DNA of 37,311 nucleotides, taken from an uncultured Erysipelotrichaceae bacterium (lineage in GTDB: Bacteria > Bacillota_I > Bacilli_A > RFN20 > CAG-826). The stretch is from assembly GCA_902800355.1 (NCBI GenBank), contig CADCEE010000010.1:1-37311 (forward strand), given 5' to 3'. Every line of letters begins with the position of its first letter. Position 1 is the first letter of the stretch. The translations under genes were made by a program, and so were the position numbers. The notes below the pieces were generated by a model. It had not been told where the DNA came from, made no database searches, and saw only the letters and a program-made list of their open reading frames with translations. Below are positions 1-37,311 of the stretch, piece by piece.

Positions 1-37
1 ATACAGTATGTGCTAAACTTAATTCGTCTCGAGGCAT
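1..37 (-). CDS. tnpA: IS200/IS605-family transposase TnpA, N-terminal fragment (runs off the left edge)
   Basis: Read on the minus strand from an ATG at 37, the first 12 codons give MPRDELSLAHTV and the next base is T. IS200-type TnpA proteins begin with a short polar stretch followed by SLAHT, one variable residue, then WNCKYHIVF, so SLAHTV followed by a T (first base of a Trp codon) fits well. An SD-like AAAGGAG (42-48) lies 4 nt before the ATG and is buried in a hairpin, as is known for IS200. TnpA is a Tyr-HUH single-strand transposase. The rest of the protein is outside the window, so the call rests on 12 residues plus the leader architecture. Moderately sure. Confidence 0.65.
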   Translation of the reverse strand, partial: MPRDELSLAHTV

Positions 38-41
38 ATGT

Positions 42-86
42 CTCCTTTCATATTAACGCGTTGGTCCGCATTAATATTGTAAGGAG
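42..86 (-). promoter_or_regulatory. SD-sequestering hairpin in the tnpA leader
   Basis: Bases 42-47 pair with 81-86 (CTCCTT/AAGGAG), 50-56 with 71-77 (ATATTAA/TTAATAT), and 58-60 with 67-69 (GCG/CGC), leaving a 6-nt loop. In the minus-strand transcript the 42-47 arm is the ribosome binding site of tnpA, so folding should hide it. This matches the known post-transcriptional silencing of IS200 transposase. The plus strand could also encode an antisense RNA here, but I see no clear promoter for one. Confidence 0.6.
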
Positions 87-176
87 ATTTTATTTTGGGA
101 AAAACTATAAGTTTTACCTCCACCCCAGACTATCTGGGGGTTTTAACTCGCTCATCGTTCGCACGATGGCTCAGAC

Positions 177-201
177 AAAAAGAAAAGCGCATTTAAGCGC
201 T
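177..201 (-). terminator. Rho-independent terminator after the yebC-family gene
   Basis: In minus-strand sense, AGCGC-TTAAAT-GCGCT is followed by a T-rich run (TTTCTTTTT). It lies 26 nt past the stop codon of the yebC-family gene and also insulates that gene from the IS-like region. Confidence 0.7.
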
Positions 202-226
202 CTTCCTATAATTTATTAATAAATTA

Positions 227-931
227 TTACTTAACATTATGGTATACGTTTTGAACATCTTGAAGTTCATCTAACATATCACACAATTCTTCAAATTTTC
301 TTCTATCTTCTGGATCAGTGATTTCTACATATTCATTTGGTAAGAAGGTCACTTCAGCAGTATCAAATTCTGTAATACCTAATTCTCCCAAAACTTCTCT
401 AGCTTTGGCGAATGCTTCAGGAGCGGTCACCACTTCGATTTCTCCGTCTTCTTCAGAAACTTCTTGGACATCAACGTCACCTAAAATAAGAGCCTCTTCT
501 ACTTCATCTCTATTATTTCCTTTAAAAGCAAATAATCCAGCTTGATAGAAATTAAAGATAACAGAACCTAAGTGACCACCTTTTTTAGTGACTGCAGTTC
601 TAACTTCCACTAAAGCACGGTTAGTGTTATCAGTTAAAGTATCAATAATAAATAAACTTCCACCTGGACCAAAGGCTTCGTATCTTCCTTCATCATAAGA
701 TTCGGCAGTGCCACCTTTAGCTTTTTGAATCGCTCTTTCAATAACGTCTTTAGTGACGTGTTGGGCTTTCCATTTTTCAATCGCAGATCTTAAGGCTAAG
801 TTACTATCTGGGTCAGGAACACCTCTACTAGCAGCCATATAGATTTCTTTACTGGCTCTCATAAATAACGCACTACGTGCGGCAGCAGTTGCAGCCATGG
901 CTTTCGCTCTAACTTCATGTGCTCTTCCCAT
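227..931 (-). CDS. YebC/PmpR-family protein, YeeN-like (TACO1 fold)
   Basis: 234 aa, the full family length. The N-terminal helical domain contains EIYMAASRGVPDPDSN and, further on, ERAIQKAKGG, both hallmarks of the family; the remainder is the two alpha/beta domains typical of the fold. The start MGRAHEV rather than MAGHSKW, and the PDPDSN loop, place it nearer to the B. subtilis YeeN branch than to classical YebC. Family members have been described as DNA-binding regulators and, in mitochondria and some bacteria, as translation activators that act on stalling ribosomes; I cannot say which applies here. The start is supported by AGGAGA 8 nt upstream of the ATG. It is monocistronic, with its own promoter and terminator. 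Confidence 0.93.
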   Translation of the reverse strand: MGRAHEVRAKAMAATAAARSALFMRASKEIYMAASRGVPDPDSNLALRSAIEKWKAQHVTKDVIERAIQKAKGGTAESYDEGRYEAFGPGGSLFIIDTLTDNTNRALVEVRTAVTKKGGHLGSVIFNFYQAGLFAFKGNNRDEVEEALILGDVDVQEVSEEDGEIEVVTAPEAFAKAREVLGELGITEFDTAEVTFLPNEYVEITDPEDRRKFEELCDMLDELQDVQNVYHNVK

Positions 932-959
932 AATAATCTCTCCTATTTTTCCGATATGT

Positions 960-977
960 ATTATATCACTATGTGAT
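960..977 (-). promoter_or_regulatory. Extended -10 promoter of the yebC-family gene with an overlapping small palindrome
   Basis: In minus-strand sense TGATATAAT (TG-N-TATAAT, -10 at 960-965) lies about 29 nt before the ATG, with no convincing -35 box, as expected for an extended -10 promoter. A 5-bp inverted repeat ATCAC-N3-GTGAT (965-977) overlaps its upstream edge and could be an operator. The promoter call is fairly sure; the operator is a guess. Confidence 0.55.
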
Positions 978-1006
978 GATTTATAAATAGTTTATTGTTA
1001 TTTGCT

Positions 1007-1083
1007 AAATTGCATATTTTTCGCATTTTTTATGCAATTTTAATTGCTGAATTGCATATTTTGACCACTAAAGTATGCAATTC
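1007..1083. repeat. Two tandem 10-bp inverted repeats built from AATTGCATA / TATGCAATT
   Basis: AAATTGCATA (1007-1016) pairs with TATGCAATTT (1031-1040). GAATTGCATA (1049-1058) pairs with TATGCAATTC (1074-1083). The 9-mer therefore occurs four times in 77 bp, alternating in orientation, and the left arms sit in a longer direct repeat (TTGCTaAATTGCATATTTT and TTGCTgAATTGCATATTTT). The block lies just upstream of the yebC-family promoter and downstream of the truA terminators. Neither hairpin is followed by a T-run on either strand, so these are not ordinary terminators. They could be binding sites for a dimeric regulator. Confidence 0.6.
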
Positions 1084-1104
1084 GCACATTGAAAAATTCC
1101 TAAC

Positions 1105-1129
1105 GACAAAAACACAAACCAAAGTTTGT
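1105..1129 (-). terminator. Second, weaker terminator-like hairpin after truA
   Basis: In minus-strand sense ACAAAC-TTTG-GTTTGT is followed by GTTTTTG. It lies directly behind the stronger hairpin at 1130-1155, so the two may act as a back-up pair. Confidence 0.4.
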
Positions 1130-1155
1130 AAAAAAAGCCGCTTAAACCAAGCAAC
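1130..1155 (-). terminator. Rho-independent terminator of the ecf-truA operon
   Basis: In minus-strand sense GTTGCTT-GGTTT-AAGCGGC (7 bp, two G-U pairs) is followed by seven T. It begins immediately after the truA stop codon. Confidence 0.75.
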
Positions 1156-1890
1156 CTAATATTCTACAGCGACCAATAATAACCCTCTACCAGGAGCCTT
1201 ACTAGCGATTATATGTCTTTCACTACTATCGTCTAGTAGTTCATCAATAGATTCAATATCGTATTTCCCATACGCGACATCCATCGCGTACCCGATAATA
1301 AATCTAATCATATAACGCATGAAGCCTGTTCCTCTTAATGTAATAGATAAGAATTCTTCTTCTCCTACTACATCAATTGAGTAGATTTCTCTAATAAAGT
1401 TATCTTTATCTTCTTCTTTAGAAGTGAAGTTTTTAAAGTTATGTTTACCCACAAAATGTTGAAGTGCCTCTTTAAAAGTTGGAACATCAAACTTTTTAGG
1501 ACATAAATAACATGTATCGTAAAAGAAAGGTGATTTAGACTCAAAAGATATTAAGTAGTTATAGATTTTACTTTTCGCAGATAATCTCGCGTGGAAGTCT
1601 GGTTCCACTTCTTCCATATCTTCAATAGATATATCATCCGGAAGCATTTTGTTTAAAGAATAGATAAGTCTATCAATATCAAGTTCATCAACATCAATAT
1701 CAAAATGGAATCGTTGCCCTAAAGCGTGCACTCCAGCGTCAGTACGACCCGCTCCATAAATAGTGATTTCGCGATTAAAGTATTTAGATAATTGCTCTTC
1801 TATTACTTGCTGTATAGATAAAGCGTTTGGCTGTCTTTGCCAACCCGCATAATTATTCCCTTTATATTTAGTTAACGCTAAGATTCTCAT
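1156..1890 (-). CDS. truA: tRNA pseudouridine(38-40) synthase TruA
   Basis: 244 aa, the normal family length. The catalytic motif GAGRTDAGVHALGQ is present near residue 47, with the nucleophilic Asp in RTDAGV. The N-terminal ALTKYKGNNYAGWQRQPN and the C-terminal RGTGFMRYMIR are also family signatures. It isomerises U38-U40 in the anticodon arm of many tRNAs. The ATG overlaps the ecfT stop (ATGA), so it is translationally coupled as the last gene of the ecfA1-ecfA2-ecfT-truA unit, a linkage found in many Firmicutes. Two terminators follow. Confidence 0.96.
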   Translation of the reverse strand: MRILALTKYKGNNYAGWQRQPNALSIQQVIEEQLSKYFNREITIYGAGRTDAGVHALGQRFHFDIDVDELDIDRLIYSLNKMLPDDISIEDMEEVEPDFHARLSAKSKIYNYLISFESKSPFFYDTCYLCPKKFDVPTFKEALQHFVGKHNFKNFTSKEEDKDNFIREIYSIDVVGEEEFLSITLRGTGFMRYMIRFIIGYAMDVAYGKYDIESIDELLDDSSERHIIASKAPGRGLLLVAVEY

Positions 1891-2771
1891 ATAATTGGGT
1901 GTACTCCACTAATCCAGTAGATTATATCTACTTGTTGATAATGATTATTATATATAACTAAGAATAAGATTGCCCCAAATACTAATAAAATGGTAATTAA
2001 GGCTAATAAATCTACTAAATGGAATTGTAACTTTCTATATCTAGTTCTTTTCGCGTATGGGTCATAGCCTCTAGCTTCCATCGCATCAGATAATTCTTCA
2101 CTTCGAGTAATCGCCGAGACAAATAAAGGAATTATTAAAGCAAATATGGCCTTAAATCTTTTAAAGATTCCTCCATGATTAAAATCTACACCTCTAGAAG
2201 ATTGAGCTTTGATAATCCTATTAGTCTCATCTATAAGAGTTGGAATAAATCTTAAAGCAATACTTAAAGTCATCGCTACAATATGCGATGGGAATTTCAC
2301 TAGTTTAAGTGGGGTTAAATACCACTCTAAGCCATAAGTTAAATCCATTGGTTTAGTGGTACTAGTTAATATCATTGTTACCATTAACATCATCACCAAT
2401 CTAATGACAATATATCCCCACTGGATAAATGCGTCATAATAGACTGGATAATTATTTATCCTAAAAGCTACATGATCTGGGTTATATGCTGGATTAGGAA
2501 CAAACATATATATTACTAATAAGAATAAGAATAATAACCACATTGCTCCTAAACTTTTAAGTAAAGATAAGACACTTACTTTAGATATAAGCATCACCAA
2601 AATCATAAATAAGAATAAGGTGCCGGCCATAATTAAAGTAGATGACCAGACAGTAACCTTTAAAAAGACACAAACAAATAAAATTATCATCAAGAAGATT
2701 TTATTTCTTGGGTCTAACTTATGAGTGAAGGTATTAAACGGAGAATATCGACCGAATGTTAAGTTATTCAT
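1887..2771 (-). CDS. ecfT: Energy-coupling factor transporter transmembrane protein EcfT
   Basis: 294 aa, hydrophobic, with four or more membrane segments in the first two thirds and one near the C-terminus. The two cytoplasmic coupling-helix motifs of EcfT are visible as SSRGVDF (about residue 191) and EARGYDP (about residue 232); each inserts into one of the ATPases. It forms the shared core of ECF vitamin/cobalt importers and pairs with separate substrate-binding S components, none of which lies in this window. Its start overlaps the ecfA2 stop (ATGA) and its own stop overlaps truA, so both ends use TGA as a true stop. Confidence 0.95.
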   Translation of the reverse strand: MNNLTFGRYSPFNTFTHKLDPRNKIFLMIILFVCVFLKVTVWSSTLIMAGTLFLFMILVMLISKVSVLSLLKSLGAMWLLFLFLLVIYMFVPNPAYNPDHVAFRINNYPVYYDAFIQWGYIVIRLVMMLMVTMILTSTTKPMDLTYGLEWYLTPLKLVKFPSHIVAMTLSIALRFIPTLIDETNRIIKAQSSRGVDFNHGGIFKRFKAIFALIIPLFVSAITRSEELSDAMEARGYDPYAKRTRYRKLQFHLVDLLALITILLVFGAILFLVIYNNHYQQVDIIYWISGVHPII

Positions 2772-3613
2772 CTTTTCTCCTTAAGCTGAATAATTAGATC
2801 ATCAATAGTTCTAATATTAGATATATCTAATTTCATACCTTTATCTTCTAAAATTTTTACAAATTTAAATAATTCAGGAACATCAATTGAGTATTTAGAA
2901 ATATCTCCGTTAAATAACGTACTTGGAGTTCCTTCAAAAGCAACTCTTCCATCATTCATCACTATTACATGGTCACTATAATTAAGAACAATATTCATAT
3001 CATGAGTGACTAAAATAATCGTCTTGCCTTCTTTATTAAACTTCTTAATCAAATTAAGAATAATCTTACTTCCTAATGGATCTAATCCCGCGGTAGGTTC
3101 GTCTAAGACTAAAATATCAGGATTAAGAGCGATAATTCCGGCGATTGCTACTCTTCGCTTTTCTCCACCAGATAATTCAAACGGACTGCGTTTATAAAAT
3201 GATTTATCAATGCCTACTTCTTCTAAAGCTTTATGGGCTAATTTAATCGCTTCAGGATCTTTAACCCCATAATTCTTTAATCCAAAGGCCACATCTTTTT
3301 CTACAGTCTCTTCAAATAGTTGATATTCAGGGAATTGGAAAACAATCGCTAAGGATTTTCTTAATTCTTTAATCTTTTTATTTTTCTTCTTTTTGTTGGT
3401 AACGACAAAATCTCCAACATGCACTTCTCCACTAGTAGGAATAAGTAAGCCGTTAAGCGTTTGAATAAGTGTGGATTTCCCGCTACCAGTATGGCCAATA
3501 ATCGAAGTAACTTTACCTTCTGGCATTTCTAAAGATACATCGTGAAGCGCTTCAACTGCATTAGGAGTTTTAGCTAAATATGTATAGGAGAGATTCATTA
3601 TTTTAACTTGCAT
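2768..3613 (-). CDS. ecfA2: Energy-coupling factor ATPase EcfA2
   Basis: 281-aa ABC ATPase. Walker A is GHTGSGKST (about residues 39-47), the signature is LSGGEKRRVAIAG, Walker B is ILVLDEPTAGLD, and the switch His is in ILVTHDMNIV. The C-terminal extension with a SIDVPELFKFV segment is typical of EcfA proteins. Two adjacent, non-identical ATPases followed by ecfT define a group II ECF module. The start overlaps the end of ecfA1 by 16 nt, so the two are probably made in equal amounts by coupling. Confidence 0.95.
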   Translation of the reverse strand: MQVKIMNLSYTYLAKTPNAVEALHDVSLEMPEGKVTSIIGHTGSGKSTLIQTLNGLLIPTSGEVHVGDFVVTNKKKKNKKIKELRKSLAIVFQFPEYQLFEETVEKDVAFGLKNYGVKDPEAIKLAHKALEEVGIDKSFYKRSPFELSGGEKRRVAIAGIIALNPDILVLDEPTAGLDPLGSKIILNLIKKFNKEGKTIILVTHDMNIVLNYSDHVIVMNDGRVAFEGTPSTLFNGDISKYSIDVPELFKFVKILEDKGMKLDISNIRTIDDLIIQLKEKR

Positions 3614-4419
3614 ATTTTCTCTCCAATACTTTCTAAAGAATCAGACTCATTAACGTCGATTCCTAACTCTTTAATTTTGGTCTTTAATTCAATAATAAAC
3701 GGCAAATCTAGGTTATATTTTGAAATAATGTCCGTTTTTTCAAATAATTCACTAGGTTTGCAGTTAAGTACATTTACCCCTTCATGCATTAAAATTATCC
3801 GGTCAGAATCATACGCTTCATTAATGTCGTGAGTAATCGAAATAATAGTGAGATTAGGATTCTCACTTCTCATCTTTTTGACCAAGTTTAAAATATCTTG
3901 CTTGCCGGCTGGATCAAGCATACTAGTAGCTTCATCTAAAATTAATATTTCTGGATTTCTAATTAAAGCATCCGCAACTGCGACTCTTTGTTTTTGTCCT
4001 CCAGATAAATATCCTGGCTCTTTAGTTAAGAAGGGCTCCATTCCGACTTTTTGAGCGTATTCTTTCACTAAAGTTAGCATCTCCTCTCTAGGAACACACA
4101 TGTTTTCTAAAGAAAAGGCTATATCATCTTCCACGGTCGCTCCGATAAATTGGTTATCAGGATTTTGGAAGACGATTGCAACTTTTTTACGTATCTCATT
4201 AATGTTTTTGTTATTTAGCTCTAATCCACATATCTCAATATTTCCTTCGTTAGGGAATAATAAACCTACTAATAATTTAGCAAGGGTAGATTTACCACAT
4301 CCATTATGTCCAACAAGAGAAACATATTCGCCTTGGTTAATTTGTAAAGATAAATCTTTAATAACTGGTCTATCTTTGATATATGCATAAGATAAGTTTT
4401 TAATGGATACGCATTTCAT
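3598..4419 (-). CDS. ecfA1: Energy-coupling factor ATPase EcfA1
   Basis: 273-aa ABC ATPase. Walker A is GHNGCGKST (about residues 37-45), Q-loop FQNPDNQF, signature LSGGQKQRVAVADAL, Walker B ILILDEATSMLD, and switch His in SITHDINEA. It pairs with EcfA2 and EcfT. In most Firmicutes this gene directly follows rplQ; here about 13 kb of other genes separates them. No SD precedes the ATG; instead a TATAAT box sits 7 nt upstream, which predicts a leaderless mRNA. Confidence 0.95.
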   Translation of the reverse strand: MKCVSIKNLSYAYIKDRPVIKDLSLQINQGEYVSLVGHNGCGKSTLAKLLVGLLFPNEGNIEICGLELNNKNINEIRKKVAIVFQNPDNQFIGATVEDDIAFSLENMCVPREEMLTLVKEYAQKVGMEPFLTKEPGYLSGGQKQRVAVADALIRNPEILILDEATSMLDPAGKQDILNLVKKMRSENPNLTIISITHDINEAYDSDRIILMHEGVNVLNCKPSELFEKTDIISKYNLDLPFIIELKTKIKELGIDVNESDSLESIGEKICKLK

Positions 4420-4426
4420 GTCGACT

Positions 4427-4432
4427 ATTATA
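4427..4432 (-). promoter_or_regulatory. -10 box of a predicted leaderless promoter for ecfA1
   Basis: A perfect TATAAT (minus sense) is separated by only 7 nt from the ecfA1 ATG, so transcription should start at or within a base or two of the start codon. The 20 nt before the ATG contain no purine-rich SD. The -35 region is weak (about 4450-4455, TAGAAT) and falls inside an 8-bp inverted repeat, AACAAAAT/ATTTTGTT (4440-4447 and 4463-4470), that straddles the stop codon of the sigma-factor gene. Confidence 0.55.
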
Positions 4433-4452
4433 ACAAGTTATTTTGTTTCATT

Positions 4453-5058
4453 CTATTGATTGAACAAAATATTTGCTAATTTACGTCTGACTGAATCAAT
4501 TTGATACCGAACTTTGCCATATGTTGAATTTGTTAACTTCACAATATCGTTAATGGTGTAACCACCTAGATAGAGTCGAAAAACATCTATATCCTTTTGA
4601 GCAAATTTGTGTTTTGGGTTAGAAAAAATCTCATCTAAATTGAAGCTATAGATAAATTCATCTTCTAAGTTTTGTGCTTTTTCTTTTAAGAAACTATTAT
4701 AAGAAACACCTTCTTCTAAATTTAAAAAGTCATCGATGTTGCTCTTATGAATATTAGTAAATTTGCTGACATATGAAGTTACTTCATTAGTCGCTGCAGT
4801 TTTCCAGTAGCAATAAAAAACACTGTTTTCATCATAAAAACTTCTAATCGAAGAAAAAAGCGCACCAAGGCAAATACAATAAATATCTTCATATTCGACT
4901 TGATATAAAAAGTTGAACTTATCAAATAGTTCTCTGGCTAGCTTCTTTGAAAATCTTTGATATCGCGATATTAACTCAAATTCGACATCGTCATTACGTT
5001 GTTTCTTATATAGCAAAACTAGTTCGTTATCGTTTATGTTTTTGTATTTTTCAAACAT
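4453..5058 (-). CDS. Sigma-70-family RNA polymerase sigma factor, SigH-like by context
   Basis: 201 aa. Residues about 9-110 resemble sigma region 2: LVLLYKKQRNDDVEFELISRY, then VEYEDIYCICLGALFSSIRSF and YCYWKTAATNEVTSYV, equivalent to the usual D-x-x-Q-x-x-F core and its DNA-binding helix. Residues about 150-195 look like a region 4 helix-turn-helix (DVFRLYLGGYTINDIVKLTNSTYGKVRYQIDSVRRKL, in part). The order cysS-rlmB-sigma is the same as in Bacillus (cysS-mrnC-rlmB-rae1-sigH), with mrnC and rae1 missing, so it may descend from SigH. It is strongly divergent, so the target promoters are unknown. Its SD is embedded in a terminator hairpin (5059-5079). Confidence 0.72.
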   Translation of the reverse strand: MFEKYKNINDNELVLLYKKQRNDDVEFELISRYQRFSKKLARELFDKFNFLYQVEYEDIYCICLGALFSSIRSFYDENSVFYCYWKTAATNEVTSYVSKFTNIHKSNIDDFLNLEEGVSYNSFLKEKAQNLEDEFIYSFNLDEIFSNPKHKFAQKDIDVFRLYLGGYTINDIVKLTNSTYGKVRYQIDSVRRKLANILFNQ

Positions 5059-5079
5059 AAAAAAACTCCCTTCAGGAGT
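5059..5079 (-). promoter_or_regulatory. Terminator/attenuator hairpin that contains the SD of the sigma-factor gene
   Basis: In minus sense ACTCC-TGAAG-GGAGT is followed at once by a run of T that ends at the ATG (5058). The right arm holds GGGAG, the only SD, 7 nt before the ATG. The element can thus terminate transcription between rlmB and the sigma gene and, if read through, hide the SD. An alternative pairing of CCTT (upstream, about 5088-5091) with AAGG in the hairpin could compete. The structure is visible in the sequence; a regulatory role is inferred. Confidence 0.6.
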
Positions 5080-5102
5080 ACTACCAGTTAAGGTTTTTAT
5101 GT

Positions 5103-5819
5103 TTAATTTCTAATTCTTGCTAACAAAATACCAGCTGCGACCGATGCATTAAGTGAATTAACGTGGCCATACTGAGGAATTTTAACAACATAATCTGAAT
5201 TTTTAATTATTAATGAAGAGACCCCTTTTCCTTCAGATCCAATAACTAGAGCGACAGGAAAATCATATGTAAGTTGATTATAATCAACTTGCGCACTGCC
5301 ATCAGTAGAAACAACCCAAAATCCATTATCTTTTAATCTTTGGATAGTTTGATTTAAAGAAGAGACCTGGGCAACTGGAACAAAATTAATTGCTCCTGCA
5401 CTACTTTTAGCGACTGTCGCGTTGAGAGGAACTTGGTTGTGCTTTGGAATTATTACACCAGTAACGTTAAAAACATCACACGATCTTAAGATTGCCCCTA
5501 AATTATGTGTATCATTAATTCCATCAAGAATGACTACAATCGGAACTTTAACTTTTCTAGAACGCCTAATAATCTCATCTAAATCGAGATACTCGTAAGG
5601 TTTGATTTCTGCCATTATGCCTTGGTGAACACCACGACATTTTGAGTCTAACTCATTAATAGAAATCACTTTGATGTATGGCTTCTTTTCTTGAAGAAGT
5701 AAGTTAATTTCTTTATCAGAAAAATTATTCGTGATAAAGACTTTGGTTACACGATTAGCCCTTAAAGCTTCCTTAACTGGATTCCTCCCAAAAATGAGAT
5801 TAATATTTTCTTTTTCCAT
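5103..5819 (-). CDS. rlmB: 23S rRNA (guanosine-2'-O-)-methyltransferase RlmB / TrmH-family SPOUT enzyme
   Basis: 238 aa. An N-terminal substrate-binding domain (starting FGRNPVKEALRA) is followed by the SPOUT knot domain. Motif 1 is THNLGAILRSCDVF, motif 2 is ALVIGSEGKGVSSL, and motif 3 is QYGHVNSLNASVAAGILL, which forms the trefoil-knot SAM site. Family members methylate G2251 (E. coli numbering) in the peptidyl-transferase P loop. It sits 12 nt after cysS with no clear SD; AAGGGA is 18 nt upstream, so translation may depend on coupling. Confidence 0.93.
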   Translation of the reverse strand: MEKENINLIFGRNPVKEALRANRVTKVFITNNFSDKEINLLLQEKKPYIKVISINELDSKCRGVHQGIMAEIKPYEYLDLDEIIRRSRKVKVPIVVILDGINDTHNLGAILRSCDVFNVTGVIIPKHNQVPLNATVAKSSAGAINFVPVAQVSSLNQTIQRLKDNGFWVVSTDGSAQVDYNQLTYDFPVALVIGSEGKGVSSLIIKNSDYVVKIPQYGHVNSLNASVAAGILLARIRN

Positions 5820-5831
5820 AATAATATTTTA

Positions 5832-7169
5832 TTACATTATTCCCTTAGTAATAAGCTCTTCGCGGAGTTTATCAGAAAGCTCAAAATCTTTATTTTCTTT
5901 ACTTTTTAGGTAGTTTTGATAGAGTTTTTTATCGTTTTCATCCATTTTCACATATGGAATATCTAATCCTAAAATATAGAACATATCATTAATAGATTTG
6001 AAAAGATCTAATAGCTTATTATAATCTGGTTCTTTAACTCTAATTTCTTGATTAGCAAATTTAATAACGTTATACAATTCAGTTAGCGCATTAGCGGTAT
6101 TCAAGTCATTTGCAAGACTTTCTAAAAATGTTTTAATGTAGGTTGCCTTGCCAGATGATAGATCTATATCAGCAGATTGGAGTTTTAACGCCATATGTTT
6201 ATTAACCATTTTCATTTTGGCTATTTCTTGAGCGGCTGCAGAGACTGTATCTTCAGTAAAATTAACAGGTTGACGGTAATGGGTTGATAAAATTACTAGT
6301 CTAGTGACTGCTCCACCAACTTCAGCAATTAAATCTTTCGCATAAACTACATTGCCTAAACTTTTAGACATTTTTTCATTACCAAAATTGATAAATGCAT
6401 TATGCATCCAAAGTTTAGCGATTTTATTGCCATGTGTAGCTTCGCTTTGAGCGATTTCGTTTTCGTGATGTGGGAATTTTAAATCATATCCACCGCCATG
6501 AATGTCGATAAAGTGGCTTGGAAAGATTTTATCGATCATAACAGTACATTCAGTGTGCCAGCCAGGTCTACCATTTCCCCAAGGAGAAGGCCAGTTTATT
6601 CCTTTATCAGTTTTTTTCCATAAAGCGAAATCTAAAGGAGATTCTTTATGAGAATTTTCTTCTATACGAGCGCCAACTACTAAGTCTTCAACATTAATCC
6701 CACTTAACGTCCCATAGTCTTTAATTTTTGGAACTCTGAAATAGACATCTCCATCCACTACATAAGCTGCACCAATTTTCACTAAGTTATCAATATAATT
6801 GATAATATCAGGTATGTATTCCGTAACTTTAGGAGTGATTGAGGGAATCTGACTACCGATTGCCTTTGTGGTCTTTTTAAATTCATTAATATAGAATTCT
6901 GTTAATTCTTTTTCAGACTTATTTTGTTTAATCGCTTCATTGATGATTTTATCATCAACATCAGTGAAATTAGATACATAAGTCACATTATATCCAATAT
7001 AAGTAAAGAATCTTCTTAAAGTATCAAAAACCACTACTGGACGCATATTTCCAATATGAGGGTAGTTATAAACAGTAGGTCCACAAACATACATTGAAAC
7101 TTCACCCTCTTTTAAAGAATGAAATTCTTCTACTTTATTAGTTAATGAGTTATATAATTTGATTTCCAT
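5832..7169 (-). CDS. cysS: Cysteinyl-tRNA synthetase
   Basis: 445 aa from the chosen ATG, close to the usual 460-470. The class I motifs are GPTVYNYPHIGN (HIGH-type) and KMSKSLGN. Zinc ligands are Cys29 (YVCGPT), the Cys of WHTECTVM, and His/Glu in FPHHENEIAQSEA. An upstream in-frame GTG at 7223 would add 18 Asn/Ile-rich residues unlike any CysS. The ATG at 7169 matches the family start (M-x-x-x-LYNSLT), and a TATAAT lies just upstream, so the GTG would be upstream of the transcript. First gene of the cysS-rlmB-sigma unit. Confidence 0.95.
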   Translation of the reverse strand: MEIKLYNSLTNKVEEFHSLKEGEVSMYVCGPTVYNYPHIGNMRPVVVFDTLRRFFTYIGYNVTYVSNFTDVDDKIINEAIKQNKSEKELTEFYINEFKKTTKAIGSQIPSITPKVTEYIPDIINYIDNLVKIGAAYVVDGDVYFRVPKIKDYGTLSGINVEDLVVGARIEENSHKESPLDFALWKKTDKGINWPSPWGNGRPGWHTECTVMIDKIFPSHFIDIHGGGYDLKFPHHENEIAQSEATHGNKIAKLWMHNAFINFGNEKMSKSLGNVVYAKDLIAEVGGAVTRLVILSTHYRQPVNFTEDTVSAAAQEIAKMKMVNKHMALKLQSADIDLSSGKATYIKTFLESLANDLNTANALTELYNVIKFANQEIRVKEPDYNKLLDLFKSINDMFYILGLDIPYVKMDENDKKLYQNYLKSKENKDFELSDKLREELITKGIM

Positions 7170-7179
7170 ATGATTAATG

Positions 7180-7185
7180 ATTATA
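7180..7185 (-). promoter_or_regulatory. -10 box of a predicted leaderless promoter for cysS
   Basis: TATAAT (minus sense) with 10 nt to the ATG at 7169 and no SD between. With initiation about 7 nt after the box, the 5' leader would be at most 3-4 nt. No good -35 is visible. Confidence 0.5.
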
Positions 7186-7292
7186 TCATTATTAATTTTA
7201 TTGGAAATAATAATATTATTCACAAAATGTAAAATATAACAAAATCAGGCATTTTTAGTACTGGAGTACCAACTTTAACCAATTTTGCTGCA

Positions 7293-7330
7293 TAAATAAA
7301 ACCACCTGACTTCATTTATATCAAGTGGTT
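7293..7330 (-). terminator. Rho-independent terminator of the hyd operon
   Basis: In minus sense AACCACTTGA pairs with TCAGGTGGTT (one internal mismatch, 11-nt loop) and is followed by TTATTT. It lies 19 nt past the hydA stop. Confidence 0.7.
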
Positions 7331-7348
7331 CAATAAATAGTTTATAAA

Positions 7349-9112
7349 TTATTTACTTTCTGGATATTTCTCTCTATCAGAGGAATATGAAGTATGTAAT
7401 AATTCTTCAGCAAGTTCACTTCCTGGCTCACCTAAGAAGTCTTTATAGAGTTTTTGAATATCCTTGTTATTATGAGATTGTCTAATAACTTGTCTTCCGT
7501 CTTCTTTATAAAGAACGCTTGCTCTTTTAGCTCTATAGGTTTCTAAAATGTTATCGTCTTCATTTACTAAGAATAGAGGTTTAACGTAAGGTTGACCACC
7601 ACCATTGATACATCCGCCTGGACAGCACATGATTTCAATAAATGCATATGGTGATTTACCTTCTTTAATTTGGTCTAATAACACTTTAGCGTTTTTCATG
7701 CCACTAGTAACTGCGACTTTAACGACAGTGCCTTCAATATTAATATCTGCTTCTTTAATGGCTTCTTGGCCTCTTACTTCGTGGAATTCGATTTTGCCAT
7801 ATTCTTTACCGGTTAACCAATAGTAAGCAGTTCTTAAAGCTGCTTCCATAACTCCGCCAGTAACACCAAAGATAACACCAGCACCACTATAATCACCTAA
7901 TAAATCAGGATCAAATTCTTCTTCAGGAAGTTTAGCCCAGTTAATACCGCTACGCTTAATCATTCTAGCAAGTTCTCTAGTAGTTAAGACCGCGTCAACA
8001 TCATCAGGCATTTGACTTCTTTGTCTTTCATATTTTTTCGCTGTACAAGGCATAATAGAAACCACAAAGATATCTTTAGGATCTAAATCATGATGTTTAG
8101 CAAAATATGTCTTAATAATTGCGCCCATCATCATATGTGGGGATTTACATGTAGAAACATTAGGAATTAATTCAGGAGCGTAATATTCTAAATAATTAAT
8201 CCATCCTGGAGAACAGGAAGTAATTTGAGGTAAGACTCCACCTTTTTTAATTCTATCAAGTAATTCATGAGCTTCTTCCATAATGGTTAAGTCAGCAGCG
8301 AAGTTAGTGTCAAATACTCTATAGAAGCCTAATCTATGTAAAGCAGCGACCATTTTACCAGTACCTGGGGTACCAATTTTCTCACCGAATTCTTCCGCAA
8401 TTGCGGCTCTTACCGCAGGAGCGGTTTGAACAATCACTTTTTTACCAGCTTTAAAAGCTTCATCAACTTTAGCGATTTCACTCTTCTCCATTAAAGCGCC
8501 AGTTGGACAGACATTAACACATTGTCCGCACTGTAAACATGGAGAAGTAGCAAAGCTTCTATTTCCAACAGGAGAAACAATTGTTTGGAAGCCTCTATTT
8601 TCAAAACCTAAGATAGAAATACCTTGGGCTTCTTTACATCTTTCAATACATCTACCACATAAAATACATTTCGATGTATCTCTAATTAAGCCAGGTGCGA
8701 GTTCATCGATTGTCGCAGGAGTTTGTTCTCCTTCATACATGTGATCTCTTGCCCCGACCATTTTAGAAACTTCTAATAATTCACAGTGTCCATTTTTCTC
8801 ACACTGTAAACAGTTTTTATGGTGGTTAGATAAAATTAATTCAACGCTAGCTCTTCTAGCTTCAACAGCCTTAGAGGAAGAAATAGAAATTTCCATGCCT
8901 TCTGCAACTGGATAAACGCAAGAGGCTACTAAACCTCTAGCGCCTTTAACTTCTACTAAACAAACTCTACAGCTTGCTCTAGAACATTTGCCGTTATTAA
9001 AGGCACATAAACTAGGAATGATGAATCCACATTTTCTTGCGGCTTCTAAAATAGTAAGTCCACTTTCAACTTGGAAATCTTTTCCATCAATTTTAATATT
9101 CACTAAACTCAT
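7349..9112 (-). CDS. hydA: [FeFe] hydrogenase catalytic subunit HydA of a trimeric NAD-linked hydrogenase
   Basis: 587 aa. In order: an N-terminal [2Fe-2S] domain (Cys36, 48, 51, 65), a His/Cys-ligated [4Fe-4S] module (HHKNCLQCEKNGHC), two ferredoxin-type clusters (CILCGRCIERC and CLQCGQCVNVCP), and the H-cluster domain with L1 TSCSPGW (about residue 297), L2 MPCTAKKYE (about 353), L3 EIMCCPGGC (about 496), then the small-subunit-like tail. The start at 9112 is chosen because AAGGAGG sits 7 nt upstream and the protein begins MSLVNIKIDG like its homologues; a start at 9175 would overlap hydB. With hydB and hydC it forms an electron-bifurcating type (group A3) enzyme that couples NADH and reduced ferredoxin to H2. 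L1 and L3 deviate from TSCCP and MACPGGC. No hydE/F/G maturases are in the window. Confidence 0.95.
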   Translation of the reverse strand: MSLVNIKIDGKDFQVESGLTILEAARKCGFIIPSLCAFNNGKCSRASCRVCLVEVKGARGLVASCVYPVAEGMEISISSSKAVEARRASVELILSNHHKNCLQCEKNGHCELLEVSKMVGARDHMYEGEQTPATIDELAPGLIRDTSKCILCGRCIERCKEAQGISILGFENRGFQTIVSPVGNRSFATSPCLQCGQCVNVCPTGALMEKSEIAKVDEAFKAGKKVIVQTAPAVRAAIAEEFGEKIGTPGTGKMVAALHRLGFYRVFDTNFAADLTIMEEAHELLDRIKKGGVLPQITSCSPGWINYLEYYAPELIPNVSTCKSPHMMMGAIIKTYFAKHHDLDPKDIFVVSIMPCTAKKYERQRSQMPDDVDAVLTTRELARMIKRSGINWAKLPEEEFDPDLLGDYSGAGVIFGVTGGVMEAALRTAYYWLTGKEYGKIEFHEVRGQEAIKEADINIEGTVVKVAVTSGMKNAKVLLDQIKEGKSPYAFIEIMCCPGGCINGGGQPYVKPLFLVNEDDNILETYRAKRASVLYKEDGRQVIRQSHNNKDIQKLYKDFLGEPGSELAEELLHTSYSSDREKYPESK

Positions 9113-9125
9113 GGTATTTCCCTCC

Positions 9126-11030
9126 TTAGTCCTTAATAATGGCGCCGAATCGGCAGTTAGCGATACATAATCCACACTTCACACAGTTATCCGGATTAAT
9201 TCTATGGACTCTAAGAGGCATAGATTCACTCTTACCAACTGGAACGATATCAGTTTTAGCAATCGCACTGGCTGGACAGTTTCTAGCACACATGCCACAT
9301 CCAACACAGCGATCTTCAATAATTTTATATTGCATTAAGTTCTTACAAACGTGAGCAGGACATCTCTTATCTTTAATATGTGCGACATATTCATCATAGA
9401 AGGCATTCATTGTGGATAAGATTGGGTTAGGAGCAGTTTGTCCTAAGCCACATAAGGAGTTGCTCTTAATGACATTAGCTAAACTCTTAAGTTCATCAAG
9501 ATCTTCCATTGTGCCTTTACCATCAGTAATCTTAGTTAATAATTCTAAGCAGCGTTTGGTACCAATTCTACATGGAGAACACTTACCACAGCTTTCGTCA
9601 CAAATAAATGTCATATAAAATTTAGCGACGTCGACCATACAGTTATCTTCATCCATAACAATCGCTCCTCCAGATCCCATCATTGAGCCAGCAGCGATTA
9701 AGTTATCATAATCAATTGGAGTGTCTAAATCTTTCTCAGTTAAACATCCTCCGGATGGTCCACCAGTTTGAATGGCTTTAAATTTCTTGCCGTTAGGGAT
9801 ACCACCCCCAATATCAAAGATTAATTGTCTTAAGGTAATTCCCATAGGGACTTCTACTAAGCCAACGTTATTGACTTTTCCGCCTAAAGCAAACACCTTA
9901 GTACCTTTAGATTTTTCAGTACCAATTGAAGCATAAGCTTCTGAGCCATGAAGTAAGATATAAGGAACGTTAGCGAGTGTTTCAACGTTATTAATAACAG
10001 ATGGTTTATCCCATAAGCCTTTCACTGCTGGGAAAGGTGGACGAGGACGAGGCATACCTCTTTTGCCTTCAATAGAGTTAAGTAAAGCTGTTTCTTCTCC
10101 ACAAACGAAGGCTCCAGCTCCAAGTCTAATATGACAGTGGAAGCTAAAGTCTGTTCCTAAGATATGGTCTCCTAATAAGCCCATTTCTTCACATTGTTTG
10201 ATCGCGTTTTTAAGTCTTGCCACTGCAACAGGATATTCGGCACGGATATAGAAATAACCGTTTTGAGCCCCAATCGCGTAGCCTTCAATCATCATACCTT
10301 CAATAACGTTAATTGGGTTACCTTCGATGATACTACGATCCATAAATGCACCTGGATCACCTTCATCGCCATTACAAACGACATATTTTTCATCACATTT
10401 CACATCGTGAGCGAATTGCCACTTTCTTCCAGTAGGGAAACCAGCGCCACCTCTACCACGTAAGCCTGATTTTAATACTTCATCGATAACTTCTTGAGGA
10501 TCCATATGAAGAGCTTTATTTAAGGCTAAGAATGCGCCTTGACCTAAAGCTTCATTAATATCTTCAGGATTAATTTCCGCATTACCTTTTAAGGCAATGT
10601 CTCTTTTTTGCAATTTATAAAATGGAATTTCATGTTGTTGAGCAACTTTATGATGAGTTAATGGATCAACGAATAATAATCTTTCCACAACCTTGCCGTC
10701 CATAATGTCTTTTTCAATAATTTCTTCGCAGTCTTCAACTTTCACTTTGGTGTATAAAGTATCTTCTGGGAAGACTTTGACAAATGGACCTTGAGAACAG
10801 AAACCAAAGCAACCAACAATATTCGCGGTTACTTTATCTTCTAAATGATGTTCTTTAATTAAGTGATGGAATCTTTCTAAGATTTCTCTACTATCAGAGG
10901 ATAAACATCCTGTACCACCACAAACAACAATCGCTTTTTTACCAGGTTCGCAGTGGAATTTCTTATCTAAACATTTATGTTCAGCTTCGTGTTTTTGAAT
11001 AAGTTCTTCACTAGACTTAATTTTGACCAT
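9126..11030 (-). CDS. hydB: NuoF-like NADH-binding subunit HydB of the trimeric hydrogenase
   Basis: 634 aa from the ATG at 11030. The N-terminus has a thioredoxin-like [2Fe-2S] domain (VVCGGTGC and VGCFGFCSQGP). The NuoF core follows with the FMN/NADH motif GRGGAGFPTGRKW, an SLBB region, and the [4Fe-4S] motif ESCGKCSPCRIGTKR. Two C-terminal ferredoxin clusters are CVGCGMCARNCP and CVKCGLCIANC. This is the NADH-oxidising and proposed bifurcating subunit. A GTG at 11036 is also in frame, but GGAGG is 9 nt from the ATG and only 3 nt from the GTG, so the ATG is preferred. It overlaps the end of hydC by 14 nt and is followed by hydA after 13 nt. Confidence 0.96.
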   Translation of the reverse strand: MVKIKSSEELIQKHEAEHKCLDKKFHCEPGKKAIVVCGGTGCLSSDSREILERFHHLIKEHHLEDKVTANIVGCFGFCSQGPFVKVFPEDTLYTKVKVEDCEEIIEKDIMDGKVVERLLFVDPLTHHKVAQQHEIPFYKLQKRDIALKGNAEINPEDINEALGQGAFLALNKALHMDPQEVIDEVLKSGLRGRGGAGFPTGRKWQFAHDVKCDEKYVVCNGDEGDPGAFMDRSIIEGNPINVIEGMMIEGYAIGAQNGYFYIRAEYPVAVARLKNAIKQCEEMGLLGDHILGTDFSFHCHIRLGAGAFVCGEETALLNSIEGKRGMPRPRPPFPAVKGLWDKPSVINNVETLANVPYILLHGSEAYASIGTEKSKGTKVFALGGKVNNVGLVEVPMGITLRQLIFDIGGGIPNGKKFKAIQTGGPSGGCLTEKDLDTPIDYDNLIAAGSMMGSGGAIVMDEDNCMVDVAKFYMTFICDESCGKCSPCRIGTKRCLELLTKITDGKGTMEDLDELKSLANVIKSNSLCGLGQTAPNPILSTMNAFYDEYVAHIKDKRCPAHVCKNLMQYKIIEDRCVGCGMCARNCPASAIAKTDIVPVGKSESMPLRVHRINPDNCVKCGLCIANCRFGAIIKD

Positions 11031-11523
11031 ATCCACTTACCTCCTCTTCTTTTCTTCTAATATCAGAAATAATTTTTTCAACGTGACTTACTTGGACCAT
11101 TGGGTGAACTTTACCGTTAATAGAAACAGCAGGAGCAATCGCACACGCTCCAACACAACGTAATGCATCTAATGTAAATAAGCCGTCTGGAGTAGTTTCA
11201 CCTGGTTTAATACCAAGTAATTCTTCAAATTTATCTAAGACTAATTGAGAGCCTTTGACGTAACATGCAGTACCTAAGCAAACACCAACAACGTATTTGC
11301 CTTTTGGTGTAAGTGAGAAGAATGAGTAAAATGTAACAACACCGTAAATTTCACTCACTGGTATACCAGTTAATAATGAAACTAATTCTTGAACTTCTAG
11401 AGGAATGTAACCATATTCCTTTTGAATATCAGAAAGAATCATCATTAATGGGGTTCCTTCTCCTTTATATCGATTTACGATCTCTGTGATTTGCTTCACA
11501 GCAGCGCCTTGTAAATGTGCCAT
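11017..11523 (-). CDS. hydC: NuoE-like [2Fe-2S] subunit HydC of the trimeric hydrogenase
   Basis: 168 aa, a normal NuoE length. A helical N-terminus precedes a thioredoxin-like domain whose cluster ligands are in CLGTACYVKGS and RCVGACAIAP. It passes electrons between HydB and HydA. The SD GGAGG is 7 nt from the ATG. It is the first gene of hydC-hydB-hydA, with a recognisable promoter and a palindrome in the leader. Confidence 0.95.
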   Translation of the reverse strand: MAHLQGAAVKQITEIVNRYKGEGTPLMMILSDIQKEYGYIPLEVQELVSLLTGIPVSEIYGVVTFYSFFSLTPKGKYVVGVCLGTACYVKGSQLVLDKFEELLGIKPGETTPDGLFTLDALRCVGACAIAPAVSINGKVHPMVQVSHVEKIISDIRRKEEEVSGYGQN

Positions 11524-11538
11524 AGAGGCCCTCCTTTT

Positions 11539-11555
11539 ATATTACTAAGTAATAT
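11539..11555. promoter_or_regulatory. Perfect palindrome in the hydC leader (possible operator or RNA hairpin)
   Basis: ATATTAC-N3-GTAATAT lies about 6 to 22 nt downstream of the predicted hydC start site and ends 5 nt before the GGAGG. Position and symmetry suit a repressor operator. It does not match the Rex consensus TTGTGAA-N4-TTCACAA. As RNA it is a weak A/U hairpin. Confidence 0.45.
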
Positions 11556-11567
11556 TTCAGCGATATT

Positions 11568-11596
11568 ATTTTAAGAAATATAAAATCTATAGGCAA
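11568..11596 (-). promoter_or_regulatory. Promoter of the hydCBA operon
   Basis: Minus sense: -35 TTGCCT (11591-11596), 17-nt spacer, -10 TAAAAT (11568-11573). Predicted start near 11561, giving a leader of about 38 nt with a normal SD. An AAATTGCATA, the same 10-mer as in the repeats at 1007-1083, lies just upstream at 11601-11610. Confidence 0.55.
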
Positions 11597-11640
11597 TATA
11601 AAATTGCATATAGAGCGCTGAATCATTGTTTATAAAGTTC

Positions 11641-11685
11641 TTATCAACACTAGTTGATAAAAATAATAAATAGATAACTAGTTAT
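11641..11685. repeat. Two palindromes upstream of the hyd operon
   Basis: TTATCAAC-ACTA-GTTGATAA (11641-11660) and ATAACTAGTTAT (11674-11685) both centre on ACTAGTT and lie between the 105-aa gene and the hyd promoter. In minus sense the second is followed by a T-rich stretch and might end transcription of the 105-aa gene weakly. The first has no T-run after it, so it may be a protein-binding site. Confidence 0.4.
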
Positions 11686-11693
11686 TCTGGGGC

Positions 11694-12011
11694 TCATAAA
11701 TTTCTCCCATATTTTCTAATTAGTTTTTCAATTTCTTTTAGTTCCCTTAAATAATCTATTTTTTTCTTTTGTAGAGTTTTATGATTCTTTAATTCACGAT
11801 TAATATTATCAATTTGCTCCGTTGTAAGATCTTTACCAATATATTTAGAGATTACTTTTCCTTCTTCATAATACTTAATATAAAAGTAGTTGTTTTTGCG
11901 AAACAAAGAACCTTTGCGATAATAAAGTAATCTTTGATCAATTTCGTTAATATAATTTATAAGATCTATACGCTTATCCATTAATTCGCGTAATATTCTT
12001 TTTTTATACAT
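11694..12011 (-). CDS. Hypothetical protein, 105 aa, helix / beta-hairpin / helix
   Basis: I do not recognise this protein. It is very basic and Lys/Tyr-rich. Residues about 1-33 look like a helix, 34-60 like a short beta-hairpin (GSLFRKNNYFYIKYYEEGKVISKYIG), and 64-103 like a long charged helix that could be a coiled coil. Similar helix-hairpin-helix small proteins with a G-S-L-x-x-x-N-N-Y motif occur in many clostridial and bacilli genomes without known function. It has its own TATAAT box 6 nt before the ATG and no SD, and stands alone between preA and hydC. Confidence 0.75.
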   Translation of the reverse strand: MYKKRILRELMDKRIDLINYINEIDQRLLYYRKGSLFRKNNYFYIKYYEEGKVISKYIGKDLTTEQIDNINRELKNHKTLQKKKIDYLRELKEIEKLIRKYGRNL

Positions 12012-12017
12012 AATTTA

Positions 12018-12023
12018 ATTATA
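12018..12023 (-). promoter_or_regulatory. -10 box of a predicted leaderless promoter for the 105-aa gene
   Basis: TATAAT (minus sense), then 6 nt, then the ATG at 12011. There is no SD, and initiation is expected at or next to the A of the ATG. Confidence 0.5.
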
Positions 12024-12070
12024 CAAGATTTTTGAATATTTTAAAAAGTTCTTGTACAAAACTAAATAAC

Positions 12071-12094
12071 AAAAAACCAGGATCAAATCCTGGT
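12071..12094 (-). terminator. Rho-independent terminator of preT-preA
   Basis: In minus sense ACCAGGAT-TTG-ATCCTGGT (8 perfect pairs) is followed by six T. It lies 20 nt past the preA stop. Confidence 0.85.
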
Positions 12095-12114
12095 AGTTTG
12101 TTTTGATTAATATA

Positions 12115-13362
12115 TTAGAGTCTAACGTCTTGAACTTTTCTTCCTGGTTTTGCGGTCTTTTTAAAGACAACTTCACCTTTAGAAATCGCTCCGACTGGAC
12201 AGACATGTCCGCATAAGAGACAGCCAACACATTTATCGTGGTTGCAGCTTGGTCTTCTAGATTCTTCATCCCACTCCATAGCTTGGTGAGCTCCGTCATA
12301 GCAAGATATATAGCAACGGCCACAACCAACACATTTCTCCTTATCGATTTCTGGGTAGACGATATAATCTCTATCGAGTTCTTCAGCAGGAATAATGTTC
12401 TTATTGGCTTTACCAACGAGTTGCTCTAAGTGATCAACATGTTGTTCTTCCATATAATGCATTAAGCCATTACATAAATCTTCAACGATTCTATAGCCAT
12501 ATTGCATAATTGCAGTTGTAACTTGAATAGTTTTAGAACCAACTAAAATGAATTCGGCAGCGTCTTCCCAAGTTTCACAACCTCCGATACCAGAGATTTC
12601 TAAGTTAGGAATCGCGGTTCTCATTTGTTGGATAAATCTTAAGGCCACTGGTTTAACTGCTTTTCCTGAATATCCTGAAATTGCGGATTTACCGTTAACA
12701 ATTGGCATACCGATTTTCTTATCTAAATCAATATTACATATTGACTTGATAGTGTTAATCGCGGCAATACCGTCCGCTCCACCTTCTAAACAGGCCTTAG
12801 CAACGGGCACCATATCAGTAATATTTGGTGTCATTTTTGCCATCATAGGGAGTTTAGATCCACGTTTAACAGCTTGACAGTACTTCTTACATAGTTCGGC
12901 GTTAGTACCAACGTCACTTCCCATCGCATGAGACGTCATTTGAGGACATGATAAGTTCATTTCAATCATGTCTGCGCCTGCTTCGGTAACTTTGCGAGCG
13001 AGGTCTTCCCAGCTCGCTTCATCATTACCCATAATCGAGGCAATTAATACTTGTTTAGGATATTCTTTCTTTAATCTTGCTAAGTCAGCAAGGTTTTCTT
13101 CAAGTGAATGTTCAGCGATTTGTTCCATGTTTTTGAAGCCCACAAATGGTTCAGCTTCTTTAGTTAATGTATCAAATCTTGGAGACACTTCATTAATGAC
13201 ATAGGATTTAGGTCCAATTGTCTTAAAGACAATTCCACCCCAACCACAGTCATAAGCTTTTTTACACATGTCATAATCATTTCCTACAGGAGAAGATGAT
13301 AAACAGAATGGGTTAGGGAATTTAACACCTAAGAAGGTAATACTTAAATCTTTCTTAACCAT
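12115..13362 (-). CDS. preA: NAD-dependent dihydropyrimidine dehydrogenase, catalytic subunit PreA
   Basis: 415 aa. An FMN-binding dihydroorotate-dehydrogenase-type barrel is followed by two C-terminal [4Fe-4S] motifs, [14 protein letters not shown] and [14 protein letters not shown]. The segment [17 protein letters not shown] carries the catalytic Cys, and [19 protein letters not shown] and [16 protein letters not shown] are nearly identical to E. coli PreA as I remember it. With PreT it reduces uracil and thymine to 5,6-dihydro forms with NADH, or the reverse. No dihydropyrimidinase or ureidopropionase gene is nearby. It starts 2 nt after preT, and its SD GGAGG lies within the last preT codons. 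Confidence 0.95.
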
Positions 13363-13364
13363 AA

Positions 13365-14573
13365 TTATTTACCTCCTAAATATTTTTTAACTTTATAGGC
13401 AACTTCTTTAGCAGATCTCACCGCATAAACAACAGTCTTTTCTCCGCCTTTATAGATATCACCACAGGTGAATAAGTTGCCTTCAACTTTTTCAACTTCT
13501 TGAAGTTTATTTACTTCTAAGCCAAATTCTCCAGCTTCAGTAGCTTGACCAACTGCAAGGATAATTAAATCGGCTTTAAATTTAAGTTCAGCAGGAACAT
13601 ATCTATGAGTAAATCTCACAGTCTTTCCTTTTAAGGAAACTGGGACATAACCATCGATAATAGAAACACCTTCTGCTTGAGCACCTTGAAGTTCTTTCTT
13701 AGAGGCTTTGAATTCTGCAAATGTTTCATAAACTACATCAGTCACTTGTTTAACGCCTAATAATTTAAGTGTAGTAACGACATCCATTGCAACATCGCCA
13801 CCACCAATAACTAAGACGTTTTCAGGGACTTTGACATTGCCTTTCTTTCTCTTGCATTCATGTAAGAAGTTAACAGCAGTCTTTACAAATCTATGACCTT
13901 CAAACATTGGTAGCATCTTTCCTTTAGAGTGACCAACTGCAAGAACAACCGCATCATATTCTTTTTGAAGTTTCTTTAAATCTTCTACTTTTGTAGATGT
14001 TCTAATTTCCACTCCTAATTTTTCAATGCGTTTAATCTCTTTATCAACCACTGCAGATGGTAAACGATATTCAGGCATACCGTATCTCATATATCCACCA
14101 GCTTTGGCTTCTTTTTCAAAGACAACGACTTTACAACCTTCTAACGCTAATAAGCCAGCAATAGATAATCCCGCAGGACCACTACCAACAACTGCGACTT
14201 TCTTACCATTAGATGGTTTCTTTTCTAAGATATCCATCTTCAGACATTCTTCATAGTCGGTGACAAATCTTTGAATTCTTCCGATATCAATTGGCTTATC
14301 AATGCCACTTCTAGAACAACCTAATTGACAATATCTTTCGGTTGGACAGACTCTAGCACAAATGGCGCCTAATATGTTATTGATACGAACTGTTTCGGCT
14401 GCGCCTTTAAAATTCTTGAAACGCACAGAACGAATAAATTTTGCTGGATCCGTTCCAGCAGGACAGGCTTTAGAACATGGAGCGTCATGACAAAGTAAAC
14501 AGCGTGATGCTTCTTCCATCACAAGTTTAGGTGTATATCCGGCTTCATATTCTTTTAAGTACTTTTCGGACAT
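13365..14573 (-). CDS. preT: NAD-dependent dihydropyrimidine dehydrogenase, electron-transfer subunit PreT
   Basis: 402 aa. The N-terminal Fe-S helical domain has [19 protein letters not shown] and [15 protein letters not shown]. Then come an FAD Rossmann motif ([13 protein letters not shown]), the E[15 protein letters not shown] segment, an NAD(H) motif ([11 protein letters not shown]) and the closing [17 protein letters not shown] motif. It belongs to the glutamate synthase beta-subunit-like family and feeds NADH electrons to PreA. SD AGGAGG is 5 nt upstream. A TAAAAT-type -10 about 40-50 nt upstream is possible, but I see no strong -35. Confidence 0.94.
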
Positions 14574-14630
14574 AAAAATCCTCCTAATTAAGTCTACAAA
14601 AGAAAAATCCTTGCATTTATTTTATCAAAT

Positions 14631-14663
14631 AAAAAAAGAATATGCATTATCAATCGCATATCC
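14631..14663 (-). terminator. Rho-independent terminator after the zinc-ribbon gene
   Basis: In minus sense GGATATGC pairs with GCATATTC (8 bp with one G-T, 10-nt loop) and is followed by seven T. It separates the glycosyltransferase/zinc-ribbon unit from preT. Confidence 0.7.
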
Positions 14664-14678
14664 TTATATATATTTTTA

Positions 14679-15215
14679 TTAATAACGAGAATCCCACTCG
14701 TCGATTATTCTTTGTCGATTAGCAATTTTCTTACCAAAAACCGCAGCGGAAACTATTAATAAGGCAATACCAGCGTCCGCTACTAATTCAAATAATGCTC
14801 CGAATAAGAAGTACATAATGGAGGTATTAGTGAAAAGATCACCACTAGTAGGCATTGCTCTAGCACCAAGATAAAAGAAAACAATTGTTAAAACTATACC
14901 AACAGCTAATAAGATAGAGCCAAGAGTAACCAGTGTAATTCTTTTACTTCTATATTCAGCAATCTCTTTTTTATATTGTTCAATAGTAGAAGAAGTTACT
15001 TTTTTATTTGATGTTGGACTAGAAGGAGTAATAACACTAGCTACACGTTCAACTGCGTCAACAGCTTTACCACACCTAGAACAATAAGTTGCATCAATTT
15101 CTACATTAGCCCCACAGTGAGGACATTTACGGTACTTCACGAGTTTAGTTCCGCAACTCTCACAATAAGTTGCCCCGTCTCCATATTCAGCATGACATAT
15201 TGGACATTTTTTCAT
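14679..15215 (-). CDS. Double zinc-ribbon membrane protein
   Basis: 178 aa. Two zinc ribbons lie at the N-terminus: CPIC...CESC (Cys4, 7, 18, 21) and CPHC...CSRC (Cys31, 34, 45, 48). A Ser/Pro/Thr-rich linker and a short charged helix follow, then two membrane segments (about 95-117 and 133-160) and a basic tail. Zinc ribbons joined to membrane helices are common in Firmicutes, but the function is unknown. It follows the glycosyltransferase fusion by 11 nt with a good SD (AGGAG), so it is probably co-transcribed with it. Confidence 0.85.
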   Translation of the reverse strand: MKKCPICHAEYGDGATYCESCGTKLVKYRKCPHCGANVEIDATYCSRCGKAVDAVERVASVITPSSPTSNKKVTSSTIEQYKKEIAEYRSKRITLVTLGSILLAVGIVLTIVFFYLGARAMPTSGDLFTNTSIMYFLFGALFELVADAGIALLIVSAAVFGKKIANRQRIIDEWDSRY

Positions 15216-15226
15216 ATTTTGTTCTC

Positions 15227-17170
15227 CTATTTGTCTGGATTTAATTCTTTATAAATGGCTTCTAACTGTTTTGCCCATTTATCACTAGAATAATTTTGCA
15301 TTGTCTTTTTAGCGTTTTTCACAATTGATCTCACATCACCAAATAACACCTTTTCAAGTCTAGAGACCCACTCAGTATAATTATGATAAATAAGAGCGTT
15401 TTCTCCATCAGTGAAAACTCCATCTAACGCTTTATCGGCTTTGGCTAATATTGGGGTCCCACATAAAGCGGCTTCAAAATAAGTTAAGCCTTGGGTTTCA
15501 AAGTTACTAGCGGTCACAAAAGCGTCGAATAAAGAATAGTAATATTTGAGCTTAGAATTCTCAATTTCCCCGACAAAAATGACGTTTTCTTCTAATTTTA
15601 GCCTTTTTGTGGCCTTTTTAAGCATTGGGATCGCATCCCCAACACCAACAATAATGAAGGCGATATTTGGCACCTCATGCTTGATTCTTGCGATATATTG
15701 AAGGGTCTCAACAATATTCTTTTCTAAGGAGACTCGACCAACATAACCAAGCACTTTCCTATTTCTTAATTTATAAGACTCTTTTAAGTTGTCGATGAGT
15801 TCTTTATCCATCTTTGAGATTTCAAATTTAGAAGCGTTAACTGGAGAAGGAATAATTCTAATATCCTTGTCCCCGATGTCCTTCTTTAATATTTCATAAC
15901 TCTTTTGAGATGGAACGGTGATAATCTTACATTCGTTATAGATACGTTGGAATATTAAACCTTTCGCGGTTTTATAAACAATGTTACCAAAATCTAAACC
16001 AAATTTATTCTGATAATATAAGTTCCACAAAGTGTGATAAGTATATAAAAGATTAATTCCTGTCATCTTTGCTAATTTTAAAGCGATAACCCCTGCAGAA
16101 TATTCTGTATGAAGATGAATATAATCAAAACCAAATAATGAAAGCATTTTAGCCGCTTTAGCGAACTGGAATGTTTTTAATATATGAAGTTCTTTATAAT
16201 TCCTTACTAACGAAAAATAAGTTGAAGGGATAGGAATATAAGTTTCATTAGGTAATTCTTTATATGATGTACCTTTATGCCATAACGCAGCAATATAAAC
16301 GTCATAGCCAAGTTTCTGTAACTCTAATTGGAGTAAATCCATAACAACAGCGACCCCACTCACAAATAAAGGACAAACATCAGTTAATAAAGCGATTCTT
16401 TTTTTATTAGGGATGCCGTCAATTTCATTAAATAATCTATTAAAGAAGTTATCATTTAAAATCGCTTCTTCTGGTAAAGCAGAATTCTTATATTTAGATT
16501 TCTTTCCCACTAAACGGTTATAGTGATGTTTCTTATAATACTCTTCTAATCTTAAGGATAATATGTCTTTATAAAATAAATAATGTCCACATACTGGATA
16601 AGAAGAAAATTTCACATTTGGATTTAGATGACCTTTTTCATAAATCTTATATCTAGTATCTAAAGAAATAACTTCGTCATTTTGACCAAAGTGAATAAAG
16701 GTAGGAATAGAAAACTTACTAATCTCATCACTTAATTCATATTCCGCCTTATAAGAATTAACTGGAGAAATTAAAATCATCCTATCGATATTTAAATCTG
16801 GATTCTTATGCGCTTTAGTGGCTAGATAGGCTCCTACACCAAAACCTAATAAGATTAATCTTTGATCTTTTCTAATCACTTTTTGAGAGAATAATTCATG
16901 AAGAATTCTTTCAAAGACATCGAAATAATATTCTAAATATAAAACACGGTCATTCTTTGTTAATAAATTAACAACAATAACTTGTTCTCCTCTATTTATG
17001 ATTGGAGCAAGTAAATCATAGTACTGTCTTTCTCCTTCAAAATGAAAAAGCGGAAAGACAACAATATCTTTCAAATTGTTCTTGCTATTATAGAAGCTCA
17101 CCTGATAAGGGTTATGATCTAATAAGATTTCGATTTGTCTACCCTTGAAGGCTGGTCGAGATTTCGCCAT
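15227..17170 (-). CDS. Fusion of an alpha/beta-hydrolase-like domain and a GT4 glycosyltransferase
   Basis: 647 aa from the ATG at 17170. Residues about 15-225 look like an alpha/beta hydrolase: the strand-elbow LLGFGVGAY, an Asp in FGQNDEV, and a His in CGHYLF. The elbow has Gly where the nucleophile Ser should be (GFGVG instead of G-x-S-x-G). Residues about 255-640 are a GT-B enzyme of family GT4 (LLTDVCPLFVSGVAVV, HLHTEYSAG, GYVGRVSLEKN, and the E-x7-E region in SNFETQGLTYFEA), closest in pattern to mollicute/bacilli diacylglycerol glucosyltransferases. A glycolipid role at the inner membrane face is likely but inferred. A TTG at 17188 is in frame, but a -10 box overlaps that codon, so the ATG is preferred. 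Downstream partner: the zinc-ribbon membrane protein. Confidence 0.85.
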   Translation of the reverse strand: MAKSRPAFKGRQIEILLDHNPYQVSFYNSKNNLKDIVVFPLFHFEGERQYYDLLAPIINRGEQVIVVNLLTKNDRVLYLEYYFDVFERILHELFSQKVIRKDQRLILLGFGVGAYLATKAHKNPDLNIDRMILISPVNSYKAEYELSDEISKFSIPTFIHFGQNDEVISLDTRYKIYEKGHLNPNVKFSSYPVCGHYLFYKDILSLRLEEYYKKHHYNRLVGKKSKYKNSALPEEAILNDNFFNRLFNEIDGIPNKKRIALLTDVCPLFVSGVAVVMDLLQLELQKLGYDVYIAALWHKGTSYKELPNETYIPIPSTYFSLVRNYKELHILKTFQFAKAAKMLSLFGFDYIHLHTEYSAGVIALKLAKMTGINLLYTYHTLWNLYYQNKFGLDFGNIVYKTAKGLIFQRIYNECKIITVPSQKSYEILKKDIGDKDIRIIPSPVNASKFEISKMDKELIDNLKESYKLRNRKVLGYVGRVSLEKNIVETLQYIARIKHEVPNIAFIIVGVGDAIPMLKKATKRLKLEENVIFVGEIENSKLKYYYSLFDAFVTASNFETQGLTYFEAALCGTPILAKADKALDGVFTDGENALIYHNYTEWVSRLEKVLFGDVRSIVKNAKKTMQNYSSDKWAKQLEAIYKELNPDK

Positions 17171-17176
17171 AAAATA

Positions 17177-17205
17177 ATTGTAACCCAAATTTACTTTTAT
17201 TTGAA
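17177..17205 (-). promoter_or_regulatory. Predicted leaderless promoter for the hydrolase-glycosyltransferase gene
   Basis: Minus sense: -35 TTCAAA (17200-17205), spacer of exactly 17 nt, -10 TACAAT (17177-17182), then 6 nt to the ATG at 17170. There is no SD. This is the best-formed of the five leaderless-type promoters in the window. Confidence 0.6.
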
Positions 17206-17206
17206 T

Positions 17207-17238
17207 ACAAAAACCCCACCTACTATAAATAGATGAGG
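17207..17238 (-). terminator. Rho-independent terminator of the ribosomal protein operon
   Basis: In minus sense CCTCATCTA pairs with TAGGTGGGG (9 bp including two G-U, 7-nt loop), followed by five T. It lies 19 nt past the rplQ stop and overlaps the region just upstream of the next gene's promoter. Confidence 0.75.
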
Positions 17239-17256
17239 TCTTGTATAAATAATTAA

Positions 17257-17658
17257 TTATTCAACCCAAGTAACTAAAACGATTGGGGCGTCATCTCCAC
17301 GACGGTTTTCAAGCTTTAATCTTCTTGTATAACCACCACTACGTCCTTTAAATTTAGGACCAATGACAGAGAATAATTTATCTAAAGCAGAGACTCCTTC
17401 ACTAGCTTCGATGTTTCTCACGAATCTAGCGGCTTCTCTTTTAGCGTTCATAACGTCTTCTTTTTTCGCTAATGTAACTAAACGATCAGCTTCTTTAACA
17501 ACATCACGAGCGACAGCTTCAGTAACTTTGACGGATTCATGAATAATTAAATCAGTCACAACATTACGAAGCATATTTTCATATTTACTTTTAGTATAAG
17601 CGGCCTTAAATCTAACGCCGGTTTTACCATGTACATTTTTACGACCTTGTGCTGGCAT
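17257..17658 (-). CDS. rplQ: 50S ribosomal protein L17
   Basis: 133 aa. The body (MLRNVVTDLIIHESVKVTEAVARDVVKEADRLVTLAKK) and the C-terminal GGYTRRLKLENRRGDDAPIV are classical L17. The first residues (MPAQGRKNVHGKTGVRFKAAYTK) differ from the usual compact R-K-L-G-R-x-x-x-H-R start, so the N-terminus is lineage-specific. L17 sits near the peptide exit site. It is the last gene of the operon, 20 nt after rpoA, and is followed by a terminator rather than by ecfA1 as in many relatives. Confidence 0.96.
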   Translation of the reverse strand: MPAQGRKNVHGKTGVRFKAAYTKSKYENMLRNVVTDLIIHESVKVTEAVARDVVKEADRLVTLAKKEDVMNAKREAARFVRNIEASEGVSALDKLFSVIGPKFKGRSGGYTRRLKLENRRGDDAPIVLVTWVE

Positions 17659-17677
17659 AATATATTTTCCTTTCTAA

Positions 17678-18643
17678 TTATTCAAAATCTCTAAATGATA
17701 AACCAATGGATTGAAGTTTTTCTTTAATTTCTTTTAAAGACTTCTTACCAAGATTTTTAACTTTCATCATTTCTTCTTCGCTCTTCTCAGTTAATTCTAA
17801 GACAGTGCCAATATTTGCTCTTTTTAAGCAGTTATAGCTTCTGACGGATAAATCGAGATCTTCAATAGTGATGTTCTCATATTTATTTTCTTCAACTGTA
17901 ACCACTTCTTTTTCGATATTGATATCTTGAGTAATTTCAGCGAGAGTTAAGAATTTGTTAAGGTGTTCAATTAATAGTCTAGCCGCCCAAACAACAGCTT
18001 CTTGAGGAAGAATAGAGCCATTAGTCCAAACTTCTAATGTAAGTTTATCAAACTTGGAATCGTGACCAACACGAGTGTTATCAACGATATAGTTTGCTTT
18101 TCTTACTGGAGAATAGTTGCTATCAGTAGCAATAACTCCCACTGGGAAATTTGGATGTAAGACTTTATTTTGTTCACCAGTGAAATATCCTCTACCATTT
18201 CTAGCGTGAAGAACCATATGTAATTTGCCGCCTTCGGCTACATGAGCAAGTACGACATCTTTATTAACAACTTCAACACCTGTTGGGCAAACAATATCTG
18301 CACCAGTAACAACTTTACCTTCTTCGACATTAATTTCAAGTCTCTTATTAGCGTCATCAGCTTCATCAATCTTTAAAACTAAATCTTTAAGATTTAAGAT
18401 GATAGACGTAACATCTTCTTCAACGCCTTCTAAGCTTGAAAATTCGTGTTGTGCACCTTCAACTTCAACAGCGTAGATGCTTGCTCCAGGAAGAGCGGAT
18501 AAAAGAACTCTTCTTAAAGCGTTACCAAGGGTTAATCCGAATCCTCTTTCAAGAGGTTCAATGACGAAACGACCATAATTTTCATTACCATCATAGTCAG
18601 CTTGGGTGATGCCAAATCTTTCGAATGGATTTGCAATTTTCAT
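17678..18643 (-). CDS. rpoA: DNA-directed RNA polymerase alpha subunit
   Basis: 321 aa, a typical length. The alpha-NTD (about 1-230) has the dimerisation segment GLTLGNALRRVLLSALPGA, and the alpha-CTD (about 258-315) has NCLKRANIGTVLELTEKSEEEMMKVKNLGKKSL, which binds UP elements and activators. It sits between rpsK and rplQ as in most bacteria. SD AGGAGG precedes the ATG. Confidence 0.98.
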   Translation of the reverse strand: MKIANPFERFGITQADYDGNENYGRFVIEPLERGFGLTLGNALRRVLLSALPGASIYAVEVEGAQHEFSSLEGVEEDVTSIILNLKDLVLKIDEADDANKRLEINVEEGKVVTGADIVCPTGVEVVNKDVVLAHVAEGGKLHMVLHARNGRGYFTGEQNKVLHPNFPVGVIATDSNYSPVRKANYIVDNTRVGHDSKFDKLTLEVWTNGSILPQEAVVWAARLLIEHLNKFLTLAEITQDINIEKEVVTVEENKYENITIEDLDLSVRSYNCLKRANIGTVLELTEKSEEEMMKVKNLGKKSLKEIKEKLQSIGLSFRDFE

Positions 18644-18662
18644 TGTAGTTTCCTCCTATAAA

Positions 18663-19046
18663 TTAACCACGTGGACGTTTTGGTGGACGGCAACCATTAT
18701 GTGGAATTGGAGTTGTGTCAACGATGGACATAACTTGTAATCCCGCAACCGCTAAAGAACGGATAGCGCCTTCTCTACCTGGGCCTGGGCCTTTGACATC
18801 AACATCAACTTGTCTAATGCCTTGTTCGTATGCACTCTTTGCTGCGGCTTCGCTAGCTTGTTGAGCAGCAAATGGTGTGGATTTCTTCGCTCCTTTAAAA
18901 CCTAATGCACCAGCACTACTCCAGGCGATGGCATTGCCATCGATGTCAGTAATAGTAACGATGGTGTTATTGAATGTGGAGTGGATGTGGGCCACGCCTT
19001 TGGTATAGGAACGTTTGACTTTCTTTTTACGTACAACTTTAGCCAT
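18663..19046 (-). CDS. rpsK: 30S ribosomal protein S11
   Basis: 127 aa. Family signatures include [43 protein letters not shown] and the conserved C-terminus [12 protein letters not shown]. It lines the mRNA exit channel on the 30S platform with S7 and S18. Located between rpsM and rpoA. Confidence 0.98.
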
Positions 19047-19064
19047 AATACATCTCTCCTTTCA

Positions 19065-19439
19065 TTATTTAGGTGCGACTTTCTTGTTCGCAATTGTTTT
19101 ACGTGGACCTTTACGGGTACGCGCATTTGTTTTGGTTTTTTGACCGCGGACAGGTAAACCTTTTTTATGTCTAATACCACGGTAACAACCAATTTCAGTT
19201 AATCTTTTGATATTTAAGGCGACTTCTCTTCTTAAATCACCTTCGACTTTTAATTTTGCGATTTCTGCTCTGATGGCGTTCATTTGCGCATCACTTAAGT
19301 CTTTCACTCTAATGGTGGAATCAACTTTAGCAGCTTCACAAATTTTTTGTGCAGTAGTTCTGCCAATACCGTAAATATAGGTAAGGGAGAAACCTACTTG
19401 TTTGTCGTTTGGAATATCAACACCAACAATACGTGCCAT
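19065..19439 (-). CDS. rpsM: 30S ribosomal protein S13
   Basis: 124 aa. It starts [13 protein letters not shown] and has the [13 protein letters not shown] helix-two-turn-helix and the [10 protein letters not shown]-type motif ([23 protein letters not shown]) near the C-terminus, which contacts tRNA and forms inter-subunit bridges. Located directly after rpmJ in the alpha part of the operon. Confidence 0.98.
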
Positions 19440-19458
19440 ATTCTAATTTCCTCCTATA

Positions 19459-19572
19459 TTAACCTTGTCTTTGCTTGTGTTTTGGATCACTACAAATGAC
19501 CATGATTTTGCCATGTCTTTTGATGACTCTACACTTTGAGCAAATAGGTTTGACTGAAGGTCTGACTTTCAT
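19459..19572 (-). CDS. rpmJ: 50S ribosomal protein L36
   Basis: A 37-aa protein between infA and rpsM. It begins [14 protein letters not shown] and ends with the family tail [10 protein letters not shown]. Zinc ligands are visible as Cys11, Cys14, Cys27 and His32, so this is the zinc-binding (C+) paralogue type. SD AGGAGG lies upstream of the ATG. Position and length are canonical. Confidence 0.97.
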
Positions 19573-19605
19573 AATTTCTTTCCTCCTTAATAGTTTTGAC
19601 CAGGA

Positions 19606-19824
19606 CTATTTAAACCTGAATGTTATACGGCCCCGTGTTAAATCATAAGGCGAGATTTCTACGGTAACTTTATCACCTGGAAGAATGCGAATGTAATTCA
19701 TTCGGATTTTACCAGAAACGGTAGCCAAGATTACCATGTCGTTTTCAAGTTTGACTCTAAACATTGCGTTAGGAAGAGTCTCAGTTACGACCGCCTGTAC
19801 TTCGATGACATTCTCTTTAGACAT
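19606..19824 (-). CDS. infA: Translation initiation factor IF-1
   Basis: 72 aa, the standard length: an S1/OB-fold protein with ALPNAMFRV-type ([13 protein letters not shown]), [16 protein letters not shown] and [13 protein letters not shown] segments. It binds the 30S A site during initiation. Its ATG directly follows the map stop codon (TAAATG), so it is probably coupled to map. Confidence 0.98.
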
Positions 19825-20586
19825 TTATTCTTCTCCTTCATACATTGTAATAATTTCAATTCCGCTACTAGTGACGATCACTGTGTTTTCATAGTGAGCA
19901 GTTAATTTGTGGTCTTTAGAGACCGCTGTCCAGCCATCAGGAAGTATCCTGATGTCTTTTTTACCTTCTAGAACCATAGGTTCTATACATAGTGACATGC
20001 CTGGTTCAATCTTCATTCCTGTTCCAGCTTTGCCGTAATTAGGAATAGTTGGATCTTCGTGCATATGAGTGCCAATTGAGTGACCAGTATAATCACGAGT
20101 AACATTATAACCATGAGATTCTACATAAGTCTGTATGGCGTGACTTATATCTCCAATATAATTACCGACTTTCACTTGTTTTAAGCCTTCAAAGAATGCC
20201 TCTTTAGTGACTTTAACAATTGCTTCGGCTCTATTGGAGAGCTTACCGACCGCGAAGGTTCGGCAAGCATCCGCCATATAGCCCTGATAAGACGCCACTA
20301 AATCCACTGAGACGATATCACCTTCTTTAAGAATTTTCTTTTTAGAGGGGATACCATGTACTAACTCTTCATTAACAGATACACACGCATTAGCGGGATA
20401 ATCATAATATCCTTTTTCCGCGCTGATACACCCATGTTTAATGAATGTTTTATTCACAATTTCATCAATGTCCATTGTGGTCATCCCTGGTCTAATGGAT
20501 TCTCCAATAATCTTGAAGGCATCAGCGACAGCCTGACCAGCAACTTTCATTAATGCAAATTCTCGAGGGGATTTAATGTACACCAT
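19825..20586 (-). CDS. map: Methionine aminopeptidase, type I
   Basis: 253 aa, pita-bread fold. The five metal ligands are visible: Asp in SVDLVASY, Asp in YMADACRTF, His in GHSIGTHMHEDP, Glu in CIEPM, and Glu in HYENT. It removes the initiator Met from nascent proteins. It lacks the N-terminal zinc/SH3 extension, as usual for type Ia. Located 2 nt after adk. Confidence 0.97.
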   Translation of the reverse strand: MVYIKSPREFALMKVAGQAVADAFKIIGESIRPGMTTMDIDEIVNKTFIKHGCISAEKGYYDYPANACVSVNEELVHGIPSKKKILKEGDIVSVDLVASYQGYMADACRTFAVGKLSNRAEAIVKVTKEAFFEGLKQVKVGNYIGDISHAIQTYVESHGYNVTRDYTGHSIGTHMHEDPTIPNYGKAGTGMKIEPGMSLCIEPMVLEGKKDIRILPDGWTAVSKDHKLTAHYENTVIVTSSGIEIITMYEGEE

Positions 20587-20588
20587 AG

Positions 20589-21239
20589 TTATTTCTTTAA
20601 GTATGAAGAAACTTCATCGAATAATACTTCTTTACCAATTAGAGAGTTAAATGACTCTAATAGCCCAAGCTTCTTATAATAATCAAGAAGTGGTTTGGTT
20701 TCAGAAACATAATGTTCCAATCTTACTTTGAGAGCTTCTTCGTTGTCATCTTTTCTTTGATAGAGTGGTCCTCCACATAAATCACAGACACCTTCCACTT
20801 TTGGTTTCATGGTAACTACGTGATATGGAGCGCCACAATTTTTACAGACTCGACGACCGGAGATTCTTCTCACAAGTTCTTCGTTATCACAGTCTAAATT
20901 GATAACCGCTTCGATTGGTCGAGAGATACTTTTAGCAATTTCATTTAACGCTTCCGCTTGAGGAAGAGTTCTAGGGAAACCGTCAAGAAGGAACCCAGCT
21001 TCACAGTCAGGTTGACTTAATCTCTCTTTTACTAAGCCAATAGTAACATCATCAGGGACTAAATCACCCTTATTGATATAACTAGCGGCAAGTAAGCCTA
21101 GTTCAGTTTGTGCTTTAATCGCTTCTCTAAACATATCTCCAGTAGAAATATGTACGAGACTTAAAGCTTCTTTTAATTGCTTAGCAAGTGTGCCCTTGCC
21201 TGCTCCTGGTGGGCCCATTAAAATGATGTTCTTTTTCAT
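20589..21239 (-). CDS. adk: Adenylate kinase
   Basis: 216 aa, long-LID form. The P-loop is GPPGAGKGT (residues 8-16), followed by HISTGDMFR and LDGFPRTLPQA. The LID carries four Cys as CKNC and CDLC, a structural zinc site usual in Gram-positives. It converts ATP plus AMP to two ADP. It sits 5 nt after secY in the usual secY-adk-map order. Confidence 0.98.
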   Translation of the reverse strand: MKKNIILMGPPGAGKGTLAKQLKEALSLVHISTGDMFREAIKAQTELGLLAASYINKGDLVPDDVTIGLVKERLSQPDCEAGFLLDGFPRTLPQAEALNEIAKSISRPIEAVINLDCDNEELVRRISGRRVCKNCGAPYHVVTMKPKVEGVCDLCGGPLYQRKDDNEEALKVRLEHYVSETKPLLDYYKKLGLLESFNSLIGKEVLFDEVSSYLKK

Positions 21240-21244
21240 AATAA

Positions 21245-22621
21245 TTAATGACCTCCTGAAGCCACAACTTCATCGAATGATTTACCAGCGAGTAAACCAT
21301 CAATTTGGTTATTAAGTTCTAAGCAAACACCGACAACAATGATCATACCGGTACCACCCATGACTAAGCTAGCATCTCCACCAAAGACACCACTCATAGT
21401 GAGAATTGGAGGGAGCGAAGCAATTAGTACGAGTGCGGCTGCACCGATAAAGGTCACTCTATTTAAGACACGACGGATATATCTTTCGGTTTCAATACCT
21501 GGTTTAACTCCAGGAATATAGCTTCCATTCTTTTGGAAGTTTTCCGCCATTTGTTCTGGGTTGATTTGTAAGTTCGCATAGAAGAATGTAAACGCCACAA
21601 CAAGGACAATATAGATAATTAATCCCCAAGGCATTTTCCAACTTCCCATGTCGTATAGTTCACTGGTAGAGAAGATCTTCAACCAACCAGCATTCGCGCC
21701 TTCACTAGAGACAAATGCCGCAATGACACTAGGTGCCATGAGTAATGAAGAGGCGAAGATGACAGGAATAACTCCTGCACTATTAATTTTGATTGGTAAG
21801 AAGCTCGCTCTAGCCATTGATTGAGTTTGTCCACCACCTTTTCCAGAGTGTTGAATTGGGATTTTACGCTGTGATAACTCAATAAACGTAACGAATGCGA
21901 TAATGACGAGATAAGCAACAACATATAGTATGAATTTGAATACTCCAGCAATAACCAAACTATCAGGAGCACCACCTGTACTACTAATATAAGTAGTAAA
22001 GGCATGAGCGAATTGATTTGGTAATGAACAGACAATACCAGCAAAGATGATCATAGAGATACCGTTACCGATACCTTTAACGGAGATTTGGTCACCAAGC
22101 CACATCACAAGCATAGAGCCTGCAAGCATGACGATGATGATATATAAATATCCTAACCATCCATTGCCACTCGCATTTAATGTTTCCATTAATGTGAATG
22201 TCACACCACTATCAGCGGAGTTTTCAATTGTTTTGATAATACCATATGCTTGAACCGCACCTAATAATAAGGTTAGGTAACGGGTTGCATATTCCATTTT
22301 CCTTCTTCCGTATTGACCTTGACGTCTAAGCTCACTAAGAGCTGGAAGTACATCAGTTGATAATAATTGCACAATAATTTGTGCGGTGATGTATGGAGAG
22401 ACGCCGAGAGCGAAGATGGAGAACGTTTGTAACGTGCCTCCACCAAGTAAGTTCATAAGCGATAAGGCAGACCCGGAATTGAGATACTCATCAAATCCTG
22501 AGACTTTAACTCCCGGGACTGTTATCTGTGCTCCGATACGGAAGATAAAGAGAATGAGGACCGTAAATAAAATACGGTTCATGATTTCTTTATTTTTAAG
22601 AATCGAAGCAATCTTTTTCAT
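21245..22621 (-). CDS. secY: Protein translocase subunit SecY
   Basis: 458 aa with about ten membrane segments. Family signatures include GVSPYITAQIIVQLL (plug region), the cytoplasmic loop IPIQHSGKGGGQTQSMARASFLPIKINSAGVIPVIFAS and the late loop NPEQMAENFQKNGSYIPGVKPG. It forms the SecYEG channel. Start 3 nt past the rplO stop; the N-terminus KKIASILKNKEIMNRILFTVL is normal. Confidence 0.97.
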   Translation of the reverse strand: MKKIASILKNKEIMNRILFTVLILFIFRIGAQITVPGVKVSGFDEYLNSGSALSLMNLLGGGTLQTFSIFALGVSPYITAQIIVQLLSTDVLPALSELRRQGQYGRRKMEYATRYLTLLLGAVQAYGIIKTIENSADSGVTFTLMETLNASGNGWLGYLYIIIVMLAGSMLVMWLGDQISVKGIGNGISMIIFAGIVCSLPNQFAHAFTTYISSTGGAPDSLVIAGVFKFILYVVAYLVIIAFVTFIELSQRKIPIQHSGKGGGQTQSMARASFLPIKINSAGVIPVIFASSLLMAPSVIAAFVSSEGANAGWLKIFSTSELYDMGSWKMPWGLIIYIVLVVAFTFFYANLQINPEQMAENFQKNGSYIPGVKPGIETERYIRRVLNRVTFIGAAALVLIASLPPILTMSGVFGGDASLVMGGTGMIIVVGVCLELNNQIDGLLAGKSFDEVVASGGH

Positions 22622-22623
22622 AA

Positions 22624-23064
22624 TTAGATTACCTCAGCGGTTCCACCTGCGGCTTTAATAGCTTCTAGAGCACTCTTAGAGAACTTGCTTGCTTGAACAG
22701 TTAATGCTTTTTCAAGTTTGCCTTTTCCTAAGACTTTCACACCGCAATATTCTTTGCCGATTAAACCGGCTTCTTTAAGAAGGGCAGAATTGACGACTTT
22801 GCCAGCTTCGAATTTATTTAAATCTTCGACATTAACAACAGCGTATTCAACGCGATTGACATTCTTAAAACCTCTTTTTGGAAGTCTTCTCCATAATGGC
22901 ATTTGTCCACCTTCAAAGCCTAAAGCGACTCCACCACCACTACGGGCGTTTTGTCCTTTATGACCTTTACCAGCGGTCTTGCCGTTTCCGGAGCCGATGC
23001 CTCTACCTTTACGGTAGTGAGCGCTTCTACTACCTTCTACTGCTTGTAATTCATGTAATTTCAT
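22624..23064 (-). CDS. rplO: 50S ribosomal protein L15
   Basis: 146 aa. The N-terminal Gly/Arg-rich extension ([24 protein letters not shown]) penetrates the 23S rRNA and the C-terminal globular domain ends in AAGGTAEVI. Normally preceded by rpmD (L30); here rpsE ends only 14 nt upstream, leaving no room for it. Confidence 0.97.
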
Positions 23065-23078
23065 GTGACTAAGCCTCC

Positions 23079-23714
23079 TTATTCTTTGCTACGAAGAGCT
23101 TGCATTTCTTTGTAGCTCTTGAGGTTGTCTAAGCCTTGGTTGGTCGCTCTAATGATATTAATTGGAGCGCGACTACCATAGACTTTAGAGCACACGTTTT
23201 GAACGCCAGCAAGTTCTAAGATAGCTCTAACTGGGCCACCAGCGATAATACCAGTACCTTCAGGAGCAGGTTTTAAATAAACATTGCAAGCGCCATATTT
23301 ACCAACCACTTCGTGGGAAATAGTATTTCCTTTAACTAAATGGATGGAATATAACTTTTTACGAGCTTGTTCACTAGCCTTTTTGATGGCATCTGGGACT
23401 TCAGCAGCTTTACTTAAGGCAAAGCCATAATGTCCTTTATGATCACCAACAACAACAAGGGCGGTGAATTTCATACGACGTCCACCTTTAACGGTTTTAG
23501 AAACACGGTTGATGTAAACGACTCTTTCTTCGAATTCGTCTTTTACTTCTTTACGTTCTCTTCTATCGTCTTTTCTACCAGGTTTTCCGCCTTTACGGTC
23601 ACCATGAGGACGTCTATCTCCGCGTGGAGCTCTTTCTTCTTTAGGAGCTTCAGTGGCTGGAGCTTCTGCTTTTGCTTCTTCTACTGGAGCAGCAACAACT
23701 TTTTCTTCTTCCAT
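23079..23714 (-). CDS. rpsE: 30S ribosomal protein S5 with an N-terminal charged extension
   Basis: 211 aa, about 45 longer than the usual 165. Residues about 1-55 are low-complexity, first acidic/Ala-rich ([20 protein letters not shown]) then Arg/Lys/Gly-rich. The S5 domain begins around [33 protein letters not shown] and has the dsRNA-binding and ribosomal S5 C-terminal parts in full. S5 helps helicase activity and fidelity at the mRNA entrance. It is directly followed by rplO with no rpmD. Confidence 0.97.
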
Positions 23715-23728
23715 GATTAATCTCCTTA

Positions 23729-24085
23729 TTAGAATTCTAAGCCAGCTTCACGAGCGGCTTCTGCAAGGGCTTTGACACGTCCGTGATAAATATAACCACT
23801 TCTATCAAAGACCACTTTCTTAATTTTCTTGGCTTTAGCCTTACTAGCTAAATCCGCACCAACTTTACTAGCGGCTTCAATGTTGGAGCCATTTTCAAGT
23901 TTTAAGCTCATAGAGCTAGAAGCCACTAAAGTGACTTTCTTCACATCATCAATAATTTGAGCTTCGATGTTTTTGTTAGAACGATAGACACATAATCTTG
24001 GACAACTAGTTGTACCTGAGACTTTAGCTCTAACACGGGCATGTCTTCTTTTTCTAGAGACATTTTTGCTTTCTTTAGAAACCAT
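23729..24085 (-). CDS. rplR: 50S ribosomal protein L18
   Basis: 118 aa. Signatures are [33 protein letters not shown] and the C-terminal [26 protein letters not shown]. It binds 5S rRNA with L5. Canonical position between rplF and rpsE. Confidence 0.97.
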
Positions 24086-24106
24086 TTTGTATACCTACCT
24101 TTCTAA

Positions 24107-24652
24107 CTATTTCTTACCGCCAGCACGTTTACCTTCTTTAGTGGCAACGTATTCATCTTTATAACGAATACCTTTTCCTAAATATGGTTCTGGTGGTCTC
24201 ACTTCACGGATTCTAGCAGCGGTTTGACCAACTGCTTGCTTATCAATACCTTCAACGTCGATTTCTGTTGGGGAGAGTAATGTAACTTTCACTCCTTCAT
24301 TAGGCTTGATTGTAACGGTGTGGCTATATCCAGCCCATAAGACAACGTTAGCACCTTGCATTTGGGCTTTATAACCAATACCTCTCATTTCTAATGATTT
24401 CTTATATCCTTCGGAAACTCCAACAATAGCGTTATGGATATTAGCACGAGTAGTACCGTGATTTTGTTTTGTTTGTTTTAAGTCGTTTGCTCTTTTGCAA
24501 ACCACTGTGGTTCCTTCGACTTCTACGGAAATACCGCGATTGACTGGGACCACTAAGCTACCTTTGGCGCCACTAACTTTAACATTAGAGCCTTCAACGG
24601 TAACTGTCACTCCAGCAGGAAGAGCAATGTGTTTGTTACCAATACGTGACAT
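24107..24652 (-). CDS. rplF: 50S ribosomal protein L6
   Basis: 181 aa, two tandem L6 domains. MSRIGNKHIALPAGV opens the protein, and the second domain carries GIDKQAVGQTAARIREVRPPEPYLGKGIRY, the conserved rRNA-binding loop. It sits near the sarcin-ricin loop and the factor-binding site. Located between rpsH and rplR. Confidence 0.97.
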   Translation of the reverse strand: MSRIGNKHIALPAGVTVTVEGSNVKVSGAKGSLVVPVNRGISVEVEGTTVVCKRANDLKQTKQNHGTTRANIHNAIVGVSEGYKKSLEMRGIGYKAQMQGANVVLWAGYSHTVTIKPNEGVKVTLLSPTEIDVEGIDKQAVGQTAARIREVRPPEPYLGKGIRYKDEYVATKEGKRAGGKK

Positions 24653-24663
24653 AACTTTCCTCC

Positions 24664-25056
24664 TTACCAGACATAGGCGACGACTTCTCCGCCGATACCT
24701 AAGGTACGAGCTTTTGCATCAGTCATCACACCTTGGGAAGTAGAGATAATCGCAATACCTAAACCTTTTAAAACTCTTGGAAGTTTTCCACAGCCAACGT
24801 TCACACGTAAGCCTGGTTTAGAAATTTTCTTTAAGCCAGAGATGACTCTAGTGCCATCGCTAGCGTATTTTAAGGAAATTGATAATTCTTTCTTAGTGGA
24901 TCCTTTGACTTTATAGTCAACGATGAATCCTTCTTCTTTTAAGATCTTAGCGATTTCCACCTTCATCTTGCTAGAAGGCATTTTTACAGTTTCATATTTT
25001 AATGCATTTGCATTTCTAATGCGGGTAAGCATATCCGCAATTGGATCTGTCATCAT
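24664..25056 (-). CDS. rpsH: 30S ribosomal protein S8
   Basis: 130 aa. [14 protein letters not shown] at the N-terminus and [26 protein letters not shown] at the C-terminus are classical S8. It is a primary 16S binder and, in E. coli, the translational repressor of the spc operon; whether that applies here cannot be seen. Follows rpsN. Confidence 0.97.
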
Positions 25057-25076
25057 AATTAAACTTTACCTCCTTA

Positions 25077-25262
25077 TTACCAAGATGATTTCTTTAAGCC
25101 TGGGATTTCTCCCTTGTATGCGAGTTCACGGATACAAATACGGCATAAATGGAATTTTGAGTAGACAGAATGAGGACGTCCACAACGTTCACAACGTGTG
25201 TATTCTCTAACTTTGAATTTCTTTGGTCTCGCACAGCGGACTTTAGCACTTGTTTTCGCCAT
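25077..25262 (-). CDS. rpsN: 30S ribosomal protein S14, zinc-dependent type Z
   Basis: 61 aa, the short zinc form found in Gram-positives and many anaerobes. The zinc ligands are Cys24, Cys27, Cys40 and Cys43 (CERC...CRIC). Located between rplE and rpsH. No second, zinc-independent S14 is in the window. Confidence 0.97.
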
Positions 25263-25276
25263 TAGTTTCTATCCTC

Positions 25277-25975
25277 CTATCTTGAGAAAGGCATACCTAA
25301 TAATTCAAGTAAGGTATACGCTTCTTTATCAGTTTTAGCGGTAGTGACGACAACAACATCCATACCTCTAACTTTTGCGACTTTATCGTAGTCAATTTCT
25401 GGGAAAATTAATTGTTCTTTAACACCTAGTGTGTAGTTACCACGTCCATCGAAGGCGTTTTTAGATACACCACGGAAGTCACGAACTCTAGGGAGAGCGA
25501 TTGACACTAATTTATCAAAGAAGTCCCACATTCTTAATCCTCTTAAAGTGACTTTACAACCAATTGCTTGGCCTTCTCTTAATTTGAAGCTAGCGATGGA
25601 TTTTTTCGCTTTAGTAATGACTGGTTTTTGACCAGTGATTTGTGCGAGTTCTGCCACAGCTTCTTCTAAGCGTTTCGCATCTTGAGTGGCGTCACCAACA
25701 CCGATGTTGACAACGATCTTATTCAAGCCGGGAATTTCCATGACACTGGAGTATTTATATTGCTCCATAAGAGCTTTTTTCACTTCAGCTTCATATCTAG
25801 CTTGTAGTCTATTTACGACACTAGCTTTCTTATTTCCGGCTTTAGCCTTTGGGGCTTTAGGAGCAGCTTTTGGTGCTTCTACTTTTGCTTCTGCAGGTTT
25901 AGCGGCTTTTGGTGCTGCTGGTTTTTTAGCAGTACTGGCTGGCTTTTTGGCTGCAGGTTTTTTTGCTTCTGCCAT
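25277..25975 (-). CDS. rplE: 50S ribosomal protein L5 with a basic Ala/Lys/Pro-rich N-terminal tail
   Basis: 232 aa, about 50 longer than the usual 179. Residues 1-52 are an Ala/Lys/Pro-rich repeat-like tail. The L5 domain then starts at [20 protein letters not shown] and contains [15 protein letters not shown] and [21 protein letters not shown]5 binds 5S rRNA and contacts P-site tRNA. The tail resembles the one on L22, so the two probably arose by a shared lineage trend rather than a fusion. Confidence 0.96.
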
Positions 25976-25989
25976 CTTTAGCTACCTCC

Positions 25990-26295
25990 TTATAATTCAG
26001 TGCCGCTAGCTTTAGCGACTCTGACTTTCTTTCCTTTTACAACCTTATGACCAATTCTAGTTGGCTTTTTGGTTTTTGGATCAACAAGCATGACGTTAGA
26101 AGCATCGATTGGAGCATAGATCTCGACAATGCTTCCTTCTGGAGTTTGTTGATTTGGTTTTTTGTGTTTCTTACGGAGATTGACACCTTCGACAACAACA
26201 CGATTTGTTTTTGGATCAACCTTTTGAATTGTTCCAGTTTTGCCCTTGTCTTTGCCAGAGATGACAATGACTTTATCACCTTTTAATAATTTCAT
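25990..26295 (-). CDS. rplX: 50S ribosomal protein L24
   Basis: 101 aa. A KOW motif ([25 protein letters not shown]) and [16 protein letters not shown] identify it. It initiates 50S assembly at the 5' end of 23S rRNA. Canonical order rplN-rplX-rplE. Confidence 0.97.
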
Positions 26296-26308
26296 TGTTT
26301 ACTCCTCC

Positions 26309-26686
26309 TTATAACACTTCTGGAGCAAGGGAGAGAATTTTCATAAATCCTTCTACACCTTTCTCTCTTAACTCACGAGCCACAGGTCCGAAAACACGGG
26401 TTCCCACTGGGGCATTATCATCATTAATGATAACAACAGCGTTATCATCAAAGGCGATGGTGCTACCGTCAGCTCTAAGAGTTGGTTTTTTACATCTCAC
26501 GATGACGCATTTGACAATGTCACCTTTTTTCACTTTTCCATTAGGAATAGCTTCTTTAACAGAACATTGGATGATATCACCGATATAAGATGATTTTCTT
26601 TTACTTCCTCCGTAGAGGGTGAAAGCACGAACTTTACGAGCGCCACTATTATCAGCGACAACAAGGTTAGTTTCCTTCTGAATCAT
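26309..26686 (-). CDS. rplN: 50S ribosomal protein L14
   Basis: 125 aa. [39 protein letters not shown] and the C-terminal [27 protein letters not shown] are family signatures. It binds 23S rRNA at the subunit interface and the silencing factor RsfS. Canonical position after rpsQ. Confidence 0.97.
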
Positions 26687-26688
26687 AA

Positions 26689-27084
26689 TTATTCGGCCTC
26701 CTTTTCTTCTTTAGCTGGTTCTGCTTCTTCAACTTTCTCTGCTGCAGGTTTCTCTTCGACTTCTTCAGCAGGAATTTCACCAGTAAGAATTTCTTCTTTT
26801 AATTCTTTTTCTGCCTCTTTAACAGACATTTCGGCAGTCTTATCGATTGAGACTAATCTCCATCTTTTAGTCGCGGAGAGTTTTCTTGTTTCCATGATGG
26901 TTACAACATCTCCAACTTTAGCCTCATTCTTTTCATCGTGCGCGTAATACTTCTTTCTATATTTAACGCGCTTGCCATACTTAACGTGTTTTTTGTGAGT
27001 TTCAACAAGGACACCGATGGTCTTGTCGTTTTTATCACTAACAACTACGCCTTGAATGGAACGTCTTAAGTTTCTTTCTTCCAT
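26689..27084 (-). CDS. rpsQ: 30S ribosomal protein S17 with an acidic C-terminal tail
   Basis: 131 aa, about 45 longer than the usual 85. The S17 OB-fold is complete to about residue 82 ([22 protein letters not shown], and [23 protein letters not shown]). The remainder is a Glu/Ala/Lys-rich helix-like tail ending [20 protein letters not shown] and a few more acidic residues. Such an acidic tail on an rRNA-binding protein is unusual. Canonical position between rpmC and rplN. Confidence 0.96.
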
Positions 27085-27098
27085 TGTTTACGATCTCC

Positions 27099-27299
27099 TT
27101 ATTTAGATTCACTTAATTCTCTTTCACGTAACACCATGTTAACGCGGGCGATATCTTTTCTCACGCCAATGACTTCTTCTCCTCTTTCAAGAGTTCCGAC
27201 GGCTTTTTTACGTCTTAACTCAAAGAGTTGTTCTTTTAATGAGTAGAGCTTTTCTTTAAGTTCACTCGTAGACATTTCACGGACTTCACTAATTTTCAT
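27099..27299 (-). CDS. rpmC: 50S ribosomal protein L29
   Basis: 66 aa, two-helix protein. KISEVREMSTSELKEKLYSLKEQLFELRR and KDIARVNMVLRERE are the family pattern. It is located at the exit tunnel rim. Starts 5 nt after rplP ends. Confidence 0.96.
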   Translation of the reverse strand: MKISEVREMSTSELKEKLYSLKEQLFELRRKKAVGTLERGEEVIGVRKDIARVNMVLRERELSESK

Positions 27300-27304
27300 T
27301 GCTA

Positions 27305-27715
27305 CTACTCTCCTTTTCCGACAACTTTACATTTGATTGGGAGTTTATAAGCAGAAAGTCTAAGAGCTTCTCTTGCGACTTCTGGATCAACACCACCAAT
27401 TTCAAACATTACTTGTCCTTGTTTAACAACTGCCACCCAGTCTTCTGGCGAACCTTTACCGGAACCCATACGAACTTCAGCAGGTTTTTTGGTTTTTGCT
27501 AAGTGAGGGAAAATTCTAATCCAAATTTGTCCTCCACGTTTTGTGTATCTAGCTAATACAATACGGGCAGCTTCGATTTGTCTTGTGGTAATCCAAGCAC
27601 CTTCAAGGGCTTGTAAACCAAATTCACCAAAGCTAATTTCTGTACCGCCTTTTGCGTGTCCTTCATATTTAATAATATGTGGACGGCGATATTTCACTCT
27701 GTTTGGTTGTAACAT
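27305..27715 (-). CDS. rplP: 50S ribosomal protein L16
   Basis: 136 aa. [30 protein letters not shown] at the start, RKIPTRITAARIV-type segment [16 protein letters not shown], and [27 protein letters not shown] are L16 signatures. It organises the A-site tRNA elbow. Begins 3 nt after rpsC. Confidence 0.97.
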
Positions 27716-27718
27716 CTC

Positions 27719-28390
27719 TTACTCTCCCTTCTCGCTTTTCTTAAGTTCTGGGCGGATTTCTCCTCTACAGATCCAGACCTTAACACCTAAGCGACCATAT
27801 TGTGTAGCGGCTTCACTAACTGCGTAATCGATATCACTTCTAAGGGTGTGTAGAGGGATAACTCCTTCTTTATAGCCTTCGCTTCTAGCGATGTCAGCAC
27901 CACCAAGTCTACCAGAGACCATGGTTCTACATCCTTTCGCGCCAGCTTTTCTTACTCTTTGAATAGCTTTCTTTTGCACAGTTCTGAAACTTGCTCTTTC
28001 TTCTAATTGTTTTGCAATTGTTTGGGCAACGATTGTTGCATCTAAGTCAGGATTCTTTACTTCAACGACATCCACACGCACGCTCTTATTCTTAATAAGT
28101 TTAGCGAGGGCTTCTTTTAAAGCTAAGATGTTCTTGCCGTCTTGACCAATGACAATGCCTGGACGAGCGACAAAGACTTTAACCACAACATTTGTGCCTT
28201 TATCTGTTTTGGTTCTTTCAATTTCAACGTGAGATAATAACGCTTCTTTTAAAGCACCTTGGAGATATTTACGAATTTTAATGTCTTCGTTTAAGTAGAC
28301 AGGGTATTCTTTATCTTCGGCAAACCAACGAGAATTCCAATCCTTGTTGACACCGACACGCATACCTACTGGATTAACTTTTTGACCCAT
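27719..28390 (-). CDS. rpsC: 30S ribosomal protein S3
   Basis: 223 aa. MGQKVNPVGMRVGVNKDWNSRW opens the protein, the KH domain has ARPGIVIGQDGKNI, and the C-terminal domain has SGRLGGADIARSEGYKEGVIPLHTLRSDIDY. It lies at the mRNA entry tunnel. Located between rplV and rplP. Confidence 0.98.
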   Translation of the reverse strand: MGQKVNPVGMRVGVNKDWNSRWFAEDKEYPVYLNEDIKIRKYLQGALKEALLSHVEIERTKTDKGTNVVVKVFVARPGIVIGQDGKNILALKEALAKLIKNKSVRVDVVEVKNPDLDATIVAQTIAKQLEERASFRTVQKKAIQRVRKAGAKGCRTMVSGRLGGADIARSEGYKEGVIPLHTLRSDIDYAVSEAATQYGRLGVKVWICRGEIRPELKKSEKGE

Positions 28391-28402
28391 TTTGCTATCT
28401 CC

Positions 28403-28912
28403 TTATCTCATTTTGACTACCACATAAATGTGGCAGCATCTTTTCACTAAACCAGAAGCGGAACCTTTCGCTCTTGGTAAGTATCTTCTCATTTTTAAGC
28501 CATCAGTAGCATAGATTTCTTTGATATATAACTTATCTTCATCCATGCCGAAGTTATTGATGGCGTTAGCCGCAGCAGACTTAATTACTTTAGTAACTGG
28601 CTCACATGCTGCACGGTTGATATTTCTTAATAAACCTAAGGCAACTTTGACATCCTTGCCTCTTACTTGGTCGATGACTAAGCGAGCTTTTCTTGGAGTT
28701 AAGCGAACGTTCATTGAGGACGCTCTAGCTTCAGTTGGCATTGGCTTTTTAGGAGCTTCAACCTTCTTTTCTTCTTTTTTAGCCTTTTTGGCTTTTACTT
28801 CTTTAGGAGCTTCTTCTACTGGAGCAACTTCTTCTTTAACTTCTGCTTCTTTTTTAGGAGCGGCCTTTTTAGGGGCGGCTTTCTTAGCAGGGGCTTTCTT
28901 TGTTTCTGCCAT
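28403..28912 (-). CDS. rplV: 50S ribosomal protein L22 with a charged N-terminal tail
   Basis: 169 aa, about 57 longer than the usual 110. Residues 1-58 are Lys/Ala/Glu/Pro-rich (repeats of the APKKAAPKK type, then an acidic stretch). The L22 domain begins at ARASSMNVRLTPRKARLVIDQVRGK and ends in the family pattern RYLPRAKGSASGLVKRCCHIYVVV. L22's loop lines the exit tunnel. The tail is at the solvent side end of the protein. Confidence 0.96.
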   Translation of the reverse strand: MAETKKAPAKKAAPKKAAPKKEAEVKEEVAPVEEAPKEVKAKKAKKEEKKVEAPKKPMPTEARASSMNVRLTPRKARLVIDQVRGKDVKVALGLLRNINRAACEPVTKVIKSAAANAINNFGMDEDKLYIKEIYATDGLKMRRYLPRAKGSASGLVKRCCHIYVVVKMR

Positions 28913-28927
28913 TATATAAACCTCCTA

Positions 28928-29221
28928 TTATTTACCAGCCGCAGCTGCTTTATCTTCAGCAGTGTGGCCTGTATGACCGGTGTATTTTCTGGTTGGAGAG
29001 AATTCACCGAGTTTATGTCCTACCATATCATCTGTGACGTAAACGGAGATGTGTTCTTTTCCGTTATAGACCGCGAAGGTGTGTCCGACGAATGATGGGT
29101 AGATTGTAGAACGGCGGGACCATGTCTTAATGACTTCTTTTTTGCCAGCAGCATTTAAAGCTTCGACTTTTTTCATTAAGTGTTCATCACAGAATGCGCC
29201 TTTTTTCAAACTTCTTGCCAT
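28928..29221 (-). CDS. rpsS: 30S ribosomal protein S19
   Basis: 97 aa. [45 protein letters not shown] and [20 protein letters not shown] are S19 signatures. It pairs with S13 in the head of the 30S. Between rplB and rplV. Confidence 0.97.
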
Positions 29222-29234
29222 TTGCGTTTACCTC

Positions 29235-30068
29235 CTATTTCGCGTTACGTCTACGAATAATTAACTTAGTAGACTTTTTCTTGTTATTTCTGGTCTTAAC
29301 ACCCATTGCACGTTTACCCCAAGGAGTTCTTGGTGCGTCACGTCCAACTGGACATTTACCTTCACCACCACCATGTGGGTGGTCGTTAGGGTTCATAACG
29401 GAACCTCTAACTGTTGGTCTAGTACCGTACCATCTGGTTTTACCAGCTTTACCAAGATTGATTAAGTTCCAATCTTCGTTACCAACGGTACCAACTGTGG
29501 CTCTACAAGTTGCGAGAACTTTTCTCATTTCTCCACTTGCGAGTCTAAGCATGACATATTTGCCTTCGCTACCGAGGACTTGAGCAGCCGCTCCAGCAGC
29601 ACGACATAATTGTCCGCCTTTTCCTGGAACTAATTCGACGTTATGGACGAATGTACCTTCAGGAATGTTCTTTAACACTAAGGCGTTACCGGTTTTAATA
29701 TCAGCGGTTTCGCCAGATATGATTTTATCCCCGACTTTGAGATCTTTAGGTGCTAAGATGTATCTCTTTTCACCATCTAAGTAAGCGACTAAGCAGATGT
29801 TAGCGTTACGGTTTGGATCGTACTCAACAGTCTTTACAACAGCAGGGATATTGTCCTTATTACGTTTGAAGTCAATTAAACGATATTTACGTTTGTGACC
29901 TCCACCAATGTGACGGCAGGTAATAACGCCTTGGTTATTTCTTCCGCCAGATTTGGATAAGCTGACTAATAAACTTTTTTCAGGAGTGCTTGTTGTAATT
30001 TCTTCGAATGTCGAGTTTGTCATGTTTCGTCTACTTGCAGAAGTAGGCTTGTAAGTTCTAATTGACAT
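29235..30068 (-). CDS. rplB: 50S ribosomal protein L2
   Basis: 277 aa. [22 protein letters not shown] opens it; [12 protein letters not shown] and [24 protein letters not shown] contain the highly conserved loop near the peptidyl-transferase centre, including the catalytically important His in HPHGGG. Canonical position between rplW and rpsS. Confidence 0.98.
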
Positions 30069-30105
30069 TACTTTTTCCTCCTATAGTTTGAGAATATGAA
30101 CTTGA

Positions 30106-30447
30106 TTATTCTCTGAATAAGTCGATTGCTTCACCACTTGCGATAGTGACAATCGCTTTCTTATAGCCTTGGATGTATCCGTGATAACGGGTACCTCTTG
30201 TAGTGGCTTTGGCGTGGACGTTAACGATTCTGACATCAACAACTTTCACTTGGAAGATTCTTTCAAATGCAAGTTTGACTTCGGTCTTGTTAGCATCTTT
30301 TGCGACTTTAACAGTGACTTTGTTGCTGTTTTGCATACCTGCCATACTCTTTTCAGTGATGACTGGTTTTAAGATTACAGCGAAGTCTCTTTCTGTTGGT
30401 TTTTGGAAGCTACTTTTTGGAGCTTCAACTTTCTTCTTGGCTGCCAT
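30106..30447 (-). CDS. rplW: 50S ribosomal protein L23
   Basis: 113 aa, with about 20 extra Lys/Ala residues at the N-terminus before VILKPVITEKSM. The rest (NKVTVKVAKDANKTEVKLAFERIFQVKVVDVR) is standard L23, which docks SRP and trigger factor at the exit tunnel. Its ATG overlaps the rplD stop by one base (TAATG). Confidence 0.97.
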   Translation of the reverse strand: MAAKKKVEAPKSSFQKPTERDFAVILKPVITEKSMAGMQNSNKVTVKVAKDANKTEVKLAFERIFQVKVVDVRIVNVHAKATTRGTRYHGYIQGYKKAIVTIASGEAIDLFRE

Positions 30448-31085
30448 TATTTAAGTGCCTCCTCAACTTCTTTAACTGCGGCTTCACTCATAACTAATTT
30501 CTCAGCATTTAATAAATCAAATACAGAGACGTTATCAGTGGTAACCACTTTGGCGTAGCTTACGTTACGCACGCTGGCGAATAAATTCTCATCAATTTCG
30601 CTCACAACCACGAGAGTCTTAACTTCGGATTTAAGAGCAGCAAGCATCTTGACGAATTCTTTAGTCTTTTTACCTTCGAATTTGATTTCGTTAACAACAA
30701 CGAGATCTTTTGGGGTCTTAAGAGATAAAGCACTTCTTAAGGCTAATTGATGTTCTTTCTTGTTTTGGGATAAGGTGAAGTTTTGGTTACCAACTGGTCC
30801 AAAGACTGTTCCACCACCAACCCAGACTGGGGATCTAGAGCTACCAGCACGGGCTCTACCTGTACCCTTTTGTCTCCATGGTTTCTTACCACCACCAGAG
30901 ACTTCGTGTCTAACTTTGGTCTTAGCAGTTGCTTGACGGGAGTTAGCTTGCTCGACTTGGACGGCGTTGAACATTGCTTGTTTGTGTGGTTCGACAGCGA
31001 ACACAGCACCACTTAAGCTTAATTTGCCAACTTCTTCGCCGGCCATGTTAAGAACTTTAACACTGACGGTTTTCTTTTCTGACAT
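30447..31085 (-). CDS. rplD: 50S ribosomal protein L4
   Basis: 212 aa. The extended loop SRQATAKTKVRHEVSGGGKKPWRQKGTGRARAGSSRSPVWVGGG reaches into the exit tunnel. L4 is the autogenous regulator of the S10 operon in gammaproteobacteria, which is of interest because the leader here is structured, but no such role is shown for this lineage. Located after rplC. Confidence 0.97.
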   Translation of the reverse strand: MSEKKTVSVKVLNMAGEEVGKLSLSGAVFAVEPHKQAMFNAVQVEQANSRQATAKTKVRHEVSGGGKKPWRQKGTGRARAGSSRSPVWVGGGTVFGPVGNQNFTLSQNKKEHQLALRSALSLKTPKDLVVVNEIKFEGKKTKEFVKMLAALKSEVKTLVVVSEIDENLFASVRNVSYAKVVTTDNVSVFDLLNAEKLVMSEAAVKEVEEALK

Positions 31086-31102
31086 AATGTTCTCCTTTCG
31101 TC

Positions 31103-31846
31103 CTATTCAGCTTTTGCTTCTTCGGCAGCAGGAGCTTCAACAGGAGCTTCTTCAACTTTAGGAGCTTCAACCTTTTTAACTCTTTGAATTAAAGGTTTAA
31201 CACTTTCTTTGTTTTTGACTGTCTTAATTGCAGAACGGATTGTAACAATACTCTTTTTAGAGCCTGGTAAACCGCCTTTAACTAAGATGTAGCCTTTTTC
31301 GGCATCAACCTTGACCACTAATAAGTTTAATAAAGTGGCAGATTTGTTACCGTGATGTCCAGACATGTGTTTGCCTGGCATAACACCGTGGTTATAACGA
31401 CCATTGTTTGCGAAGGAACCTTGTCCTCTGTGATAGCCTGAACCATGTCCTTTAGGACCAATGTGCATGTGCCATCTTTTAATAGTTCCGGTATAACCAT
31501 GTCCTTTACTAGTTCCGATAACATCAACAATGTCACCAGCTTGGAATAAATCAGCTTTGATGAGATCGCCTAATTGGTAAGAACCCATTTCATCGCCTCT
31601 TAATTCCGCAGACACGTAATGTGGAACGGTATTGGCTTTCTTTGCAATGCCTTTTTCTGCTTTGTTAGCACGAGATTCTTTCTTTTCTTCGTAACCAACT
31701 TGGACAGCGACATAGCCATCTTTCTCTAAGGTTTTAACTTGTGTAACAACGTTTGGTAAGACTTCAACGACTGTCACTGGGTATAAGGTACCATCTTCAG
31801 CGAAGACAGATGTCATGCCCATTTTACGACCTAAAATTGCTTTCAT
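31103..31846 (-). CDS. rplC: 50S ribosomal protein L3 with an acidic C-terminal tail
   Basis: 247 aa, about 35 longer than usual. MKAILGRKMGMTSVFAEDGTL and GTSKGHGYTGTIKRWHMHIGPKGHGSGYHRGQGS are L3 signatures. The tail after about residue 215 is Glu/Ala/Pro/Val-rich (VEAPKVEEAPVEAPAAEEAK). L3 starts 50S assembly at the 3' end of 23S rRNA. Located 14 nt after rpsJ. Confidence 0.97.
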   Translation of the reverse strand: MKAILGRKMGMTSVFAEDGTLYPVTVVEVLPNVVTQVKTLEKDGYVAVQVGYEEKKESRANKAEKGIAKKANTVPHYVSAELRGDEMGSYQLGDLIKADLFQAGDIVDVIGTSKGHGYTGTIKRWHMHIGPKGHGSGYHRGQGSFANNGRYNHGVMPGKHMSGHHGNKSATLLNLLVVKVDAEKGYILVKGGLPGSKKSIVTIRSAIKTVKNKESVKPLIQRVKKVEAPKVEEAPVEAPAAEEAKAE

Positions 31847-31860
31847 TTCGCCTTACCTCC

Positions 31861-32172
31861 TTAAAGTTTAATTTCGATATCTACTCCTGAAGGTAAGTCT
31901 AAGTTCTTGAGAGCTTCAAGAGTTTCCTTCTTAGGATTTGTAATATCGATAATTCTTTTGTGTGTTCTGATTTCGAATTGTTCACGAGAATCTTTGTACT
32001 TGTGAACCGCTCTTAAAATGGTAAACACTTGTTTTTCCGTTGGTAGTGGGATAGGGCCAACAACGGACGCCCCAGAGTTCTTCGCTACTTGAACGATTCT
32101 CTCAGCTGATAAATCAAGGTTAACGTGATCATAAGCTTTGAGACGAACTCTAATCTTAGTAGTTTTTGCCAT
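31861..32172 (-). CDS. rpsJ: 30S ribosomal protein S10
   Basis: 103 aa from the ATG at 32172, the family length. [22 protein letters not shown] and [31 protein letters not shown] are S10 signatures. The frame stays open upstream for 37 codons, but SD AGGAGG lies 6 nt before this ATG and the extension has no S10 similarity, so the extension is leader RNA. It is the first gene of the ribosomal operon and, in NusE form, also part of antitermination complexes. Confidence 0.98.
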
Positions 32173-32300
32173 GAAATTTCCTCCTATATCACTTTCAGGC
32201 TTTGACCTCACTCTCTCAGTACGAATTCCCAGATACACCTTCATGACAACGCCTGTGGGTGTGTCCGCAACCTCGCACGTCAACGCGAGCAGTCAACGTT
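32173..32300 (-). ncRNA. GC-rich structured 5' leader of the S10 operon (candidate regulatory RNA)
   Basis: The leader of about 125 nt is clearly richer in G+C than the flanking intergenic DNA. Two hairpins are visible: CTCGC/GCGAG (32272-32276 with 32285-32289) and ACACC/GGTGT (32235-32239 with 32258-32262). CAGGC near 32188 could also pair with GCCTG near 32251. No terminator-like T-run follows. Such leaders often carry ribosomal-protein-binding sites; which protein would bind is unknown. Confidence 0.4.
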
Positions 32301-32303
32301 CAA

Positions 32304-32333
32304 ATACTACTCTTATGCGTATACATGTGTCAA
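32304..32333 (-). promoter_or_regulatory. Proximal promoter (P1) of the S10 operon
   Basis: Minus sense: perfect -35 TTGACA (32328-32333), 18-nt spacer, -10 TAGTAT (32304-32309), start expected near 32297, with AT-rich DNA upstream that could act as an UP element. Confidence 0.65.
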
Positions 32334-32380
32334 TAATTAAAATAAAAAATATTTATAAGAAAATTCGACCTGCGAAAAAA

Positions 32381-32409
32381 ATTACAAAAAAACACCATAA
32401 TTTTGTCAA
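32381..32409 (-). promoter_or_regulatory. Distal promoter (P2) of the S10 operon
   Basis: Minus sense: perfect -35 TTGACA (32404-32409), 17-nt spacer, -10 TGTAAT (32381-32386). The spacer contains the T-run of a weak hairpin (AAACAC/GTGTTT, large loop) that may partly end transcription from queH, so terminator and promoter overlap. Confidence 0.5.
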
Positions 32410-32451
32410 TCACAGTGTTTAAGACGCCATTTTTTTTGATTTTTAGGCCTA

Positions 32452-33087
32452 TTACTTTTGGTTTAATTTCTTCTGATAAGCTTCATAAGAGTATTTACAG
32501 CCACAATATTCCTGAAAATACATCTCATGTTCTTTGATTATAATTAGAGATTTTTCATATCCATCATTCTTTTTAAAATCAGCATATAACCACTTAACTG
32601 TAGGATATTCTTTTTGTAACTTTTCACCTATTTTATTGATATCTTGAGCATTTTTATACCTAGAAATAGTCATCACAGTACCAAAATAGTCAAAATGATG
32701 TTTACTAGCATACTCAAACCCCTCTTTTAGGCGTTTATTAAAGCAAATTCGACAGCGTTCATGACCTTCCTTATCATCCTTGCGAGGTTCTAGATCTAAA
32801 TTATAGGTATCATTATCGTACTTAGTCTCAATCACCTTGATATTTGCCCCTATTTCAGATAAGTATGTCTTAAGTTCATCAAGCCTACGATCATGCTCTT
32901 GCTTAGGGTAGATGTTAGAGTTGTTATATAAGATAGTTATATCAAAATAATCCTTTAATAATTCATAAGGAATCGTAAAGCATGGACCACAACAAGCATG
33001 TAATAAAAGAGTAGCCTTTTTACCGGAATTTTTAATGTTTTCCACTTCAATTTGGAACTTTTTTTGATAGTTTACTCTATTTTCCAT
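32452..33087 (-). CDS. queH: Epoxyqueuosine reductase QueH
   Basis: 211 aa from the ATG at 33087. The family pattern is clear: LLHACCGPCFTIPYELLKDYF with the paired Cys, NIYPKQEHDRRLDELKTYL, EGHERCRICFNKRL, FGTVMTISRYKNAQDIN and the closing EYCGCKYSYEA. QueH is the non-cobalamin enzyme that makes queuosine from epoxyqueuosine in tRNA, using a [4Fe-4S] cluster and a second metal. An upstream extension to 33156 has no family similarity. The start overlaps the queA stop by 11 nt and lacks its own SD, so it is probably coupled. Confidence 0.9.
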   Translation of the reverse strand: MENRVNYQKKFQIEVENIKNSGKKATLLLHACCGPCFTIPYELLKDYFDITILYNNSNIYPKQEHDRRLDELKTYLSEIGANIKVIETKYDNDTYNLDLEPRKDDKEGHERCRICFNKRLKEGFEYASKHHFDYFGTVMTISRYKNAQDINKIGEKLQKEYPTVKWLYADFKKNDGYEKSLIIIKEHEMYFQEYCGCKYSYEAYQKKLNQK

Positions 33088-34107
33088 AAATAAACATTGA
33101 ATCGCCAAAAGAGAAAAATCTGTATTTAGAATCAACAGCGTGCTTATAAACTTCAAGAGTATATTCTCTTCCTAAAAAAGCAGAGACAAGCATAATCAAC
33201 GTTGATTTTGGAAGATGAAAATTAGTGATAATACAATCAACCGCCTTAAACTCATAACCAGGTTTAATAAAGATATTTGTTTCTTTCTTAATTGGAGTAA
33301 ATTTGCCAAATTCTTGCATGTTAGCTTCAAGAGTTCTAACTGAAGTTGTCCCAATTGCGATAATTCTTCTTTTTTCTTCTTTTGCTTTGTTTAAAATGGC
33401 GCAAGCTTCCTCAGAAATCTCATAAAGTTCGCTATGCATAACGTGATTATCGGTATCTTCGACTTTTACAGGTCTAAAAGTACCTAATCCAATATGTAGT
33501 GTAATGTCAACTATCGTAATACCATTAGATTTTATCTTTTCAAATAAATCTTCTGTAAAATGAAACCCTGCTGTTGGAGCTGCTGCACTACCTTCAAATT
33601 TCGCATAAACAGTTTGATATCTATCATTAGTGCATAATTGTTGCTTAATATATGGAGGTAATGGCATTTTGCCAAGAGAGTCTAATACCTCAAGAAATAT
33701 ACCTTTATAATAGAACTTAACATGGCGTAATCCTTCTTCTTTTTCTGCAACCACTTCACCTACGAGTTTTCCTTCGCCAAAGTCAATTTTTGCGCCAATT
33801 CTTAAAGATTTTGCAGGTTTTGTTAGACATTCCCACACTTCATCCTCAATTTGTTTAAGTAAAAGGACTTCACAGTGCGCACCGGTAAGTTGCTTAATTC
33901 CTATGAGTCTAGCAGGGATTACTTTTGTGTTATTTCTAACTAAAACATCACCAGGTCTAAGATAATCCAAAATATCATAGAAGTGTCTATCCTCATATGT
34001 GTGATTATCCTTATTAATTGCTAATAGCCTAGAATGATCTCTTTTCTCACTTGGCTTTTGCGCAATAAGTTCTTCAGGCAAATAAAAATCAAATAAATTG
34101 ATATCCA

Positions 34108-34108
<1 letters not shown>
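33077..34108 (-). CDS. queA: S-adenosylmethionine:tRNA ribosyltransferase-isomerase QueA
   Basis: 343 aa, full length. FYLPEELIAQKPSEKRDHSRLL, GAHCEVLLLK, GSAAAPTAGFHFTEDL, HIGLGTFRPVKVED, IGTTSVRTLE and NFHLPKSTLIMLVSAF are QueA signatures. It builds epoxyqueuosine on preQ1-modified tRNA. SD AGAGGA lies in the end of the tgt remnant, and its ATG overlaps the tgt stop (TAATG). The gene looks intact although tgt upstream is broken. Confidence 0.95.
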
Positions 34109-35164
<1,056 letters not shown>

Positions 35165-36064
35165 TTATAATTTTATAATTTTAGATATATCTAAAACCGA
35201 TATATTTTTTGGTAATCTCTTTTCGATCGTATTAGTGAAAACCAAATCTTGAACGTGAGATTCTAATAATCTATCAATGCTCTTATTTGATAAAACAGCA
35301 TGACTTGCTCCAACTAAAACAGATTTGGCGCCATGTTGTAATAATAAATTACAAGCAGACATAATAGTAATGCCAGTATCGATAATATCATCTAAAATGA
35401 TACACACTTTTCCTTTAACATCATCTTCGAATTCTAGATGCTCTGCGTAGTTAGGGGCAGTTCTAATTTTGCTTAAAATAACTTTTCTAGTACCAGGAAG
35501 TTCTTTTACTAAAGCATCTGCTCTAGTATTAGCGCCGTGATCTGGAGAGACAACTAAAACATCTTTGATATCGATATTTTGCTTATTTAAATATTCTTTA
35601 TAGTACTTTGCAAACAAACTGGTAGTTGGTAAAGAAGTGAATTTAGTTTTAAAGAATTTTTCAATATCCGGATGATGCAAGTCGAAGGTTAATATTTCAT
35701 CAACTTTTGCAGTATCTAATATTTTAGCAACTACTTCACATGAAATTGGCTCATTAATCCAGGACACTCTTTCCTGTCTAGAGTATCCAAAGTAAGGAAT
35801 ATAGAGTTTAATGGTCTTAGAACCGGTCCTTTTTATAGAGTCAATGAGTAGAAGAAGCTCAAATAATCTCTCATGGGCTTTGATAGCGGTACTTTCGAAT
35901 ATAACAACGTCTTTATCTTTGCAGCTAGTGAGAGTTTTAACAAGTACCTCTCCATCCTTAAAATGGTCGATTGAAATCTCGCCTAGCTCAGCGTTATATT
36001 TCTTAGCGATACGTTTAGCAAGACGACGATTTGATAGTAAAGAGAAAATAATTAAATTACTCAT
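35165..36064 (-). CDS. prs: Ribose-phosphate pyrophosphokinase-like enzyme, divergent
   Basis: 299 aa, slightly short for the family (about 315). It has the two phosphoribosyltransferase-like halves, IPYFGYSRQER, FDLHHPDIEKFF, VLVVSPDHGANTRADAL and the PRPP loop CIILDDIIDTGITI. The flexible loop keeps Lys and Arg (SKIR for DKRR). The segment after RQER is VSWINEPI instead of the usual K-x-R-x-R-EPI, and the C-terminus lacks the usual SVA-x-LFA-x-AI end. It likely makes PRPP, but divergence leaves room for a changed specificity. The ATG has no SD; it lies one base after the stop of a small ORF (TGATATG), suggesting coupled reinitiation. Confidence 0.88.
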   Translation of the reverse strand: MSNLIIFSLLSNRRLAKRIAKKYNAELGEISIDHFKDGEVLVKTLTSCKDKDVVIFESTAIKAHERLFELLLLIDSIKRTGSKTIKLYIPYFGYSRQERVSWINEPISCEVVAKILDTAKVDEILTFDLHHPDIEKFFKTKFTSLPTTSLFAKYYKEYLNKQNIDIKDVLVVSPDHGANTRADALVKELPGTRKVILSKIRTAPNYAEHLEFEDDVKGKVCIILDDIIDTGITIMSACNLLLQHGAKSVLVGASHAVLSNKSIDRLLESHVQDLVFTNTIEKRLPKNISVLDISKIIKL

Positions 36065-36065
36065 A

Positions 36066-36209
36066 TCAAACGTAGTACTTGCAGGCCATTAAGACCATCT
36101 CCTTATTCGCCAAATATTCATCTTTTATACGTTTTTTGTCAAATAAAACGCCATTTTTCTTATAAAAATCAGCTAATTCCTTAGTGAAAACCATTCCCTG
36201 ATCTTCCAT
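36066..36209 (-). CDS. Possible small protein, 47 aa, coupled to prs
   Basis: An ORF of 47 codons fills the gap between the 153-aa gene and prs. Its product has a plausible composition (TKELADFYKKNGVLFDKKRI, then KEMVLMACKYYV at the end) with alternating hydrophobic and charged residues. It overlaps the 3' end of the 153-aa gene by 37 nt and ends one base before the prs ATG. There is no SD for its ATG; an internal ATG at codon 41 has AAGGAG 9 nt upstream, so even a 7-aa version could couple to prs. No function can be assigned. Confidence 0.45.
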   Translation of the reverse strand: MEDQGMVFTKELADFYKKNGVLFDKKRIKDEYLANKEMVLMACKYYV

Positions 36210-36634
36210 TTTGTAAAGTCTCTATTTGGATCATATTTTTCACAGTAATCACCAACATAATAAAGGATGTCATCTGATATCATCCACTTATCTAAAGAGT
36301 AATCAAGATTGAGGCCTACTGTTCGAGCACAATAGGAATTCTGGAAGATTTGTTTATAGATATTCTCATTGAAGTCATTATCTAAAATAAAATCACTCAT
36401 CAAGATTCCTTCAATGTTCTCAAAGGCAACGTAACCCGTCTTTTTGTCAAGCTTAAAAACCCTGGGCATGATAACCGCAGATTTAATTAATTTTCTAAGC
36501 ATATCGAATTCAACTGAATCAGGATTATATTTTTTTATTAAATATACTTTATTATTATAATTAGCCTTAAAAGTATCTTTAGATACAATCTCAGAAACCT
36601 CAAATTCTTTACGTTTAATCTTTATATTTTCCAT
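36173..36634 (-). CDS. Hypothetical protein, 153 aa, kinase-N-lobe-like pattern
   Basis: I do not recognise a family. Residues about 10-80 have a pattern reminiscent of the small lobe of kinase-like folds: a beta-rich stretch with YLIKKY, a helix (EFDMLRKLIKSAVIM), and a hinge-like YVAFENIEGILMSDF. The remainder (GLNLDYSLDKWMISDDILYYVGDYCEKYDPN) may be a reduced second lobe; the usual H-G-D-x-x-x-x-N loop is not seen. It could be a small or degenerate member of the aminoglycoside-phosphotransferase/protein-kinase-like group, but this is weak. It has a TATAAT 7 nt before the ATG and no SD. First gene of the prs-tgt-queA-queH unit. Confidence 0.75.
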   Translation of the reverse strand: MENIKIKRKEFEVSEIVSKDTFKANYNNKVYLIKKYNPDSVEFDMLRKLIKSAVIMPRVFKLDKKTGYVAFENIEGILMSDFILDNDFNENIYKQIFQNSYCARTVGLNLDYSLDKWMISDDILYYVGDYCEKYDPNRDFTKWKIREWFSLRN

Positions 36635-36641
36635 CTCGATT

Positions 36642-36647
36642 ATTATA
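36642..36647 (-). promoter_or_regulatory. -10 box of a predicted leaderless promoter for the 153-aa gene
   Basis: TATAAT (minus sense), then 7 nt, then the ATG at 36634. A TTGACT lies further upstream but at 22 nt spacing, which is too long for a standard pair. Confidence 0.5.
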
Positions 36648-36742
36648 CATTATTTAATTAATTAAATATAGTCAAGAATTTTTAATCAAGTATTTATACT
36701 GGAAAGTAGGTTATTTATAATCAATTTCGCTTTTTGATATTA

Positions 36743-36772
36743 TTGGGGATTATTTATAATCTTTGCTATAAT
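36743..36772 (+). promoter_or_regulatory. Promoter of pepT with extended -10
   Basis: Plus strand: TTGGGG (36743-36748), 18-nt spacer, TGCTATAAT (TG-N-TATAAT, -10 at 36767-36772). The start is expected near 36779, with an SD-bearing leader of about 21 nt. Confidence 0.55.
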
Positions 36773-36799
36773 AGAAAATCAAGAAAAAAGGTGAGAATT

Positions 36800-37311
36800 A
36801 TGACTAGTTTAGAAAGATTTGTTCGTTATGTAAAAATAGACACTCAAGCAAGTGATAAAACCGGCACTACTCCAAGTACTGAAAAACAAAAAAATCTTGG
36901 AACGCTTTTGGTAAAAGAATTATTAGAACTTGGTTTAGAAGATGCCCATATGGACGAATTTGGTATTGTTTATGGTCATTTACCTGGAAAGGGAACTAGA
37001 ATTGGTCTAAATGCTCATATGGATACCGCTTTAGAAGTGACAGATGAAAATGTTAAACCTCACCTAATTAAAGATTATAAAGGCGGCACTATTAAACTAG
37101 CTAATGGACTTGAAATGTCTCCTAAACAATTCCCTGTTTTAAGAAAACATGTTGGACATGACTTAGTAGTTACTGACGGAAATACACTTTTAGGCGCTGA
37201 TGACAAGGCTGGTATCGCTATTATTATGTCAGCATTACAATATTTCAAAGATCATCCAAAAGTCGCTCACAACACCATTTGTGTAGCTTTTACAGTTGAT
37301 GAAGAGATCGG
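36800..37311 (+). CDS. pepT: Peptidase T (tripeptide aminopeptidase), N-terminal part, cut by the window end
   Basis: 170 complete codons are present with no stop before the edge. M20 metallopeptidase motifs are visible: LNAHMDTALEV (His and Asp metal ligands), TLLGADDKAGIAIIM (bridging Asp), and VDEEIG (catalytic Glu pair) at the very end. The opening SLERFVRYVKIDTQAS is typical of PepT. It releases the N-terminal residue from tripeptides in the cytosol. SD AAAGGTGAG lies 5 nt before the ATG. It is the only clear plus-strand gene and is divergent from the prs unit. Confidence 0.93.
   Translation, partial: MTSLERFVRYVKIDTQASDKTGTTPSTEKQKNLGTLLVKELLELGLEDAHMDEFGIVYGHLPGKGTRIGLNAHMDTALEVTDENVKPHLIKDYKGGTIKLANGLEMSPKQFPVLRKHVGHDLVVTDGNTLLGADDKAGIAIIMSALQYFKDHPKVAHNTICVAFTVDEEI

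Follow-up and report, generated by a model that had tools for sequence, protein, structure and literature searches.

The open reading frame at positions 15227–17170 of the window (the whole stretch of 37,311 nucleotides analysed, from contig CADCEE010000010.1 of an uncultured Erysipelotrichaceae bacterium) raises the question of what a hydrolase domain does at the N-terminal end of a glycosyltransferase when glycine occupies the position of its catalytic serine. The locus and its parts are as follows.

15227–17170, minus strand: fusion gene, pseudo-alpha/beta-hydrolase plus GT4 glycosyltransferase, 647 aa and stop codon, from the ATG at 17170 (coding span without the stop codon, window 15230–17170, minus strand)
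16526–17140, minus strand: alpha/beta-hydrolase-fold domain, residues 11–215 (Pfam, AlphaFold2, Foldseek against the PDB)
16838–16840, minus strand: Gly111 codon GGT, nucleophile position of GFGVG (alignment)
16676–16678, minus strand: Asp165, catalytic-acid position, in FGQND (Asp in 18 of 18)
16583–16585, minus strand: His196, catalytic-His position, in CGHYLF (His in 16 of 18, Tyr in two)
16403–16525, minus strand: linker, residues 216–256 (evolves faster; model confidence low to about residue 236)
15230–16402, minus strand: GT4 glycosyltransferase, MGS-like, residues 257–647 (Pfam Glyco_transf_4 and Glycos_transf_1; NF049988)
15473–15499, minus strand: GT4 E-x7-E motif, E558–E566 (ETQGLTYFE), invariant in the genus
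15719–15736, minus strand: GT4 R-x4-K motif, R479–K484 (RVSLEK), K484 invariant and R479 nearly so
17177–17182, minus strand: TACAAT, a −10-like box just before the ATG (consensus match only; without a Shine-Dalgarno sequence)
14679–15215, minus strand: zinc-ribbon membrane protein, downstream (zinc ribbons by Pfam)

The genus of the window is represented here by 19 genomes (G000–G018), and a goat-rumen genome is among the close relatives of this genus of uncultured Bacilli. The fusion is found in 18 of the 19; 17 copies are full-length and one ends at a contig end. The sole genome without it, G018, is 69% complete and displays no MGS-family match whatever.

The N-terminal domain, when scanned alone against Pfam, matches Hydrolase_4 with 28.4 bits (cut-off 27) and Abhydrolase_2 with 25.3 bits (cut-off 23). 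An AlphaFold2 model of this domain, built from five close sequences, displays the canonical alpha/beta-hydrolase strand order with a mean pLDDT of 70 and a pTM of 0.74, the eight strands being at positions 11–17, 20–27, 35–41, 63–68, 104–110, 128–134, 157–162 and 186–193. The GFGVG elbow is located after strand 104–110 and Asp165 after strand 157–162. The position of His196 is taken from the alignment, since residues 194–236 are of low confidence in the model. A Foldseek search of the PDB gives 1260 matches at E-values up to 0.001 (best E-value = 4.5e-8), and the descriptions of the best 50 of these 1260 are overwhelmingly those of alpha/beta-hydrolase enzymes. Thus Pfam, the strand order of the predicted structure and Foldseek agree on the hydrolase fold that the original prediction had proposed for this region, for which it had suggested structure prediction as a check. 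In the model, linker residues 241–250 form a helix. The AlphaFold2 model of the full-length fusion has a pLDDT of 45, which is too low to read domain contacts. The domain resembles the Hydrolase_4, Abhydrolase_2 and DLH families (PF12146, PF02230 and PF01738) in fold, strand order, the Asp and mostly the His position. It differs from them in the Gly at the nucleophile position and in the attached glycosyltransferase, and there are about 22 residues between strands 128–134 and 157–162, hence no lid domain there.

The elbow has the context L-G-F-G-V-G-A, with Gly at residue 111, where a competent alpha/beta-hydrolase carries Ser, Cys or Asp. In the alignment no fusion protein of the genus departs from Gly at this position (18 of 18), the codon being GGT, GGA or GGC according to species. 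The N-terminal domains are 38%–88% identical among the full-length sequences of the genus and their dN/dS values are 0.07–0.22. Since Gly111 is invariant through synonymous codon change, it is maintained by selection and does not come from an error; sequencing error or recent inactivation is ruled out, as the residue occurs in 18 genomes, is spelled by three codons and lies in a domain under purifying selection. The elbow of one fusion protein (L009 of G010) is GFGVS, in which a Ser stands two residues past the Gly and off the nucleophile position.

Freestanding hydrolase homologues with an alignable elbow display Ser in 18 of 18 cases (GYSMG, GHSWG, GYSFS and similar). Loss of the Ser therefore most likely took place on the branch leading to the fusion. 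The replacement of G-x-S-x-G by GFGVG, which had been read from the one sequence together with a recognisable Asp and His and a proposed survey of the Gly/Ser position among relatives, thus extends to all the fusion proteins of the genus: Asp165 is kept throughout, and the only two exceptions to His196 are Tyr residues in G015 and G007.

Retention of the Asp and, in most members, the His would be expected if the domain were still an enzyme acting through another nucleophile or through Asp and His only, and there is an invariant Ser, Ser135, that might be considered for this part. Ser135 however is not at the elbow but comes behind the next strand, it lies in an ISP motif at which the Ser-bearing homologues have either Ala or Ser, and two species have Tyr in place of His196. 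Continued catalysis is accordingly very improbable, and the proposed loss of the nucleophile Ser is supported.

Conservation within the domain is highest at the rim of the former active site. The rim, defined as residues 39–45, 109–115, 135–141, 162–168 and 193–200, has a conservation of 3.46 bits in the genus versus 2.97 for the strands and 2.82 for all other residues, and 4 of 205 circular shifts of these sequences, which are related to each other, come as high as the rim. Because of this relatedness the conserved rim suggests only weakly that the pocket is retained in the genus. Gly at the catalytic position in every species argues that the domain is kept for a use other than cutting, and with the rim as its best conserved part, binding without cleavage is the most likely job.

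Two related genera, represented by G033 and G121, have glycosyltransferases with about 200 extra N-terminal residues each. In a tree of the glycosyltransferase parts, which includes standalone MGS-like proteins and no experimentally characterised MGS, the 18 fusion sequences group together (support 98/100), and the fusion sequences with those of G033 and G121 are set apart from the standalone MGS by a branch with support 97/96. Within this set of sequences, the fusion glycosyltransferases adjoin the standalone MGS-like proteins. The G121 N-terminal domain is homologous to that of the fusion (hhalign E-value = 1.6e-5; hmmsearch 16.1 bits versus at most 6.1 bits in 468 scored shuffles). Its aligned elbow reads SFDKG, so that Asp occupies the position of the nucleophile, and the acid and His are lost. 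The G033 domain gives no significant direct profile match to that of the fusion (hhalign probability 0.4%; −0.9 bits) and its homology therefore rests on G121, which it matches with 40% identity from G033 residue 103. In the alignment via G121, its triad positions carry neither Ser nor the acid nor His. The simplest reading of these alignments is a single fusion event, after which the triad would have decayed, most completely outside the genus.

Beyond the genus, no additional strong match to the N-terminal domain came from profile searches of 279 genomes of the order, 395 of the class and 392 of the phylum; the class and phylum samples contain only weak, short-frame matches there. Fusion-type proteins are present in at least two sister genera (G033 and G121) among the matches listed, and further decayed fusions may exist beyond them. 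The domain architecture, predicted to be a distinct one, is confined among these matches to one genus and two related genera with more decayed N-terminal domains. It is new as far as searched, and the part of the open-access literature on hydrolase-glycosyltransferase fusions that was covered holds no description of it. The principle of non-catalytic hydrolase-fold proteins is already known from NDRG (PMC7022630) and the neuroligins (PMC5943944), which likewise keep the hydrolase fold for a non-hydrolytic role. Those are animal proteins, unlike the bacterial, glycosyltransferase-attached domain described here, and the likeness drawn is one of fold and role.

The sister genera bear on the main rival explanation, that the N-terminal domain is a mere structural or oligomerisation scaffold for the glycosyltransferase, with the Asp and His as leftovers or fold-stabilising residues. 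Both G121 and G033 keep the domain though its triad is entirely lost, so that retention of a conserved pocket cannot account for the domain in every member. The N-terminal domain also evolves faster than the glycosyltransferase in the more distant pairs (dN 0.29–0.37 versus 0.13–0.14). Within the genus, however, it is the active-site rim that is most conserved, and both Asp165 and Gly111 are invariant. A scaffold is a tentative and rather unlikely explanation.

The glycosyltransferase part is a full-length GT4 sequence with the E-x7-E and R..K motifs. R479 is replaced by His in G004; the glycosyltransferase part of this protein (L020) also reads NHIS for GRVS and LSDY for HTEY, and may be altered. 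The best NCBIfam match of the fusion is NF049988 (alpha-monoglucosyldiacylglycerol synthase, MGS) with 164.7 bits over positions 2–387 of 398. The next is NF053513 (IagA/BgsA/LafB) with 80.2 bits, so that MGS is ahead by 84 bits. The resemblance to diacylglycerol glucosyltransferases that had been noted from the sequence is thereby upheld by family profiles. The score is below the curated NF049988 cut-off of 400 bits, as are those of standalone homologues from other genera (200–264 bits).

The fusion is the sole full-length MGS-type match of comparable strength within the genomes of the genus, where it stands in for the single standalone MGS-like protein of about 395 aa that most other genera of the family encode in a different operon. 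AlMGS, the enzyme to which NF049988 refers, is like AlDGS a GT4 enzyme with a GT-B fold; both are found at the cytosolic membrane face, and attachment by an amphipathic helix has been proposed for them (PMC6506492). The fusion is like AlMGS in its alignment along the model and in its intact GT4 motifs. Unlike AlMGS, it has about 250 additional N-terminal residues (pseudo-hydrolase and linker), scores 165 bits against the 400-bit cut-off, and has another gene neighbourhood. In addition, the RIPG..LYGYR stretch of standalone MGS, and what follows it, is replaced. The most cationic segment of 18 residues carries a lower charge in the fusion glycosyltransferase than in standalone MGS (+2.9 versus +4.1, from few independent lineages). 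Loss of a cationic membrane helix is, given so few lineages, a hint only; a lower charge would fit an N-terminal domain that takes over part of the docking.

The glycosyltransferase part is probably an MGS-type glycolipid synthase, as judged from family membership, with diacylglycerol as its putative acceptor. Counting against this reading are the score below the 400-bit cut-off and the lack of a strong match to the second enzyme of the pathway. IagA/BgsA/LafB-type second glycolipid glucosyltransferases belong to GT4 and to the same pathway type, and the fusion is unlike them in scoring 80 bits against their 460-bit cut-off. A strong match to this second enzyme is absent from the genomes of the genus by profile search, which yields only proteins of about 350 aa with 105–144 bits, versus about 400–500 bits in 11 relatives searched.

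The fusion gene adjoins the ribosomal-protein/rpoA operon, and a conserved pair of oxidoreductase genes (window 12118–14573) is beside it in most species. Standalone MGS genes have a recurrent gene row in the eight loci compared, with an LPG_synthase_TM protein, a RecX-like protein and an HD/OB protein as neighbours (Pfam, two loci). The different neighbourhood fits relocation of an MGS-type gene together with the gain of a domain, with orthology taken from the tree rather than from synteny. In the neighbourhoods of relatives that were examined, no freestanding hydrolase was recognised beside MGS. The zinc-ribbon membrane protein, proposed earlier as a partner of the fusion, has a homologue at the downstream place in only 7 of 17 relatives, all within the window's own clade, and is rejected as a conserved partner. 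In one species (G002) an open reading frame of 481 aa of the OrfB_IS605/Cas12f1-like_TNB transposase family is found near the fusion gene (L085, 3341–4783). Three open reading frames elsewhere display adjoining matches to GT4 (MGS-like) and LPG_synthase_TM, i.e. G020:C17:12308-14524 (778 aa), G010:C1:83193-85301 (771 aa) and G032:C30:9103-11271 (763 aa). These look as if a GT4 sequence had been fused to a flippase-like membrane protein.

A terminator-like sequence, ACCTCATC...GGTGGGGTTTTT, is seen by eye between rplQ and the fusion gene. Most relatives show, also by eye, a TATAAT-like or A/T-rich box shortly upstream of the ATG and no evident Shine-Dalgarno sequence. The start at ATG 17170 is favoured because of this box, and a leaderless start conserved in the genus is possible.

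Position outside the LPG_synthase_TM-MGS-recX-HD row, a score of only 165 of 400 bits with NF049988 and the replaced RIPG..LYGYR stretch would all be in keeping with a glycosyltransferase that acts on an acceptor other than diacylglycerol, one recognised by the hydrolase-fold domain. This is a doubtful alternative, as MGS is still the best family by a wide margin and the genus is without another MGS of comparable strength.

With an MGS-type synthase as the preferred reading, the fusion would work as follows. An alpha/beta-hydrolase domain would have been gained N-terminally by one gene fusion, in an ancestor common to the genus and the two related genera. The glycosyltransferase part would use UDP-glucose to glucosylate diacylglycerol on the cytosolic membrane face. 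The hydrolase domain, its nucleophile being Gly, would no longer cleave; as a folded module it would bind, without cutting, a partner protein or a small ligand such as an acyl lipid, and would so position or tune the monotopic synthase. On balance the evidence leans, by a little, to an MGS-type glycolipid synthase with a dead hydrolase module whose putative binding would position or tune the glycosyltransferase. The use of this non-catalytic module is best read as docking, ligand sensing or assembly. It is a more speculative and rather improbable proposal that a domain of former lipase type has become a fixed putative sensor, which would accommodate a lipid-linked signal, a diacylglycerol or an acyl chain in the former active site, leave it uncut and set the rate of glycolipid synthesis. 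In a lafB deletion strain of E. faecium, three independent evolved lines each acquired an alpha/beta hydrolase mutation (PMC12802148); this is a loose parallel to the fusion and not a test of it.

The sister forms allow the fusion to be placed in a comparison series of Ser-bearing relatives, the Gly form and further decayed forms with Asp or no recognisable nucleophile. In bacteria with MGS-type enzymes, membrane curvature is tuned via glycolipid synthases, which respond to the surrounding lipids. With a dead lipase-type domain attached, such a synthase would offer a genetically clean example of an enzyme fold reused for binding or control.
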